The notes under the pieces were generated by a model. The model had not been told where the DNA came from. It worked only from the letters and a program-made list of their open reading frames with translations, and made no database searches. Below are positions 1-64,000 of a stretch of 64,000 bases of DNA, piece after piece. The DNA is from Lysobacter sp. GX 14042 (GTDB lineage: Bacteria; Pseudomonadota; Gammaproteobacteria; Xanthomonadales; Xanthomonadaceae). Made by a program: the position numbers and the translations under genes. Where the stretch lies: assembly GCF_021390425.1 (NCBI RefSeq), contig NZ_JAJUWY010000001.1, positions 496,001-560,000 on the forward strand. The letters are read 5' to 3'. Numbering within the stretch: the stretch's first letter is position 1; every line of letters starts with the position of its first letter.

Positions 1-3000
1 TGCTTGAGCGCGCCCATCTGGTGCAGTTCTTCCTGTTCCAGGCCCAGACCCTGGAGCTGGACCGCACCACCGCGATCATCGCCCCCAACGGCGCCGGCAA
101 GAGCGCGCTGCTGGACGCGCTGCAGATCGTGATGCTGGGCGGCGACCGCAACCAGATCCGCTTCAACGCCCAGGCCGGCGGCAGCCACCGCGCGCGCACC
201 ATCCGCGACTACTGCCTGGGCGTGTACCGCGGCGGCGAGGACGGCCGGGTGCGCGACACCGCGACGACCTACCTCAGCCTGGTCTTCCGCGATACGGAGA
301 CCGACCAGGTCCTGACCGCCGGCATCGCCCTGGGTGCCTCCGCCGACGAGCCCGACCACCGCGTGCACGGGCTGTACCTGTTGCCCGGCGTGGCGCTGGA
401 GCTGGAGGAGCACCTGGAGCAGGTCGACGGCCGCGAACTGCCGCTGGAGTGGGCGACTTTCCGCGAACAGGCGCTGCGGCGCTGCAGGCAGGCCGACACC
501 CGCGCCGAGCTGCACCCCACCAGCGACCGCTTCGTGCGCGACCTGCTGGTACGCCTGCGCCCCGGCCCGACCGCCTACCTGGACCCGGCCGCCTACCGCA
601 AGGCCTTCCAGAACGCGCTCAACCTGCAGCGGGTCACCGATGTCGACCTGTTCGTGCGCACCCTGGTGGCCGAGGAGCGCCCGACCGAGATCGCCCGCTT
701 CCGTGCCCTGCTGGAGGGTTTCCGGCAGATCAAGGCGCGCATCGAGCAGGTCGCCCGGCGGATCGAGGAAGCCGAACTGGTCGAAGCCCGCTACCGCAAG
801 CTGGCCGCCCAGGCCACGCGCGCGGCCAGCTACCGGGCGCTCGCCGCCGAATACCGGCGCGACGCCCACGAGGAGCAACTGGACACGATCGAGCAGTCGC
901 TGGCCGAGGCCCGCGACGCCGCCGCGCACTGCCGGCGCTCGCTCGCCCAGGCCCGCAGCGACCTGCAGACCGCCAACGAGGACGCCGCCCGACTCCAGCA
1001 GCAACTGCAGGGCATGCGTGGCTACGGCGAGCAGGCCAGCCTGGACCAGCTCGCCGCCAACTGGCGCGATGACCTGGGCCGGCTCAAGCATGACCTGCTG
1101 CGCAACGCCGGTTTTGTGCGCGAGCGGCTGGCGTCCGCCGGCGCGCTCGGCCTGCCCGGCATCGATCCGGCACAGGTACGCGAACTCGCCCTGCCCTGGC
1201 AGGCGCTGTGCGACGTGCTCGAGGCGCTGCCCGCCGACGCCGAGGTCGAGCTTGATCCGCAGCAACTGCACGATCAGCTGCGCGACGCCCTGGCCCAGGC
1301 CGCCCCGCTGATCGCCGCGGTGACCCGCCACGCCCGCGAGGCGCAGAACGCCCTCGATGCCGCCCGCCAGCGCGCCGAGGCCGCGCGACAGAACCTGGCC
1401 CGGCTGTCGGCCGGCCAGTCCGAACTGCGCGCCGACGTCATCCGCCTGATGAACTACCTGCGCGAGGACGGCATCCACGCGCAGCCGGTCTGCGACCTGG
1501 TCCGGGTCACCGATCCGGATTGGCAGCCGGCCATCGAAGCCTACCTGCGCAGCCACGTCGAGGCCTTGCTGGTGCCGGCCGAGGACGAGGAGCGCGCGGT
1601 ACGCCTGTACCGCGCCCTCAAGGGCAACCGCGCGGTGTACGGCGTGAAGCTGGCCCTGGCCAGCCAGGCGCGCCGCGAGCGCGGCAAGGCCCCGGCCACC
1701 GACCAGGTCGCCGCCCTGCTGGACGGCGACAACCGCGATGCGGTGGCCTACCTGCGACGCCAGCTCGGCGACCTGCGCCAGGTCGAGACCGAAACCCAGC
1801 TGGTGCGCGGCGATCGCGCCCTCAGCCGTGACGGCCTGGTCGCCAAGGGCGGCGGCATCGAGCGCCTGCGCCTGCCGGCCGCGGCGGAACTGCGCATCGG
1901 CGCCAGCGGCAATCGCGAGCGCGCCCGGCTGCTGCACGAGCAGCGCGAGCGTGCCGAAGCCGAGCTCCGCGCGCTGGAGGCCGAGGGCAAGGCACTGGCG
2001 ACCTGCGCTGCCGGCCTGGCCCGCCTCGACGACCCGGATGCCGTCGCCGGGCAGGCCCATGCCACCCTGCTGCGCCACCGCGAGGTGTCCGGTCGCTACC
2101 GCGCCCAGCTGCGCCTGCAAGCCGAGCAGTCCGACCCCGACCTGCTGCGCCTGACCGAAGAGGCCACCGCATTCAGGGAACATGCCGCCACCCTGCAGGC
2201 GGCCGTGGAGAAGCTGATCCGCGAAGAGACCAAGGCCCAGTCCGAAGCCGAGTCGCTCGAGCGCGTCCTCACCAGCCTGCAGGCGCAGAGCGAGTCCATC
2301 GCCCGCGCCGCGGTGGACGCCTTCGGCCACGAGGACGTCGACCCCAACCTGGTCGAGCGTTACCGCGACGAACTTGACGAACGCTTCCCCGAGTCCGGCC
2401 CGCGCCTGGACCACTGCGATGAGCGCGCCGGCGCCGCCGAACGCACCCTGGCCGCGCAGTTGCCGGAAGCCTGGTCCGCCCTGGCCCAGTACGCCCGCGA
2501 CCACGGCCTGTCGCTGGAGTTGGAGCCGGAGCAATGGCGCCCGGCGCACGCGCTGCTGGAAAAGGAAATCGCCCAGCTCAAGGGCACCGAGCTGGTCCAG
2601 CACCAGGCCGCCGCCGAAGAGGCCTACAGCACCGCGGTGGAGACCTTCCGCGCCAACGTCGCCTCTGCGCTGTACGACAACTTCACCCGCCTCAGGCACC
2701 AGATCCACACGCTCAACCGCACCCTGCAGCGCAGCCCGGCGTTCTCCAACAACGAGCGCTACCAGTTCAGGTACGAGGTCGCGCCGGAACTCAAGGACCT
2801 GCACGGCTTCATCAAGCGCGCCACCGAGGCCGGCGAGAGCGACACCCTGTTCGGCAGCGCCGGCGAGTTGCCGGCCGCCTTCCGCGACATCATCGAGGAC
2901 CGCGCCAGCGGCAAGTCCGGCCAGCCCTCGCCACTGGACGACTACCGTCGCTTCTTCAACTTCGAGGTGGTTATCAAGCAGGAGGACAGGGTGATCGGCA

Positions 3001-3485
3001 CCCTCAGCGAGCGCATGCGCTCCGGCTCCGGCGGCGAGCACCGCGCGCCGCTGTACGTGATCGCCGGCGCCGCGCTGGCCGCCGCCTACGGCAAGGGCGA
3101 AGGGCTGGAGGGCGGACTGGGGGTGATCATGCTCGACGAGTTCGGCGACAAGATCGACTCCCAAAACGCCCGCGCCACCACCGACTACCTGCGCTCGCTG
3201 GGCCTGCAGCTTGTGCTGGCCGCGCCCGACACCGCCCAGGGCACCCTAACCGGCGTGCTCGACAGCTACGTCGAACTGTTCCGCGATGGCCCGCTGCTGC
3301 AGATGGAGCGCCACGTGGTCACCGAGGCCGGGCGCGAGCTGCTGGCCAGCGACCAGTTCGAGCTCCACCCGGAGCTGCTGGCGGCCGAGATTGCCCGGAT
3401 CACCGGCGAGCGCGCCGCCACGGCCGCCACCAGGGAGACCGTCGATGGACAGTCCGGCGTCGAGCCCGGCAACACGGCTTCTTGA
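1..3485 (+). CDS. jetC: Wadjet protein JetC, MukB-like SMC ATPase (5' end at window edge)
   Basis: This is the motor subunit of a Wadjet anti-plasmid system, an SMC-like ATPase that extrudes DNA loops and hands circular DNA to the JetD nuclease. A Walker A motif, APNGAGKS, lies near the N-terminus. A long Ala/Arg/Glu/Gln-rich coiled-coil middle follows, with a hinge-like region around the centre. The C-terminal head has an ABC signature (SGSGGEHR, about residue 1000) and a Walker B (VIMLDEFGD, about residue 1040). The frame is open to base 3. The first visible start is GTG at 21, but the residues before it (LERAHL) look like native protein, so the true start is probably at or left of the edge. 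jetA and jetB would normally lie upstream. jetD overlaps the 3' end by 41 nt. Length (about 1160 aa) suits the family. Confidence 0.9.
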   Translation, partial: LERAHLVQFFLFQAQTLELDRTTAIIAPNGAGKSALLDALQIVMLGGDRNQIRFNAQAGGSHRARTIRDYCLGVYRGGEDGRVRDTATTYLSLVFRDTETDQVLTAGIALGASADEPDHRVHGLYLLPGVALELEEHLEQVDGRELPLEWATFREQALRRCRQADTRAELHPTSDRFVRDLLVRLRPGPTAYLDPAAYRKAFQNALNLQRVTDVDLFVRTLVAEERPTEIARFRALLEGFRQIKARIEQVARRIEEAELVEARYRKLAAQATRAASYRALAAEYRRDAHEEQLDTIEQSLAEARDAAAHCRRSLAQARSDLQTANEDAARLQQQLQGMRGYGEQASLDQLAANWRDDLGRLKHDLLRNAGFVRERLASAGALGLPGIDPAQVRELALPWQALCDVLEALPADAEVELDPQQLHDQLRDALAQAAPLIAAVTRHAREAQNALDAARQRAEAARQNLARLSAGQSELRADVIRLMNYLREDGIHAQPVCDLVRVTDPDWQPAIEAYLRSHVEALLVPAEDEERAVRLYRALKGNRAVYGVKLALASQARRERGKAPATDQVAALLDGDNRDAVAYLRRQLGDLRQVETETQLVRGDRALSRDGLVAKGGGIERLRLPAAAELRIGASGNRERARLLHEQRERAEAELRALEAEGKALATCAAGLARLDDPDAVAGQAHATLLRHREVSGRYRAQLRLQAEQSDPDLLRLTEEATAFREHAATLQAAVEKLIREETKAQSEAESLERVLTSLQAQSESIARAAVDAFGHEDVDPNLVERYRDELDERFPESGPRLDHCDERAGAAERTLAAQLPEAWSALAQYARDHGLSLELEPEQWRPAHALLEKEIAQLKGTELVQHQAAAEEAYSTAVETFRANVASALYDNFTRLRHQIHTLNRTLQRSPAFSNNERYQFRYEVAPELKDLHGFIKRATEAGESDTLFGSAGELPAAFRDIIEDRASGKSGQPSPLDDYRRFFNFEVVIKQEDRVIGTLSERMRSGSGGEHRAPLYVIAGAALAAAYGKGEGLEGGLGVIMLDEFGDKIDSQNARATTDYLRSLGLQLVLAAPDTAQGTLTGVLDSYVELFRDGPLLQMERHVVTEAGRELLASDQFELHPELLAAEIARITGERAATAATRETVDGQSGVEPGNTAS

Positions 3486-4632
3486 GCGCCTGCTGGCACG
3501 CGGCGAAAACGCCCGTGCCCGGGATGATACCCGCGCGGTGCGGCTGACCGGGCGAAGCTGCCCGGAATACGCCGGACTGGATTCACTGGCGGAGTTCGAG
3601 CGCTTCCACGGCCAGCTCGCCGATGCCGGGCGCACCGGCGCGATCAAGGTCGAACGCGAACGCGGCCGTGACGCGTTCCACGCCGTGGTCCTGCTGGACC
3701 TGGACCGGCTTGGGGCCCATCTCGGCCGACGTTTGCGCGGCGACCGCGTCGCCGAGGCACGCGCGCTTTTGGCCCGGTGGCTCTCCACGTACCCGGTGCT
3801 GGAGGAAGTACTGGAGCGCTGGGAACAGGGCAAGCCGGTGCGCGGCAATGGCCCGGACGCGGCCCCGGCACTGCGCGATGCCTTGCAAACGGTCGACAGC
3901 CGCCGCGCCGGGAACTACGCCGAGCGGATCCTGCGCCGCGAGAGCGTGCGCCTGTTCGGCGACAGCAAGCGACTGGAACGCCTGACCCCGTGGCTGGACC
4001 TGGTCACCACCGGCGAACTCACCCCCAGCGGCCTGCACGACGAGGACATCCGGGGCTCGCTCGGGCTGCGCCGCGAACCGCAGCCGATGCTGGTCGCCGG
4101 CCGTGGCGAGGTCGAACTCGAGGACACCCGCCTGCCCCTGTGCCGTCCGTACCTCGGCCTGCCGGTGGATGCGGTCCGGGGTATCGCCAGCGACGCCCGC
4201 TACCTGCTCACCATCGAGAACCTGGCCAGCTTCCACGATGCCGCCCGCGTACTGGCCGCAACCGGCAGTCCCGGCCTGCTGGTCTATACCGCCGGCATGC
4301 CCTCGCCTGCCTGGCGCGCGCTCTACCGGCGGATTCTCGCCGGCCTGCCCGCCACTGCGGCGGTCTACCACTGGGGCGACATCGACGAAGGCGGCTTCCG
4401 GATCGCCGCCGCGCTGGCGGTGGACGTACGCCAACAGGAGCGGACCCTGCAACCCTGGTTGATGGCGTCGGCTTCGATCCCGGAGCCGATGCGAACCGAA
4501 ACCGTGTCGTCAGCCGCACTGGCGCGGATGTCGTACTGGGCAGCCGCAGCGGGTTGGGAATCGATCGCGATGCAATTGCACAAGCACCCGTTCCGGATGG
4601 AGCAGGAAGCACTCGACCCGACCCTTCCGTAG
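3445..4632 (+). CDS. jetD: Wadjet nuclease subunit JetD (Toprim, DUF3322/DUF2220)
   Basis: JetD is the topoisomerase VI-like subunit that cuts plasmid DNA after loop extrusion by JetABC. The 395-residue protein has an N-terminal DUF3322-like part and a C-terminal DUF2220/Toprim part. The Toprim acidic residues are visible: E258 in TIENLASF, and D312 and D314 in HWGDIDEGGF. The ATG at 3445 was chosen because a good Shine-Dalgarno (GGGAG) lies 7 nt upstream and because it gives the usual family length. Longer in-frame starts would run much further back into jetC. The 41-nt overlap with jetC indicates co-translation. All key residues are present, so the nuclease looks intact. Confidence 0.9.
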   Translation: MDSPASSPATRLLERLLARGENARARDDTRAVRLTGRSCPEYAGLDSLAEFERFHGQLADAGRTGAIKVERERGRDAFHAVVLLDLDRLGAHLGRRLRGDRVAEARALLARWLSTYPVLEEVLERWEQGKPVRGNGPDAAPALRDALQTVDSRRAGNYAERILRRESVRLFGDSKRLERLTPWLDLVTTGELTPSGLHDEDIRGSLGLRREPQPMLVAGRGEVELEDTRLPLCRPYLGLPVDAVRGIASDARYLLTIENLASFHDAARVLAATGSPGLLVYTAGMPSPAWRALYRRILAGLPATAAVYHWGDIDEGGFRIAAALAVDVRQQERTLQPWLMASASIPEPMRTETVSSAALARMSYWAAAAGWESIAMQLHKHPFRMEQEALDPTLP

Positions 4633-4696
4633 TTTCTCCACATCCACAACACCGTTGCCCGGCTACACAGACATTCCCCCGCGACAGGAACCCGGC

Positions 4697-5200
4697 ATGC
4701 GCCATCACGACGATCCCGCCACCGCGCCCTCGGTCGACCTGGAGCGCTACCTGGGCACCTGGTACGAAATCGCCCGGCTGCCGATGCGACACGAGCCGCC
4801 GGACTACCGCGACATCACCGCGACCTACTCCCTGCAGGACGACGGCAAGGTCCGGGTCGCCAACCGGGCGATCAATGGCGACGGCGAGCGGCAGGAGTCC
4901 ATTGGTGAGGCCACGCCGGTGCGCGGCAGCCACAACAGCAAGCTTGAGGTGAGCTTCCTGCCCGACGGGCTGCGCTGGATCCCGTTCACCAGGGGCGATT
5001 ACTGGATCCTGCGGGTGGACCCGGACTATCGCGTGGCCCTGGTCGGCAGCCCGGACCGCAAGTACCTGTGGCTGCTGGCCCGCGAACCCCGCATCGATTC
5101 CGCCACCCGGCTCGGGTTCCTCGCCACCGCGCAGGCCCAGGGCTTCGAACTCGACGAGCTGATCGACACCCCGCAGAGCGGCACCACCACGAACCCGTAG
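4697..5200 (+). CDS. lipocalin family protein (Blc-like)
   Basis: This is a bacterial lipocalin, a small beta-barrel that binds hydrophobic ligands such as lipids. The N-terminal signature GTWYEIAR begins at residue 20 and the hallmark fold elements follow over 167 residues. E. coli Blc is an outer-membrane lipoprotein; no signal peptide or lipobox is visible here, so a cytoplasmic location or a missed upstream start is possible. An in-frame TTG at 4655 would add 14 residues but no signal sequence. The ATG chosen has AGGAA 7 nt upstream. It lies 64 nt after jetD on the same strand and has no obvious functional link to Wadjet. Confidence 0.85.
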   Translation: MRHHDDPATAPSVDLERYLGTWYEIARLPMRHEPPDYRDITATYSLQDDGKVRVANRAINGDGERQESIGEATPVRGSHNSKLEVSFLPDGLRWIPFTRGDYWILRVDPDYRVALVGSPDRKYLWLLAREPRIDSATRLGFLATAQAQGFELDELIDTPQSGTTTNP

Positions 5201-5230
5201 TACCGGCGGGCCGCGGCACCGGTGAACCGG

Positions 5231-6145
5231 TCAGGGCCGCGCCGGCCCCTCAGCGCGCCCCGCAGCCAGCAGCTGTTCGAGCCGGGCGTCCTTCTCCTGC
5301 CAGAGCCCGTTCATCCACTGCTGGAAGCGCGTGCGGTAGGTCCGGTCACCCTGGTAGTCGCCGCCCAGCAGCTCCGCGGGGATCGGCCGCTGCTGCACCC
5401 GTACGTGCACCGCCGGCACGCGTCCGGCGATCAGGTCGATCATCGAAGGGCGGCCGCCCGGATAGGCGATGGTGATGTCCAGCACCGCGTGCAGTGCATC
5501 GCCCATGGCATCGAGCACGAAGGCCACCCCGCCCGAGCGGGGCTTGAGCAGGTGGCGGTAGGGGGAATCCTGCCTCGCGTGCTTTTCCGGAGTGAACCGC
5601 GTGCCCTCCACGAAATTCATCACCGATACCGGAATGGACCGGAACTTCTCGCAGGCACGCCGGGTGACCTCCATGTCGCGCCGGCCCAGTTCCGGGTTCT
5701 TCGCGATCTGGCTGCGGGTGTAGCGGCCCATGAACGGGAAGTCCAGCGCCCACCACGCCAGGCCCAGCACCGGTACCCAGAACAGCTGCCGCTTGAGGAA
5801 GAAACGCAGCAGCGGGATGCGCCGGTTGAACACTTTCTGCAGCACCACGATGTCGACCCAGCTCTGGTGGTTGGCCAACACCAGATAGTGGCCGTCCACC
5901 TTCAGGTCGGCCTCGCCGACCACCTGGAAGCGGGTGCCGGTGAAGCGGTCGAGCATGGCGGTGTTCACCGCGATCCAGCTCTCCGCCAGGCCGGTCAGCA
6001 CCCGGTTGCAGGCCTGGCGGATACGCTTGAACGGGAGCAAGGCCTTCAACAGCGCGGCGAGCAGCAGCGGGCCGACGTGCAGCAGGGTGTTGAGGGCTAC
6101 TGCGGACAGAAGCAGCGCCACGCGCAACCACGTGATCAGAAGCAC
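5231..6145 (-). CDS. 1-acyl-glycerol-3-phosphate acyltransferase-like protein (YihG/PlsC family)
   Basis: This is a membrane-bound PlsC-superfamily acyltransferase of 304 residues, expected to transfer an acyl chain to a lysophospholipid at the inner membrane. A hydrophobic N-terminal segment covers about residues 5-37. The catalytic HxxxxD box reads NHQSWVD (H93 to D98), and the substrate-binding block FVEGTRF sits at about 178-184. The overall pattern is that of E. coli YihG, a second LPA acyltransferase, more than that of PlsC itself. It is transcribed toward the lipocalin gene, with a 30-nt convergent gap. The exact acyl acceptor cannot be told from sequence. Confidence 0.88.
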   Translation of the reverse strand: MLLITWLRVALLLSAVALNTLLHVGPLLLAALLKALLPFKRIRQACNRVLTGLAESWIAVNTAMLDRFTGTRFQVVGEADLKVDGHYLVLANHQSWVDIVVLQKVFNRRIPLLRFFLKRQLFWVPVLGLAWWALDFPFMGRYTRSQIAKNPELGRRDMEVTRRACEKFRSIPVSVMNFVEGTRFTPEKHARQDSPYRHLLKPRSGGVAFVLDAMGDALHAVLDITIAYPGGRPSMIDLIAGRVPAVHVRVQQRPIPAELLGGDYQGDRTYRTRFQQWMNGLWQEKDARLEQLLAAGRAEGPARP

Positions 6146-6336
6146 CGGTCAGCCACTCCTGGAAAGGGGCGGAAGAGTAGCAAAGCACCCGGCTTCGTGG
6201 CGCGGCCACCCTGCCCCTGCGTTTCGGATGCGCATCCACGCAATGCTGCACCCTGCGTGGGTCAGGGTTGAACCCCGAGGGCGCGTGATTTAGTGTGCTG
6301 GTCCTGTATATCAGTGACTTCCTGCGGAACTTGTCC

Positions 6337-6882
6337 ATGTCCCTTCCCCGTCGCGCCACCCTTCTCCCCGTGGCGGCCACTGCCGCCCTTCTGGCCTCCG
6401 GCTGTACTGGCGTGATCTCGAAGGAGATCGCGACCGAGCGGGCGAATCTCCACGACAGCCCGCTGGAACTCGGCACCGAGGGGGACCCGCCCGCCAGCAT
6501 CGACCTGTCCGGCGCGGTGACGATCGGCGGAGACACGCTGCCGCTCACCGATGCCCAGCGCGCGCTGGCCGCGGACTATCGTGCTTCGGTGATCGACCTG
6601 ACGGACCATGTCCTGGAGGGCACGGCGAAGCTCACCAACCGCGCCATGGCCACCGCCCTGCTTGGCGCCTTCAGCGGCTTTGGCGATGCAGCGGAAAGGC
6701 GCATCGAACGCCAGGCCGAGGCGATGGTCCATTCGGACGAGCTCTGCGGGCTGCTGGAACAGGTACGCCAACGCCAGGACCGGATGGTGCAGGCGGTGGA
6801 GGCCCTGCGGCCCCATGCCTCGGTCAGCCGGCAGGACGTGGAGGACTGCACTGCCGGCCGCCCGTACCACGCCGGACTCTAG
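6337..6882 (+). CDS. putative lipoprotein of unknown function
   Basis: The family is not recognised with certainty. The 181-residue product has an N-terminal signal peptide ending in a lipobox (LLASGC, Cys at about residue 24), so a lipoprotein is predicted. The mature part has few hydrophobic stretches and is rich in acidic and Arg residues; it resembles DUF2884/YggN-type periplasmic proteins only loosely. The ATG at 6337 places the signal peptide at the N-terminus, whereas an earlier start at 6295 would add 14 residues before it. The stop codon lies in the ribosome-binding site of the next gene, so the two are probably one operon. Confidence 0.7.
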   Translation: MSLPRRATLLPVAATAALLASGCTGVISKEIATERANLHDSPLELGTEGDPPASIDLSGAVTIGGDTLPLTDAQRALAADYRASVIDLTDHVLEGTAKLTNRAMATALLGAFSGFGDAAERRIERQAEAMVHSDELCGLLEQVRQRQDRMVQAVEALRPHASVSRQDVEDCTAGRPYHAGL

Positions 6883-6891
6883 GAGGCACCC

Positions 6892-7995
6892 ATGCACAAG
6901 GCACTTGCAGTGTTCGGCCTTGCACTCTGCTTCGCCTGGCCCGCCGCATCGCCGGCACGGCAGGTCGACCTATCCCGGCTCGATGGGCACATGGCCGGAC
7001 CGCGGGCCCGGGTACTGGTGCTCGGCTCGGTCCATCTGTCGGAGCTGCCGGACAGCTTCGACCCGCAGACCCTGGCACCGGTGATCGACCTGCTTGCCGA
7101 CTTCAGGCCGGACATCATCACCGTCGAGGACATCCGCGGCGACGGCTGCGACCACATGGCGCGCTACCCCGCGACCTATGACCCCGATGCGCTGGTGCGC
7201 TTCTGCGGCAACACGGAGGCCGCCCGGGCCGCCACGGGCCTCGACGTACCCGCAGCCCTCGCGGAAATCGACCGGGTATTGGCCGACTGGTCCACGCAGC
7301 CCACCCCCGCACAGCGGCGGCGTCTGGCGGCCCTGTTCCTGGCGGGCAACGACAGGACGTCCGCGTTGGTCCAGTGGCTGCAGCTGCCACCGGCGGAGCG
7401 CATTCCGGGTGAAGGCCTTGACGGTGCACTGGTGTCGCTGCTGGACAAGGCGACGACGACGCGCAACGAGGGGTACCAGATTGCCGCCGTGCTCGCCGCC
7501 CGCCTCGGCCTGCAGCGCGTGTACCCGATCGATGACCACACCGGCGACGCCCTTGACGTTCCACCCGCCGAGACCGGCGCCTTCTCCGAGGCCCTCGTCA
7601 CCGCATGGGCCTCCGGCGCCGCCGGATGGGCGCCTTTCGAAAAGCGGATCCAGGCATTGAAGGACGGCGGCGACATGCTCGCGCTGTACCGCTACTACAA
7701 CCGTCCCGACGTGCTGCAGCACAAGGTCGAGTCGGACTTCGGCAGCGCCCTCCGCGACGCCTCGCCGCAGCACTACGGCCAGCATTACGTGGCCGGCTGG
7801 GAAACCCGCAACCTGCGCATGGTCGCCAACATCCGCGAGGCCTTCCGCGGCCGGCCAGGGGCGCGCGTGCTGTCGCTGGTCGGCGCGACGCACAAGCCGT
7901 GGTTCGACAGCCTGCTGGGGCAGATGCAAGGCGTGGACGTGGTGCCGGTGGAAGCGGTGCTGGGTCCGGGCACGCAGGTCCGCCGGGAGGACTGA
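6892..7995 (+). CDS. DUF5694 family exported protein (TraB/GumN-like fold)
   Basis: The 367-residue product has a Sec signal peptide ending near SPA-RQ (about residue 23). It fits the DUF5694 group, which resembles TraB/GumN proteins. Two glycine-histidine blocks typical of that superfamily are visible: LGSVH (H48) near the start and VGATHKPW near the C-terminus. An acidic TVEDIR block lies in between. A metal-dependent hydrolytic activity is possible but unproven. An excellent Shine-Dalgarno (GGAGG) overlaps the stop codon of the preceding lipoprotein gene, so the pair is translationally close. Its substrate is unknown. Confidence 0.8.
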   Translation: MHKALAVFGLALCFAWPAASPARQVDLSRLDGHMAGPRARVLVLGSVHLSELPDSFDPQTLAPVIDLLADFRPDIITVEDIRGDGCDHMARYPATYDPDALVRFCGNTEAARAATGLDVPAALAEIDRVLADWSTQPTPAQRRRLAALFLAGNDRTSALVQWLQLPPAERIPGEGLDGALVSLLDKATTTRNEGYQIAAVLAARLGLQRVYPIDDHTGDALDVPPAETGAFSEALVTAWASGAAGWAPFEKRIQALKDGGDMLALYRYYNRPDVLQHKVESDFGSALRDASPQHYGQHYVAGWETRNLRMVANIREAFRGRPGARVLSLVGATHKPWFDSLLGQMQGVDVVPVEAVLGPGTQVRRED

Positions 7996-8030
7996 CGCGG
8001 AGCCCTCGGGATGTACCCGTTGGTGCTGCG

Positions 8031-8270
8031 CTACTCCATCTGGCGACGCAGCCGCTCCGCGTAACACTCCCGAACGGTAGCGTCGGGCAGCTCCGGCGGA
8101 CGCGGGTATACGCGCAACATGCCGTCACCGGTGCGGCGCGGGTGCACATGGAAGTGCAGGTGCGGTACTTCCTGCCCGCCGGCTTCCCCAATCGAGTGCC
8201 ATACGCTCAGCCCATCTTGGGGGAAGGCCAAGGCGGCCGCCCGCGTGACCCGCGCCAGCATCGCCATCAC
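8031..8270 (-). pseudogene. HIT-family hydrolase, C-terminal half only
   Basis: On the minus strand just after apt, the frame encodes the second half of a histidine-triad protein. The helix before the active site and the triad itself (HLHFHVHPR, preceded by AGGQEVP) are followed by about 30 residues to a TAG stop. HIT hydrolases normally have another 40-60 residues of beta-strands before this helix. Here the frame runs back into apt coding sequence without any HIT-like residues, so the N-terminal half is gone. A GTG at 8270 could start a 79-residue fragment. The catalytic histidines survive but the fold cannot be complete. Confidence 0.75.
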
Positions 8271-8298
8271 GGGGCTTACCGGGCGGGGCTGCCACAGC

Positions 8299-8817
8299 TC
8301 AGTACGCGGCCGCGGCCAGCAGCGGGAGGGAGTCGTTCCAGCGCGTCCGTCCGCCCAACGCCCGCATTTCAAACAGCACCGCTGCGCCGGCCACTTCGGC
8401 GCCTTGGCGGCGCAGCAGCAACAGCGCGGCCTGGAGCGTGCCGCCAGTCGCGAGCACATCGTCCACCAGCAGTACGCGGGCGCCGGGGGGCAGCGCGTCG
8501 ACATGGATCTGCAACTGGTCGGTGCCGTACTCGAGCGCGTAGTCCTGCGACAGGGTGCGCGCAGGCAGCCGGCCGGGCTTGCGCACCGGCACGAAGCCGG
8601 TGCCAAGGGCCTGCGCGAGGGCGGCGCCAAGGATGAAGCCCCGCGACTCGATGCCGACCACCGCATCCAGCCGGGCGCGGCGCCAGGGCTCGGCCATCTC
8701 CGCGATCGCAGCCGCGAAGGCCGCCGCGTCCGCGAGCACCGGGGTGATGTCCTTGAACAGGATGCCGGGCCTGGGAAAATCGGGAACGTCGCGGACCAGG
8801 TGCTGCCACTGGGTCAT
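8299..8817 (-). CDS. apt: adenine phosphoribosyltransferase
   Basis: The enzyme joins adenine and PRPP to give AMP and pyrophosphate in purine salvage, in the cytoplasm. The 172-residue protein is of usual length. It opens with the family block [19 protein letters not shown], has the [11 protein letters not shown] loop, and carries the PRPP-binding motif [13 protein letters not shown] near residue 120. The ATG is the first in frame. It is followed closely by the broken HIT gene. A motif containing GTTAGCAT about 26 nt upstream of the start could be a -10 region and recurs before the hydrolase gene at 11101. Confidence 0.95.
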
Positions 8818-8874
8818 TGGACTGTCGCTTCTGGGAGGCGGCTCATGCTAACTGCCGGAACGCGGTGGCGCGGA

Positions 8875-9276
8875 TCAGCCCGGGAACTCCCCATCGACGT
8901 ACAACCAGTATCCATCGACCCGCTCGAACCGGCTGACCTCATGCATCCGCACTGCTGGCTCGCCACCAACCTTATAGCGTGCGACGAACTCCACCATCGC
9001 GTTGCCGTCCCCGAAGTCGGCATGGCGCTTCACGTCCAGCCCGATCCAGCGCAAGCCGGGCGTGTCCTCCAGATCCAGCGCTGCGGGCACGGTGTCCGGG
9101 TGCCAAGTGGCTTTCAGGTAATCGGCCAGCCCAAGCACATAGGCGCTGTAGCGCGAACGCATCAGCGCCTCGGCGGTTGCGGCGGGGGCGCCCCGATGCA
9201 ACAGCTGGCAGCACGACGCATACGCGACGGAAGGATTGCAGGGGCAGACCGACGGCATGGCAACGAAGTGGCGCAT
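8875..9276 (-). CDS. YchJ-like (UPF0225) zinc-binding protein
   Basis: The 133-residue protein carries the N-terminal cysteine cluster CPCN..YASCC typical of the YchJ/UPF0225 family, which has SEC-C-like metal-binding features. It also has the conserved block LMRSRYSAYVLG and the C-terminal half of an NTF2-like fold. The role of the family is not established. The ATG at 9276 was chosen because it overlaps the TGA stop of fluC in a TGATG arrangement, which suggests coupled translation. A shorter start at 9258, directly before the Cys motif, is possible. Confidence 0.85.
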   Translation of the reverse strand: MRHFVAMPSVCPCNPSVAYASCCQLLHRGAPAATAEALMRSRYSAYVLGLADYLKATWHPDTVPAALDLEDTPGLRWIGLDVKRHADFGDGNAMVEFVARYKVGGEPAVRMHEVSRFERVDGYWLYVDGEFPG

Positions 9277-9659
9277 CAACGCGGGAACAGGGCGACCAGC
9301 TTGAGGCCCAGCCAGACCGCGGCGATACCCAGTACCACGCTCGCGCCGGCATACAGCGCGGCCGTGGCCAGTTCGCCCCGACGGATCAGCTGCACCGCTT
9401 CCAGGCCGAACGCCGAAAACGTGGTGAAGCCGCCCAGCAGGCCGGTGAACAGGAACAACCGGGCGTCGGGTCCGAACGCGTCATGACGTTCCGCGAGCCC
9501 GGCCAGGACGCCCACCACCAGGCAGCCAAGCACGTTCACCACGAAGGTGCTGAACGGGAATCGCCCCTGCGCGCTCATGTGCAGGACGAGTCCGCTGAGC
9601 TTGTAACGCGCCACCGCGCCGAGGAAGCCACCGAGGCCGACCAGGAGGATGCCCTGCAT
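9276..9659 (-). CDS. fluC: fluoride channel FluC (CrcB)
   Basis: FluC dimers form a fluoride-specific channel in the inner membrane that lets toxic fluoride leave the cell. The 127-residue protein has four hydrophobic helices. It shows GGFLGAVARY near the start, the NVLG pore asparagine, and the conserved block GLLGGFTTFSAF. The ATG at 9659 begins directly at the conserved N-terminus (MQGILLVG). It sits one base from the stop of a small membrane-protein gene upstream and overlaps the YchJ-like gene downstream. I looked for a fluoride riboswitch upstream of this set and did not see the conserved elements. Confidence 0.93.
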   Translation of the reverse strand: MQGILLVGLGGFLGAVARYKLSGLVLHMSAQGRFPFSTFVVNVLGCLVVGVLAGLAERHDAFGPDARLFLFTGLLGGFTTFSAFGLEAVQLIRRGELATAALYAGASVVLGIAAVWLGLKLVALFPR

Positions 9660-9660
9660 G

Positions 9661-9909
9661 TCAGTACCGGTTCCGTTGGGTCGCCCTGCCGCTTGCCAGG
9701 CGAAATGCCAGGTACGCCGCAAGCAGCGCGAACAGCACCGATACGCAAAGCACCGCCGGCAGCAGCCAGGCGGGAGTGCCCTGGAACGCCGCCACGATGC
9801 GGGGGCCGGCCAGCACGCCGGCAACCGAGCCGGTCAGGGCGAACAGGAAGAACACGAGGAACCGGCGGGGCGTGGCAGGGCGTGTGTCAGTCATGTTCGG
9901 TCCGGGCAT
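9661..9909 (-). CDS. small two-helix membrane protein of unknown function
   Basis: The family is not recognised. The 82-residue product has two hydrophobic helices (about residues 17-41 and 46-70) joined by a short loop, with an Arg-rich N-terminus and a basic C-terminal tail, so the ends are probably cytoplasmic. The ATG at 9909 has AAGGAAGG about 9 nt upstream. A second ATG at 9894 gives 77 residues, but only a weak Shine-Dalgarno precedes it. The stop codon is one base from the fluC start, so it is the first gene of a probable three-gene operon. Confidence 0.65.
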   Translation of the reverse strand: MPGPNMTDTRPATPRRFLVFFLFALTGSVAGVLAGPRIVAAFQGTPAWLLPAVLCVSVLFALLAAYLAFRLASGRATQRNRY

Positions 9910-10004
9910 GCCGCCCGGCCTTCCTTATGAGGTCGCGGTTGCAGGATACGACCTCCCCGCACAACGTGGGCGGCTATCCGGAGGCGCCGGCCCTGGAATG
10001 CCCC

Positions 10005-11101
10005 TCAGGGCACCGCCAACGGCCGCACCTGCTCCACCAGGTTGAGCAGGGTCTTCCCCGGTTCCTCCCACGAGATCATGTGCGCGGAATGCTCGAACCA
10101 GACCGCCCGCTTGTAGGGCGCGTCCAGCCGCTGCAGCCATTCCGCAGTGGCGGCCGAGGGCGTGGTGTAGTCGTGGCGGCCCATGAACATCACCACCGGG
10201 ATGGGGAATTCGCCCACGCCGCTGAAATCGACCTGCAGGAATTCGTCCAACACGTGCTCCAGGGTGAACACGTTGCCGGCGAAGAACGCCTCGCGGTCCT
10301 CGCAGTCGTAGTCGGGCGAGAGCAGCGAAGCGCCGTAGTAGTAGTCCTGCTCGGCGTCGCGGTAGGCGTTCAGGCCGCCGTAGTGCTGCGGCCACTTGCG
10401 GGTGATGATGATCCGGTCGCGGGTGATGGGCTCATCGCCCGGGTAGGGAGTGATCGATTCGAGTTCGGTGACCGCTTCGACGTTCCCTTCCGCCCGGGCC
10501 CGCTCCAGGCCGTAGGCGAAGCTCAGCTCCTCATTGACGCGGGTATTGATGACCTGGCCGATGCCGACGTAGGCGTGGAACAGGTCCGGCCGGCGCAGCG
10601 CGGCGTTCGTCGCCACCACCGTGCCCAGCTGTGGCCGACCAGTACGAGCTTGCCCTTGCCGTAGCGCGCCCGCAGGTGCTCGGCGACCTCGATCGCGTCC
10701 TCGACGAAGCGGTCGATCGTCAGTGTGCCGGCAACCGCCCCGGGGTCGTTGGCCCGGTGCGTCTTGCCTGCACCGCGCTGATCGTAGTGGGCGACGGTGA
10801 AGTACTCCTCCAGCGGCCGCTGCCACTGCCACGCGCTCGGCATGGCCGGCGAGGATGGCCCGCCGTGCACGAACAGGAGCATCGGGTTCGCCCGGTCCTT
10901 GCCGCGCACCTGCAGCCACTGGTCGATTCCACCGATGCGGGCGGTGTAGGTGTCCTGGACGCCGTCGGGCGTGACGATGCGCTGCAGGTCGGCCACCACG
11001 TCGCGGGCCTTGTCGAAGGACTCATCGCCGGGACACGATCCGGCCTGCACCAGAAACGGCAACGCGGCGAGAAAGAAGAAAACGGCAACACGGCAGATCA
11101 T
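10005..11101 (-). pseudogene. exported alpha/beta hydrolase (proline iminopeptidase-like), frameshifted
   Basis: Two minus-strand reading frames together encode one S33-type alpha/beta hydrolase. The first (from ATG 11101) has a signal peptide, the oxyanion block VHGGPSSPA and the sequence up to the nucleophile elbow. The second resumes at TVVATNAALRRPD and carries the acid loop (MGRHDYTTP) and the catalytic His (FEHSAHMISW). The break is in the elbow: the frame reads GHSWAR, where one extra G near 10624-10626 would restore GHSWGT and join the frames. As written, the product ends early without its catalytic Asp and His. A sequencing slip in the short G run is the main alternative. Confidence 0.82.
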
Positions 11102-11157
11102 GGATACCTGGGTGTCGGTTGCGCAAGGCGCTTCATGCTAACGCCGGAGCCGCGACG

Positions 11158-11589
11158 CTATGGCGCCATCCATCTCATCTGGATCACACCGTCCGCGGCG
11201 GAAATGACTTCAAACCCCAGTCGGCGATACAGCGCCCGTGCCGGGTTGCCTTCGTACACCCGCAGCTGCACGCCCATGCAGCCACGCCTGAGTGCAAGCG
11301 CCTGCGCCTGGCGCACCGCCCAGGTGCCGATGCCCTGCCCCTGCCGCTCCGGAATGACTTGCAGTTCGCGCAGGCCAAGGGCGCCATCCTCATTGCAGAG
11401 GCGCAGCAGGCCGATGGGTTCACTGCCGTCCACAATCAGCAGGTTCTCGAACTCGACCCAACTCCCGCGGAAACGCTCGGGATCCCAGCCGATGCCGCGC
11501 ATGGTCCTGTAACCATCCATGTTGCGGCGGTTGAGCGCCTCGCAGAACGGGGAGTCGTGGTCGTTGGCGGGGCGAAGGGAGAGGTCCAT
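11158..11589 (-). CDS. GNAT family N-acetyltransferase
   Basis: This small acetyl-CoA-dependent acetyltransferase has the GNAT motif A block QVIPERQGQGIGTWAV and the C-terminal motif B segment NPARALYRRLGFEVI. The acceptor is unknown. The start is uncertain. ATG 11589 gives 143 residues beginning at the first conserved strand (MDLSLRPAND). ATG 11601 would add four residues. A start at 11643 would overlap the Nudix gene and add an Arg/Ser-rich stretch unlike the family. No clear Shine-Dalgarno separates these options. It lies 38 nt after the Nudix gene on the same strand. Confidence 0.85.
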   Translation of the reverse strand: MDLSLRPANDHDSPFCEALNRRNMDGYRTMRGIGWDPERFRGSWVEFENLLIVDGSEPIGLLRLCNEDGALGLRELQVIPERQGQGIGTWAVRQAQALALRRGCMGVQLRVYEGNPARALYRRLGFEVISAADGVIQMRWMAP

Positions 11590-11627
11590 GCGAGTGCCCA
11601 TGCGCGCGCTAGAGCGTGCAGCTACGC

Positions 11628-12053
11628 TCAGGGTGCGACGCAATCACCGGGAACCTGCATCCATTCCAAATACGCCGGGAGGATGTGGCCGCCACTGAGC
11701 GGAGCTACCGGAACCGGGTACGGCCCGGATGGATCCACCCAGGCCAACTCCTCGATTTCCGCCTGTGCCGCCGGGATGCCGAAGATGGAACAGGAATAAG
11801 CCTGTGCCCGAACCAAGCACCCGGGTTCGTTCACCGCGGCGGCCTCGAACTCACCGATGAATTCCACACTCGCCGTGTCCAGACGGACGCTGAGTTCCTC
11901 CTGCAGCTCCCGCGCCAAGGTCACCAATGCGGGTTCGCCAGGTTCGGTCTTTCCGCCTGGCTGGATGAAGGTGGACGATGAGCGCTTGCGGACGAGAAGT
12001 ACCTCGCCGTTCTCGTTGGCGATTACCGCCGCAACTGTGTGGATGGGACTCAT
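11628..12053 (-). CDS. NUDIX hydrolase
   Basis: This enzyme of 141 residues hydrolyses a nucleoside-diphosphate-linked substrate. The Nudix box begins at G34 and reads GKTEPGE, then seven residues, then RELQEEL. It keeps the metal-binding REUxEE core, but has Ser in place of the usual final Gly. The start at ATG 12053 puts the first beta-strand (TVAAVIANENGEVLLV) at the N-terminus. An in-frame start 51 nt upstream adds a non-conserved tail. GC content in and around this gene (58-63% in two 60-base samples) is below that of the window, hinting at a different history. Confidence 0.87.
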   Translation of the reverse strand: MSPIHTVAAVIANENGEVLLVRKRSSSTFIQPGGKTEPGEPALVTLARELQEELSVRLDTASVEFIGEFEAAAVNEPGCLVRAQAYSCSIFGIPAAQAEIEELAWVDPSGPYPVPVAPLSGGHILPAYLEWMQVPGDCVAP

Positions 12054-12115
12054 GCTGAAGGGAACCTCGGAGTCTGGTTGCGCCTGATGGCCGTGACGGG
12101 CCATGTCTACGGATT

Positions 12116-12358
12116 TCAGCGTTCAAGAAACTTGTTGAGTGTGGCAGCAATCTGCTTCCGCCTCTCCCGCAGGAAGTCCGGATACGCGTCCACGTCCAGC
12201 AACTCCGCATCGATCGGGATGCCCTGCGCGGCAAACGCCGCACCGCCCGGGCCACCGCCGTACTTGTGCAGATAGGCCGCAGGTGCCTTGTCGCTGATCT
12301 GGCGATTGGTCTTGCCCGAAATGAACGACAGGTTCGCGACGTCATCGGCTTCTCGGAA
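12116..12358 (-). pseudogene. C-terminal relic of a DUF262/GmrSD-like restriction protein
   Basis: The minus strand encodes 80 residues from FREADDVANLSF to a TGA at 12116. The block NLSFISGKTNRQISDKAP and the ending IPIDAELLDVDAYPDFL followed by an Arg/Lys-rich helix match my recollection of the C-terminus of DUF262/DUF1524 (GmrSD-like, type IV restriction) proteins. There is no start codon at the 5' side. An in-frame stop lies immediately upstream (12359-12361), and the several hundred N-terminal residues with the nuclease parts are missing. GC is about 61% over 12121-12360, lower than neighbours. The family call depends on pattern recognition and needs a search. Confidence 0.6.
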
Positions 12359-12515
12359 TCAGGCGAACTCGGAATCGGAACCTGACGAGCCACGGCAGGC
12401 CGTGCGGTAAGGTGGCGGCTCCGCCACGCTGCAGCGGCGAAGGGCGCGGCAATGGTGCATTCTTGCTCCATGCGCCGGCTCGGGGAAACAGCCGGCACCA
12501 ACCAGGGGAAAACCA

Positions 12516-13907
12516 ATGACCGTCATCGCCGGCGCCATCGTCGCCGCCATCGCCAGCTTCTTCGTGTCCATTGCCGGTGCCGCCGCGCTGCTGCGCCGGG
12601 TCGTGCCGACCAACGAAGTGCATATCGTCCAGACCAGCAAGAAGACCACGTCCTACGGCAAGGACCAGGAATCGGGCAACACCTACTATTCCTGGCCGTC
12701 CTGGCTGCCGATGGTGGGCCTGAGCGTCACCGTCATGCCGGTATCGGTCTTCAGCGTGCGACTGGACGAGTACGAGGCCTACGACAAGGACCGGGTGCCG
12801 TTCCTGGTCGACGTGGTCTCGTTCTTCCGCATCAGCGACTCCAACACCGCGGCGCAGCGCGTGGCGACCTTCGAGGAGCTGTTGCAGCAGCTGGAGTCGA
12901 TCGTCCAGGGCGCGGTCCGCACCGTGCTGGCCAAGGACGACATCGACCAGATCATGGTCGAGCGCTCCAAGTTCGGGATGCTGTTCACCCAGGAGGTCGA
13001 GGAGCAGCTGAAGAACTGGGGCGTGATCCCGGTCAAGGCCATCGAGCTGATGGACATCCGCGACATGAAGGGCGGCTCGGTCATCCAGAACATCATGGCC
13101 AAGCGCACCTCCGAGATCGAGAAGGACAGCCGCACCGTGGTCGCGCTCAACAAGCAGGCCGCGCAGATCGCGGAGATCTCCGCCCAGCGCGAGATCGAGC
13201 TGCAGGAGCAGAACGCCGCCGAGGTGGTCGGCAAGCGCACCGCCGAGAAGGACCAGGCGATCGGCATCGCCAACGAGAAGGCGCACCAGGAGATCAAGGT
13301 CGAGCAGAAGAACACCGCCGAGCGCGAGCAGGAAGTCCGCCGCGTCACCGAGGTGCGCTCCGCGGAGATCGAGAAGGATGTCCAGGTGGTGCGCGCCAAC
13401 CAGTCGAAGGAGACCGCGGTCATCGGTGCCGCCGCGCAGCGCGAGTCGGCGGTGATCGCCGCCGAGGGCGTGAAGCAGGAAACCGTGCTGCACGCCGAGG
13501 GCAAGATGGAGGCGATGAAGCGCGAGGCCGAGGGCATCCAGGCCGAGGGCGAGGCGAAGGCCGCTGCCGAGACCGCCATCCTCAAGGCCCCGGTCACCGC
13601 GCAGATCATGCTCGCCGAGCGGATCGCCAGTTTGCCCGGCTATCAGAATTACCTGGTCAGCATCCGCCAGATCGAGGCCGGCGAGAAGATCGGCATCGCC
13701 CAGGCCGCGGCGCTGGAGCATGCCGACGTCAAGGTGATCGCCAACACCGGCGAGACCGCCGGCGAGGGCCTGGCGGGTGTCGGGCAGCTGTTCTCCGCCA
13801 AGGGAGGGCAGGCGATCGGGACCATGCTGGAATCGCTGGCACAGAGCCCGTCCGGGAGCGCGGTGGTCGACAAGCTGGCCGGTTTGAGCCGGGAAAACGC
13901 ATCCTGA
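12516..13907 (+). CDS. flotillin-like SPFH-domain protein
   Basis: The 463-residue protein fits the flotillin/YuaG pattern. It has an N-terminal hydrophobic hairpin (about residues 3-24), an SPFH/band 7 domain (about 30-200, with FFRISDSNTAAQRV and GVIPVKAIELMDIRDMKG), and a long Ala/Glu-rich coiled coil (about 210-360) with repeating EIEKD, AAQRE and AEG units. A short C-terminal domain follows. Flotillins scaffold membrane microdomains. The ATG has AGGGG 7-8 nt upstream. Many bacterial flotillin genes sit beside an NfeD gene, but none is next to this one. A repeat pair and then an export operon follow. Confidence 0.9.
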   Translation: MTVIAGAIVAAIASFFVSIAGAAALLRRVVPTNEVHIVQTSKKTTSYGKDQESGNTYYSWPSWLPMVGLSVTVMPVSVFSVRLDEYEAYDKDRVPFLVDVVSFFRISDSNTAAQRVATFEELLQQLESIVQGAVRTVLAKDDIDQIMVERSKFGMLFTQEVEEQLKNWGVIPVKAIELMDIRDMKGGSVIQNIMAKRTSEIEKDSRTVVALNKQAAQIAEISAQREIELQEQNAAEVVGKRTAEKDQAIGIANEKAHQEIKVEQKNTAEREQEVRRVTEVRSAEIEKDVQVVRANQSKETAVIGAAAQRESAVIAAEGVKQETVLHAEGKMEAMKREAEGIQAEGEAKAAAETAILKAPVTAQIMLAERIASLPGYQNYLVSIRQIEAGEKIGIAQAAALEHADVKVIANTGETAGEGLAGVGQLFSAKGGQAIGTMLESLAQSPSGSAVVDKLAGLSRENAS

Positions 13908-13915
13908 GCTGACGG

Positions 13916-13991
13916 CACCCGGGTGCGGCCTGCGGCCTTACCCGGGCCACGTGCCGATCCGTAGCCCGGGTATGCGAAGCGCACCGGGGAC
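13916..13991. repeat. inverted pair of a REP-like intergenic repeat
   Basis: Between the flotillin gene and the export operon, two copies of one GC-rich element face each other. Each carries GCCCGGGTA at one end and GCACC followed by a G run at the other, with a variable middle. They can fold into a large stem-loop directly after the flotillin stop codon. Elements of this look are common between genes in xanthomonads. It may end flotillin transcription or stabilise the mRNA end. Confidence 0.6.
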
Positions 13992-14020
13992 CCCGCGCCG
14001 TCCACTTCCGGTCGCCCGTC

Positions 14021-14052
14021 CGGAAACGGACAGAAAGTCCGTCCGTTTTCGG
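14021..14052 (+). promoter_or_regulatory. imperfect inverted repeat, candidate enhancer for an NtrC-type activator
   Basis: Two arms, CGGAAACGGAC (14021-14031) and GTCCGTTTTCGG (14041-14052), form an inverted repeat with one mismatch. The arm centres are about 20-21 bp apart, two helical turns. The site lies 44 to 75 bp before the -24 GG of the candidate sigma-54 promoter, a normal place for an enhancer-binding activator. The regulator encoded at the end of the same gene set is the natural candidate to bind it. A weak transcription terminator for flotillin is an alternative reading. Confidence 0.5.
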
Positions 14053-14095
14053 CCGACCTTCTTTATCAATCAATAACTTGGCCGGCCAGGGAGGT

Positions 14096-14111
14096 TGGCA
14101 CGGGTCCTGCT
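14096..14111 (+). promoter_or_regulatory. candidate sigma-54 (-24/-12) promoter
   Basis: The bases TGGCACG, four others, then CTGCT match the -24/-12 consensus (TGGCACG-N4-TTGCW) at all positions but one. The invariant GG (14097-14098) and GC (14109-14110) are exactly 12 bp apart. The predicted transcription start is about 14122, one base before the ATG of the adaptor gene. The associated regulator is of the sigma-54 activator class, which supports the call. The match is by eye only. Confidence 0.6.
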
Positions 14112-14122
14112 CCCATCAGGGC

Positions 14123-15376
14123 ATGGACATTACCAAGCCCCGCAACAACCACTCCTGGCGCCGGCCGCGCACCCTTTGGATCGTCGCCGGCGGAATCCTC
14201 ACCCTCATCCTGCTGGTCGCCCTGCTGCGCATGGACCCCGCGGCGCCCGCCGTCGCCGCCAGCGAAGTCTGGACCGGTGCCGCCACGCGCGGCGAAATGG
14301 TCCGGGAGATCCGCGCCACCGGCGTACTGTTGCCGCGCGACACCCGCTGGATTAGTGCCGGCGCACGCGCCACCGTGCAGCAGCGCGTGGTGGAACCCGG
14401 CGCGCGGGTCGAGCCGGACACGGTCATCCTCCACCTGGCCAACCCGGAACTCGAGGCCGGCCTCGAGAGGGCGCAGGCTGCCTTGGCGGGCGCCGAGGCG
14501 GAGGTGGCCGCGGCGCGCACCTCGCTGCAGTCGCAACTGCTCGACCAGCGGGCGCAGCTGGCACAGGCCGAAGCCGAATGGCGCAGCGCCGAAGTCCGTG
14601 CCCAGGCCCATGCCCGCGCGCATGCGGCCGGCGTGCTGGCCACCATCGAACTGCGGCAAAGCGAGATCAACGAGGAGCAGACCCGCAACCGCGCCGGGAT
14701 CGAACGCCAGCGCGTGGACGCCTTCCGCCAGAACATGGCGGCGCAGCTGAGCGCGGCCCGCGCCCGGCGCGACGAGGCGGCCAGTGCGCTCGAAATCGCC
14801 CGGCAGCAGCTGGACGCCATGCAGGTCAGGGCCGGCATCGACGGCATCCTGCAGCAAGTCGAGGTCGAACCCGGGCAACAGGTCGAAATGGGCGCAGCAC
14901 TGGCCCGGGTCGCGCGCCCGGACGACCTGATCGCACGGCTGCAGGTTCCCGAAGTGCTGGCCAAGGACCTGATGCTCGAACTGCCGGTGGCGATCGACAC
15001 CCGCAACGGCGTGGTCGAAGGCACTGTCTCGCGCATCGATCCGGCGGTGCGCAACGGCAGCGTGGCCGTGGATGCGGTGTTCACCGGCAAGCTGCCGCCC
15101 GGCGCCCGCCCGGACCTCTCGGTCGAGGGACGCATCCTGCTGGGCCGGCTCGAGAACGTGGTCAGCATCGCCCGCCCGCCGCTCGCCGCCCCGGACAGTG
15201 CCTCCACCCTTTTCGTGCTCGATCCCGCATCCGGCATCGCCCGCCGCACGCCGGTGCGCTACGGCGTCGCCTCAAGCGACCGGATCGAAGTCGCCGAGGG
15301 CCTGCGCGACGGCGACCGCGCCATCCTTTCCGACACCAGCCGCTGGGACAGCCACGACGTCCTTCGCCTGCGCTGA
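14123..15376 (+). CDS. periplasmic adaptor (HlyD/MacA-like) of an ABC exporter
   Basis: This membrane-fusion protein should bridge the inner-membrane transporter encoded downstream to an outer-membrane channel. The 417-residue product has an N-terminal anchor helix (about 19-36), a lipoyl/barrel half, and a long Ala/Glu/Gln-rich hairpin (about 115-235) with alternating heptads. The second half-motif (IDGILQQVEVEPGQQVEMG) and beta-barrel domains follow. No TolC-type gene is nearby, so the outer-membrane part must be encoded elsewhere. It heads an operon with the ATPase 16 nt downstream. Only a weak Shine-Dalgarno precedes the ATG, which fits a nearly leaderless mRNA from the candidate sigma-54 promoter. 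Confidence 0.88.
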   Translation: MDITKPRNNHSWRRPRTLWIVAGGILTLILLVALLRMDPAAPAVAASEVWTGAATRGEMVREIRATGVLLPRDTRWISAGARATVQQRVVEPGARVEPDTVILHLANPELEAGLERAQAALAGAEAEVAAARTSLQSQLLDQRAQLAQAEAEWRSAEVRAQAHARAHAAGVLATIELRQSEINEEQTRNRAGIERQRVDAFRQNMAAQLSAARARRDEAASALEIARQQLDAMQVRAGIDGILQQVEVEPGQQVEMGAALARVARPDDLIARLQVPEVLAKDLMLELPVAIDTRNGVVEGTVSRIDPAVRNGSVAVDAVFTGKLPPGARPDLSVEGRILLGRLENVVSIARPPLAAPDSASTLFVLDPASGIARRTPVRYGVASSDRIEVAEGLRDGDRAILSDTSRWDSHDVLRLR

Positions 15377-15392
15377 CAACATCGAGGTCACC

Positions 15393-16148
15393 ATGAACCA
15401 GACTGCTTCCACCGCCACGCCGCTGATCCGCCTGGAAGGCCTGTCCAAGGTCTTCCATACCGACGAGATGGAAACCCACGCCTTGTCCGGGATCACCCTG
15501 GACATCGCCAGCGGGGAGTTCGTGGCCATCACCGGGCCCTCGGGCTGCGGCAAGTCCACCCTGCTGTCGATCCTCGGCCTGCTGGAACCTTCCAGCGCCG
15601 GCCGCTACCTGCTGGAGGGACATGACGTCGGCAACCTGGGACTGCGCCGCGGGGCACAGGTGCGCAACGGACAGATCGGCTTCATCTTCCAGGCCTTCAA
15701 CCTGATCGCGGACCTGTCGGTGGAGGAAAACGTCGCCCTCCCCCTCACCTACCGCGACGGCGTGGACGCCAACAACCGCCGCCAGCGGGTGCGCGAGGTG
15801 CTGGAACTCGTGGGCATGAGCCATCGCGGACGCCACTACCCCGGCCAGTTGTCGGGCGGCCAGCAGCAGCGCGTCGCCGTGGCGCGTGCGCTGGTCAACG
15901 ACCCTTCGATCCTGCTGGCGGACGAGCCCACCGGCAACCTCGACAGCCGCAACGGCGAGGCGGTGATGCAGTTGCTCGAGCAGCTCAACGACAACGGCAC
16001 CACCATCTGCATGGTGACCCACGACCAGGCCTTCGCGCGCCGCGCCGGTCGCACCGTTTTGATGCTGGATGGTCGCATCGTGGACGAGGACACCTTCGAG
16101 CGGATGCGCCACGAGGACGACATGCCGCAGCTGGAGGTGGTGTCGTGA
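15393..16148 (+). CDS. ABC transporter ATP-binding protein (MacB/LolD type)
   Basis: This is the energising subunit of the exporter, 251 residues. Walker A is GPSGCGKST at about residue 48, the Q-loop is at FIFQAFNL, the signature is LSGGQQQRVAVARAL, Walker B is [12 protein letters not shown], and the switch His is in VTHD. The TGNLDS block is typical of the LolD/MacB/FtsE subfamily. The ATG at 15393 has GAGG five bases upstream, while longer in-frame starts lie within the adaptor gene. Its TGA stop overlaps the GTG start of the permease by four bases, so the two are translationally coupled. Confidence 0.93.
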   Translation: MNQTASTATPLIRLEGLSKVFHTDEMETHALSGITLDIASGEFVAITGPSGCGKSTLLSILGLLEPSSAGRYLLEGHDVGNLGLRRGAQVRNGQIGFIFQAFNLIADLSVEENVALPLTYRDGVDANNRRQRVREVLELVGMSHRGRHYPGQLSGGQQQRVAVARALVNDPSILLADEPTGNLDSRNGEAVMQLLEQLNDNGTTICMVTHDQAFARRAGRTVLMLDGRIVDEDTFERMRHEDDMPQLEVVS

Positions 16149-18568
16149 CCCGGCCCGGTGTCCTGCTGGCGGAAGTGCTGCAGTCCTGGCGCGCGCTCCT
16201 GCGCCGGCCAGCCTGGCTGGCGCTGGCCGCCACCACGCTTGCCCTGGGCGTGGCCGCGACCACGGCTGTTTTCGCCCTGCTCGACAGGGCATTGCTGCAG
16301 CCGCTGCCTTATCCGGAATCGGAGCAGCTGGTCCTGCTTGGACTCAACTTCGACGAGGAGGGCGTCGCAGCGGCGCCCGGCTTCCGCACCGCACTGGGTG
16401 GTCTGGAAGGTGTGCAGTCCATGGGCCTGGTAGCCGGACCCAGCCGCAACACCAACATCGCCATCGGCGACACCGCCGAGGTGGTGAAGACCCGGCTGGC
16501 GGATCACAGGCTGGTCCCGACACTCGGCCTGCCGATGGCAGCCGGCCGCAACTTCTCCCCCGACGAAGACCGGCCCAACGGCCCGGCGGCCGTGATCCTC
16601 GGCCATGGCTTCTGGAAGCGGCATTACGGGGGTGATCCGCAGGCAGTCGGATCGACGCTGCAGGTCGAGGGCCGGGCAGTACCGATCATCGGCGTACTGC
16701 CGCCCGGTTTCCTCGGGTCCGGCGATTTCGACCTGCTGCTGCCGATGCAGGTCAGTGCCAACAGCACCAGCATGGCCACCAACGAGTTGCTGATCGCCCG
16801 GCTTGCTCCCGGTGCGTCTGCCGAGGGCGTGTCCGCGGCGGTGGATCCGCTGTTGCGTGGTGCCTACGCCGCCCAGCCGGGCGTTTCCGCTGCCGATCTG
16901 GAATGGCTGCGCAACGTGACGATGGCCGCGGTCCCGATGTCGCAGCTGTCCAGACCCGCGAACGTGCTCTGGATGTTCCTGGCCGCGGCCGGATGCGTGC
17001 TGCTGATCGCCGCCATCAACCTGGCCAACCTGATGCTGTTCCGCTCGCTGGCCCGCAGCCACGACTCCGCCGTGCGCCTTGCACTGGGGGCGCCACGGGC
17101 GCGGCTCGCGCTGCCGGCCCTCGCCGACGGGCTTCTCGTGGGCCTGTGCGGTGCGCTGCTGGGTCTGGTCCTGGGCTGGGCGACGCTACGGCTCTTTGCC
17201 GGACTGGTTCCTGCCGAGTGGGCACTGGGCGGCGAGGTCGGCATCACCCCACGCAGCGTGTTGCTGGCGCTGGCCGCCGGCATCGCCGTGGCTTTTGCGG
17301 GCGGCGCGCTGGCGGTATGGCGCGCCATGGGCAGCAGCCCCGCACGGGAACTGGTCGGTGGCGGTCGCACGGGCTGGAGCCGTGGCACCGGTCGTCTTGG
17401 GCGTGGGCTGGTGGTGGCCCAGGTGGCGGTCGCCTCGGTCCTGCTGATCACCGCAGGCCTGTTCGGGCACAGCCTCTATCGCCTGCTTTCGGTGCCGATG
17501 GGGTTCGAGACCCGCGATATCGTCACCTTCACCCTGTCTCCGGTGGAAGACCGCCACCCGGACCTTGCTTCGTCACTGCAGCAGACCGACCGGATCTCGG
17601 CGGCCATCGCACGCCTGCCCGGAGTGGAGGCCGTTGCCGTGGCCAACGTGCCGCCGACCAGCGCGCAGTTCAACCTGCCGGTGGAGTTCGCCGATGGCCG
17701 GGGTGGAACCGTGCAATACCGCATGGTCACCCCCGGCTATGCCGGCGTCCTGGGCATGCCGCTGCTGGCCGGCCGCATGATCGGGGATTCCGACCTCAAC
17801 GGCAGCGAGCCGGTGGCGGTAGTCAGTGCTGCGTTCGCACGGGCCTACCTGGACGGGGATCCGCTAGGCAAGACCGTCCGCCTCGGGTGGGACGACGAGC
17901 AGCCCATGCGGATCGTTGGCGTGCTGGGCGACAGCCGCCAGTTCGGTCCCGGCCAGGCCGCGCCGGCCATCGTCTACGCGCCGCTTTCCCAGGTTCCGGG
18001 GGGCGTCTGGGACCTGGTCCGGCAGTACGTTCCGCTCAGCTACATGGTGCGTCTGCATCCGGGTGCCGGCCTGCATGAGCACCAGGTGCGGGACGCCGTG
18101 GCCTCGGCTTCACCGATGCAGCCCATCGCCGGGTTCCAGACGATGGAGGCGGTGGTTGCGTCGGTCACCGGGAAACAGCGCCTGGACCTGCTGCTGGTGG
18201 GTGTGTTTTCCGGCCTGGCATTGATCCTGGCCTGCGTGGGGCTGTACGCGGTGGCCGCGGTTGCAGTGGAAGCGCGGCGGCACGAGTTCGGCGTCCGGGC
18301 CGCGTTGGGCGCACCGCCAGACCGCCTGTTCCGACAGGTGCTGCAGGAAGGCCTGCGGCAGGTCGCGCTGGGCTTGGCGATAGGCCTGGCGGTGGCTCTG
18401 GCCATGTCCCGCGTCCTGCAGTCGATGCTGTATGACATCGACGTCGCGGATCCGGTTGCCATTGGCGCCGTGCTGCTGGTACTGGGCGCGGCGGGTGCGC
18501 TGGCCAGCGTCGGGCCGGCGCTGCGTGCGGCCCGCGTGCCGCCCATGCAGGCCTTGCGGGTCGACTGA
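16145..18568 (+). CDS. ABC transporter permease, MacB/FtsX type with duplicated FtsX domains
   Basis: This is the membrane subunit of the exporter, 807 residues. A first helix (about 18-42) is followed by a MacB periplasmic domain and three helices near 270-400. Then comes a second unit with a helix near 420-440, another periplasmic domain and three C-terminal helices ending in RAARVPPMQALRVD. The RAARVPPMQALR end and doubled FtsX layout fit the ADOP-like permeases, in which one chain supplies what MacB dimers provide. The GTG start overlaps the ATPase stop. The cargo is unknown; relatives export peptides, antibiotics or lipoproteins. Confidence 0.88.
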   Translation: MTRPGVLLAEVLQSWRALLRRPAWLALAATTLALGVAATTAVFALLDRALLQPLPYPESEQLVLLGLNFDEEGVAAAPGFRTALGGLEGVQSMGLVAGPSRNTNIAIGDTAEVVKTRLADHRLVPTLGLPMAAGRNFSPDEDRPNGPAAVILGHGFWKRHYGGDPQAVGSTLQVEGRAVPIIGVLPPGFLGSGDFDLLLPMQVSANSTSMATNELLIARLAPGASAEGVSAAVDPLLRGAYAAQPGVSAADLEWLRNVTMAAVPMSQLSRPANVLWMFLAAAGCVLLIAAINLANLMLFRSLARSHDSAVRLALGAPRARLALPALADGLLVGLCGALLGLVLGWATLRLFAGLVPAEWALGGEVGITPRSVLLALAAGIAVAFAGGALAVWRAMGSSPARELVGGGRTGWSRGTGRLGRGLVVAQVAVASVLLITAGLFGHSLYRLLSVPMGFETRDIVTFTLSPVEDRHPDLASSLQQTDRISAAIARLPGVEAVAVANVPPTSAQFNLPVEFADGRGGTVQYRMVTPGYAGVLGMPLLAGRMIGDSDLNGSEPVAVVSAAFARAYLDGDPLGKTVRLGWDDEQPMRIVGVLGDSRQFGPGQAAPAIVYAPLSQVPGGVWDLVRQYVPLSYMVRLHPGAGLHEHQVRDAVASASPMQPIAGFQTMEAVVASVTGKQRLDLLLVGVFSGLALILACVGLYAVAAVAVEARRHEFGVRAALGAPPDRLFRQVLQEGLRQVALGLAIGLAVALAMSRVLQSMLYDIDVADPVAIGAVLLVLGAAGALASVGPALRAARVPPMQALRVD

Positions 18569-18600
18569 CCCGGCAATCCCCAACCGATAGACTTTCGATC

Positions 18601-20013
18601 ATGTCCATACCCACAAGCAGGAGCCCCCTGCCCCGCACCCGCGTCCTGGTCGTCGATGACCAGGGCGACGTGCGCGAAGCATTGCGCATGCTGTTGGAGA
18701 CCGAGGGTTATACGGTGGTGGCCGCCGCATCGCCGGAGGAGGCACTGGCGTGCCTGCGCGGCGACGAGTTCGCCGCCGTGCTCGCCGACATGAACTACAC
18801 CCGCGACACCACTTCAGGCCAGGAAGGCCTGGAGCTGGTGCGGCAGGTGGCGGCACAGTGGCCGGGCGTGCCGGTGATCGCGATGACCGCCTGGGCCAGC
18901 GTGGAACTGGCGGTCGAGGCCATGCGGCTGGGGGCCGCGGACTTCATCGAGAAGCCGTGGCAGAACGCCCGCCTGCTGGGCGTGCTGGAAAGCCGGATCG
19001 CGCTGGACCGCAGCCGGCGCAGCGAGCGGCGGCTGGGCGCCGCCAACGCGCTCCTGCTGGAGGAGGCCGGCGACGGGTTCGTCGCCGAATCCGCACCGAT
19101 GCGGCGCCTGGTCGAGGACCTGGGCCGGATCGCCGCAAGCGATGCCCCGGTCCTGCTGCTGGGCGAGAACGGCACCGGCAAGAGCATGCTCGCCCAGCTG
19201 GTGCACCGCTGGTCGCAACGGCGCGAGCGCCAGTTCGTCAAGCTCGACGTGGGCGGACTGGCCCCCACCCTGTTCGAGTCCGAGCTGTTCGGCCACGTGC
19301 GCGGCGCCTACACCGACGCCCGCCAGGAGCGGGCCGGACGCTTCGAACTGTCCGACGGCGGCACCCTGTTCCTGGACGAGATCGGCAACCTGCCGCTGGA
19401 GCAACAGCCCAAGCTGCTGCGGGCAATCGAGGACGGCGAGTTCGAACGCGTCGGCTCCTCTCGCACCCAGCGGGTCGACGTGCGGATCGTGGCCGCCACC
19501 AACAGCGACCTGGCCGCGGAGGTGCAGGCCGGGCGCTTCCGCCAGGACCTGCTCTACCGCATCAATACCTTCCAGGCCCGGGTGCCGCCGCTGCGCGAAC
19601 GCAGGGACGACATCCTGCCCCTGGCCCGGCACTACCTGGCGCGGGCCTGTGCACGCTATGGGCGCGATCTGCCGGTACTGGATCCTTCCGCCGAACGTGC
19701 CCTGCTGGCTTACCCATGGCCCGGCAACGTGCGCGAGTTGTCCCATGCAATGGAACGCGTCGCACTGCTGCGCGATGCGCCGCGGCTCGCCGCTGACGGC
19801 CTGGGCCTGCAGTCCACGGCCGCGGCGGCGATCCCTGGCGGCGCACTTGAGGCCATGACGCTGGAACAGGCCGAGGGCTGGCTGCTGCGAAACGCCCTGC
19901 GCGCCCATCCGGGCAACCTGCAGCGCGCCGCCACGCAACTGGGGATCACCCGCCAGAGCCTGTACCGGCGGATGGAGAAACATGGCCTCCAGACCGATGA
20001 TGCGCCAGCCTGA
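18601..20013 (+). CDS. NtrC-type sigma-54-dependent response regulator with GAYTDA in place of GAFTGA
   Basis: The 470-residue protein has a receiver domain (phospho-acceptor D63 in VLADMNYT; Lys in the EKPW block), an AAA+ domain and a Fis-type DNA-binding helix-turn-helix at the end ([19 protein letters not shown]). Walker A GENGTGKS is at 188-195 and Walker B is GTLFLDEIG. The loop that contacts sigma-54, normally GAFTGA, reads GAYTDA at 235-240, with Asp at the second conserved Gly. It lies 32 nt after the permease gene, and the kinase gene overlaps its 3' end by 32 nt. It most likely regulates the exporter operon itself. Confidence 0.92.
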
Positions 20014-21316
20014 CCGCGGCACCCGCCAGCGGCTGGTCACCGCCGCTCCCGCCTTCTGCGCGCTGCTGCTGGTACTGGCCTTCGGCACGCCGCAGGGTCC
20101 GGCCGCCTGGCTGCTGATCGTGCTGGTGGTGGCGCTGACCCTGGCCGCCGCCGTCGCACGCCGGCCGGGCGAAGGCCACCGTTTGAGGACCCTGGGCAAC
20201 CTGGTCCAGGCGCTGCTGGAAGGTGATTACACCGCGCGCGGCCTCGTGCCCGTCCGCAATGACGGATACGCACGGCTGGTCGCCGGCCTCAACGCCCTGG
20301 CCGGGCGGTTGCAGGACGAGCAGCGCGACATGCAGGAAAGCGTGCAGCTGCTCGCCAAGACCCTCGCCGCACTGGACGGGGCCGTGTTCGTGTTCGAGCA
20401 GGATGGACGGCTGCGTCTGGTCAACCCCGCGGGCGAACGGCTGCTGGGACAGCCGGCCACCCGGCTGCTCGGCATCGATCTCGAAGCGCTGGGCCTCGCC
20501 CCGCTGTTCGACGTTCCGCCCGGCGAGATCCTCACCCACACCTTTACCGGCCAGCGCGGCCGCTGGCAGATCGGCCACGCCGCGCTGCGCAGCCGCAGCC
20601 AGGCCGGCCGCCTGCTGGTGGTGCAGCCCATGGAGCGCGCACTGCGCGAGGAAGAGGCACAGGCATTCCGGCGCCTGCTGCGCGTGCTCAGCCACGAGAT
20701 CAACAATTCGCTGGCGCCGATCGGCTCCCTGGCCGACACCCTGCGCCGGATCCTGCCGGCGGACGAACGCCCGCTGGACGAGCGCCGGCGCGCCGACATG
20801 GTCCGCGGGCTGGAGGTCATCGAGCAGCGCAGCGTGGCACTGCAGCGGTTCGTGGGCGGCTATGCCCGCCTGGCACGGCTACCGGCGCCACGCCCGGCCG
20901 AGGTGGTGTTGGCGCCCCTCGCATCGCGCGTGTGTGGATTGATGGACGGGGCACCGGTGCGGCTGGAGGGTGACGGCGAATTGCGGGTGCTGGCCGATGC
21001 CGACCAGCTGGAACAGGTGCTGATCAACCTGTTGCGCAACGCGCTGGAGGCAGGCGGCGGAGAACAGGTGGTGCTGCGCTGGCGCGCGGACGGCGGCAAT
21101 GCCCGGATCGAAGTGGTCGACCGCGGGCCTGGGCCGCCTCCGGGAGACAACCTGTTCGTGCCGTTCTTCACCACCAAGCCGGGCGGCTCGGGGATCGGCC
21201 TGGTGCTTTCCCGGCAGATTGTCGAGGCGCAACGGGGAACGCTGGTCCTGGAGCCGGGGCCCGACGGGCGCGGCGCCGTTGCCACGGTGGTCCTTCCCTT
21301 GCCGGTGGGGCAATGA
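19982..21316 (+). CDS. sensor histidine kinase, NtrB-like, partner of the response regulator
   Basis: This membrane kinase of 444 residues should phosphorylate the regulator encoded just before it. Two N-terminal helices (about 20-35 and 40-58) have almost no periplasmic loop between them, so the signal is probably sensed in the membrane or cytoplasm. HAMP-like and PAS regions follow. The H-box is LSHEINN (H238), the N-box is NLLRNALEA, and the G-boxes are FFTTKPGGSGIGL. The ATG at 19982 has GGAG upstream; ATGs at 19997 and 20000 are alternatives. A strong hairpin terminator follows. Confidence 0.92.
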   Translation: MASRPMMRQPDRGTRQRLVTAAPAFCALLLVLAFGTPQGPAAWLLIVLVVALTLAAAVARRPGEGHRLRTLGNLVQALLEGDYTARGLVPVRNDGYARLVAGLNALAGRLQDEQRDMQESVQLLAKTLAALDGAVFVFEQDGRLRLVNPAGERLLGQPATRLLGIDLEALGLAPLFDVPPGEILTHTFTGQRGRWQIGHAALRSRSQAGRLLVVQPMERALREEEAQAFRRLLRVLSHEINNSLAPIGSLADTLRRILPADERPLDERRRADMVRGLEVIEQRSVALQRFVGGYARLARLPAPRPAEVVLAPLASRVCGLMDGAPVRLEGDGELRVLADADQLEQVLINLLRNALEAGGGEQVVLRWRADGGNARIEVVDRGPGPPPGDNLFVPFFTTKPGGSGIGLVLSRQIVEAQRGTLVLEPGPDGRGAVATVVLPLPVGQ

Positions 21317-21343
21317 CCCGTGCCCGGCCACATCGCACCAAAC

Positions 21344-21373
21344 GAAAAGGCCACCTGCGAGGATGGCCTTTTT
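21344..21373. terminator. bidirectional rho-independent terminator
   Basis: A nine-base stem (AAAAGGCCA paired with TGGCCTTTT) closes a nine-base loop and has a T run on each strand. On the plus strand it ends the exporter-regulator operon 27 nt after the kinase stop. On the minus strand it lies just after the 3' end of tRNA-Val and can end that transcript too. Confidence 0.85.
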
Positions 21374-21383
21374 GTTGCAACCA

Positions 21384-21458
21384 TGGTGGGCGGTAGTGGG
21401 ATCGAACCACTGACCCTTGCCGTGTGAAGGCAATGCTCTACCGCTGAGCTAACCGCCC
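21384..21458 (-). tRNA. tRNA-Val (anticodon CAC)
   Basis: The minus strand folds into a full cloverleaf. The acceptor GGGCGGT pairs with ACCGCCC. The D-arm is GCTC/GAGC. The anticodon stem TTGCC/GGCAA encloses the loop TTCACAC with anticodon CAC, and the T-arm contains GTTCGATCC. The CCA end is encoded. It reads the valine codon GUG, frequent in this GC-rich genome. It is a single gene, with a terminator-like hairpin just downstream. Confidence 0.95.
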
Positions 21459-21517
21459 TGAATGGGGCGCGCAGTATACGTCATCGCCCCGGGTGGGTGG
21501 CAAGGGGTCGGCGGTGC

Positions 21518-22036
21518 TCAGATTGTCGCCTGCGGCTCGGCCGAGGGCGCCGGTTGGGCTGCGGACAACTGCAGTTCCTCGACCTTGCGGGCGTGCTCGC
21601 GCAGCTTCGGCAAGGCCTGCGAGGCCGCCTGCGCACCCGGGCCGGCCTGGTCCACCGTGCGCTGGTACAGGCTGATGGCCCTGGCGTGGCTGCGCGCCAT
21701 GTGCCGCAACCAGCCGCGGTCGTAAGCGAGACCCTGGTGGGCCTCGAGGCCGCGCAGCATCGCCTGCTGGCGCGCGTCGGGCTCGGGGACTTCCAGTCCA
21801 CCGGCTTCGGCCAGGCGCTCGTTGAGCTCGTTGTGGTCGTGCTCGAGTTGCTGGGCGAAACGGCGTACTTCGGCGGAGGCACCGCGCAGCTGCGCCGAGC
21901 GGGCGGCTTCCACCTCGCCCGCGCCGCTGCGCAGGGCCTGCTCGAAGAACGAACCGGGAGACTGGCGATTGACGGCCTTCCAGGCGGCGACGCCGGCGCC
22001 GGCGAGCAATGCAAGCTTGATCGCTCTGAGGATCAT
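21518..22036 (-). CDS. DUF4142 family protein
   Basis: The 172-residue protein matches the DUF4142 pattern, a ferritin-like helical domain often found in exported proteins. An N-terminal hydrophobic stretch (about residues 4-17) could be an anchor or weak signal. The conserved core includes FFEQALRSGAGEVEAARSAQ, RRFAQQLEHDHNELNERL and LEAHQGLAYDRGWLRHMARSH, each with the His and acidic residues usual in the family. The ATG at 22036 has AGGAG upstream. The role is unknown; relatives are often stress-related. It reads toward tRNA-Val and is divergent from the small lipoprotein gene. Confidence 0.85.
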   Translation of the reverse strand: MILRAIKLALLAGAGVAAWKAVNRQSPGSFFEQALRSGAGEVEAARSAQLRGASAEVRRFAQQLEHDHNELNERLAEAGGLEVPEPDARQQAMLRGLEAHQGLAYDRGWLRHMARSHARAISLYQRTVDQAGPGAQAASQALPKLREHARKVEELQLSAAQPAPSAEPQATI

Positions 22037-22223
22037 GGGGGAACTCCTGTTGCGGGGGTGGGCGGTGTTGTTGCCGGGGAGTGCAGCACAGCAATCCGCG
22101 GGTTGGGCAGGCGTGAAGAAGCCGCCCCGCCAGGCCCATGGCTTCGTCCCGGCTTCACGGGTGTTCAGGGATGCTCCACCGGAACCCGCGGCGGCACGCC
22201 CGCCCACGATGTGGAGACCCGCC

Positions 22224-22574
22224 ATGACCGCTCGCCCCCTTGTCCTTGCCACCCTCCTGCTTTCGCTGCCGGCGCTGGGCGCCTGCGACCGCCGCGACGC
22301 CTATCCGCCGGACGAGTCGCGCACCGCCACCGACCAGGTGACCCCGCCGGGCGTGGAGGGCGGGCTTGTCGATTCTTCCGACGCTCAGCCGGCCGATGAC
22401 CGCTGCGCCGGCCTGACCGGCGAGGCGCTGAGTGAGTGCACCAGCCGCCCCGGCGGTGTGCCGATGATCCTCGGCGAGGACCGGGACCGGGACCGGAACC
22501 GCAGCGAGGAGGAAACGAACAGGGACGCGCCGGCCCGGGACAACCGCGCCGGCGACCGCAACGACGGGCTCTAG
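22224..22574 (+). CDS. small lipoprotein with a charged repetitive tail
   Basis: The family is not recognised. The 116-residue product has a lipoprotein signal with lipobox LGAC at about residues 18-21. The mature chain is very hydrophilic and probably disordered, with two cysteines at about 61 and 72 and a run of Asp-Arg pairs (DRDRDRNR) near residue 87. The Asp-Arg repeat makes the 3' half GC-rich and imperfectly repetitive. The ATG has GGAG about 8 nt upstream. It is convergent with the DUF2269 gene, only 3 nt away, so their transcripts may overlap. Confidence 0.65.
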   Translation: MTARPLVLATLLLSLPALGACDRRDAYPPDESRTATDQVTPPGVEGGLVDSSDAQPADDRCAGLTGEALSECTSRPGGVPMILGEDRDRDRNRSEEETNRDAPARDNRAGDRNDGL

Positions 22575-22577
22575 GCC

Positions 22578-23042
22578 TCAGTACGGCTTGGCGACCATCA
22601 GGTAGAACACCGCCAGGAACGCGAACAGCGCCGGGAAGCCCAACGCGGTCCACCAGGCGAAATAGCGCCAGTACCGCCGCGGCAACGGTTCCCCGCGCGT
22701 GGCGGCCGCGTTGGCCACGTCGCGCATGCGCACCTGCAGCCACAGCACCGGGAGCCAGCAGGCGGTGGCCAGCGCGAACAGCGCGACCGACCAGGCGATC
22801 CAGCGCGCCTCCATCGTCAGACCCATCAGGTGCATCAGGTACCAGCCGCTCAGCGGCTGCAGGACGATGGTGCTGGCGGTGAAGATCCAGTCGGCGACCA
22901 CCACGTAGCGGGTGATCGTCGCCACCGCGCGGGTGTCGCGCCCCAGGCTGATCGCGAACAGGTAGAACGCGGTGCCGACCCCGGTTCCGAACAGGATCGT
23001 GGAACTCAGCACGTGGACCCACTTGACGATCAGGTATTCCAT
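22578..23042 (-). CDS. DUF2269 family integral membrane protein
   Basis: The 154-residue protein has four hydrophobic helices and the usual opening of the DUF2269 family (YLIVKWVHVLSSTILFGTGVG). The conserved helix around TASTIVLQPLSGWYL is also visible. His at the end of the first helix resembles a heme- or metal-associated position in related membrane families, but no function is established. The ATG overlaps the 3' end of the SDR-DoxX gene by 13 nt, so the two are made together. This pairing suggests a shared membrane redox or stress role, an inference only. Confidence 0.85.
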   Translation of the reverse strand: MEYLIVKWVHVLSSTILFGTGVGTAFYLFAISLGRDTRAVATITRYVVVADWIFTASTIVLQPLSGWYLMHLMGLTMEARWIAWSVALFALATACWLPVLWLQVRMRDVANAAATRGEPLPRRYWRYFAWWTALGFPALFAFLAVFYLMVAKPY

Positions 23043-24328
23043 CGTCGGCCCTCGTCCAGTTCGTGCAGGGTGAGGATCAGCGCCAGCACCGGCAGGTTCT
23101 TCAGGATCGGCCCGTAGGGGTGCAGCCAGTACTCCGGCAGGAACACGGTGATCAGCAGCGTGTAGCCGGCGATCAGCGCCAGTTGCGCGCGGTACACCCA
23201 CAGCCGCCGGCGCAGCGCAACCGTCGCGACGCCCAAGGCAATATCCAGAGTGGCCGCCAGGTACAGGGCGACCAGCGCCGCCACGCCGTGCAGGCCGGTC
23301 CGCGCAAGCAGCGCCAGGCTCTGCCCGACCGGGTAGAGGCCCAGCGACACCACCCCGGTGAAGATCCACATCACCGCCAGCGACAGTCGCATCAGCGGCA
23401 GCAGCCAGGCCAGCCGGGCGGTCAGCGCGAGGGAAGGCATGGCGCGCTCCGGATCAAAGGCGTCGACGGCGCGCGGCGGGTGGCCCAGCAACCGGGTCAT
23501 CGGTCGCGGATCGCCGCAGGCGCCGCGCTCGAGCATCCCGAGCATCTCCGCATCCACCGGTGGACCCGGCAACACCCCACCCAGCCGCGAGCCGATCCGG
23601 ACCAGCGGCCGCGGTACCGGCAATACCGGCGCGGGCGCCAAGTCCATCAGGCGGCGCAGCCGCAGCAGGTAGTCCTGCAGCTCGAGCGGTTCCGGCCCGA
23701 CGGCCGCCAGCCGCCGGGGCGGATCGGGATGCTCCAGGCAGGCCAGGACCAGCGAGCACAGGTCATCCAGGTGCACCGGCTGCACGCACTGCCTGCCCTG
23801 CCCCGGCACCGGCAGTAGTGGCAGCGCCGCCAGCGCGGCGAACAGGCCGGTACTCGCGCCGCCGGGGGCGAACACCAGCGAGGGCTGGACCACGACCGCC
23901 GGCACTCCGGTGGCCAGCAGCACTTGGTCGGCAGCGTGCTTGCTGCGGTGGTAGGGCGAGCACGCCGCCTCGTCCGCGCCGAGCGCCGAGATCTGTACCA
24001 CGCGGCCTACACGCGCCTGCGCACACGCTCGGAACAGGGCCGCGGGTGCGCGGACGTGGATGGCTTCAAAGCTCTGGCCGGGGGATTCACTGATGATTCC
24101 GACTGCGTTTACCACGGCGTCGATGCCGGCCAGGCGGGGAAGCCAGACGGCGGGATCGTGGTCGTGGGCGAAGTCGGCCTGGATCGCGCGGTGGCGTGGG
24201 TTGCGGTTGGCCTCCCCCCTTCCGGCGGCGTTGCGCAGGCCGAGGACGAGATCATGACCGGACTGCACAAGCACCTGCGCCAGGCGGCTGCCTATCAGGC
24301 CGGTGCCGCCCAGCAGCAGGATGCGCAT
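23030..24328 (-). CDS. SDR-type NAD(P)-binding protein fused to a DoxX-like membrane domain
   Basis: The 432-residue protein joins two parts. The first 270 residues or so are an atypical short-chain dehydrogenase with the nucleotide motif GGTGLIGS at the N-terminus, and the block SALGADEAACSPYHRSKHAAD containing YxxxK-like residues. The last 125 residues hold four membrane helices of the DoxX-like type (from LAWLLPLMRLSLAVMWIFTG). The layout is that of NADH-ubiquinone oxidoreductase-like or sugar-epimerase-like SDR proteins anchored in the inner membrane. The substrate is unknown. It starts 21 nt from the divergent gene and overlaps the DUF2269 gene downstream. Confidence 0.85.
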   Translation of the reverse strand: MRILLLGGTGLIGSRLAQVLVQSGHDLVLGLRNAAGRGEANRNPRHRAIQADFAHDHDPAVWLPRLAGIDAVVNAVGIISESPGQSFEAIHVRAPAALFRACAQARVGRVVQISALGADEAACSPYHRSKHAADQVLLATGVPAVVVQPSLVFAPGGASTGLFAALAALPLLPVPGQGRQCVQPVHLDDLCSLVLACLEHPDPPRRLAAVGPEPLELQDYLLRLRRLMDLAPAPVLPVPRPLVRIGSRLGGVLPGPPVDAEMLGMLERGACGDPRPMTRLLGHPPRAVDAFDPERAMPSLALTARLAWLLPLMRLSLAVMWIFTGVVSLGLYPVGQSLALLARTGLHGVAALVALYLAATLDIALGVATVALRRRLWVYRAQLALIAGYTLLITVFLPEYWLHPYGPILKNLPVLALILTLHELDEGRRWNT

Positions 24329-24349
24329 CGCTCAGCAGTCCCGCGGCCG

Positions 24350-24835
24350 GTGGCGCTGCGGCGCTTCGCCGCGCGGGTGATGGCCGGTGGCAGCATCGCC
24401 AGCATGCTGTCGATCATCGTGGCCGGGGTGCTCGCACGGCGGCGCACCGGGTCGCTGGCCAGCGCACCCAACGCCACCAGCCACTGGATCTGGGGCGAGC
24501 GCGCCGGCCGCAGGCACCAGGTCACCCTGCGGCATACCGCGCTCGGCTACGCCATCCACCACGCCAGTTCGATGTGGTGGGCCTGCTTCCACGAGGCCGG
24601 GTTGGACCGCACCCGCGTTCCTGCGTGGGTCCTGGCACCGGCCATGGGCGCGGTGGCGCTGGTGGTGGACTACACCGTGGTGCCACGGCGGCTGACGCCG
24701 GGTTTCGACCGCCATCTCTCGCGTACCGCACTGGTCTCGGTCTACGTGGCGTTCTCCGCCGGCCTGCTGCTGGGAAGCCGGCTCACGCGCGGCCTGCGGC
24801 CGGTGCACCGCCGCGCCGTCCGTGCGGCGCGCTGA
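24350..24835 (+). CDS. small membrane protein of unknown function
   Basis: I do not recognise the family by name, although similar proteins seem to accompany SDR-DoxX genes in this bacterial group. The product (about 161 residues from GTG 24350) has an N-terminal helix containing ASMLSIIVAGVLA, a block SLASAPNATSHWIWG, then HHASSMWW and two later helices. GTG 24377 and ATG 24380 are alternative starts; none has a clear Shine-Dalgarno. Only 21 nt separate it from the divergent SDR-DoxX gene, so the promoters must overlap if both start there. His-rich helices could hint at metal or heme binding. Confidence 0.6.
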   Translation: MALRRFAARVMAGGSIASMLSIIVAGVLARRRTGSLASAPNATSHWIWGERAGRRHQVTLRHTALGYAIHHASSMWWACFHEAGLDRTRVPAWVLAPAMGAVALVVDYTVVPRRLTPGFDRHLSRTALVSVYVAFSAGLLLGSRLTRGLRPVHRRAVRAAR

Positions 24836-24846
24836 CACCGCGACGC

Positions 24847-26346
24847 TCATTGCCCGATCTGGCGTGGCTCCAGGCCGGTCAGCGCCGGCCCTTCCAGCAC
24901 CCGCCCCTCGGTATCGAAACGGCTGCCGTGGCAAGGGCAGTCCCAGCTCTGCTCGCTCTGGTTCCATTTCACGTGGCACTTCATGTGCGGACAGACCGGC
25001 GACAGCGCGATGTAGCGGCCCTCGCGGGTGCGGTGGACCGCGCAGGTCTCGCCGTCGACGCGCAACACCCGGCCGCCGCCCAGCGGCACGTCGGCCAGGC
25101 CCTCTTCGCTGCGCAGCGCCTCCACCCGGTCGCCGACCATGTGCGAGGCGACGGTCGCGTTCTCGGCGGCGAAGCTGCGCGCCGACTTCACCGGGGTGAA
25201 GCGTCGTGGGGACAGCAGTTCCGCCAGTGGAGTGTCGTCTCGGCCACGCACGATGTCCTCCAGCACGGCGCCGGCCACGGTGCCCCAGGTCAGCCCGTCG
25301 GCGCCCATGCCGGTGGCAATCAGCACGTTGTCGTGTCTGCTGCGGCCGATGTACGGCAACCCGTCGGCACTGGTGTACTGCTGCGCCGACCAGGCATGGG
25401 TGAACTCGCCGAGTCCGAAGTTCTGCCGCCCGTAGTCGCGCAGCCGGCCGAGATGGTCGGCGTGCGGGTCACCCTCGCCGGTCTTGTGCTTCTCGCCCAC
25501 GATGACCAGGTAGCGCCGGCCGTCCTGCCGATGGGTACGCACGGAATGCTTGCCATCCTTCACCCACACGCTGGCATCGGCGGGCCCGTCGCCTTGCAGC
25601 GGCGCGGCGACCCCGTACTCGCGATAGACCTCCATCTCCGCCTGCAGCACGTTGAAGCCTGCGGGGGTATGGGTGGCAAGCACGATGTGCCCGGCACGGA
25701 CGCTCCCCTCCGGCGTCTTCACCCGTCCTTCGCCGGCATCGATGTCGATCACCCGGCTGTGCCCGTACACGGCGCCGCCCGCCTTCGATACGGCCGCCGC
25801 CAGGCCGGCAGTGAAGCGGTAGGGATTGAAGTGCGCCTGGTCCGGGAGGCTGTGGACACCGGCCGGCGACAGCGGCCAGCCCTCGACCTGCTCGCTCCAC
25901 TGCGCCGCCAATCCCAATGCCAGCGCCGCCTCGTGTTCCCCGCGCAGCTGTTCGAAGGATGGCGATTCGCGGCTGATCACGCACTGGTGCAGTGGCACTC
26001 GCCGCAGGCCGCAATCGATGCCCAACCTGGACGCGGTCCGATCGATCCATTCGATCGCCTCCTGCCGCGCCTGCACGGCCAGCCGCGCCTTGCCGTCGCC
26101 CCACTTCCGGCGCAGGGTGGCAAGGCCGGTTGACACGGTGGCGTAGAGGTTGCCGGTGGAGCGCCCGGTGTTGCCCTCCCCGGCGCTACGCGCCTCCAGC
26201 ACCGCCACCTTCAGGCCGGCTTCCGCCAGCCGCAGGGCGGTGACCAGGCCAGTGATGCCCGCGCCCACCACCACCACGTCGGCTTCTACCTCGCTCTGCA
26301 GGCAGGCGGCGGGCGCTTGCGGCCCGCTGATCCAGAGACTGTCCAT
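24847..26346 (-). CDS. FAD-dependent oxidoreductase with C-terminal Rieske [2Fe-2S] domain
   Basis: The 499-residue protein opens with a DAO-type FAD fold (VVVVGAGITGLVTALRLAEAG, Rossmann GxGxxG), followed by the EGNTGRSTGN block. It ends with a Rieske domain whose two motifs, CPHMKC and CPCHGSRF, supply the Cys and His ligands for one [2Fe-2S] cluster. The C-terminal Rieske unit would pass electrons to or from the flavin. The substrate is not evident; amino acids or amines are possible. The ATG at 26346 has GGAGG six bases upstream. It is divergent from arsC. Confidence 0.9.
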   Translation of the reverse strand: MDSLWISGPQAPAACLQSEVEADVVVVGAGITGLVTALRLAEAGLKVAVLEARSAGEGNTGRSTGNLYATVSTGLATLRRKWGDGKARLAVQARQEAIEWIDRTASRLGIDCGLRRVPLHQCVISRESPSFEQLRGEHEAALALGLAAQWSEQVEGWPLSPAGVHSLPDQAHFNPYRFTAGLAAAVSKAGGAVYGHSRVIDIDAGEGRVKTPEGSVRAGHIVLATHTPAGFNVLQAEMEVYREYGVAAPLQGDGPADASVWVKDGKHSVRTHRQDGRRYLVIVGEKHKTGEGDPHADHLGRLRDYGRQNFGLGEFTHAWSAQQYTSADGLPYIGRSRHDNVLIATGMGADGLTWGTVAGAVLEDIVRGRDDTPLAELLSPRRFTPVKSARSFAAENATVASHMVGDRVEALRSEEGLADVPLGGGRVLRVDGETCAVHRTREGRYIALSPVCPHMKCHVKWNQSEQSWDCPCHGSRFDTEGRVLEGPALTGLEPRQIGQ

Positions 26347-26459
26347 CGCGCGTCCTCCAGGCGTTTGCCGGCCGCCGGGCGCGGCCACAGAGCGCCGACC
26401 CTTGCATGTGCGCGGTCGAACGGGCGTGATAGGCAGCCCCGTCCACAGGAGCCCGCCGC

Positions 26460-26816
26460 ATGGCCAACGACACTTCCCGCCTCTACCACAACCCGCGCTG
26501 TTCCAAGTCCCGCGGCGCGCTCGAGCTGCTGCGGGAGAATGGCATCGAGCCCGAGGTGATCCGCTACCTGGACACCCCGCCCAACGAGGCGCAGCTGCGT
26601 GCGCTGCTGGACATGCTCGGCATCCCCGCCCGCGGGCTGCTGCGCAAGGGCGAGGACGAATACCGCGAACTGGGCCTGGACGATCCCTCGCTGGGCGAGG
26701 AGGAGATCATCGCCGCCATGGCCCGGCACCCGAAACTCATCGAGCGCCCGGTATTCGTCCACGACGGCCGGGCGGTGATCGGCCGCCCACCGGAGCAGGT
26801 CCTCGGGCTGCTATAG
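26460..26816 (+). CDS. arsC: arsenate reductase (glutaredoxin-type, ArsC family)
   Basis: The 118-residue thioredoxin-fold protein has the catalytic Cys in HNPRCSKSR and the C-terminal block RPVFVHDGRAVIGRPPE typical of ArsC. ArsC reduces arsenate to arsenite with glutathione and glutaredoxin. No arsB, arsR or other ars gene is nearby, so it stands alone, and it may belong to the wider ArsC-like group. The ATG has AGGAG about 9 nt upstream. Its stop codon overlaps the end of the convergent FMN-binding gene by a few bases. Confidence 0.88.
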   Translation: MANDTSRLYHNPRCSKSRGALELLRENGIEPEVIRYLDTPPNEAQLRALLDMLGIPARGLLRKGEDEYRELGLDDPSLGEEEIIAAMARHPKLIERPVFVHDGRAVIGRPPEQVLGLL

Positions 26817-28436
26817 CGACTTGCTCATCCGCATCGACAGCACGTGCGCCGGTGCCTCGAAGGAATCGGCGCGAGCGCCCTCCCAGTAGGCCCTGAAGAC
26901 CTCGTGCTCGGCGCAACCGTCCAGCAGCTCGCCCGGTTCCAGGAAGCGGTACAGCCGGGCCAGTGAACGCACCTCGGTGGGCGAGACCCGCCGCAGGATG
27001 TGTTCGGGGCCGATCTGGCCGGGGTTCTCCAGCCCGGCGGCGGCGATCAGCTCGCGCAACGCGTGCAGGGTGTTGTTGTGGAAGCCCATCACCCGCACCG
27101 CCTTGTCCTCCGGATCCAGGCCCTTCCAGCGCGCCGGGTCCTGGGTGGCCACCCCTGTTGGACAGCGGTCGGTGTGGCAGCTCAGCGCCTGGATGCAGCC
27201 CAGGGCGAACATGAAGCCGCGCCCGGAGTTGCACCAGTCCGCGCCCATCGCCAGGGTGCGGGCGATGTCGAAGGCGCTGGTGATCTTGCCCGCCGCGGCC
27301 AGGCGGATGTTGTCGCGCAGCTTCACCCCGACCAGGGTGTTGTGCACCAGCATCAGCGCCTCGTGCATCGGCAGCCCGACCTGGTTCATGAACTCCGCCG
27401 GCGCCGCGCCGGTCCCGCCCTCGGCGCCGTCGACGACGATGAAGTCCGGGCGGATGCCGGTCTCGACCATCGCCTTGGCGATGCCGAACCATTCCCACGG
27501 GTGGCCGATCGCCAGTTTGAAACCGGTCGGCTTGCCGCCGGACAACCGGCGCAGCTTCTCGACGAACTGCAGCAGCCCGATCGGGGTGGCGAAGGCGCTG
27601 TGCTGCGGTGGCGAGACGCACTCCACCCACGGCCGCACGCCGCGGGTCAGGGCGATCTCCTCGCTCACCTTGGGCGCCGGCAACACCCCGCCGTGGCCGG
27701 GCTTGGCGCCCTGCGACAGCTTGATCTCGATCATCTTCACCTGCGGGTCGTGGGCGTTCTCGGTGAAGCGTTCGGTGCTGAAGTGGCCGTTCTCGTCGCG
27801 GCAGCCGAAGTAGCCCGAGCCGATCTCCCACACCAGGTCGCCACCGTGCTCGCGGTGGTAGGGCGAGATCGAGCCCTCGCCGGTGTCGTGGTAGAAGCCG
27901 CCCATCTTCGCGCCCTTGTTGAGCGCGCGGATGGCATTGGCCGACAGCGAACCGAAGCTCATCGCCGAGATGTTGAACACGCTGACCGAATACGGCTGCG
28001 CGGTGTCCTCGCCCACCAGCACGCGGTAGTCCGGGTCCGACAGCGGCGCCGGCACCAGCGAGTGGTTGATCCATTCGTAGTCGTTGCAGTAGACGTCCTG
28101 CAGGGTGCCGAACGGGCGGGTGTCGTTGACCGACTTGGAGCGCTGGTACACCAGCGCCCGCTGCAGGCGCGAGAACGGCACCTCGGCGGTATCGGACTGG
28201 ATGAAGTACTGCCGCATCTCCGGGCCGATCGACTCCAGTCCGTAGCGGAAGTGCGCCAGCACCGGGTAGTTGCGGCGCAGCGTGCTGCCGGTCTGCAGCA
28301 GGTCGAAGGTGCCCAGCACCGCCGGCAGGGTGAAGAAAGCCGCGGCCCAGAACCAGCCTGCACCCAGCAGCAGGCCGAACAGCGCGCATACCGCCGCCAG
28401 CACGATGGACGCAACGTAGGGAAGGAAGCGCAGCAT
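26811..28436 (-). CDS. FMN-binding glutamate synthase-like membrane protein
   Basis: The 541-residue protein has two N-terminal helices (about residues 5-45) and then a domain like the central/FMN part of glutamate synthase. Its visible blocks are SAMSFGSLSANAIRALNKGA, GEGSISPYH, the lysine-glycine loop QGAKPGHGG, DGAEGGTGAAP, and a Cys block CHTDRCPTGVATQ. Such stand-alone membrane-anchored proteins lack the glutaminase domain; their substrate is not known. The ATG at 28436 was chosen because the reading frame before it carries no homologous residues. It ends tail to tail with arsC. Confidence 0.88.
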   Translation of the reverse strand: MLRFLPYVASIVLAAVCALFGLLLGAGWFWAAAFFTLPAVLGTFDLLQTGSTLRRNYPVLAHFRYGLESIGPEMRQYFIQSDTAEVPFSRLQRALVYQRSKSVNDTRPFGTLQDVYCNDYEWINHSLVPAPLSDPDYRVLVGEDTAQPYSVSVFNISAMSFGSLSANAIRALNKGAKMGGFYHDTGEGSISPYHREHGGDLVWEIGSGYFGCRDENGHFSTERFTENAHDPQVKMIEIKLSQGAKPGHGGVLPAPKVSEEIALTRGVRPWVECVSPPQHSAFATPIGLLQFVEKLRRLSGGKPTGFKLAIGHPWEWFGIAKAMVETGIRPDFIVVDGAEGGTGAAPAEFMNQVGLPMHEALMLVHNTLVGVKLRDNIRLAAAGKITSAFDIARTLAMGADWCNSGRGFMFALGCIQALSCHTDRCPTGVATQDPARWKGLDPEDKAVRVMGFHNNTLHALRELIAAAGLENPGQIGPEHILRRVSPTEVRSLARLYRFLEPGELLDGCAEHEVFRAYWEGARADSFEAPAHVLSMRMSKSL

Positions 28437-28495
28437 GCGGTCTCCGGTGTCGGCGTGAGCCTTGGAGGATACCGGCCGCTGTCCCGCCACGCCGG

Positions 28496-29689
28496 CTACA
28501 GCCCCGGCGCCGGCACCGCAAGGGCGCGCAGCAGGCGTTTGCCGGCGCGGCCGTCGGCCGCCATCCCCAGCCGCTCCTGCTCGGCCCTGACCGCCGCCCG
28601 GCTCGCGCTGCCAAGGATGCCGTCGACCTCGCCGATGTCGTGGCCGCGGGCGATCAGCAGCCGTTGCAGCTCGCGCCGCTCGGCGCGCGACAGGCCCGGG
28701 TCCTCGGTCGGCCACGGCGCCACCGGCCCGGACTTGCCGCGCAGGCGGTCGGCCAGCAGCGCAATGGCCAGGGCGTAACTCTCGGCGGCGTTGTAGCTGT
28801 AGATCGCGTCGAAGTTGCGGAACACGATCCAGGCCGGGCCCTCCCGGCCTGCCGGCAGCAGCAGCGCCGAGCGGGTGTCGGCGCGGGGAATCGGCATGCC
28901 GTCAACGCGGGTCACCCCGAGATCGATCCAGTCCGACAGCGGGCGCCGGCTGGTACGCCCCGCCAGCGAGGTGTTGAACCCGGCCGGCAGCTTCACCTCG
29001 TGGCCCCACGGCTGGCCGCTCTGCCAGCCCGAGCGCTTGAGGTAGTTGGCCGTCGAGGCCAGCGCGTCGGGGATGCTGCCGACCAGGTCGCGGCGGCCGT
29101 CACCGTCGAAGTCCACCGCGATGCGGCGGTAGGTGGAGGGCATGAACTGGGTGTGCCCGAACGCGCCGGCCCAGGAGCCGACCAGGTCGCCGGCGCGCAC
29201 GTCGCCGTCCTGCAGGATGTGCAGCGTGGCCACCAGCTCACCGCGGAAGAACGCCTGCCGTCGGCCCATGCACGACAGCGTGGCCAGCGACTGCAGCAGC
29301 GGCCGCTTGCCGAAGGTCCCGCCGAAGTCGCTCTCCACGCCCCAGACCGCGACCACCGTCTCCGGGTCGACGCCGTAGGCCTCCTCCACCCGCGCCAGCG
29401 TGCTGGCGTGCCTGGCCAGCATCGCCTTGCCGTCCTCCACCCGCTCCCCGTCGACCAGGCCGGCGAGGTAGTCCCAGATCTCGGTGCGAAACTCGGGCTG
29501 CTGGTCGAGCAGCGCGAGCACGGAGGTGTCCGGCTCGACGCCACGCACATGGGCATTGAAGGTCGAGCGGCTGATGCCCTGCCCGGCCGCATGGGACTCC
29601 AGCCGCGCCAGGCAGCGCTCGTAGGCGGCGGCGTCGTAGTCGGGCGGCGGGGCGGCGGCGAGGCCGAGGGTCAGCAGGCTGGCGAGCAT
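28496..29689 (-). CDS. lytic murein transglycosylase (MltB-type) with peptidoglycan-binding domain
   Basis: This 397-residue exported enzyme cleaves peptidoglycan by forming 1,6-anhydro ends. A short signal-like N-terminus (MLASLLTLGLAAA) is followed by the MltB-type catalytic domain. The catalytic Glu is E119 in WGVESDFGG, and the block GAFGHTQFMPSTY follows. A PG_binding_1 domain closes the protein (SRAERRELQRLLIARGHDIG). No lipobox Cys is seen, so it is probably soluble in the periplasm, unlike E. coli MltB. It is the last gene before the tRNA cluster on this strand. Confidence 0.9.
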   Translation of the reverse strand: MLASLLTLGLAAAPPPDYDAAAYERCLARLESHAAGQGISRSTFNAHVRGVEPDTSVLALLDQQPEFRTEIWDYLAGLVDGERVEDGKAMLARHASTLARVEEAYGVDPETVVAVWGVESDFGGTFGKRPLLQSLATLSCMGRRQAFFRGELVATLHILQDGDVRAGDLVGSWAGAFGHTQFMPSTYRRIAVDFDGDGRRDLVGSIPDALASTANYLKRSGWQSGQPWGHEVKLPAGFNTSLAGRTSRRPLSDWIDLGVTRVDGMPIPRADTRSALLLPAGREGPAWIVFRNFDAIYSYNAAESYALAIALLADRLRGKSGPVAPWPTEDPGLSRAERRELQRLLIARGHDIGEVDGILGSASRAAVRAEQERLGMAADGRAGKRLLRALAVPAPGL

Positions 29690-29745
29690 GCGCCGACCTT
29701 ATCGACGGCCTGCGTGATGGCGCCGTCGACCACTGCCGCTCATGG

Positions 29746-29832
29746 TGGTGCCCGGACCGGGAATCGAACCCGGATAGCCTTGCGGCTGACGGATTTTAAG
29801 TCCGTTGCGTCTACCAGTTCCGCCATCCGGGC
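29746..29832 (-). tRNA. tRNA-Leu (anticodon TAA)
   Basis: A class II tRNA of 87 nt with the long variable arm typical of leucine and the acceptor GCCCGGA/TCCGGGC. The anticodon stem ACGGA/TCCGT encloses CTTAAAA, giving anticodon TAA, which reads UUA. The CCA end is encoded. It is the third gene of a Gly-Cys-Leu run downstream of pgsA, the same order as E. coli glyW-cysT-leuZ. No clear terminator is seen after its 3' end. Confidence 0.95.
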
Positions 29833-29850
29833 GCGGCAGCGGCACAGCTT

Positions 29851-29886
29851 AAAAGAAAAAGCGGCCAGGTTGCCCTGACCGCTTTG
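29851..29886 (-). terminator. terminator-like hairpin between tRNA-Cys and tRNA-Leu
   Basis: On the minus strand an 11-bp stem (AAGCGGTCAGG with CCTGGCCGCTT, one wobble pair) closes a GCAA loop and is followed by a T-rich run (TTTTTCTTTT). This is the classic shape of a rho-independent terminator, placed just after tRNA-Cys and 19 nt before tRNA-Leu. Confidence 0.8.
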
Positions 29887-29890
29887 TCCT

Positions 29891-29964
29891 TGGAGGCCTG
29901 AGTCGGAATCGAACCGGCGTACGCGGATTTGCAGTCCGCTGCATGACCACTCTGCCATCAGGCC
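29891..29964 (-). tRNA. tRNA-Cys (anticodon GCA)
   Basis: A 74-nt cloverleaf. The acceptor GGCCTGA pairs with TCAGGCC, and the anticodon stem GCGGA/TCCGC encloses CTGCAAA with anticodon GCA. The T-arm contains GTTCGATTCC. The discriminator is U, as expected for tRNA-Cys, and CCA is encoded. It is flanked on both sides by terminator-like hairpins. Confidence 0.96.
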
Positions 29965-29980
29965 GGATGGCGATACCGCA

Positions 29981-30008
29981 AAAACAAAAACCCCGCGAAC
30001 GGGGCTTT
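29981..30008 (-). terminator. terminator-like hairpin between tRNA-Gly and tRNA-Cys
   Basis: On the minus strand GCCCCG and CGGGG pair around a stable TTCG tetraloop. The stem extends outward through AAACAAA with TTTGTTT, and a T run follows. It looks like an efficient rho-independent terminator and lies between two tRNA genes read in the same direction. Confidence 0.75.
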
Positions 30009-30060
30009 GTTTAAGCGCTGCCCCGGTGTTCCGGAGCGCCGGCTTTGCAGCCGTTTGATC

Positions 30061-30136
<76 letters not shown>

Positions 30137-30176
30137 TTGGGAGCCGCCATTTTAGGCATGGGGCGAAACCTGTCAA

Positions 30177-30743
30177 CTAGTTTTTCACATCTTCCTTCAG
30201 GGAAGGCCACGCCGCGCGCAGGTACTCGAAGCCGGACCACAGCGTAAGCAGCGCGGCACCGGCCAGCAGCCACTCGCCGATCATGAAGACCGGCAGCCCG
30301 AGGAAGTCCTGCTGGTACAGCAGCAACACCAGGGCGGTCATCTGCACCACGGTCTTGATCTTGCCCAGCGTGGCCACCTTCACCTTGGAGCGCTGCCCCA
30401 CCTCGGCCATCCATTCGCGCAGCGCCGACACCGCGATCTCCCGGCCGATGATCACCGCCGCCCACAGCGCCATCCACACCGTCGGGTGGGCCTGGACGAT
30501 CAGCATCAGGGCCACCGCGACCATCAGCTTGTCGGCGACCGGGTCCAGGAAGGCGCCGAAGTTGGAGTACTGGTTGAAGCGCCGGGCAATCCAGCCGTCG
30601 GCCCAGTCGGTCAGCGAGGCGAAGGCGAAGATCGCCGCGGCGGCGATGTGGGTCCCCTTGAACGGCAGGTAGAACACCAGGACCAGCACCGGGATCAGCA
30701 GCATCCGCAGCAGGGTCAGCAGGGTCGGTACGGTCAGTCTCAT
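30177..30743 (-). CDS. pgsA: CDP-diacylglycerol-glycerol-3-phosphate phosphatidyltransferase
   Basis: PgsA makes phosphatidylglycerol phosphate, the committed step to phosphatidylglycerol and cardiolipin, in the inner membrane. The 188-residue protein has several membrane helices and the full CDP-alcohol phosphotransferase motif: D46, D49-G50, A53-R54, G63, D67 and D71. Its ATG overlaps the uvrC stop by four bases (ATGA), so the two are translationally coupled. The glycine tRNA follows. Confidence 0.95.
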   Translation of the reverse strand: MRLTVPTLLTLLRMLLIPVLVLVFYLPFKGTHIAAAAIFAFASLTDWADGWIARRFNQYSNFGAFLDPVADKLMVAVALMLIVQAHPTVWMALWAAVIIGREIAVSALREWMAEVGQRSKVKVATLGKIKTVVQMTALVLLLYQQDFLGLPVFMIGEWLLAGAALLTLWSGFEYLRAAWPSLKEDVKN

Positions 30744-32647
30744 GGAGCGCTCCGTCCCGGGGCCGCGTCGGGCGCGGGGACTGTTTCGAGGCCGTGAAGG
30801 GTCGCATAGATGCGTTCGGCGAGGGCGGCATTGACCCCGTCCACCCGGGAGATTTCCTCCACGCCGGCCGCTTTCAGCCCGCCCAGGCCACCGAAGTGCC
30901 GGAGCAGGTTGGCGCGCCGGCGCGGACCGATGCCGGGGATGTCCTCCAGCCGGCTGGTGTTGCGGGCCTTGGCCCGGCGCCCGCGGTGGCCGGTGATGGC
31001 GAACCGGTGCGCCTCGTCGCGGACCTGCTGCACCAGCTGGAGTGCCGGCGATTCCGGCCCGGGATGCACCTTCCGCCCATCGGGGAGCAGCAGTTCCTCG
31101 TCGCCGGGACGCCGTGCCGGTCCCTTGGCCACGCCGACCACGGCGATGCCGGCCAGGCCGAGCTCGTCCAGCACCTGGTTGGCCTGGGCCACCTGCCCGG
31201 CACCCCCGTCGATCAGCAGCACGTCCGGCAGCACGGCCTTGTCACTGGCCGGCTTGCTGGTGGACGCTCCGCCGCCCTCCTCCAGCGCGGCCACCGCCCG
31301 CCGGAAGCGCCGGGTCAGCGCCTGGTGCATGGCGGCGTAGTCGTCGCCGGGCTCGATGCCGCTGATGTTGAAGCGCCGGTACTGGCTGCGCACCGGGCCT
31401 TCGGCGTCGAACACCACGCAGGAGGCGACCGTCGCCTCGCCCATGGTGTGGCTGATGTCGAAGCATTCGATCCGCGACGGCAGTTCCGGCAGGGCCAGCA
31501 GCTCGCGCAGGCCCTCGGCGCGGGCCAGCTGGGCGGCGCTGCTGGTCATCTCGCTGGCCAGGGTGATCTGTGCGTTGCGCGCGGCCATCTCCAGGTAGCG
31601 CGCGCGGTCGCCGCGGACCCGGGGGCGCAACTGCACCCGGCGCTCGCCGGTCGCCGACAGGGCCTCCTCCAGCAGTTCGCGGTCGGGGATCTCGCGGTCG
31701 ATCACGATCTCCGACGGCGGCAGCTGCTCGCCGTAGTGCTGCGAGACGAAGGCGGCCAGCACCTCCTCGGGGTCCTCGGCACCGTTGGTCTTCGGGAAAA
31801 ACGAGCGGGTGCCCAGGTTGCGCCCGTCGCGGAAGCTCAGCAGCACCACGCAGGCACTCGCGCCCTGCATGGCGATCGCCAGCACGTCCAGGTCCGCGGC
31901 ACGGCCGTCGACGTACTGGCGGGCCTGCAGGGTGCGGATGGAGGCGATCAGGTCGCGCAGGCGCGCGGCCTCCTCGAAGTCCAGCCGGGCGCTGGCCTGC
32001 TCCATCTTCGCGCCGAGCTCGTCGGTGAGCTGGTCGCTGCGGCCTTCCAGCAGCAGGGTCGCCTGGCGCACGTCCTCGGCGTAGTCGCGGGCGTTCACCA
32101 GCCCGACGCAGGGGCCGCTGCAGCGGCCGATCTGGTACTGCAGGCAGGGCCGGCTGCGGTTGCGGAACACGCTGTCCTCGCAGCTGCGCAGCTTGAACAG
32201 CTTGTGGATCAGGTTGAGGGTGTCGCGCACCGCGCCGACGCTGGCATACGGCCCGAAGTAGCGCCCCGGGACCGAGCGTGGCCCCCGGTGCATGGCGATC
32301 CGCGGCCACTGCTCGCGGGTCAGCAGCACGTAGGGGTAGCTCTTGTCGTCGCGCAGCAGCACGTTGTAGCGCGGCTTGAGCGACTTGATCAGCTCGTTCT
32401 CGAGGATCAGCGCCTCGGATTCGGTCCGGGTGACGGTGACTTCCATCCGCGCCGTCTGCGCCAGCATCGACAGGATGCGCGCGGACTTGGGAGTGGCGTT
32501 GAAGTAGCTCGACACCCGGTTGCGCAGCGCGCTGGCCTTGCCGACGTACAGCACCTGGTCGTCGGCGCCGATCATCCGGTACACGCCCGGGGCGGTGCTC
32601 AGCTCGCGGGCGAAAGCCTTGCCGTCGAAGGGGGGGGATGCGCTCAC
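30740..32647 (-). CDS. uvrC: excinuclease ABC subunit C
   Basis: UvrC makes both incisions in nucleotide excision repair with UvrAB. The protein is about 635 residues. It has an N-terminal GIY-YIG nuclease domain (APGVYRMIGADDQVLYVGKA), a UvrB-interacting UVR motif in the middle (about 210-240), an RNase H-like nuclease half, and a C-terminal helix-hairpin-helix pair (LEDIPGIGPRRRANLLRHFG). The start is either of two adjacent GTGs (32650 or 32647), preceded by no conserved residues; 32647 is reported. pgsA overlaps its end. Confidence 0.94.
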   Translation of the reverse strand: MSASPPFDGKAFARELSTAPGVYRMIGADDQVLYVGKASALRNRVSSYFNATPKSARILSMLAQTARMEVTVTRTESEALILENELIKSLKPRYNVLLRDDKSYPYVLLTREQWPRIAMHRGPRSVPGRYFGPYASVGAVRDTLNLIHKLFKLRSCEDSVFRNRSRPCLQYQIGRCSGPCVGLVNARDYAEDVRQATLLLEGRSDQLTDELGAKMEQASARLDFEEAARLRDLIASIRTLQARQYVDGRAADLDVLAIAMQGASACVVLLSFRDGRNLGTRSFFPKTNGAEDPEEVLAAFVSQHYGEQLPPSEIVIDREIPDRELLEEALSATGERRVQLRPRVRGDRARYLEMAARNAQITLASEMTSSAAQLARAEGLRELLALPELPSRIECFDISHTMGEATVASCVVFDAEGPVRSQYRRFNISGIEPGDDYAAMHQALTRRFRRAVAALEEGGGASTSKPASDKAVLPDVLLIDGGAGQVAQANQVLDELGLAGIAVVGVAKGPARRPGDEELLLPDGRKVHPGPESPALQLVQQVRDEAHRFAITGHRGRRAKARNTSRLEDIPGIGPRRRANLLRHFGGLGGLKAAGVEEISRVDGVNAALAERIYATLHGLETVPAPDAAPGRSAP

Positions 32648-32741
32648 CACGACATTATCGCCCGTGCCCGGCGCCGCCGGCCTGCCGCGTTCAGCCGCCG
32701 CACAGTGGCGCCGTCCACGCCGCGGCTGCAATCATCGGCGC

Positions 32742-34037
32742 ATGGCTCCTGCCGACCCGCCCTTCCCCCGCGCGCTCGCGCTGGCCCGCCGCAAGCGCAT
32801 CGCCGTGGCGATGCTGCTGGTGGCGGCACTGGTGTTCGTGGCCGGCAGCTGGCTGGAGCTGCACCACCCGTACTGGGCCCTGGCCCTGGTGGTGGCGATG
32901 GCCGAGGCGGCGATGATCGGCGGGCTCGCCGACTGGTTCGCAGTGGTGGCGCTGTTCCGCCACCCACTGGGACAACGCTGGATCCCGCACACCGCGATCA
33001 TCCCCCGCCGCAAGCAGCAGCTCGGCCGGGCGCTGGCGGATTTCATCTGCGAACACTTCCTGGACCGCCGCGAGGTGGTGCGCAAGCTGGAGGAGTTCGA
33101 TCCGGCCTGGCGGCTGGCCCATGCCCTGGCCGACCCGCGGCATGCGGCCCGGGCCGGCAAGCTGGTGGTCGAATTGTCCCCGCACGTACTGGCCCTGCTC
33201 GACAGCGAGCGCCTGTACGGCTTCCTGGAACGGCTCACCCGCGAGCAGCTGCGGCGCATGGACCTGGCCACGCTGGTGGCGCAGGTGCTGGAACTGATGA
33301 CCCACCAGCGCCGGCACCAGGCGCTGCTGGACAGCGTGCTGCGGGACATGGGCGGCTTCCTCGCCGACCCGGCGACCCAGGACCTGTTGGCGGCCCGGAT
33401 CAGCCCGCAGATGTGGTCGGTGCTGCGGATCACCGGGCTGGACGAGCCGGTGGCGCGCAAGCTGGCCGCGCGGGTGGTGGCCGGCGTCGCCGACCTGGTC
33501 GAGCAGATGGCGACCGATCCCCGGCACGACATGCGGCTGCGCTTCGACGGCTACGTGGAAGGTTTCATCGACCGCCTGCATCATGACGACGTGCTGCGGC
33601 ACAGGGTCGGGGAACTGCGCGACCGGCTGCTCGACGACCCCGCCCTGCCCCGCTACGTGCGCGGCCTGTGGGACCAGGTGCTCGCCTGGCTGGGCGAGGA
33701 CCTGGCACGCGAGGACTCCCGGGTCGCGGCGCGGGCGAGCCGCGCGGCCCAGGTATTCGGCGAGCGGCTGTCGGCCGATGCCGCGATGCGCGAGTGGATC
33801 AACCGCTGGCTGGCGGACGCGGCCGGACCGCTGGTCGAGCGCTACCGCGGCGGCATCCGCGACTTCATCGTCGAGCGCATCGGCCGCTGGGACACCGACG
33901 AGCTGGTCAACGAGCTGGAACTGAGCGTGGGCAGCGACCTGCAGTACATCCGCTACAACGGCACCGCGATCGGCGCGCTGATCGGCGGGCTGCTGTTCGG
34001 CATCCGGCACCTGCTCGGATACCTCGCCACCCTTTGA
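32742..34037 (+). CDS. DUF445 family membrane protein
   Basis: The 431-residue protein fits the DUF445 (YjiN-like) family. It has an N-terminal helix pair (about 20-55), the conserved block GGLADWFAVVALFRHPLG, a long helical middle, and a C-terminal helix ending in NGTAIGALIGGLLFGIRH. The function is unknown. It is divergent from uvrC, with 94 nt between, and convergent with kdsB, 6 nt away. The ATG is the first after the divergent gene. Confidence 0.88.
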   Translation: MAPADPPFPRALALARRKRIAVAMLLVAALVFVAGSWLELHHPYWALALVVAMAEAAMIGGLADWFAVVALFRHPLGQRWIPHTAIIPRRKQQLGRALADFICEHFLDRREVVRKLEEFDPAWRLAHALADPRHAARAGKLVVELSPHVLALLDSERLYGFLERLTREQLRRMDLATLVAQVLELMTHQRRHQALLDSVLRDMGGFLADPATQDLLAARISPQMWSVLRITGLDEPVARKLAARVVAGVADLVEQMATDPRHDMRLRFDGYVEGFIDRLHHDDVLRHRVGELRDRLLDDPALPRYVRGLWDQVLAWLGEDLAREDSRVAARASRAAQVFGERLSADAAMREWINRWLADAAGPLVERYRGGIRDFIVERIGRWDTDELVNELELSVGSDLQYIRYNGTAIGALIGGLLFGIRHLLGYLATL

Positions 34038-34043
34038 TGCGCC

Positions 34044-34814
34044 CTACCCGTTTGCGGTGAGGCGCGCCTCGGCGCGGGCAAGGTCCTCGGGGGTGTCCAC
34101 GCCCGGGGGGAACGGCTCGGGGGTCAGGCCGGCGGCGATGCGGAAGCCGGCCTCCAGCACGCGCAGTTGCTCCAGCGACTCCACCTGCTCCAGCCGGCCC
34201 GGCGACAGCGAGGCGAAACGCTGCAGGAAGCCGGCGGTGTAGCAATAGATGCCGATGTGCCGCAGCCAATGGTCGCCGCCGGGCATCCGCTCCGGGTCGC
34301 GGGCGAAGTCGTCGCGCGGCCACGGCACGGGCGCCCTGCTGAAATACAGCGCATCGCCGGAGCTGGCGCGGACCAGCTTCACCGCGTTGGGATCACGCAG
34401 GGTCGCGAGGTCCCCGACCGGCGTGGCCAAGGTCGCCATCTCCGCCCCGCTGGAGACCAGCAGGGAGGCCACCGCGCGGATCCCGGCGGCCGGCGCGAAC
34501 GGCTCGTCGCCCTGCAGGTTGACCACCACCTGGTCGTCGTCCCAGCCGGCGATCCGCGCGCATTCGGCCAGCCGGTCGGTCCCCGAGGCGTGGCTGGTGG
34601 CGGTCAGCGCGACCTGCACGCCGCTGCCCTCCAGCGCCCGCACGATGCGCTCGTCATCGGCGGCCACCCAGACCTCGCGGGCACCCGAGGCCAGTGCCCG
34701 GCGCGCCACGTGCAGCACCAGCGGCTCGCCGGCGAGCAGGCGCAGCGGCTTGCCCGGCAACCGGGTGGCGTCGTGCCGGGCGGGAATCGCGACAACGAAA
34801 TCGGGAAAATTCAT
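34044..34814 (-). CDS. kdsB: 3-deoxy-manno-octulosonate cytidylyltransferase
   Basis: KdsB activates KDO with CTP to give CMP-KDO for the LPS inner core. The 256-residue cytoplasmic protein has the family opening [18 protein letters not shown] with the nucleotide-binding Arg/Lys, then [19 protein letters not shown] and [10 protein letters not shown]. All of these are normal for the enzyme. It is the last gene of the envelope block, 27 nt after lpxK on the same strand. Confidence 0.96.
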
Positions 34815-34841
34815 GTCTCGGAGCCTTGCATGGCGGCCACC

Positions 34842-35885
34842 CTACGCGCGGGGCGAGGCGACGCTGTCCAGGCGGTCGAGGAACGCCACCCAGAACGCCT
34901 CCGGCAGCTCGGCCCGGATCGGCACGCTGTAGAAGGCCTCGGTGGCGAAGCCGGCGCACTTCACCGCGTCCTTCTCGGTCATCAGCACCGGCAACGGGCT
35001 GCCGAACTCGAAGTCCTCGGCGCGGTAGCGGTGGTGGTCGGCGAAGGCGTGCGGGACCACCGCGATGCCCATGTCGCGCAGCATGCCGAAGAAGCGCTCG
35101 GGATTGCCGATGCCGGCGACCGCATGCACCCGGTGGCCGACGAAGGATTCCAGGCTGCGCGGGCGCCCGCCGCGCACCGGCACCGCGCGGTCGAACACCA
35201 GCCGCATCGGCCACTCGCCAAAGCCGGTCGCGGTGCCGCCGTTGCCGCCGGTGTTCCTGGCACCGGCGACGTTGACCACGCGGAAGTCGCAGCGCGCGGC
35301 GCGGGCCGGCAGTTCGCGCAGCGGACCGGCGGGCAGCAGGCGGCCGTTGCCGTAGCGGCGGCGTGCGTCGACCACTTCGATCTCGATGTCGCGGTCGAGC
35401 CGGTAGTGCTGCAGGCCGTCGTCGCACAGCACGATGTCGCAGCCGGCGCCGGCCAGGGCGGCCGCGGCGGCGGCGCGGTCGCGGTCGGCACGCAGCGGCA
35501 CCCCGGTGCGGCGGGCGATCAGCACCGGCTCGTCGCCGCCCTGCTCCGGCGGCGTGTCGGCCTCCACCCAGATCGGCCGCGAGGCTTCGGCGCGACCATA
35601 GCCACGGCTCGCGACGCCCGGATTCCAGCCTTCCGAGCGCAGCCGCTCGGCCAGGGCGATGGTCAACGGGGTCTTGCCGGCGCCGCCGGCGGTGATGTTG
35701 CCCACCACCACCACCGGCACGCCGGGATGGCGGCGCCGCAGCAGGCCGACGGAATAGAGTTGGCGGCGAAGTCCGCTCAGGCCGCCGTAGACCAGCGACA
35801 GCAGGCGCATCGGCAACGGGACGGGGACTTCGCTGTACCAGTAGTGCGGCTGGTGCTCTCGCCGCGCAGCGGGGGGCTGGCTCAT
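34842..35885 (-). CDS. lpxK: tetraacyldisaccharide 4'-kinase
   Basis: LpxK phosphorylates the 4' position of the lipid A disaccharide at the inner membrane. The 347-residue protein has an N-terminal amphipathic or membrane segment, the P-loop [13 protein letters not shown], the DDGLQHYRL block and the conserved HAFADHHRY motif. Its start overlaps the msbA stop by four bases, so the lipid A kinase and its exporter are co-translated. Confidence 0.95.
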
Positions 35886-37648
35886 TGCGCCTCGCGGAAC
35901 TGCATGCGGTGCAGGTGCGCGTACAGCCCGCCGCGCGCCAGCAATTCGGAATGGGTGCCTCGCTCGACGATGCGCCCTTCATCCATGACCAGGACCTGGT
36001 CGGCGTGCTCGATGGTCGACAGCCGGTGGGCGATGACCAGTGTGGTGCGGTCGGGCATCAACCGCTCCAGTGCATCCTGCACCAGCCGCTCGGACTCGGT
36101 GTCCAGGGCCGCGGTGGCCTCGTCGAGGATCAGCACCGGCGCGTCCTTGAGCATCGCCCGGGCAATCGCCAGGCGCTGGCGCTGGCCGCCGGAGAGCCGG
36201 CCGCCCTTGGCCCCGATGCCGGTGTCCAGGCCCTCGGGCATGTGCTCGACGAACTCCATTGCATTGGCGCCGCGGATCGCCTGTTCCAGCGCATCGGGCG
36301 GAGCCTGCTCCAGCTCGCCATAGGCGACGTTGGCGGCCACGCTGCCGTCGAACAGCATCACCTGCTGGCTGACCAGTGCGATCTGCCGGCGTAGGTCGGC
36401 CAGCGGGTAGTCCTGCAGCGGGTGGCCGTCGAGCAGGATGTGTCCGGATTCGGGCTCATAGAAGCGCGGGATCAGCTTGATCAGGCTGGACTTGCCGCTC
36501 CCGGAACGGCCGATGATGGCGGTCACGGTGCCGGGCGCGGCGGTGAAGCTGACCCCGTTGATCGCCGCCCGGTCCTGCCCCGGGTAGCGCGCGACCACGT
36601 CCTGGAACTCGATCAGCCCGCGGGCACGCGGCAGCGGGCGGGTGCCGTGGTCCGGCTCGTCCTCGGCGTCGGTGATGGCGAACAGCCGGTCGGCCGAGGC
36701 CACCCCGCGCTGGAGCATGTTCTGCACGTTGGTGAGCGACTTCAACGCCGGGATGATCGCCATCATCGCGATCATCAGGGCGACGAAGCCGCCGGCACTG
36801 AGCCGGCCAGCCTGTGCCTCGAAGCCGGCCAGCAGCAGCAGCGCGGCCAGGCCGACCGCGCCGATCATCTGCACCATCGCCGAGGAGATGCTGCGGGTGG
36901 ATTCCACCTTCAGGCTCAGCTTGAGGTGGTGGTCGGCCTGCTTGCGGTAGCGCGCCAGCTCGCCGGCCTGGGCACCGTAGACCTTGACCTCCTGCTGCCC
37001 GCCCAGGGCCTGGTCGGCCTGCTGCATCAGCGCCGCGCCGCTTTCCTGGATGCGGTGGCTCAACCGCCGGTAGCGCTTGCCGACCTTGTCCATCACCCAG
37101 GCCAGCGGCGGCGCCAGCACCAGGATCGCCGCGGTCACCTGCCAGCTGGTCCACAGCATCACCGCGAGCATCGCGATCACCTGCAGCGACTGCTGCAGCA
37201 TCACCTTCACCGCATCGATCGCGGCCTGCGCGACCTGGTCGCTGTCCGAGCCCAGCCGCACCAGCATCGAAGGCACCGGCTCGGCGTCGAAACGCTGGCC
37301 CGGCAGGCGCAGGTACTTGCCCAGTACCTGGACCCGGAAGTCGCGCGCGATGCCGCGGCCGGCGCGGGCCATGTTGTAGTCGGTCAGGTAGCCGGCGACC
37401 CCGCGCAGCAGGAACAGCACCACGATCACCGCCGGCAGCAGGTAGCTGGACCCGGCACCGCGGTCGATGAAGGTGACATCGATCACCGGCTCCATCAGCT
37501 TGGCGAAGGCGCCCGCGGCGATGGCCTCGATCACCATGCCGACGCTGGCGAACGCGAGCAGCCGCCGGTACGGGCGGGCAAAGCCGAGCAGGCGGCGGTA
37601 GACCTGCCAGGGGGTGGCCTCGGTCTGCGGCAGGGTCCGCTGGCTCAC
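35882..37648 (-). CDS. msbA: lipid A export ATP-binding/permease protein
   Basis: MsbA flips core-lipid A across the inner membrane. The 588-residue half-transporter has six membrane helices in its first 330 residues and an ABC domain. The domain carries Walker [10 protein letters not shown], signature [15 protein letters not shown], Walker [13 protein letters not shown] and the switch His in VIAHRLSTI. Together with lpxK and kdsB it forms a lipid A maturation unit. It overlaps both neighbours (exbD upstream, lpxK downstream) by four bases. Confidence 0.95.
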
Positions 37649-38076
37649 GGCGCTGCCCCGTCCACGTCGGGTGACGCCGTGGCGTTCATGATGGTCCGGA
37701 AGCCGAGTTGACCCAACGCATCATAGGCAGTGATCACCGACTGCCAAGGGGTGCGGGCATCGGCGCGCAGCATCACCGGGCGCTCGCGGTCCTCGCCGGC
37801 GACCTCGCGGATGGTCGCCTTGAGCGATTCCACGTCGTCGCGCAGCACCTCGCGGTCGCCGACGAAGTAGCGTCCCTGCGCGTTGACCAGCAGCAGCAGG
37901 GGCTGGTCGGCGGCCGCCTGCTCGCCGCTGGCCCGCGGCAGCTCGAGCCGGATCACCGAGCGCGCGTCGAAGGTCGCGGTGACGACGAAGAAGATGATCA
38001 TCACCAGGATGACGTCGATCAGCGGGATCATGTTGATCTCCGGCTCGTCGTCGCGGCGATGGTCGCGGATCCGCAT
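37645..38076 (-). CDS. exbD: biopolymer transport protein ExbD
   Basis: ExbD works with ExbB to couple the proton gradient to TonB-dependent import. The 143-residue protein has one N-terminal helix following EPEINMIPLIDVILVMIIFF, with the Asp of the helix being the proton-path residue, and a periplasmic domain. No tonB gene is adjacent. Its position directly before msbA is typical of xanthomonads and suggests a role in envelope energisation. Confidence 0.93.
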   Translation of the reverse strand: MRIRDHRRDDEPEINMIPLIDVILVMIIFFVVTATFDARSVIRLELPRASGEQAAADQPLLLLVNAQGRYFVGDREVLRDDVESLKATIREVAGEDRERPVMLRADARTPWQSVITAYDALGQLGFRTIMNATASPDVDGAAP

Positions 38077-38080
38077 CCGC

Positions 38081-38755
38081 TCAGCCCTTGGTGACCGGCG
38101 GGTTGATGCCGTGCCCGCCGGCGGCCACCGGCACGGCGACCGGGGCCGGGTCGAGCACGTCCAGCAGGCGGATCGCCTCCGATTCCATGTCGACGATGTA
38201 GCCGGCGATGCGGCCGCGGAACCAGCGGTGCGCCCACAGCGCCGGGATCGCCACGACCATGCCGGCGGCGGTGCACACCAGGGCCTTGCCGATGCCGCCG
38301 GCCAGTTCGTTCACGTCACCGATGCCGTAGTCGAGGATCCCCAGGAACATCTCGATCATTCCGATCACCGTGCCCAGCAGACCCAGCAGCGGGCCGGCCG
38401 CGGCGATCGTGCCCAGGGTGTTGAGGAAACGCTCCATGGCGTGCACCAGGTGGCGGCCCACGTCCTCGATCCGCTCGCGTACCTGGTCACGGGGACGGTG
38501 GCGGACCTCCAGTGCGGCGGCCAGCAGCGCCCCCAGTGGCGAGGTGCCGCGCAGGGACTCGATATGCGCCGGGTCCAGCCGCCCGCCGGCGGCCCAGGTG
38601 CGGACCTCCTCGCCGAGTCCGGGCGGCAGCACCGAGCCGCGCCTGAGGGTCCAGGCACGCTCGACGATCAAGGCCAGCGCGAGCGCGGACAGCAGCAGCA
38701 GCGGGATCATCGGCCAGCCGCCGGCCCTTACCAGTTCCAGCACATCCATCTCCAT
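38081..38755 (-). CDS. exbB: MotA/TolQ/ExbB proton channel protein
   Basis: ExbB forms the pentameric proton channel with ExbD. The 224-residue protein has a first helix (GGWPMIPLLLLSALALALIVE) and the conserved TolQ/ExbB helices with GTIAAAGPLLGLLGTVIGMI and LVCTAAGMVVAIPA. The start may be ATG 38755 or 38749. It is four bases from exbD, and both should be made together. Confidence 0.93.
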   Translation of the reverse strand: MEMDVLELVRAGGWPMIPLLLLSALALALIVERAWTLRRGSVLPPGLGEEVRTWAAGGRLDPAHIESLRGTSPLGALLAAALEVRHRPRDQVRERIEDVGRHLVHAMERFLNTLGTIAAAGPLLGLLGTVIGMIEMFLGILDYGIGDVNELAGGIGKALVCTAAGMVVAIPALWAHRWFRGRIAGYIVDMESEAIRLLDVLDPAPVAVPVAAGGHGINPPVTKG

Positions 38756-38805
38756 GCGGGGCCGGAGGGCCCCCGATCGGCGCGATAGGATAACGCGGCA
38801 CCCGC

Positions 38806-41217
38806 TCAGTCCGGCACGCCCGCGGCACGTCGGCGCGCATCCCACAGCCGCGGATGGGTACTGCGTCGCGTCTGGACCGCGATGCCCTGCGCACCCAGGC
38901 GTACGTGCACCGCCCCGCCGTCCGCACTCGAGGTCACCCCGGCACCGGCCTGCGACCAGCGCTCGACCACTTCCGGCCGCGGGTGGCCGAACAGGTTTCC
39001 GTGTCCGGCCGAGACCAGCGCGTGGCGCGCACCGGTAGCCGCCACGAACTCCGGGTCCGACGAGCTGCGGCTGCCGTGGTGGGCGACGACGACGACCTCG
39101 GCGGCCGCCAGCGAGCGGCCGCCAGGCGCCTGCTGGCCGGCCAGGCGGCGCTCGATGACCTCGCCGATGTCGCCTGGCAGCAGGACCGAACCATGGACCG
39201 TGGTGATCCGCAGCACGCAGCTGGCGTCGTTGCCCAGGTAGGGAAAGTGCGGCGGCGGATGCAGGTACCCGAAGCCCACCCCGTCGAGCTCCCACTGCCT
39301 GCCCGCCTCGCATGGATCGGCGCCTTCGATCCCGGCGCCGTCGGGTGCCTCCAGCCGCGCCACCGGCATCCCGGCCATGACCGCGGTCAGCCCGCCGGCG
39401 TGGTCGCCGTCGGCATGGCTCACCACCACCCGTTCCAGCCTGCGGACGCCCAGGGCATGCAGGGCCGGCAGCACCACCCGCTCACCAGCGTCGAAACCCT
39501 CCGGCACCGCCGGCCCGGTGTCGTAGAGCACGGCGTGTTCCGCCGTGCGCACCACCACCGACAGGCCCTGCCCGACATCGAGCAGGTGCAGATCCGCCTC
39601 GCCATGCGCCGGGAGGTTCCGGTCCGGCCACAGCAGCGGCAACCACAGCAGCAGTGCCAGCCCGCGTCCCGGCAGTCCACGTGGCAGCAACAACCAGAAC
39701 GCGCCGGCCAGCGCCAGCGGCACCGCCGCCCAGTGCGGCTCGGGCAGCCACCACAGCGCCAGCGGGCTGGCCGCCATGCGCTCGAACAGGGGCCAGCTCA
39801 CCGCAAAACACCATTCCGCCAGGCGCCAGGCCCAGCCGCCCGAGCCGGGTGCCAGCCACTCCAGCCCGGTGCCCAGCAGCGACAGCGGAACCACCACCAG
39901 GCTCCACCACGGAATCGCCACCAGGTTGGCCAGCGGCCCGGCAAGCGAGGCCTGGTTGAACAGCAGCACGGTCAGCGGCAGCAGCCCGACGGTCGCCACG
40001 CCCTGCGCTCCCAGCAGGTCGCGCAATGGCTGGCGGCCGGCACGCGGCAGGCACCAGACCAGCCAGGCCACCCCGGCAAAGCTGAGCCAGAACCCCGCGC
40101 CCAGCACCGCCAGCGGGTCGAACAGCAGGATCAGGATCGCCGCCAGCGCCAGCGACTCGAAGGCGCCACTGCGCCGCCGCAGCAGGCGCAGCATGGCGAC
40201 CACCGCGATCATCAGCACCGTACGCACGGTCGGCAGCGCGAAGCCCGCCGCGGCCGCATACAGGGTCGCGCCGAACAATGCCGCCACCCCTGCCGCCACC
40301 GGGGTCGGGACCCGGCGGGCACAAGCGGGACACAACCACCACAGCCCCCGGACCAGCAGGGCGAAGAATCCGGCCACCAGCCCGACATGGAAGCCGGAGA
40401 TCGCGATCAGGTGGGTCAGGCCGGTGGCACGCAGCACCCGCCAGTCCTCGTCGGCCAGGCCACGGGTGTCGCCGAGCGCCAGCGCCTGCACCTGGCGCAC
40501 GCCCCCGCCCCGCACCACGGCCGCCATCCGGTCGGCCATCGCCTCGCGCCAGGCCTGCAAGCCGCGCGGCGGTGACAGCGGCCGCGCCGCGTCCGGCTCG
40601 CGGACGTAACCGGTGCCGCTGATGCGCCGGGCAAGGGCATGCTTTTCGTTGTCCTGGCCACCGGGATTGCGCAGGCCGCCGGGCGGTCGCAAGCGCAGGT
40701 CGAATTCCCAGTCCTGCCCTGCCCGCAACCGGTCGCGACCGGAGGAGCTGCCGTCAAAGCCGTCGTACCAGGACAGCCGCAGCAGGCGCCCACGCACACG
40801 CGGGTCCTGCGCGCTGCCGCCGTGGACGCGCAACATGAAAGCGGTGCGCCGCGCCTGGTGGTCGGGCAACTCGACCACCCGGCCGGCGACCCGCAGGTCG
40901 AGCGGTCCATCCGGCGGCAGCTGCACCGAAAGCGCGTAGCCGGCATGCAGGCCCGCCAGCCCGAAACCGCACAGCAGTGCGCCCAGCCAGCGGGCGCGCC
41001 GCCCGCGCCACCACCCTGCCGCTCCGGCCAGCAGCGCGACGGCCAGGAGTGGCCAGGGGGGCAAGACAGGGAGCAACAGCAGCCCCAGGGTGCCGCCCAG
41101 CAGTGCGGCCGCCACCGGCACGCCCAGGGCGCGCATCGCCGCGGGAGCCGCGGCCGCCGTGCCGTCGAGGGAAACCACCGGTTGTCTGGACTGCGGCGTC
41201 CATGCCGCTTTGCTCAT
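38806..41217 (-). CDS. comEC: DNA internalization-related competence protein ComEC/Rec2
   Basis: ComEC is the inner-membrane channel that takes up single-stranded DNA in natural transformation. The 803-residue protein has an N-terminal helix bundle and OB-like domain (DUF4131), a multi-helix competence domain (ALALGDTRGLADEDWRVLRA, LIAISGFHVGLVAG), and a C-terminal metallo-beta-lactamase domain with HADGDHAGG and AHHGSRSS. All regions look complete, so competence is plausible. It lies in the middle of envelope genes, 30 nt after lolD, and is not in a com operon. Confidence 0.94.
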   Translation of the reverse strand: MSKAAWTPQSRQPVVSLDGTAAAAPAAMRALGVPVAAALLGGTLGLLLLPVLPPWPLLAVALLAGAAGWWRGRRARWLGALLCGFGLAGLHAGYALSVQLPPDGPLDLRVAGRVVELPDHQARRTAFMLRVHGGSAQDPRVRGRLLRLSWYDGFDGSSSGRDRLRAGQDWEFDLRLRPPGGLRNPGGQDNEKHALARRISGTGYVREPDAARPLSPPRGLQAWREAMADRMAAVVRGGGVRQVQALALGDTRGLADEDWRVLRATGLTHLIAISGFHVGLVAGFFALLVRGLWWLCPACARRVPTPVAAGVAALFGATLYAAAAGFALPTVRTVLMIAVVAMLRLLRRRSGAFESLALAAILILLFDPLAVLGAGFWLSFAGVAWLVWCLPRAGRQPLRDLLGAQGVATVGLLPLTVLLFNQASLAGPLANLVAIPWWSLVVVPLSLLGTGLEWLAPGSGGWAWRLAEWCFAVSWPLFERMAASPLALWWLPEPHWAAVPLALAGAFWLLLPRGLPGRGLALLLWLPLLWPDRNLPAHGEADLHLLDVGQGLSVVVRTAEHAVLYDTGPAVPEGFDAGERVVLPALHALGVRRLERVVVSHADGDHAGGLTAVMAGMPVARLEAPDGAGIEGADPCEAGRQWELDGVGFGYLHPPPHFPYLGNDASCVLRITTVHGSVLLPGDIGEVIERRLAGQQAPGGRSLAAAEVVVVAHHGSRSSSDPEFVAATGARHALVSAGHGNLFGHPRPEVVERWSQAGAGVTSSADGGAVHVRLGAQGIAVQTRRSTHPRLWDARRRAAGVPD

Positions 41218-41247
41218 CGCGCATTCCTTGCGGTCGCTTGCCTTGCG

Positions 41248-41943
41248 TCAGTCGTCCTCGCCCTGCCATTGGCGCAGGCGGCCTTCGTGCAGTTCGAGCA
41301 CCCGGTCCAGGCGCCGCGCGAGGCTGCGGTCATGGGTCACCAGCACCAGGCTGGTCCCCTGGTCACGGTTGAGCTCGAGCATCATCCCGAACACCTTCGC
41401 GGCGGTCTTCTCGTCGAGGTTGCCGGTGGGCTCGTCGCCCAGCACGCAGGCCGGTCGGTTCACCAGGGCGCGGGCGACCGCGGCACGCTGGCGCTCACCG
41501 CCGGAAAGCTCCCCGGGCTTGTGCTCCAGCCGGTGCTCCAGGCCCACGGACTCCAGCAGGGCCTGAGCCCGGTCGCGGGCCTCCGGGATTCCGCGCCCTG
41601 CCAGCAGCACCGGCAGCATCACGTTCTCCAGCGCGGTGAACTCGGGCAGCAGGTGGTGGAACTGGTAGACGAAGCCCAGCGAGCGGTTGCGCAGCACCCC
41701 GCGGGCCGCCTCTCCAAGCCCGTTCATGCGCTGGCCGGCGACGTGCACCTCACCGGCGCTCGGGGTATCCAGGCCGCCCAGCAAGTGCAGCAGGGTGCTC
41801 TTGCCCGCCCCGGACGGACCGAGGATGGCGACCGTCTCGCCGGCCGCCACCGCCAGGTCCAGGTCCTTGAACACCGGCGTGACGAGCTTGCCCTCGCGGT
41901 AGGTCTTGCCCAGCCCGCGGCATTCGATCACCACCTCACTCAT
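41248..41943 (-). CDS. lolD: lipoprotein-releasing system ATP-binding protein
   Basis: LolD powers the LolCDE complex, which extracts outer-membrane lipoproteins from the inner membrane and passes them to LolA. The 231-residue protein has Walker [10 protein letters not shown], the Q-loop [12 protein letters not shown] (the Lol-specific tail of this loop), signature [15 protein letters not shown], Walker [12 protein letters not shown] and the switch His in VTHD. Its start overlaps the lolC-type permease stop by eight bases. Confidence 0.95.
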
Positions 41944-43180
41944 AGCGCAGCGCCTCCGCCGGCTGCATGCGTGCGGCGCGCCAGGCGGGATACAGCGTGG
42001 CCAGGAACGCCATCGCCAGCGCGACCAGGGCGACCGCGGTGACGTCCGCCGGCTCGAGCTCGGTCGGCAGGCCGGTGATGTAATAGACGTCCGACGGCAG
42101 CAGGGTCACGCCGAACACTTTCTCGATCGCGAACAGGATGTTTTCCAGGTTGAGCGTCAGCACGATGCCGCCGGCCACGCCCAGCGCGGTGCCGATCACC
42201 CCGATCAGGCTGCCCTGCACCATGAACACCTGCATCACGCCGCGCGGGCTGAGCCCGAGGGTACGCAGGATCGCGATGTCGGCCTGCTTGTCTGTCACCA
42301 GCATCACCTGCGAGGACACCAGGTTGAAGGCGCCCATGGCGATGATCAGCGACAACAGGATCGCCATCATGGTCTTCTCCATGCGCAGGGCGCGGAACAT
42401 GTTGGCGTTGTCGGTGGTCCAGTCGCTGACCCGGTGCGGGCCGCCCAGCTGCAGCGCCAGGTCGCGGGCGACGTCGCCGGCCCGGTCCATGTCGTGCAGC
42501 CGCAGCCGCACTCCGGTCACGCCGGTGTCCATCCGCAGCAGGCGCTGCATGTCGGCCATGCTGACGAAGGCCATGCCGCGGTCGTACTCGTTGTAGCCGA
42601 CCTCGAAGATGCCGCTGACCTTGAAGCGCTTGACCCGCGGCATCGCCCCCACCGGAGTGCTGGAGAACTCGGCGACGGTCATCACCACGTCATCCCCGGC
42701 CCGGACGCCCAACCAGGCGGCCAGCTCGCGCCCGACCAGGATGTTGAAGCTGCCCGGCTGCAGCGACTCCAGCTCGCCCTCGACCATCTTGTCGCCAAGC
42801 ACCGCGACGGTGCGCTCGTCGGCCGGAACCACGCCCCGGACCATCGCCGGCTGCTGGCGCGGGCCGTTGAGCAGGGCCTCCTTTTCCACGTAGGGCGCCG
42901 CGCCGGCGACCCGCGGATCGGACAGGGCCAGGTCGACCGCGCCCTGCCAGTCGACCAGCGGGTCGCCCCAGGCACTGACGGTGGCGTGGGCCGCCATCTG
43001 CAGCATGCGGTCGCGGATCTCGGTCTGGAAGCCGCTCATCACCGCCAGCGTGGTGATCAGCGCCGCCACCCCCAGCGCAATGCCGAGGATGGAGGCCAGC
43101 GAGATGAAGGAGATAAAGCCGTTGCGGCGCTTCGCTCGCAGGTAGCGGAGTCCGATGGCTGCAGGAATGGGCTTGAACAT
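41936..43180 (-). CDS. lolC: lipoprotein-releasing ABC transporter permease (LolC/LolE family)
   Basis: This is the membrane partner of LolD, 414 residues. It has the family opening [26 protein letters not shown] split by a first helix, a periplasmic domain, and three C-terminal helices (including [21 protein letters not shown]). Only one LolC/E-type gene is present here, so it may act as a homodimer (LolF-like) or have its partner elsewhere. It overlaps lolD and lies 6 nt after ygfX. Confidence 0.92.
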
Positions 43181-43186
43181 GCGCCG

Positions 43187-43654
43187 CTATGGTGCCACCG
43201 ATGCGACCACCGGCGAAGAGGATTCTTGCCCGGCGGCCAGCCGCAACCGGCGCCGGGCTTCCGGCACAAGCACGTCCGGCCACCACACCCGCCGCTGCAT
43301 GCGTCCGCCTTGGCCACGCCAGCGCATGAACGCCAGCGGGCCGCGCCAGGCCACCGACAGGCCCTCCACCGGCACCCCGTCGACCCGGGCCGTGTCCGCG
43401 AACAGCTCCACCCGCAGCGTCGCCGGCCGCAGGTCACGGCGCAGCAGCAGCGCGCCGCGCACCAGCACGGCGACGGCCGCCGGAATGGCGGCCGCGATCG
43501 GGAGTCCCGACAGGAGCAGCGCGGCGACCGCGCCAACAACCAGCAGCGCGGTCACGCGACGCTGCTGGCGCGATGGGCGCCAGAGGAAGACCTCCGGCGC
43601 CGGCTCAGGGTGGCAGCTGGCGGATCTGCTGGACCAGTTCGGCAAGTTCGGCAT
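43187..43654 (-). CDS. ygfX: YgfX-like membrane protein
   Basis: The 155-residue product has two adjacent helices (about residues 34-65) and a basic C-terminal soluble part. This fits YgfX (CptA), the partner of SdhE in many gammaproteobacteria, although the sequence is diverged. The only in-frame ATG, at 43654, lies inside the 3' end of sdhE and gives a 50-nt overlap. A later non-ATG start cannot be excluded. The neighbourhood (sdhE directly upstream) is the main support. Confidence 0.7.
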
Positions 43655-43868
43655 CGGCAGGGGTCTCGCGTCCCATCAACCAGAGCCAGAGCTTATCGTC
43701 CTCGGTATCCAGCAGCCGTAGGAAAATCCCGCGCTCGGCGGCAGGACTGCCCCGCCAGCGGCGGTCGAGCCAGCGGCCGAGCAACTGGTCGAGCTCGCGC
43801 ATGCCGCGCCGGCATTTCCAGCGCAGCCGGCGCAGCTCGGCCTCGTCGGCATCGCCCGTAGCGTCCAT
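43605..43868 (-). CDS. sdhE: FAD assembly factor SdhE
   Basis: SdhE helps attach FAD covalently to SdhA. The 87-residue helical protein has the defining RGxxE motif as R21-G22-M23-R24-E25, in [11 protein letters not shown], and a five-helix pattern. The ATG at 43868 lies 2 nt after the sdhB stop, so it is the last sdh-related gene of the operon. ygfX overlaps its end. Confidence 0.9.
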
Positions 43869-43870
43869 CG

Positions 43871-44662
43871 TCAGAGCGCGCGGCGCTCGAGCATCAGCCT
43901 CTTGATCTCGCCGATCGCCTTGGCCGGGTTCAGGCCCTTCGGGCAGGTCCGGGTGCAGTTCATGATGGTGTGGCAGCGGTACAGCTTGAACGGATCCTCG
44001 AGGTCGTCCAGCCGGGCACCGGTGTCCTCGTCGCGCGAGTCGGCGATCCAGCGGTAGGCCTGCAGCAGGATCGCCGGGCCCAGGTAGCGCTCGCCGTTCC
44101 ACCAGTAGCTCGGGCAGCTGGTCGAGCAGCAGGCGCACAGGATGCACTCGTACAGGCCGTCGAGCTTCTTGCGGTCCTCGGGGGTCTGCAGGCGCTCGCG
44201 GTCGGTCGGCAGCGGGCTCTGGGTCCGCAACCAGGGCTTGATCGAGGCGTACTGGGCGTAGAAGTGGGTCAGGTCCGGCACAAGGTCCTTGACCACCTCC
44301 ATGTGCGGCAGCGGGTAGATCGGCACGTCGCCGTCGCCCTTGCCGCAGTCCTCGATCGCCTTGGTGCAGGCCAGCGTGTTGGTGCCGTCGATGTTCATCG
44401 CGCACGAACCGCAGATGCCCTCGCGGCACGACCGGCGGAAGGTCAGCGTCGGGTCGACCTCGTTCTTGATCTTGATCAGCGCGTCCAGGACCATCGGGCC
44501 GCACTTGTCGAGGTCGATCTCGTAGGTGTCGGTCCGCGGGTTCATGCCGTCATCGGGGCTCCAGCGGTACACCTTGAAGGTGCGCTTGCGGCTGGCACCC
44601 TCGGCCGGCCAGTGGCGGCCCTTCTGGATGCGGGAGTTCTTGGGAAGGTTGAATTCGGCCAT
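43871..44662 (-). CDS. sdhB: succinate dehydrogenase iron-sulfur subunit
   Basis: SdhB passes electrons from the flavin of SdhA to quinone through three iron-sulfur clusters. The 263-residue protein has the [2Fe-2S] block CREGICGSC with a fourth Cys in LAC, the [4Fe-4S] block [11 protein letters not shown], and the [3Fe-4S] block around CTRTCPKG. The ATG at 44662 begins the conserved N-terminus; the frame extends upstream inside sdhA without homology. Confidence 0.96.
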
Positions 44663-44676
44663 GGTCTGCGCTGCCC

Positions 44677-46470
44677 TCAGTAGACCCGCTTCTTCGGCGG
44701 GACCACGTCCACCTCGCCGGTGAGCGTGTACATGTGCACCGGGCGGTAATCGATGCGGGTGTTGCCGTCGGCGTCGACCCAGCACAGGCTGTGCTTGTGC
44801 CAGTTGACGTCGTCACGCTCGGGATAGTCGTCGCGGGCATGCGCGCCACGCGATTCCTTGCGGTTCTCCGCGGTGACGATGGTGGCCAGCGCCTGGTCGA
44901 GCAGGTTGGCCAGCTCGAAGGTCTCCACCAGGTCGGAGTTCCAGATCAGCGAGCGGTCGCTGACCTTGACGTCGGCGAACGAGGCATGGATCTCGCGGAT
45001 GCGGGTGACGCCCTCCTCCAGGGTCTCCTGGGTGCGGAACACCGCGGCGTCGGCCTGCATGGCGCGCTGCATGCGGTCGCGGATCACCGCGGTGGGAGTG
45101 CTGCCGCTGGCATTGCGCAGCCTGTCCAGGCGCGCCAGCGAGAAGTCGCAGGCGTCCTTCGGCAGGTCCGGCTGCGCGGCGTCGGGCTTGAGCGTCTCGG
45201 CGGCGCGGTTGGCCACCGCGCGCCCGAACACCACCAGGTCGAGCAGCGAGTTCGAGCCCAGGCGGTTGGCGCCGTGGACCGACACGCAGGCCGCCTCGCC
45301 GATGGCGTACAGGCCCGGGACGACCGCGTCGGGGTCGCCGTCCTTCAGCTGGACGACCTCGCCGTGGTAATTGGTCGGAATGCCGCCCATGTTGTAGTGG
45401 ACGGTCGGGATCACCGGGATCGGCTGCTTCTCCACGTCCACGCCGGCGAAGATGCGCGCCGACTCGGCGATGCCCGGCAGCTTCTCGTGGATCACCTCGG
45501 GCCCCAGGTGGGTCAGGTCGAGCAGGATGTGGTCCTTGTGCTCGCCGACGCCGCGCCCCTCGCGGATCTCCATGGTCATCGAGCGGCTGACCACGTCGCG
45601 CGAGGCGAGGTCCTTGGCCGACGGGGCGTAGCGCTCCATGAAGCGCTCGCCGTTGGCGTTGCGCAGGATGCCGCCCTCGCCTCGGACGCCCTCGGTGATC
45701 AGGCAGCCGGCGCCGTAGATGCCGGTCGGGTGGAACTGCACGAACTCCATGTCCTGCAGGCCCAGCCCGGCGCGCAGCGCCATGCCGCCGCCGTCGCCGG
45801 TGCAGGTGTGGGCCGAAGTGGCACTGAAGTACGCGCGGCCGTAGCCGCCGGTCGCCAGCACCGTGCCCTGGGCGCGGAACAGGTGCAGTTGCCCGGTTTC
45901 CAGCTCAAGGGCCAGCACGCCGCGGCAGGCGCCCTCGGCATCCATGATCAGGTCCAGGGCGAAGAACTCGACGAAGAACTGCGCGTCGTGCGCCAGCGAC
46001 TGCTGGTACAGGGTGTGCAGGATGGCGTGGCCGGTGCGGTCGGCGGCAGCGCAGGTGCGCTGCGCGGCCGGGCCCTCGCCGTACTTGGTGGTCATGCCAC
46101 CGAACGGCCGCTGGTAGATCCGGCCGTCCCTGGTGCGCGAGAACGGCACGCCCTGGTGCTCGAGCTCGATGATCGCCGGGATCGCCTCGCGGCACATGTA
46201 CTCGATCGCGTCCTGGTCGCCCAGCCAGTCCGAGCCCTTGACGGTGTCGTAGAAGTGGTAGCGCCAGTCGTCCTCGCCCATGTTGCCCAGCGCCGCGGCG
46301 ACGCCGCCCTGGGCGGCCACGGTGTGCGAGCGGGTCGGGAAGACCTTGGTGATGCAGGCGGTCTTCAGGCCCTTCTGCGCCAGGCCGAAGGTGGCCCGCA
46401 GCCCGGCGCCGCCGGCGCCGACCACGAGCATGTCGAACTTGTGTTCCTGGATGGGGTATGCGGCAGGCAT
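44677..46470 (-). CDS. sdhA: succinate dehydrogenase flavoprotein subunit
   Basis: SdhA oxidises succinate to fumarate in the TCA cycle. The 597-residue protein has the FAD Rossmann motif [11 protein letters not shown], the His that takes covalent FAD (H49 in [11 protein letters not shown]), and the active-site blocks [15 protein letters not shown] and [17 protein letters not shown]. Length and motifs are normal. It lies 14 nt upstream of sdhB and 3 nt after sdhD. Confidence 0.97.
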
Positions 46471-46473
46471 GGA

Positions 46474-46869
46474 TCAGGCTCCCAGCGCGATGCGGATGAC
46501 GGCAAGCACGCTGGCGATGGCAGCGAGGATGCAGATGAAACGGTTGGCCAGCTGCAGGAAGACCGCCCAGCCCGGGGTGTGGACGTAGTCCTCGATGATC
46601 ACCTGGATGCCCAGCTGGGTATGCCAGAACATGGCGACCAGGAAAGCGGTCAGCAGCGTGGCGTGCAGCGGGTGGCCGACGATGCCGCGGGCGGTGGCGA
46701 AGTCCGCCAGTCCACCGGACACCAGCAGGCCCACCAGGTACAGGCCGAGGAAGAACAGCGCGATCGCGGTGATGCGCTGGATGATGAAGTGGCCGGTTCC
46801 GTCCTTCGCCGAACCCAGCCCGCGCGCCACCTTCAGCGGATGGCGCAGATGGTCGCCCTGGCGCTTCAT
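46474..46869 (-). CDS. sdhD: succinate dehydrogenase membrane anchor subunit
   Basis: SdhD is one of two membrane anchors that bind heme and ubiquinone. The 131-residue protein has three helices; the block HFIIQRITAIALFFLGLYLV and the later His in TQLGIQVIIEDYVH are typical. Its ATG overlaps the sdhC stop in an ATGA arrangement. sdhA begins 3 nt after its stop. Confidence 0.94.
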   Translation of the reverse strand: MKRQGDHLRHPLKVARGLGSAKDGTGHFIIQRITAIALFFLGLYLVGLLVSGGLADFATARGIVGHPLHATLLTAFLVAMFWHTQLGIQVIIEDYVHTPGWAVFLQLANRFICILAAIASVLAVIRIALGA

Positions 46870-47261
46870 GCCGCACCTCCCTGCATCATGGCCACGATCC
46901 AGACCAGCGCCGTCAGCACCAAGCTGCCGATCACGCTGATCCAGCTGTTGCGGATGAACCCGGGAATGTCGAATGAATGCCCGGCGTCCTGGATCAGGTG
47001 CCGCACGCCATTGATCAGGTGGTAGGCGAATGCCCAGGTCCAGCCGAACAGGACCAGGAAGCCCAGCGGCGAGCGGGCGATGTCGGCAAAACGCGCCCAC
47101 TGCTCCGGTCCCGCGGCCAGGGCCAGCAGCGCCCAGGCGATCAACAGGGCGCCCACCGCCAGGATCATGCCGGTGGCACGATGCAGGATCGAGGTGACCA
47201 TCTGGATCTGCCAGCGGTACACCTGCAGGTGGGGTGAGAGGGGACGTTGGTGGTTCGCCAT
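46866..47261 (-). CDS. sdhC: succinate dehydrogenase cytochrome b556 subunit
   Basis: SdhC is the second heme and quinone anchor. The 131-residue protein has the family opening RPLSPHLQVYRWQIQMVTSI, the Ser/Arg quinone region SILHRATG, and the heme ligand His in FAYHLINGVRHLIQD. Three helices are visible. An SDHAF4-like gene lies 77 nt upstream on the same strand and may be the first gene of the transcript. Confidence 0.95.
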   Translation of the reverse strand: MANHQRPLSPHLQVYRWQIQMVTSILHRATGMILAVGALLIAWALLALAAGPEQWARFADIARSPLGFLVLFGWTWAFAYHLINGVRHLIQDAGHSFDIPGFIRNSWISVIGSLVLTALVWIVAMMQGGAA

Positions 47262-47338
47262 GAGCGGGGAGCCCTCTGGGCAGGGCGGCGCGACGCCGCG
47301 TTGGGACGATGGAGCGGAATGCAGCGGATGATGGACGA

Positions 47339-47542
47339 TCAGAAGTCGATGCAGCGTCCGTCCTTCTCCCAGTCGCCGTAGCGCACCGGGTCGGGCCCCT
47401 CCCTGCCGCCGTACTCGCGGGACGGTCCGGACGGCGCCCGCGGGTCTTCACCGGGAGGCGGCGCGGGCTGCGGAACGGCGTCTCCGCCCGGGGCGCGCTC
47501 GTCGCTGCCGGGGGAAGCTTCAGGGGGGTTCTGGCCTATCAT
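47339..47542 (-). CDS. succinate dehydrogenase assembly factor 4-like protein (DUF1674)
   Basis: The 67-residue product ends in GPDPVRYGDWEKDGRCIDF, the hallmark C-terminus of DUF1674, the SDHAF4 family that binds flavinated SdhA and protects it before assembly. The first 45 residues are Pro/Gly/Asp-rich and likely disordered, as usual. The ATG at 47542 is the start that fits; an earlier one at 47587 would run into the divergent ygfZ gene. Its placement just before sdhC on the same strand agrees with the role. Confidence 0.85.
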   Translation of the reverse strand: MIGQNPPEASPGSDERAPGGDAVPQPAPPPGEDPRAPSGPSREYGGREGPDPVRYGDWEKDGRCIDF

Positions 47543-47571
47543 CGGAACCCCGGATGTTAAGACTCGGTTCA

Positions 47572-48450
47572 ATGCAAGACAAGTCACCGCAGCCGTCGCA
47601 GCCCCTGTTCGCCCTCCCCGCGCACCGCGTATTGCAGCTGTCCGGCCCCGATGCGGCGAAGTTTGCCCAGGCGCAGTTCATGAGTGACGTCGCCGGTCTG
47701 GCCGACGGCCAGTGGCACTGGAGCGGATGGCTGACGCCGAAGGGACGGGTGGTCGCGCTGTTCGCGCTGCTGCGGCTGGAGGAAGGCCTGTTCTGGTTGC
47801 TGCTGCCCGACGCGGACGCCGGGGCCTTGGCGGAGCAGCTCCGCCGCTTCGTCTTCCGCAGCAAGCTGAAGATCGAGCCCCTGGCCGACGCCCGCGTGCA
47901 TGGCCGCCTGGGCCCGGCGGAACAGGCTGGCGGCAACCGGCTGGCGCGCCTGGCGGATGGCGGCGTCGAGCTCGACATGGGCGGTGACGGGGGCCGGCGG
48001 GCGCTGTACGTCGCGCTTGATCCCGGCTCCTCCCCCGGACCCAACGCGGATGCGGCCGCTGCGTGGACCCTGGCCGACCTGCAGCATGGCCTGCCCCGCC
48101 TCGCCTGGGGCACGCCGCAGTGGACGCCGCAGCAGCTTTCGCTGGAACGCCTGGACGCATTCACCGTGCGCAAGGGCTGCTATCCGGGACAGGAGATCGT
48201 TGCGCGCACGCATTTCCTGGGAAAGGCCAAGCGCAGGCTCGTGCTGCTGGAGGGCGGGGCGGCCCTGTCCATCGGCGATCCCGTGAGCGCCGACGATGCA
48301 CCCGCCGGCGAGTTGGTCTCGTCCGTTCCGGTCCCGGGCGGCGGCCGCACCGCCCTCGCCGTGGTGCAGGCAACCGATGCCGCGCCCGGATACGCGGTGC
48401 GCGGCTCGCCGGTGCGGACCGGCGAACTCCTTGGCGGGCTGGCGAGATAG
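47572..48450 (+). CDS. ygfZ: folate-binding protein YgfZ
   Basis: YgfZ is a folate-dependent protein that helps build or repair certain iron-sulfur enzymes. The 292-residue protein resembles the aminomethyltransferase (GcvT) fold and has the diagnostic block KGCYPGQEIVART with its conserved Cys. The ATG at 47572 lies 29 nt from the divergent SDHAF4-like start, so the two promoters overlap. The neighbourhood (iron-sulfur enzyme SdhB) is consistent with its role. Confidence 0.93.
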   Translation: MQDKSPQPSQPLFALPAHRVLQLSGPDAAKFAQAQFMSDVAGLADGQWHWSGWLTPKGRVVALFALLRLEEGLFWLLLPDADAGALAEQLRRFVFRSKLKIEPLADARVHGRLGPAEQAGGNRLARLADGGVELDMGGDGGRRALYVALDPGSSPGPNADAAAAWTLADLQHGLPRLAWGTPQWTPQQLSLERLDAFTVRKGCYPGQEIVARTHFLGKAKRRLVLLEGGAALSIGDPVSADDAPAGELVSSVPVPGGGRTALAVVQATDAAPGYAVRGSPVRTGELLGGLAR

Positions 48451-48538
48451 AGCCGGCTCAAGTTCCCGCGGCGCGGGCCGTTACCGCAGGGTCGCACCGC
48501 GCCTCCGCGACCCGACGCCGCAAGAAGGAACACCCGCA

Positions 48539-50221
48539 GTGCCGCACCCCCCCGCTGTCGCAAACGATGCTCCGGGCGCGGACCACCTGCGCACGATCTA
48601 CGATGGCGTCGCCGTTTTCCTGGGATTGCTGACGCCGGAAGGCGTCCTGGTCGACGTGAACCGCGCCGCGCTGGAGTTGATCGGAGCCCGGCGCGAAGAC
48701 GTGACCGGTCGCCACTTCGACCAGACCCCGTGGTTTGCGGACCAGGACCAGGCAGAGCGGTTGCGCGAGGCGCTGCGGCAGGCCGCGGCTGGGCAGACCG
48801 CGGTGATCCGCACTGCGCATCCCACCCGGGACGGCGGCCGCGTCGAGGTGGAGCTGCGGCTGTCGCCGGTGTTCGAGGACGGGACGCTCGCCTGGATCAT
48901 TCCCGAAGGGCGCGACATCAGTGCCCGACGCCGCGCCGAGCGCGCCCGGGAGGCCTCCGAGCAGCGCCTGGCCGGCATCCTCGACGTCGCGGCCGATGCG
49001 ATCGTGTCCATCGACGAAGACCAGCGGATCGTCCTGTTCAACCAGGGAGCGGAAGCGGTCTTCGGCTACGCAGCCGGGGACGTGCTCGGGCAGCCGCTGG
49101 AGGTGCTGTTGCCGGAGGCCGCCCGGGACGGCCACGGTCATCACGTGCAGGGATTCGGGAGCCGCGGTCCACAGTCACGCTTCATGAACCAGCGCGGGAC
49201 GATCACCGGCCGCCGGCGCAGCGGCGAACTGTTTCCGGCGGAAGCGACGATCTCCCGCCTGGAAGTGGACGGCGAGCGTTTGTTCACCGCCGTGCTGCGC
49301 GACATCGGCGAACGGCTCCGCCAAGAGACCGAGCTCGCGCGCGCCAGGCGCTACACCGAGGCCCTGCTCACTTCGGTGCCGGACGGCATCTTCGGCCTGG
49401 ACCGAAACGGGCGGATCGTCTTCGCCAACCCCGCCGCGACCGAACTGCTCGGCTACGAGGCGCACGAGCTCATCGGGCGCGAAGCACACGCCCTGGTGCA
49501 CCACAGCCGCGCCGATGGCAGCCCCTACCCGTTCGGCGAATGTCCGGCATGGCACGCAATCAACGAGGGCGTGGTCTCGCGCAGCGCCGACGACGTCTAC
49601 TGGCGCGCCGACGGCAGCTCGATGCCGGTGGAGTACACGATGACTCCGTTCGGCATCGATGGCGAGGTGGCGGGCGCGGTGATCGTGTTCCGCGACATTG
49701 CCGAGCGCAAGCAGGCCGAGGCCGCGCTGCGCTCGTTGTCGTGGATCGACGAGCTGACCGGCCTCTGCAATCGCCGCGGCTTCCACGCCCATGCCGGACG
49801 TGCGCTGCAACAGGCACAGCGCGCGGGCACCGGGTGCCTGCTGCTGTTCATCGACCTGGACTTCCTCAAGCCGATCAACGACCGCCACGGCCACCTTGCC
49901 GGCGACCAGGCGCTGCGGGAGGTCGGTGGACTGCTGCGGACCGTGTTCCGCGACAGCGACGTGCTCGCGCGGGTTGGCGGGGATGAGTTCGTGGTGCTGG
50001 CGGTGGGCTGCGGTGATCCACGCGACGAGGCCGCCGCGCGCGACCGGCTCCATTCGGCGCTGGAGACACGCAATGCCCGCACTGGCGTGACCTTCCCGCT
50101 GTCGGTGTCGGTGGGCGCGGCACGCTTCGATCCGTCCCGGCCGAAATCCCTGGAGGAACTCATCGGCGAGGCCGATGCGGCGCTCTATGCGGAGAAGCAC
50201 CGGCGTTTCACGGCGCGCTGA
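48539..50221 (+). CDS. PAS-domain diguanylate cyclase
   Basis: The 560-residue soluble protein should make cyclic di-GMP in response to a signal sensed by its PAS domains. Three PAS/PAC units precede a GGDEF domain (about residues 400-560) with active-site RVGGDEFVV and the RxxD inhibitory site (RDSD) five residues before it, so it should be active and product-inhibited. No membrane helix is present. The GTG at 48539 is preceded by AAGGA about 10 nt upstream; longer starts fall inside ygfZ. Ligands of the PAS domains are unknown. Confidence 0.92.
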   Translation: MPHPPAVANDAPGADHLRTIYDGVAVFLGLLTPEGVLVDVNRAALELIGARREDVTGRHFDQTPWFADQDQAERLREALRQAAAGQTAVIRTAHPTRDGGRVEVELRLSPVFEDGTLAWIIPEGRDISARRRAERAREASEQRLAGILDVAADAIVSIDEDQRIVLFNQGAEAVFGYAAGDVLGQPLEVLLPEAARDGHGHHVQGFGSRGPQSRFMNQRGTITGRRRSGELFPAEATISRLEVDGERLFTAVLRDIGERLRQETELARARRYTEALLTSVPDGIFGLDRNGRIVFANPAATELLGYEAHELIGREAHALVHHSRADGSPYPFGECPAWHAINEGVVSRSADDVYWRADGSSMPVEYTMTPFGIDGEVAGAVIVFRDIAERKQAEAALRSLSWIDELTGLCNRRGFHAHAGRALQQAQRAGTGCLLLFIDLDFLKPINDRHGHLAGDQALREVGGLLRTVFRDSDVLARVGGDEFVVLAVGCGDPRDEAAARDRLHSALETRNARTGVTFPLSVSVGAARFDPSRPKSLEELIGEADAALYAEKHRRFTAR

Positions 50222-50275
50222 GCCCGCACACCTGCGAGCATGTCCGCGGGTTCCCGCGTGCGCGGGAACGGCGGT

Positions 50276-52558
50276 CTACTTCAGGCGGTCGGCGGCGGCC
50301 ACGATGTCCTCCTCGCCCGGAATCACCAGGAAGGCGGCGCCGGCCAGCGGGGTGTAGGTGTCCACGCCGACCACCCGCTCCAGCGGGGTGGCGCCCAGGC
50401 CGCCTTCCACCAGGGCGGTGATCACCCCTTCCCCGATGCCGGCGCTCTGGCGCCCCTCGTCGACGACGATGATCCGCTTCGCGCCGCGGGCCTGCGCGAC
50501 GATGTAGCCGGCATTGAGCGGCACCAGCCAGCGCAGGTCGACCACCTTCGCCTTCCAGCCGTGCTTCGTCCCGGCCTGACGCACCGCGCGCAGGCTCATC
50601 GGCACGCCGTTGCCGTAGGTGAAGACCACCAGGTCGCTGCCCTCGCTGCCGTCCTCCGGGGCATACACCCTGCCCTCGCCCAGCGGCATGGCCTCCCCCG
50701 GTGCCGGGTACTTCGTCAGCCAGCCGCCATCGCCGGGTTCGTACAGGTCCTTGGTCATGTACAGCGCGATCGGCTCCAGGAACACGCTCACGCGTCCGTC
50801 CACCCTCGCCAGCGCGGTCAGGGTGCGCAGCATGGTCGCCGCGTCGTCACCACGCGAGGGACAGCCCACCACCAGGCCGGGGATGTCGCGCAGCGCGGTG
50901 ATCGAGTTGTCGTTGTGGAAATGCCCGCCGAAGCCGCGCTGGTAGCCCAGCCCGGCGATGCGCACCACCATCGGGTTGGCGTACTGGTTGTTGCTGAAGA
51001 ACTGCAGGCTGGCCGCCTCGCCGCGGATCTGGTCGGCCGCGTTGTGCAGGTACGCCAGGTACTGGATCTCCGGGATCGGCAGCATGCCCACGTTGGCGAA
51101 GCCCTGGGCCATGCCCAGGATCATCGTCTCGTCGAGCAGGGTGTTGAACACCCGGCGCGCGCCAAAGGCCTTCTGCAGGCCCTTGGTGACGGTGTAGACG
51201 CCGCCCTTCTGCGCCACGTCCTCGCCGAACAGCAGGGTGTCCGGGTACTTGGCGAAGGTGTCATGCAGGGCGTTGTTGATCTGGATGGCGAGATGCCGCG
51301 GGGGCTGGTTTTCCGGCAGCTTTTCCGCGCTGCCGAAGGCCTGCAGGCGGGCCTCGTCGCAGCCGCTGCGCCCGGCCTCGGCGCGCACCTTGTCCGGGGA
51401 GTACGGTGCCAGCGGGGCGACCACGTCGTCCAGGCGGTCGAGCTTGGGCCGACGATCGGCTTCCTCCGCGGCGGCGAAGCAGCGCTTGCGGGTCTCCTCG
51501 TACAGGGCGAGGACCTCGTCCTTCGACATCAGCCCCGATTCCATCGCGATCGCCGCCGAGCGCAGCAGCGGGTCGGTCGCCTCCACCGCGCACAGCTCCT
51601 CGATCGAGCGCCACTCGATCTCGAAGTCGGTACCGGCGTGGCCCATGATCCGGGTGGTCTTCAGGTGCAGGAAGGTCGGCCGGCGGGTACGCCGGCAGTG
51701 CTCGACCGCGGCCTGGACCTGGCCATAGCCTTCGGCCAGGTCCAGGCCGTCGGCATGGAAGTAGTCCAGCCCCGGCCGCTGCGCGAAGTTCTGCGCGATC
51801 CAGCCACCCGGGGTCTTGACCGAGATCCCGATGCCGTTGTCCTCGCAGACGAACAGCACCGGCGCCGGCAGCTTCTGGTAGGCGGTCCAGGCCGCGGCGT
51901 TGAACGCGGTCTGCGCCGTCGCGTGGTTGCTGGAGGCGTCGCCGAAGGAGCAGATCGCGATGCTGTCGTCCGGGATCGGCAGCGGGTGTCCCAGCCGGCG
52001 CCCGGCCTCGATCGCCACCGCGGTCCCCAGCGCCTTGGGCAGGTGGGAGGCGATGGTCGAGGTCTGCGGCAGCACCCACAACGGCTTGCTGCCCCACACC
52101 TTGTGCCGCCCGCCGCTGGCCGGATCCTCGCTGCTGGCGGCGAAGCTCAGCGCCGAATCCATCACCGGGTCCATCCCCGGCAGCTTGCGGAAACGCTCGG
52201 CCATGAAGCCGCCGGAGCGGTAGTGCAGGAACGCAGGATCCGTGTGGCGGGTCAGCCGCGCGACCATCGCGTTGCCCTCATGGCCGGAGCTGCCGATGGT
52301 GTAGAAGACCTTGTTCCGTACCCGCAGCACCCGTGCCATCAGGTCCAGGTGGCGGCTGATCAGCTGGGATTCGAACAGCTCGCGGAAGCCCTGCGCGTCC
52401 AGCGCGCTGCCGTCCAGGATCGCCTCGCCAGGCGCCGGCCGCGCATCGGCCCGGCCATCCCAGGCCTGCACGAATTCGCTGAAGTTGACGTCGCAGATCT
52501 CGGCGCGGTTGAGGCCGCGCATGCGGGCGGGGATTGGGTTGGGAACGTCTGCAAACAT
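50276..52558 (-). CDS. fused alpha-beta E1 component of a 2-oxo acid dehydrogenase
   Basis: This is one 760-residue chain. It joins an E1 alpha-like half (residues about 1-400; TPP region GDASSNHATAQTAFNAAAW, then CEDNGIGISV) and an E1 beta-like half (about 420-760; LLFGEDVAQKGGVYTVTKGL, GYQRGFGGHFHNDNS). The enzyme would decarboxylate a 2-oxo acid, most like the branched-chain or acetoin type, with TPP. The E2 and E3 subunits are not next to it. The GDG of the TPP motif reads GDA here. It is 39 nt after the GNAT gene on the same strand. Confidence 0.9.
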   Translation of the reverse strand: MFADVPNPIPARMRGLNRAEICDVNFSEFVQAWDGRADARPAPGEAILDGSALDAQGFRELFESQLISRHLDLMARVLRVRNKVFYTIGSSGHEGNAMVARLTRHTDPAFLHYRSGGFMAERFRKLPGMDPVMDSALSFAASSEDPASGGRHKVWGSKPLWVLPQTSTIASHLPKALGTAVAIEAGRRLGHPLPIPDDSIAICSFGDASSNHATAQTAFNAAAWTAYQKLPAPVLFVCEDNGIGISVKTPGGWIAQNFAQRPGLDYFHADGLDLAEGYGQVQAAVEHCRRTRRPTFLHLKTTRIMGHAGTDFEIEWRSIEELCAVEATDPLLRSAAIAMESGLMSKDEVLALYEETRKRCFAAAEEADRRPKLDRLDDVVAPLAPYSPDKVRAEAGRSGCDEARLQAFGSAEKLPENQPPRHLAIQINNALHDTFAKYPDTLLFGEDVAQKGGVYTVTKGLQKAFGARRVFNTLLDETMILGMAQGFANVGMLPIPEIQYLAYLHNAADQIRGEAASLQFFSNNQYANPMVVRIAGLGYQRGFGGHFHNDNSITALRDIPGLVVGCPSRGDDAATMLRTLTALARVDGRVSVFLEPIALYMTKDLYEPGDGGWLTKYPAPGEAMPLGEGRVYAPEDGSEGSDLVVFTYGNGVPMSLRAVRQAGTKHGWKAKVVDLRWLVPLNAGYIVAQARGAKRIIVVDEGRQSAGIGEGVITALVEGGLGATPLERVVGVDTYTPLAGAAFLVIPGEEDIVAAADRLK

Positions 52559-52597
52559 CGTGGTGATGCCCTGGTCCTGTCGTGTTCGAAACGAGCG

Positions 52598-53149
52598 CTA
52601 GACGAAGCGCCTGCGATTTTCCTGCCACTGCGCGCGGGTCTGGCCCCAGATCTCGACCGGTATGTCATCGTGCGGGGGCGGCAGCCGGCCCGGGCCGCGC
52701 AAAGCCGAACCGAGGCGACGGGCGAGCTCCTGGGAGGGAGCGTTCCCGGGCGAGATGGTGTGGATGAACCCGTCCCAGCCGAGGTTCTCCAGTGCCCAGT
52801 CGATGGTGGCGACCACCGCCTCGGTGGCATAGCCCCGGCCCCAGGCGTCGGGGTGCAGCGAGTAGCCGATCTCGTCGCCCGGCCAGCCTTCGGGCCGCCA
52901 TGGCCCGGCCTGGCCGAGCCAGCGGCCGCTGGTCTTGTCGATGATCGAGAACATGCCGAAGCCCTGCAGCGCCCAGGCACCGGGCATCTGCAGGAACTTG
53001 CGCCAGGCCGCCGCACGCGGCTGCTGGCCGCCGATGTGGCGCGCCGCACGCTCGTCGCCCTGCAGCTCCGCGTAGCGTTCGAAGTCCCCGCTCCGCGGGA
53101 GACGCAGGATCAGGCGATCTGTTTCCAGAACTGGACTGGCGTCGGTCAT
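52598..53149 (-). CDS. GNAT family N-acetyltransferase (RimJ/RimL type)
   Basis: This is a 183-residue acetyl-CoA-dependent acetyltransferase. It has the RimJ/RimL opening LETDRLILRLPRSGDFE, the acetyl-CoA loop HPDAWGRGYATEAV, and a C-terminal block around NLGWDGFIHTISPGNAPS. The target is unknown. It lies between gcdH and the E1 gene, all on one strand, but there is no clear functional link. Confidence 0.9.
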   Translation of the reverse strand: MTDASPVLETDRLILRLPRSGDFERYAELQGDERAARHIGGQQPRAAAWRKFLQMPGAWALQGFGMFSIIDKTSGRWLGQAGPWRPEGWPGDEIGYSLHPDAWGRGYATEAVVATIDWALENLGWDGFIHTISPGNAPSQELARRLGSALRGPGRLPPPHDDIPVEIWGQTRAQWQENRRRFV

Positions 53150-53165
53150 GTCAGGCCCTCACCCG

Positions 53166-53190
53166 GCCCTCTCCCGCAAGCGGGAGAAGG
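53166..53190. repeat. short palindromic intergenic repeat
   Basis: CCCTCTCCCG, a CAA loop, then CGGGAGAAGG form a nearly perfect hairpin between gcdH and the GNAT gene. The unit CCCTCTCCC-(G/C)-GGGAGAGGG is a common intergenic repeat in xanthomonads and pseudomonads. It may stabilise or end the gcdH mRNA, but no T run follows. Confidence 0.55.
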
Positions 53191-53212
53191 CGGATTCATC
53201 ATCGACGGCGCT

Positions 53213-54376
53213 CTAGAACGCGTTGATGCCCGTGAGCTCGCGGCCGATCACCAGCTGGTGCACGGTTTCGGTGCCCTCGTAGGTGATCACCGACTCCATG
53301 TTGAGCGCGTGGCGGATCGCGGCGTGCTCGGTGGTGATGCCGGCGCCGCCGAGCAGGTCGCGGCATTCGCGGGCGATGTCAATCGCCATGCGGCAGTTGT
53401 TCCACTTGGCCAGCGAGACCTGCTGCGGCTTCATCGTGCCGGCGTCCTTCAGCCGCCCCAGCTGCAGGCTCAACAGCTGCGCGGTGGTGATGCGGCGGGC
53501 CATGTCGGCCATCTTGATCTGCGCGCTCTGGGTCGCGGCCACCGGACGGCCGAACAGGATCCGCTCCCCGGTGTAGTCCAGCACTTCCTTGAGGCACGCC
53601 TGCGCCGCTCCTATCGGACCCCAGGTGATGCCGTAGCGGGCCTGGGTCAGGCAGCCCAGCGGCCCCTTCAGCCCCTTGACGTTGGGCAGGCGGTTGGCTT
53701 CGGGCACGCGCACGTTGTCGAAGAACAGTGCGCTGGTCACCGAGGCGCGCAGGCTCATCTTGTGCTTGACCTCCTGGGCGGCAAAACCTTCCATGCCCTT
53801 CTCGACCACGAAGCCCTGGATGCCGTCGTCGGTCTGTGCCCAGACGATCGCGATGTCGGCCACGTTGCCGTTGGTGATCCACATCTTGGAGCCGTTGAGC
53901 ACCCAGTCATCGCCGTCGCGGCGGGCGTGGGTCTTCATGGTCGCCGGGTCGGAGCCGCCGTGCGCCTCGGTCAGGCCGAAGCAGCCGATCACCTTGCCGG
54001 CGGCCATGTCCGGCAGCCAGCGCTGCTTCTGCTCCTCGCTGCCGTAGGCGTAGATCGGGTACATGCACAGCGAGGACTGCACCGAGACGAAGCTGCGGAT
54101 GCCGCTGTCGCCGCGCTCCAGTTCCTGGCAGATCAGGCCGTAGCTGACCGAGTTGAGGCCGGCGCAGCCGTATTCCTCCGGCAGCGAGGACCCCAGCAGG
54201 CCCATCTCGGCGATCTCGCCGACCAGTTCCTTCGGGAACCGTCCCTCGTCGAAGGCGCCGCCGATGATCGGCAGCACGCGTTCGTCGGTGAAGCGCGCCA
54301 CGGTGTCCTGGACGCTGCGCTCCTCTTCGGTGAGCAGGGAACGGACGTCGAACAGGTCTTGCGGATTCAGGGCCAT
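53213..54376 (-). CDS. gcdH: glutaryl-CoA dehydrogenase
   Basis: GcdH oxidises and decarboxylates glutaryl-CoA to crotonyl-CoA in lysine and tryptophan breakdown. The 387-residue acyl-CoA dehydrogenase has CFGLTEAHGGSDP, the FAD region WITNGNVADI, and the catalytic Glu in TYEGTETVHQL near the C-terminus. The ATG at 54376 begins the conserved helix; 12 earlier in-frame residues look unrelated. A perfect hairpin lies 64 nt upstream. Confidence 0.92.
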   Translation of the reverse strand: MALNPQDLFDVRSLLTEEERSVQDTVARFTDERVLPIIGGAFDEGRFPKELVGEIAEMGLLGSSLPEEYGCAGLNSVSYGLICQELERGDSGIRSFVSVQSSLCMYPIYAYGSEEQKQRWLPDMAAGKVIGCFGLTEAHGGSDPATMKTHARRDGDDWVLNGSKMWITNGNVADIAIVWAQTDDGIQGFVVEKGMEGFAAQEVKHKMSLRASVTSALFFDNVRVPEANRLPNVKGLKGPLGCLTQARYGITWGPIGAAQACLKEVLDYTGERILFGRPVAATQSAQIKMADMARRITTAQLLSLQLGRLKDAGTMKPQQVSLAKWNNCRMAIDIARECRDLLGGAGITTEHAAIRHALNMESVITYEGTETVHQLVIGRELTGINAF

Positions 54377-54439
54377 GGCGCGCTCGGAAACGTGTGGATG
54401 GAAGCGCGCCATTGTACGGAGGCCGGCCGGAAACAGAAC

Positions 54440-54461
54440 GGGGCCGGATTTCTCCGGCCCC
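54440..54461 (-). terminator. hairpin between the glycine-zipper gene and gcdH
   Basis: A perfect nine-base stem (GGGGCCGGA with TCCGGCCCC) closes a four-base loop. Read on the minus strand it is followed by a short T-rich stretch (GTTCTGTTT). It is placed to end the glycine-zipper transcript before gcdH. The T tract is imperfect, so strength is uncertain. Confidence 0.6.
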
Positions 54462-54515
54462 GCTCGGGGTTGGCGGCGCGCCGGGGTTCCGACAGCGCGG
54501 GATCCCGGCCATTAC

Positions 54516-54549
54516 GGTGCAATACGCCGCCTGCGGCGGCTATCGCACC
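54516..54549. repeat. palindromic intergenic element
   Basis: The arms GGTGC and GCACC, and inner arms GCCGC and GCGGC, make a symmetrical element directly after the stop of the glycine-zipper gene. Elements of the form GGTGCAATA-(GC-rich)-TATTGCACC are frequent in xanthomonad genomes. It could end or protect the mRNA. Confidence 0.5.
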
Positions 54550-55368
54550 CTACTGGTTGCTGGCGGTTTCCAGCGCGGCGGTCTGCAGGACCACCTGGCC
54601 GTCGATCACCGGCAGGCGCTCGGCCGGTCGGTCATCCAGCCGCACGTTGCGCTCCAGGCCCTGGTAGCGGTAGGTCACGTCGTAGCCGACCACCTGGTCC
54701 TCGTTGCCCAGCGAAATGCGCTCGCCAGGCTTGCTGCCGGTGCGCATGGTCGCGGTCTTCCCGTCCGGGGTGCGGTAGGTGACGTTGTAGCCGACCACCG
54801 ACGTGGACTGCGAGGAATCGTTGACGGTATGGCACTGGGTCTCGACCCGCTCCACCACCTGGCCACCGACATGGTTGCGGTCGATGCGGTTGCCGACGAA
54901 ACCACCGGCCACTGCCCCGGCCGCCGTGGCCGCCTTCTTGCCGCGCCCGCCACCGATCTGGTTGCCGAGCAGGCCGCCCACCACCGCACCGGCGACCGTG
55001 CCGCCGACGTTGCCGTCGCGCTCGGGCAGGCGTTCCTGTACCACCACGTCCTCGCACACCTGGCGCGGCGTGGAACTGGTGGTGGTCTCGCGGATCGGAT
55101 CAGTGCCGATCACCGTGGCGAACAGCTCCCGCCGCTCGGTGACCGGGACCACGTTGACCACGTCGGCGTACTCCGGCCCGGCAGCGGGGGTGATCGCGCT
55201 GTCGGCGCCCGCGTCCGCCTGCACTGCCGGCTCGGTGCCGTCCAACGGGATGGCCGGCACCCCGGTGGCGAGCTCCGGCCCCGGCGTGGTGAAGCTGTTG
55301 TAGGCCGCCACGGCGACACCGCCGACCAGAAGCGCCGCTATCGCGACGGCGATCATGTTCTTGTTCAT
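54550..55368 (-). CDS. glycine-zipper 2TM-domain protein, membrane-anchored
   Basis: The 272-residue protein has an N-terminal anchor helix (MIAVAIAALLVGGVAVAAY) and a glycine-zipper pair (about 122-160) with GGTVAGAVVGGLLGNQIGGG and AAGAVAGGFVGNRID, as in YmgG or SlyB relatives. It has a repeated C-terminal half in which VVGYNVTYR and VVGYDVTYR recur 40 residues apart. An envelope or outer-membrane stability role is likely but not shown. The ATG at 55368 has AGGAGG six bases upstream. Confidence 0.8.
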   Translation of the reverse strand: MNKNMIAVAIAALLVGGVAVAAYNSFTTPGPELATGVPAIPLDGTEPAVQADAGADSAITPAAGPEYADVVNVVPVTERRELFATVIGTDPIRETTTSSTPRQVCEDVVVQERLPERDGNVGGTVAGAVVGGLLGNQIGGGRGKKAATAAGAVAGGFVGNRIDRNHVGGQVVERVETQCHTVNDSSQSTSVVGYNVTYRTPDGKTATMRTGSKPGERISLGNEDQVVGYDVTYRYQGLERNVRLDDRPAERLPVIDGQVVLQTAALETASNQ

Positions 55369-55540
55369 CACGTCCCTCCTTTAATGGGCGGGTCCCCCCG
55401 CTGCTGATCCTCGCGCGCATTCCACCACTTCCAGGCTGAACGGACACGCGCACCGGGGCAAGCTGTGACACAGGGCGGCAAACGCACAGGCGGTGCGGCA
55501 CACGTGCTAGCGTCCAGATCCCCGCCCGAGTGCCTCCGCC

Positions 55541-55792
55541 ATGGCCAACCCGCTGCTGCTTCCGCTGCTCGCCTGGGCCCGCCGGCTCAAGTATCCGACC
55601 CTGTTCAAGGTCACCGCGGCGCTGTTCGCCCTGAGTGTGCTGATACCCGACCCGATCCCGATGGTCGACGAGATCCTGCTTGGCCTTGCCACCCTGGCGC
55701 TGGCCAACTGGAAGAACCGCAATGCCCGCACCATCGAGGGCGAGGTGGTCGAGGACTACACCACCCCGCGGGAGAACCGGAACCGCTACTAG
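55541..55792 (+). CDS. small membrane protein (DUF6116-type)
   Basis: The 83-residue product has a hydrophobic helix pair (about residues 20-37 and 43-56) with a conserved-looking joint LIPDPIPMVDEILLGLA, and a charged tail ending in RNRNRY... Arg/Asn residues. Similar proteins next to TatD genes in xanthomonads are called DUF6116; I use that name from memory. The function is unknown. The tatD-like gene starts 8 nt after its stop, so the two are co-transcribed. Confidence 0.7.
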   Translation: MANPLLLPLLAWARRLKYPTLFKVTAALFALSVLIPDPIPMVDEILLGLATLALANWKNRNARTIEGEVVEDYTTPRENRNRY

Positions 55793-55800
55793 GAGCGCCG

Positions 55801-56568
55801 ATGGACCTGGTGGACAGCCATTGCCACCTGGACGTGGCGGCGTTCGACGGCGACCGCGCCGATGTGCTGGCGCGGGCCCGCGACGCGGGTGTGCGGCGGA
55901 TCGTGGTTCCGGCGATCGCCGCGGACAGCTGGGACCGGCTGCAGGCGGTATGCGCGGCGGACGCCGGCCTGTTCCCGGCCCTGGGGCTGCACCCGATGTT
56001 CCTCGACCGGCACCGCCCGGAGCACCTGGACATGCTCGAGCGGCGACTGCAGCGCGGGAACGTGGTGGCGGTCGGCGAATGCGGACTGGACCACTTCGTT
56101 CCCGGCCTGGACCCCGCTTCGCAGCTGCATTACTTCACCGCCCAGCTGGAACTGGCGCGTCAGGCGCGGCTGCCGGTGATCATCCACGCGCGCAGGGCGG
56201 TCGACGAGGTCACCGCGGCGATCCGCCGGGTCGGAGGCCTCACCGGCGTGGTCCACAGTTTCTCCGGCAGCGGACAGCAGGCCCGCGCACTGTGGGACCT
56301 GGGCTTCATGGTCGGCCTCGGTGGACCGGTGACCTTCCCGCGTGCGCAGCGACTGCGCCGGCTGGCGGCCTCGATGCCGGTCGAATACCTGTTGCTGGAA
56401 ACCGATGCTCCCGACCAGCCCGCTTGCGACCACCGCGGCAGCCGCAACGAGCCGGGCTTCCTGCCTACCGTGCTGGAGGCCATCGCCGGCTTGCGGGGCG
56501 AGGACCCGGGCGACATCGCTGCCGCCACCACGGCCAATGCGGAGCGGCTGTTCGGCCTGCCTGCCTAG
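55801..56568 (+). CDS. TatD family metal-dependent hydrolase
   Basis: TatD proteins are metal-dependent deoxyribonucleases with a TIM-barrel fold. The 255-residue protein has the metal ligands in DSHCHLD, VGECGLD (metal-bridging Glu), IHARRAVDE, VHSFSGS and the final LETDAP. All catalytic blocks are present. Its end overlaps the convergent tcdA gene by four bases. Whether it repairs DNA or acts on other substrates here is not known. Confidence 0.92.
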   Translation: MDLVDSHCHLDVAAFDGDRADVLARARDAGVRRIVVPAIAADSWDRLQAVCAADAGLFPALGLHPMFLDRHRPEHLDMLERRLQRGNVVAVGECGLDHFVPGLDPASQLHYFTAQLELARQARLPVIIHARRAVDEVTAAIRRVGGLTGVVHSFSGSGQQARALWDLGFMVGLGGPVTFPRAQRLRRLAASMPVEYLLLETDAPDQPACDHRGSRNEPGFLPTVLEAIAGLRGEDPGDIAAATTANAERLFGLPA

Positions 56569-57380
56569 GCGCCCCTGCGGGCCCTGCCCAGCAGCAGCTC
56601 CAGCGCCTTTCCGGCCATGACGAACGCGAAAGTGCCGGTGACGTGGGTCGCCGCACCCAGCCCCGCTCCGCAGTCCAGCTTGAGCGCGGCATCGGCGTCC
56701 AGGCGCGGCCGCAGCCCGCACACGCTGCCGTCGGCCTGCGGATAGCGGACGTTCTCCAGCGAGTACACCGCCGGCACGCCGAAATAACGGTCGCGGTTGC
56801 GCGGGAAATTGAACTCGCCGCGCAACTTCTTGCGCACCAGCGCCAGCATCGCATCGTGCTCGGTGCGCGACAGGTCGCGCACCCGCACCTGGGTCGGGTC
56901 GACCCGCCCGCCGGCCGAGCCGCACACCACCAGCGGCAGCTTGCGCCGCCGGCACCAGGCGATCATCTCCACCTTGCTGCGGAAGCTGTCGCAGGCGTCG
57001 AGCACCAGGTCGAAGTCGCGATCGAGCAGTGCCTCCAGGTTGGAGGGGGTCAGGAAGCTCTCCACCGCATCGACCTCGATGCGCGGGTTGATCGCCCGGC
57101 AACGCTCCGCCATCGCGGCGACCTTCGGTCGACCGAACTGGCCTTCGTGGGCTGGCAACTGGCGGTTGCTGTTGGACACGCAGATGTCGTCGGCATCGAT
57201 CAGCGTCAGCTGCCCGACCGCGCTGCGGGCCAGCGCCTCGGCCACCCAGGAGCCGACCCCGCCCATGCCCACCACCGCGACCCGACAGCGGGAGAGGCGT
57301 TGCAGCGCACCGGCACCGTAGAGGCGGTCGATGCCGGCGAAACGCTCGATCAGCAGGGAGTCGGTGACAGGGGCGTCCAT
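56565..57380 (-). CDS. tcdA: tRNA threonylcarbamoyladenosine dehydratase
   Basis: TcdA (CsdL) cyclises the t6A residue of tRNAs that read ANN codons. The 271-residue protein has the ThiF/E1-like nucleotide motif VVGMGGVGSWVAEAL, the IDADDI loop, the conserved ICVSNSNRQ block and the DACDSFRSK segment with its conserved Cys/Asp. It lacks the C-terminal domains of true E1 enzymes, as expected. Its start at 57380 is the first ATG with a conserved N-terminus. Confidence 0.93.
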   Translation of the reverse strand: MDAPVTDSLLIERFAGIDRLYGAGALQRLSRCRVAVVGMGGVGSWVAEALARSAVGQLTLIDADDICVSNSNRQLPAHEGQFGRPKVAAMAERCRAINPRIEVDAVESFLTPSNLEALLDRDFDLVLDACDSFRSKVEMIAWCRRRKLPLVVCGSAGGRVDPTQVRVRDLSRTEHDAMLALVRKKLRGEFNFPRNRDRYFGVPAVYSLENVRYPQADGSVCGLRPRLDADAALKLDCGAGLGAATHVTGTFAFVMAGKALELLLGRARRGA

Positions 57381-57463
57381 GGCGCGATTGTAGGGCCCCG
57401 GCCCGGTTGGCCGGTCACCGGCGCGTGCTATCTTCACGCCACTTCCAGCGGAGCCCGAATCCG

Positions 57464-57925
57464 ATGAGCGACACCCAGCCGAACGCGTCCCCCACCAGCA
57501 AGCCGAACCCGGCCGCGCGTTACCTGTTCATGCTGCTGCTCGGGCTGGTGATCGGCGTGATCGGCACGGTGATGGCCCTGCGCGCCATCGAAGGCGGCAA
57601 GACCTGGCAGGACCATTACCCGCACGCGACCATGCACCTGTTCCAGGCCCATGCCGCGCAGCTGGGCGCCAAGGTGAAGGGCAACCGCTGCGGCGCGACC
57701 GACTCGCTGCCGCACCTGCAGGCGCTGCGTACCCTGGCCAACGACCTCGAGCCCGCTTTCCCCGGCCTGGCCGATGACGCGCGCTTCGCCGACCACGCCG
57801 CAGCCATGCGCGCGACCCTGGACGGGGCTTTGGCGAACCCGCCGCTGAGCTGCGAGGGACTGGGCGAAACGGCATCGAAGATCGGGGAAACCTGCAAGGC
57901 CTGCCACCAGGATTTCCGTACCTGA
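57464..57925 (+). CDS. membrane-anchored cytochrome c'-like protein
   Basis: The 153-residue protein has one N-terminal helix (about residues 19-43) that probably anchors it, a helical domain, and a single heme-attachment motif CKACH (C144 to H148) near the C-terminus. That position of the heme motif is typical of cytochrome c' and c-556 proteins, which bind gas ligands or shuttle electrons in the periplasm. The exact function is unknown. It lies between tcdA (divergent) and the SlyB-like gene. Confidence 0.8.
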   Translation: MSDTQPNASPTSKPNPAARYLFMLLLGLVIGVIGTVMALRAIEGGKTWQDHYPHATMHLFQAHAAQLGAKVKGNRCGATDSLPHLQALRTLANDLEPAFPGLADDARFADHAAAMRATLDGALANPPLSCEGLGETASKIGETCKACHQDFRT

Positions 57926-58080
57926 AGTGCTGCGCCCGCGGCGACGGCAGGCTCACCGCGGCGGGCGCACCGCAACTGAGCCGTTGCGGGTGCGCTTGAT
58001 GGGGAATTCACTGGAACGCTCCTAGCGTGGGCGACGTGGCCGGCTTGCGGCCATTCGCCCTTCCCCAGCAGGAGATGCAC

Positions 58081-58557
58081 ATGAACATCCATCGCCTCGG
58101 CCTCCTCGGCGTGTCCGCAGCGGCCAGCCTCGCGCTCGCTGGTTGCGCGACCCCGGGTTACAGCAATTCCGGTTATTCAAACGCCGGCGGCTACGGAGCC
58201 GGCCCGACCAGCGCGAACTGCATGGACTGCGGCACCGTGACCCGCATCGACCAGGTGGCCGGCAGTTCGGTCCCGCAGGCCACCGGTGGCGTGATCGGTG
58301 GCCTGGTCGGCGCCGCCGCGGGTCGTGAGCTGGCGGACGACAAGAGTTCCGGCCGGCGCAACACCGCGACCGCCGTGGGCGCGGTCGCCGGCGCGGTGGC
58401 CGGCAACGCAATCCAGAACCGGGTCGAGAACGCGACCTACAACGTGCAGGTCCGCATGAGTGACGGGCGCACAACCACGGTCACGCAGAACGACCTGGGC
58501 GGGATCCGCGTGGGGTCGGCCGTGCGGGTATACAACGGGCGCGCTTGGGCGCAGTAG
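58081..58557 (+). CDS. SlyB-like outer-membrane lipoprotein
   Basis: The 158-residue protein has a lipoprotein signal with lipobox LAGC at about residues 19-22. A Gly/Tyr/Ser-rich linker (YSNSGYSNAGGYG) is followed by a glycine-zipper pair (GGVIGGLVGAAAGREL and AVGAVAGAVAGNAIQ) and a C-terminal beta-rich tail. This is the pattern of SlyB/Pcp, which supports outer-membrane stability under stress. Two cysteines flank TVTRIDQVAG. The AGGAG of its Shine-Dalgarno is clear. Confidence 0.88.
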   Translation: MNIHRLGLLGVSAAASLALAGCATPGYSNSGYSNAGGYGAGPTSANCMDCGTVTRIDQVAGSSVPQATGGVIGGLVGAAAGRELADDKSSGRRNTATAVGAVAGAVAGNAIQNRVENATYNVQVRMSDGRTTTVTQNDLGGIRVGSAVRVYNGRAWAQ

Positions 58558-58577
58558 CGGATCCGGTGCCGCCAAAC

Positions 58578-58609
58578 GAAAACGGCCCGCGTCTGCGGGC
58601 CGTTTTTTC
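58578..58609. terminator. bidirectional rho-independent terminator
   Basis: AAAACGGCCCGC pairs with GCGGGCCGTTTT around a GTCT loop, with a T run on the plus strand and an A run that reads as T on the minus strand. It separates the convergent SlyB-like and cold-shock genes and can end both transcripts. Confidence 0.9.
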
Positions 58610-58625
58610 TGTCCGGGTGCTGCGC

Positions 58626-58835
58626 TCAGAGCGGCTGCACCGCATCGGCCTGGAGGCCCTTCTGGCCCTGCACGACGGTGAACGTGACCTGCTGGCCCTC
58701 CTGCAGGCTCTTGAAGCCTTCGGTCTGGATGGCACGGAAGTGGACGAACACGTCTTCGCCGTTCTCACGGCTGATGAAGCCAAAACCCTTGGCGTCGTTG
58801 AACCACTTGACGGTTCCGGTCTCTCGGTTGGACAT
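58626..58835 (-). CDS. cold-shock protein (CspA family)
   Basis: The 69-residue protein is a single cold-shock domain, an RNA chaperone of the OB fold. Its RNP1 is KGFGFI and RNP2 is DVFVHF, both with conserved aromatics, within [19 protein letters not shown]. It fits the CspA/CspD size. The ATG at 58835 begins the domain. The upstream 116 nt could hold a structured 5' UTR, as cold-shock genes often have, but I did not define one. Confidence 0.95.
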
Positions 58836-58951
58836 CTGACTTGCTCCTGGAGCATGAGCTGGTTGGTGACGATTTGCAGAAAGTACAGCTGGCTCGGGCA
58901 GAATGCAACGGCAGCTGAACGGATTGCCCACCTTCCACACAAGGAGTCTCC

Positions 58952-59437
58952 GTGGACCTCCAGGCACTGTATTACACCCTCGCCCTGCTCCTGGTCCTGG
59001 TCGGTATCGCCGGGGTCGTCCTGCCGGCACTCCCCGGCCTTCCGCTGGTTTTCGGCGGCATGCTGCTGGCGGCCTGGGCCGGCGGGTTCGAGCGCATCGG
59101 CGTGGCCACGCTGGTGCTGCTCGGCCTGCTGACGCTGCTCTCGATCGCGGTGGATTTCCTGGCTTCCGCAGTGGGTGCCAGGCGGGCCGGGGCCAGCCGG
59201 CTGGCGGTGCTCGGGGCGGTCGCGGGCTCGATCGTCGGCCTGTTCTTCGGGTTGCCGGGCCTGCTGGCGGGCCCGTTCGTCGGCGCATTGGCCGGGGAAT
59301 GGCTGCAGGTACGCAGGCTGGGCCAGGCCGCTCGGGTGGGCGTGGCCACGTGGATCGGCCTGCTGCTGGGCAGTGCGCTGAAGCTGGGACTGGCGTTCGC
59401 GATGCTGGGCCTGTTCGCCTTCGCGTGGTTCTTCTAG
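58952..59437 (+). CDS. DUF456 family membrane protein
   Basis: The 161-residue protein is mostly membrane helices and shows the DUF456 pattern ([22 protein letters not shown] near the start and [23 protein letters not shown] in the middle, here read in parts). The function of the family is unknown; the Pro/Gly-rich loops resemble small transport or channel proteins. The GTG start has AAGGAG five bases upstream, better than any nearby ATG. It precedes the phospholipid run on the same strand. Confidence 0.85.
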
Positions 59438-59522
59438 GACGCCGATCCCGTCTCCGGCGGCTTTCTTCACGCCGGTTTGTTCGCCTGGCCGTCACAGTCC
59501 TGAAGCTGAACGGGAGGGGCCA

Positions 59523-60812
59523 ATGCCGCGCTGGAGCCGCAGACGCATGAGCTGGATCATCGTGATGACCGTGATTGCGACCGCCGTCGCGGTGGTGCTG
59601 GGGATCAACTTCGTCACTCCGGAAAAGAAGCTGGAGCGGCGCATCGAGCACCGCTACGCGGTCGCCGACGCCCAGTTCCTGCGCGAGATGTCGGTGATGC
59701 TCGGCCCGTCGGTGATCGGCGGCAACAAGGTGGTGGCCTACAACAACGGCGACGAGATCTTCCCGGCGATGCTGGAGGCGATTCGCGGCGCCGAGGTCTC
59801 GCTCACCTTCGAGACCTACGTCTACTGGTCAGGCGAGGTGGGCGAGCGCTTTGCTAAGGCCCTTGCCGAGCGATCGCGCGCCGGCATCCCCGTGCACGTG
59901 ACGATCGACTGGGTCGGCAGCGTCAAGATGGACCAGGCGCTGCTGGACCTGATGGAGGAGGCCGGCGTGGAGGTCGAGCGCTACCGCCCGCTGCACTGGT
60001 ACAACCTGGGCCGCATGAACAACCGCACCCACCGCAAGCTGCTGGTGGTGGACGGCCGCATCGGCTTCACCGGCGGCGTCGGCATTGCCGACGAGTGGCA
60101 GGGCCACGCCCAGGACCCCGACCACTGGCGGGACATGCATTTCCGCATCGAAGGGCCGGTGGTCGCGCAGTTCCAGGCCGCGTTCAACGACAACTGGATC
60201 AAGACCACCGGCGAGGTGCTCAACGGATCGGTGTACTTCCCGCCGCTCGAGCCGGCGGGCGACATCAACGCACACCTGTTCATCGCCTCGCCGGCCGGTG
60301 GCAGCGAAAGCATGCACCTGATGTACCTGATGGCGGTCGCCGCCGCCGAACACAGCATCGACCTGGCCGCGTCCTACTTCGTGCCCGACAAGCTGGTCAT
60401 GGGGGCGCTGCTGCAGGCGCGCGAGCGGGGCGTGCGCATCCGGGTACTGCTGCCGGGTCCCCACATCGATTCGGAGATGGTGCGTGTCAGCTCCAGGGCC
60501 GAGTGGGGCCCGCTGCTGCGCGCCGGCGTCGAGATCCACGAATACCAGCCGACGATGTTCCACAACAAGCTGATGATCATCGACAACGAGCTGGTGTCGC
60601 TGGGCTCGACCAACTTCGACATCCGCTCCTTCCGCCTCAACGACGAGGCGAGCCTGAACGTCTACGATCACGATTTCGCCGCCCGGATGACCGCTGTCTT
60701 CGAGCAGGACCTGGAGCAGGCCAAGCCGTACACCCTTGAGCAGTGGCTGGCACGACCGTGGCGCGAGCGCATGGCCGAGCGGGTGCTGCTGCCGATCAAG
60801 TCGCAACTGTAG
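59523..60812 (+). CDS. phospholipase D / cardiolipin synthase family protein
   Basis: The 429-residue protein has an N-terminal anchor helix and two HKD catalytic motifs: HRKLLVVDG near residue 175 and HNKLMIIDN near 350. This is the arrangement of ClsA/ClsB cardiolipin synthases, which join two phosphatidylglycerols or act on phosphatidylethanolamine. The closest fit by layout is the ClsB type. The Shine-Dalgarno GGGAGG is strong. It lies 9 nt upstream of the MscS gene on the same strand, starting a run of phospholipid genes. Confidence 0.9.
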
Positions 60813-60821
60813 AGGGCACCC

Positions 60822-62279
60822 ATGAGGCATCCACTCCATTACCTGCTGCCTGCGTTGCTGGCTGTGCTGGTGGCGTTGCCGCTGGTCACGGCGGCCCAGG
60901 AGGGCTCCGATGCACCCGCGGCCGGGCTGCCGGCCAGCGAAGACGGCGCCGATGCGCCGCCGGTCGAAGCCGTTACACCGGCCGATGCCCCCGCGCCCGA
61001 CAGCGACGACGACACACCGCCACCGGAGCCCGATCCCGCCGAGCTGCAGGCCGTCGCCGCCGAGGCCGAGGCCCAGGCCCGGGAACAGCAGCGCACCGAA
61101 CTGGAGGCGGCCCAGACGATCGCCCGTCGATTCCGCGACATGCCCGGCATGGAGAACGTGACCGTCACCGTGCAGGGCGGCACCGCGCGGCTGGCCGGCG
61201 AGGTCGTGGACGTGGAGAGCCGCCTGCTGGCCGAGCAGGTCGCCGGCCGGCAGGAAGGCGTCCAGACGGTGGAGAACCGCATCACCCTCAGCACCAACCT
61301 GGGCGACAGGCTCAACACCGCGATGCGCCAGGTGATGGACCGGCTCATCCAGCTGGTCGCGGCGTTGCCGGTGCTGGCCGTGGCCATCGCCATCGTGGTG
61401 CTGGGCTGGTGGGTCGGCAAGTTGCTGGGGCGCCGCGCCGGGCACCGCCAATGGCGTGGCGAGAACCCCTACACCGCCAGCCTGGTCCAGCGCTTCGTCA
61501 CCTGGGCCACCATGCTGGTGGCGCTGCTGATCGCCCTCGACCTGCTGGGCGCCACCGCGGTCGCCGGCGCCGTGCTGGGGTCGGCCGGCGTGATCGGCCT
61601 GGTGATCGGCTTTGCCTTCAAGGACATCGCCGAGAACTACGTCGCCGGCGTGCTGCTCAGCCTGCGCCGGCCGTTCGCCCCCGGGGAGGCGTTGCGCATC
61701 GACAGCTACGACGGCACCGTGGCCGCGCTCACCTCGCGCACCACGGTGCTGGTCACCGCCGACGGCAACCAGCTCAACCTGCCCAATGCCCTGGTGTTCA
61801 AGTCGGTGGTACTGAACTTCAGCCGCAACCCGAACCGGCGCTTCGACTTCGTGATCCCGATCGACGGGTGCGAGTCCCTCGTCAACGCCCAGGAGGTTGC
61901 GATCAAGGCGATCGCCTGCGTCGACGGCGTGCTCACCGACCCGGCGCCGTCGTGGACGGTGCAGGAGTACGACGGGAACGCGGTGAGGCTGCAGTTCTTC
62001 GGCTGGATCAACCAGCGCGGCACCGACCTGGGCAAGGCCCGCAGTGCCGCGATCCATGCCGTGCGCACGCGCTTCGCCGAAGCCGGGATCCTGGATGCAC
62101 CGCGCTCGATCCAGTACATCGCCCGGCTGCCGGGTGACGACCCGGCGCGTGACCGGACTCCGGATGTCGCCGACCAGGCGCTCCCGGAGACCTCGGTCAA
62201 CCGCGAACTCGACGCCCAGGTCGAGGCCGAACGCCTGGCCCACGCCAACGTCGACCTGATCGGGAGCGAGAAACCGTGA
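60822..62279 (+). CDS. MscS-type mechanosensitive channel with a BON-like domain
   Basis: The 485-residue protein has a signal peptide, a disordered Asp/Glu/Pro-rich stretch (about 25-75), a BON-like domain (about 100-165; VTVQGGTARLAGEVVDVES) that could bind membranes or lipids, and then an MscS core. In the core the helices near 170-260 include the pore-lining Gly/Ala-rich helix (AGAVLGSAGVIGLVIGFAFKDIAENYVAG), given here in parts. The beta and cytoplasmic cage domains follow. It should release solutes when the membrane is stretched. Its TGA overlaps the next GTG start. Confidence 0.9.
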   Translation: MRHPLHYLLPALLAVLVALPLVTAAQEGSDAPAAGLPASEDGADAPPVEAVTPADAPAPDSDDDTPPPEPDPAELQAVAAEAEAQAREQQRTELEAAQTIARRFRDMPGMENVTVTVQGGTARLAGEVVDVESRLLAEQVAGRQEGVQTVENRITLSTNLGDRLNTAMRQVMDRLIQLVAALPVLAVAIAIVVLGWWVGKLLGRRAGHRQWRGENPYTASLVQRFVTWATMLVALLIALDLLGATAVAGAVLGSAGVIGLVIGFAFKDIAENYVAGVLLSLRRPFAPGEALRIDSYDGTVAALTSRTTVLVTADGNQLNLPNALVFKSVVLNFSRNPNRRFDFVIPIDGCESLVNAQEVAIKAIACVDGVLTDPAPSWTVQEYDGNAVRLQFFGWINQRGTDLGKARSAAIHAVRTRFAEAGILDAPRSIQYIARLPGDDPARDRTPDVADQALPETSVNRELDAQVEAERLAHANVDLIGSEKP

Positions 62280-63451
62280 ACGTGCGCCGGGCGACCGTCC
62301 TGCCGGCCGGCGCGCTGCTGCTCGCATTGTTCACGGGACCGGCACCGGCACAGCAGCCCGCGGCACCACCGGAGCCCTCCGCCTGCACCTCGATCGACGT
62401 CGACGCCGAGCGGCTGCGCTGCTACGACGCCGCCCTGGGGCGCGCGGCGGCGACTCCCGAGGAGGCCGACGCGCTGGCCGCACGGGCCCGCCAGCTTGCC
62501 GCCGAGCTGGACCGGGCCAGCGTCGAGGGCCGCCGCGAACTGCCGGCCCGCGACCGGGCACGCCACGCGTTGAGTGACCTGTTCCGGTCCGAGGGCGGCA
62601 GCGAGATCGACGCCCACATCGCCAACGCCGGAAAGGGCGGGCTGCTGGACCGCCGCTGGGAACTGGCCCGCGACTCCAAGCTGGGCACCTTCAATTTCCG
62701 CGGCTACAAGCCGGTCTACCTGCTGCCGGTGTTCTGGTCGGCCAACCCCAACGAACGCCCCACTCCCTCGGGCGGGGGCGACGAGCACGGCAACGTGGAA
62801 GGCGGCGCGCTGGACGACGTCGAGGCCAAGTTCCAGATCAGCTTCAAGACCAAGGCGATGGAGAACATCCTCGGCGACAACGGCGACCTGTGGCTGGGCT
62901 ATACCCAGAGCTCGCGCTGGCAGGTGTTCAACAGCGAGGCCTCGCGGCCGTTCCGCGAGACCAACTACGAGCCGGAGGCGCTGCTGGTGTTCCGCACCGG
63001 CTACTCGCTGGGGGGCTGGCGCGGGCGGATGTGGGGGCTGGGCATCAACCACCAGTCCAATGGCCGCGGCGATCCGTACTCGCGCAGCTGGAACCGGGTG
63101 GTCGGCGTGGTCGGGTTCGACCGCGACAACTGGGCACTGACGATCCGCCCGTGGTGGCGGATCAGCGAGAACGGCGAGGACGACAACCCCGGCATCGAGG
63201 ACTACATCGGCCGCGGTGACATGACCCTGGTCCACGTGCACGACGGCCATGAATTCTCGTTGATGGCGCGGCACTCGCTGCGCACCGGCGAGGACTCGCG
63301 CGGCGCGCTGCGCTTCACCTGGGCGTTCCCGCTCGGCGACAACATCCGCGGGCACCTGCAGGTGTTCGACGGCTACGGCGAGAGCCTGATCGACTACGAC
63401 CACCGCTCCACCCACGTCGGGCTGGGCGTCTCGCTGCTCGAGTGGTTCTGA
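62276..63451 (+). CDS. pldA: outer-membrane phospholipase A
   Basis: PldA is a beta-barrel enzyme that cleaves phospholipids exposed in the outer leaflet. The 391-residue protein has a signal peptide (about 1-25), an extra hydrophilic and coiled-coil-like N-terminal part (about 30-100), then the barrel with the catalytic NHQSNGR (His and Ser of the triad) and an aromatic C-terminal Phe (LLEWF), as for barrel proteins. The GTG start overlaps the MscS stop by four bases. The extra N-terminal region is unusual compared with E. coli PldA. Confidence 0.92.
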   Translation: MNVRRATVLPAGALLLALFTGPAPAQQPAAPPEPSACTSIDVDAERLRCYDAALGRAAATPEEADALAARARQLAAELDRASVEGRRELPARDRARHALSDLFRSEGGSEIDAHIANAGKGGLLDRRWELARDSKLGTFNFRGYKPVYLLPVFWSANPNERPTPSGGGDEHGNVEGGALDDVEAKFQISFKTKAMENILGDNGDLWLGYTQSSRWQVFNSEASRPFRETNYEPEALLVFRTGYSLGGWRGRMWGLGINHQSNGRGDPYSRSWNRVVGVVGFDRDNWALTIRPWWRISENGEDDNPGIEDYIGRGDMTLVHVHDGHEFSLMARHSLRTGEDSRGALRFTWAFPLGDNIRGHLQVFDGYGESLIDYDHRSTHVGLGVSLLEWF

Positions 63452-63452
63452 G

Positions 63453-64000
63453 GTGCACGCCCGGCGCATCCTCTCGGTGGATGGCGGGGGCATCCGCGGG
63501 CTGGTCAGCTGCACCTGGCTGGAAGGCGTCGAAGCCGCCCTGGCCAACGCCGGCAAGCCCGGCCTGACCGGCAGCTTCGACCTGCTGGCCGGCACCTCCA
63601 CCGGCGCGCTGGTGACCTGCGGTCTGGGCCTGGGCTGGTCGCCGGCCACCCTGGCCACGCTGTACCGCGAACGCCGGGCGGAGATCTTCCCGGGCACCCC
63701 GGGCAAGCTGTGGTCGCGTGCCAGGCGGCTGTTCCGGCATGGCCTGTCGGCGCCGCGCTACGACGGCAGGGGCCTGGAAGCGGTGCTGGAGGAGGTGTTC
63801 GGCGACCGGCGCCTGGGCGAACTGCAGCGCCCCACCCTGATCACCAGCTACGACACCCTCGCCCGCCGTCCGGTGATCTTCAAGAGCTTCCTGCCCGAAC
63901 ACGCGGACCTGCGGCTCCGGGACGTCTGCCGCGCCTCCACCGCGGCGCCGTCCTACTTCCCGGCCCACGGCATGGAAGTGGACGGCAAGCCGTGTGCCCT
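63453..64000 (+). CDS. patatin-like phospholipase (3' end cut by window)
   Basis: The open frame encodes the first 182 residues or so of a patatin-like phospholipase. The oxyanion hole is DGGGIRG at about residues 10-16 and the nucleophile elbow is GTSTGA at about 48-53. The catalytic Asp lies beyond the right edge. The GTG at 63453, two bases after the pldA stop, begins the conserved N-terminus. No signal peptide is seen, so it is probably cytoplasmic and would act on inner-leaflet lipids. Confidence 0.85.
   Translation, partial: MHARRILSVDGGGIRGLVSCTWLEGVEAALANAGKPGLTGSFDLLAGTSTGALVTCGLGLGWSPATLATLYRERRAEIFPGTPGKLWSRARRLFRHGLSAPRYDGRGLEAVLEEVFGDRRLGELQRPTLITSYDTLARRPVIFKSFLPEHADLRLRDVCRASTAAPSYFPAHGMEVDGKPCA

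Follow-up and report, generated by a model that had tools for sequence, protein, structure and literature searches.

Genes served by sigma-54 generally carry leaders with ordinary ribosome-binding sites, and leaderless mRNAs of proteobacteria are usually viewed as scattered exceptions that share no particular type of promoter. In the stretch of 64,000 nucleotides from Lysobacter sp. GX 14042 analysed here (the window), a sigma-54 promoter motif lies so close to the first gene of an export operon that a transcript starting from it would have almost no leader, and the question is whether transcription and translation start together at this locus and whether such a coincidence is kept in relatives. 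In this report, we compare the locus with its orthologs and argue that an enhancer-dependent sigma-54 promoter, with its start locked to the start codon, is likely to give the export operon a leaderless mRNA.

A predicted sigma-54 promoter and the operon behind it

Positions 14095-14111 read TTGGCACGGGTCCTGCT, a near-consensus element of the form TTGGCACG-N4-CTGCT in which GG (14097-14098) and GC (14109-14110) are separated by the required 10 bases; the TGG-N10-GC core with elements like TTGGCACG-N4-TTGCW is present, and the position and exact GG-GC spacing given in the original prediction are correct. The GC of the -12 element, with its C at 14110, lies 13 nt ahead of the adaptor ATG (14123), and the genome has two rpoN genes. 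A strict motif (TGGCAYGNNNNYTGCW) matched eight times in the 2.8-Mb genome against three times for the reversed control, and the plausible promoters among the eight are the adaptor site, a sister exporter and an ORF that, from its translation, we take to be glnA (glutamine synthetase). These counts place the match above chance, and the stronger argument is conservation: far from being absent in close relatives, the motif is conserved in 100 orthologs. A sigma-54-dependent promoter at the head of the export operon (Table 1) is supported by these comparisons.

Table 1. Elements of the candidate promoter region and genes of the export operon, in window coordinates
Feature	Position	Strand	Remarks
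Candidate activator site 1, CGTCCGGAAACGGACA	14017..14032	+	1 mismatch to dyad TGTCCG-N4-CGGACA; centre 70 bp ahead of -24 element
Candidate activator site 2, CGTCCGTTTTCGGCCG	14040..14055	+	3 mismatches, weak alone; 23 bp downstream of site 1
IHF-consensus site, AATCAATAACTTG (WATCAANNNNTTR)	14068..14080	+	0 mismatches; between dyads and -24 element
Sigma-54 -24 element, TTGGCACG	14095..14102	+	TGG in 100/100 orthologs
Sigma-54 -12 element, CTGCT	14107..14111	+	T-G-C in 100/100 orthologs
Predicted initiator, C(-1)/A(+1)	14122..14123	+	Start predicted at A14123 of ATG (or 14121-14122) from the base before ATG in 100 orthologs
HlyD/RND-type periplasmic adaptor gene	14123..15376	+	417 aa, starts MDI
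MacB/LolD-type ABC ATPase gene	15393..16148	+	
ADOP-family duplicated FtsX/MacB permease gene	16145..18568	+	TIGR03434 above cut-off
NtrC-family response regulator gene	18601..20013	+	Receiver, AAA+, Fis-type HTH; co-occurrence with promoter
Histidine kinase gene	19982..21316	+	Overlaps regulator gene

The operon runs on one strand in the order adaptor, ABC ATPase, ADOP/FtsX permease, NtrC-type response regulator and histidine kinase. The permease scores 638.8 bits against TIGR03434 (cut-off 622.3), as an exporter of the ADOP family should, and exporters of this COG class (COG0577/COG1136) are annotated as antimicrobial-peptide transporters. Identity with the darobactin exporter (DarCDE) was ruled out by scores far below the NCBIfam equivalog cut-offs (DarC, 47.9 against 450 bits; DarD, 247.5 against 375 bits). 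In the relatives L034, L035, L038, L039, L041 and L042, several kb lie between the adaptor and ATPase genes and the nearest permease match, and the regulator stands 10-25 kb away from the adaptor, a layout pointing to much larger gene clusters.

Spacing and predicted start base across the order

Adaptor orthologs were taken from 297 family genomes and 300 order genomes, and the top-scoring -24/-12 match was looked for in an interval reaching from 250 nt (order set) or 200 nt (family set) upstream to 20 nt inside the gene, with GG and GC demanded and the T of the -12 element left free. The start choice favoured ATGGAY, which was our own decision and agrees with the conserved MDI N-terminus. The promoter-bearing set comprises 100 orthologs and spans eight family-level groups and about 50 genera, all of one order. 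From the -12 C to the A of the ATG the distance is 13 nt in 77 of the 100, 12 nt in 11, 14 nt in 11 and 15 nt in one, counts that overstate independence because the orthologs share ancestry and that refer to predicted start codons. In the -24 element, TGG is followed by C in 99/100 and by A in 98/100. The 11-nt spacer, on the other hand, is near random, with 33% mean pairwise identity and 73 distinct sequences among 77. On an adaptor tree with 87 members, the 14-nt state accounts for at least five changes and the 12-nt state for at least two, and no distance beyond 12-14 nt occurs among close orthologs, the 15-nt case being a distant paralog. Thus, single-base indels recur and larger shifts are not kept, which indicates that the length of the spacer is maintained and not its sequence.

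Within the order but outside this set, only two loci reached a motif score of at least 11 (of 13): L049, a gene whose weak match lies at -126, and L085, a distant paralog. A distant adaptor paralog, L053 (G061:C12; 33% identity), also carries a sigma-54 motif, with 15 nt separating it from the ATG and with a C at -1. At L081 (GATGGA) and L186 (TTGGA), the -24 element and the spacing are kept and the GC of the -12 element is replaced by GG; these promoters are perhaps decaying or altered.

Of the 100 orthologs, 94 have C immediately before the ATG, five T and one A, which makes 99 with a pyrimidine; this column holds 1.63 bits against 0.02-0.56 bits in the other spacer columns, and in orthologs lacking the promoter the -1 base is mixed. 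Counting from C14110 as -12 puts +1 at 14122, one base ahead of the ATG, and to that extent we reproduced the count behind the original prediction of a leaderless start. Initiators usually consist of a pyrimidine and then an A; given the conserved pyrimidine-A step at -1/+1, A14123 is a likelier +1 than C14122. The ortholog comparison supports the predicted placement and shifts the favoured base by one position, and with either base the predicted leader is 0-1 nt. The most probable single start of the transcript is A14123 itself. A preference for purines is not absolute, as the sigma-54 start of glnA in Xylella, a member of the same family, which has a 35-nt leader, was mapped to a cytosine (PMC3224663); the adaptor mRNA may have a 1-nt leader.

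As for the Shine-Dalgarno, which had been noted as weak, the 16 nt that precede the ATG hold no complementarity (with a duplex energy of about +1.6 to +2.2 kcal/mol), so that a Shine-Dalgarno is absent upstream of the AUG. Complementarity is also weaker in the promoter-bearing orthologs than in the others (median 0.05 against -3.05 kcal/mol, p = 2e-7), as expected for leaderless mRNAs. Among the relatives that lost the promoter, a GGAG-type Shine-Dalgarno takes its place in L076 and L077 and a weaker one in L075, but none was found in L078 and L079. A structured RNA or riboswitch leader was rejected, as Rfam gave no match in 13600-14500.

If transcription began 3-6 nt ahead of the ATG, perhaps within GGG at 14119-14121, the result would be a very short leader and leaderless-like translation. 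Such a start could draw on the preference for G at -2 to -4 (57-63%) and on the variability of sigma-54 starts, with C. jejuni sites lying 8-13 nt from the start (PMC3847290); however, the strongest conserved column is the C at -1, a base in keeping with a pyrimidine-A start on the ATG itself, and starts at -3 to -6 would leave only 7-10 nt to the -12 C. We consider this variant unlikely and retain A14123 as the predicted start.

The same genome provides a comparison in a second exporter adaptor (G000:C22:103183-104509; L101, L102), which has its own sigma-54 promoter (TTGGCACGCATCCTGCT), an IHF-like site (AATCAACAAGTTG), TGTCCG/CGGACA-type sites and a leader of about 22 nt. Orthologs of this sister exporter are common in the family, and the distance from their -12 C to the first likely start is 33-49 nt in most species and 23 nt in one, with ambiguous starts in a few. 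The sister promoter (G000:C22, L101-L121) shares with the window operon the sigma-54 promoter, the TGTCCG/CGGACA-type sites, an AATCAA-type IHF sequence and a related adaptor, but differs in its ordinary, variable leader and in a start-codon distance that is not fixed. One sister ortholog, L110 (G259), has an in-frame ATGGAC 13 nt from the -12 C with a C before it, a possible independent leaderless start. In the window genome the distance is 35 nt for the sister exporter and 40 nt for the glutamine-synthetase-like gene, and in distant homologs outside the order the sigma-54 promoter lies 36-52 nt from the start. Because all of these have leaders, the fused arrangement is, by this comparison, a property of the adaptor operon within one order. 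A lineage-wide habit of leaderless sigma-54 genes was rejected, since the other matches in a pattern scan of 149 family genomes were scattered, and among its readable loci the adaptor was the only clearly recurrent gene family. The conservation of so unusual a placement suggests that it has a bearing on production of the pump.

Upstream sites and the NtrC-type regulator

The original prediction also placed an enhancer-like 11-bp palindrome upstream of the promoter. The repeat is present and the orthologs support a putative enhancer role for it, but as a single operator it had to be replaced by two tandem 16-bp dyads whose starts are 23 bp apart; a repeat search did not report the 11-bp inverted repeat at its seed length. 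Among the 99 orthologs having enough upstream sequence for dyad and IHF counts, 70 contain the dyad with at most two mismatches, against 0.8% of shuffles, and the enrichment is seen only with a spacer of 4. At least two sites at up to three mismatches occur in 51/99 (0.5% of shuffles), mostly 20-22 bp apart. The centres of the sites cluster near 60, 70, 81, 91 and 102 bp from the promoter, corresponding to a 10.5-bp helical phase (R = 0.68, with a p-value inflated by sequence relatedness). Between dyads and promoter lies a perfect IHF consensus that had been missed; a match with at most one mismatch is found in 37 of the 99 orthologs against 2.3% of shuffles, and its start is mostly 27-28 nt before the -24 17-mer, as in the window. 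Some orthologs have no recognisable dyad or IHF match. Farther upstream, at 13939-13988, an inverted repeat TACCCGGGCCACG/CGTAGCCCGGGTA is followed by GTAGCCCGGGTATGCGAAGCGCACCGGG; this sequence has eight dispersed genome copies with up to three mismatches and lies between the Band-7 gene and the operon.

The regulator has the receiver, the AAA+ domain with Walker A/B motifs and loop, and the Fis-type HTH of the NtrC family, with GAYTDA in place of GAFTGA in its sigma-54 contact loop. The readable ortholog group of the regulator has GAYTDA or GAFTDA throughout and never GAFTGA, and a GAYTDA-type variant is listed as compatible with activation in Desulfovibrio (PMC4641369). Genomes with the fused promoter encode a regulator that is 52-83% identical, mostly on the same contig and usually within about 25 kb, whereas nine genomes with a promoter-less adaptor have only regulator paralogs at 42-47%. 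On account of this co-occurrence the regulator is the likely activator, and the NtrC-type protein of the operon is the probable cognate enhancer-binding protein. The conservation and phasing of the dyads, together with a PF00158 regulator lost along with the promoter, point to activator sites served by a cognate AAA+ enhancer-binding protein.

The sigma-54 promoter could be real and the main translated transcript still come from elsewhere, with a long leader, if a sigma-70 promoter farther upstream or read-through out of the Band-7 gene supplied it; the sigma-54 polymerase would then act as an extra or a roadblock. The Band-7 gene is co-directional and 215 bp upstream, and a consensus scan found no intrinsic terminator between it and the operon; but the scan gave no sigma-70-like promoter in 13850-14200, the ATG lacks the Shine-Dalgarno that a long-leader mRNA would need, and an upstream transcript explains neither the locked distance nor the -1 pyrimidine. 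An upstream source of the translated mRNA is, in our judgement, quite unlikely. That the -24/-12 match is due to chance or is decaying and functionless, a reading for which the eight strict genome matches, most of them within reading frames, might be cited, is exceedingly improbable given the fixed geometry in 100 orthologs, the adjoining sigma-54 activator gene and the enhancer and IHF sites in register, and chance itself is rejected on the conservation.

A proposed mechanism and its relation to known systems

Our data suggest a model for the leaderless sigma-54 operon in which the co-encoded kinase, responding to a presumed signal, would phosphorylate the NtrC-type regulator. The regulator would then bind the two TGTCCG-N4-CGGACA sites, which lie about 47-70 bp upstream of the -24 element. 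IHF may bend the DNA between the activator sites and the promoter and so aid looping, and the AAA+ ring of the regulator would open the sigma-54 polymerase. RNA would start at A14123, or at most 1-2 nt earlier, in the pyrimidine-A context, and ribosomes would initiate at the 5'-terminal AUG of an mRNA that has neither leader nor Shine-Dalgarno. Since regulator and kinase are encoded in the operon, it should be autoregulated.

We also put forward, tentatively, an order-wide role for the fusion of a strictly activator-dependent sigma-54 promoter to a leaderless start: an exporter of a toxic compound, its presumed substrate, might stay silent until that compound is sensed and then be translated even with ordinary initiation blocked. 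If this is true, promoter geometry rather than the 5' leader sets both transcription and translation start, and antibiotics inhibiting canonical initiation, for example, would leave translation of the exporter possible. Leaderless mRNAs are recognised at their 5'-terminal AUG and tolerate kasugamycin (PMC5230787, PMC4929434), and this escape is the basis for the speculative benefit of making the exporter during blocked canonical initiation.

DarCDE and MacAB likewise consist of an adaptor, an ATPase and an FtsX-type permease, but the permease of the window operon is of the ADOP type. Sigma-54 control of operons for ABC-type antimicrobial-peptide or FtsX-like permeases was predicted by motif scanning in 2025, with an enrichment of COG0577 reported for Gammaproteobacteria, Opitutia and Bacteroidia (PMC12316311). 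Those operons share the exporter class (COG0577/COG1136) and the sigma factor with ours, and the link between sigma-54 and FtsX-type exporters is accordingly not new; 'leaderless' and 'start codon' are absent from that paper, where promoter-to-ATG geometry is apparently untreated. Leaderless mRNAs of Sinorhizobium meliloti, with 171 such starts (PMC3616915), and of Bradyrhizobium japonicum, whose leaderless starts are preceded by an extended -10 (sigma-70-like) box (PMC4842269), have 5' ends mapped at the AUG, whereas the end is predicted here; the two reports apparently do not describe a conserved sigma-54 leaderless operon like that of the window. We found no description of such an operon in the open-access literature. 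The predicted coupling of a sigma-54 promoter to a leaderless start, kept to about 1 nt over about 50 genera, amounts to a natural experiment on what selects for leaderless translation, with built-in controls in the sister exporter with its normal leader, the lineages that lost the promoter and the leader-bearing relatives outside the order. The closest canonical counterpart is the NtrC/IHF-type glnA promoter of Xylella fastidiosa (PMC3224663), which shares the -24/-12 element, two putative activator sites and a perfect AATCAA-N4-TTG IHF consensus; there, however, the sigma-54-dependent start was mapped 35 nt before the ATG, with a predicted Shine-Dalgarno, whereas in the window operon it is predicted to lie at the ATG.
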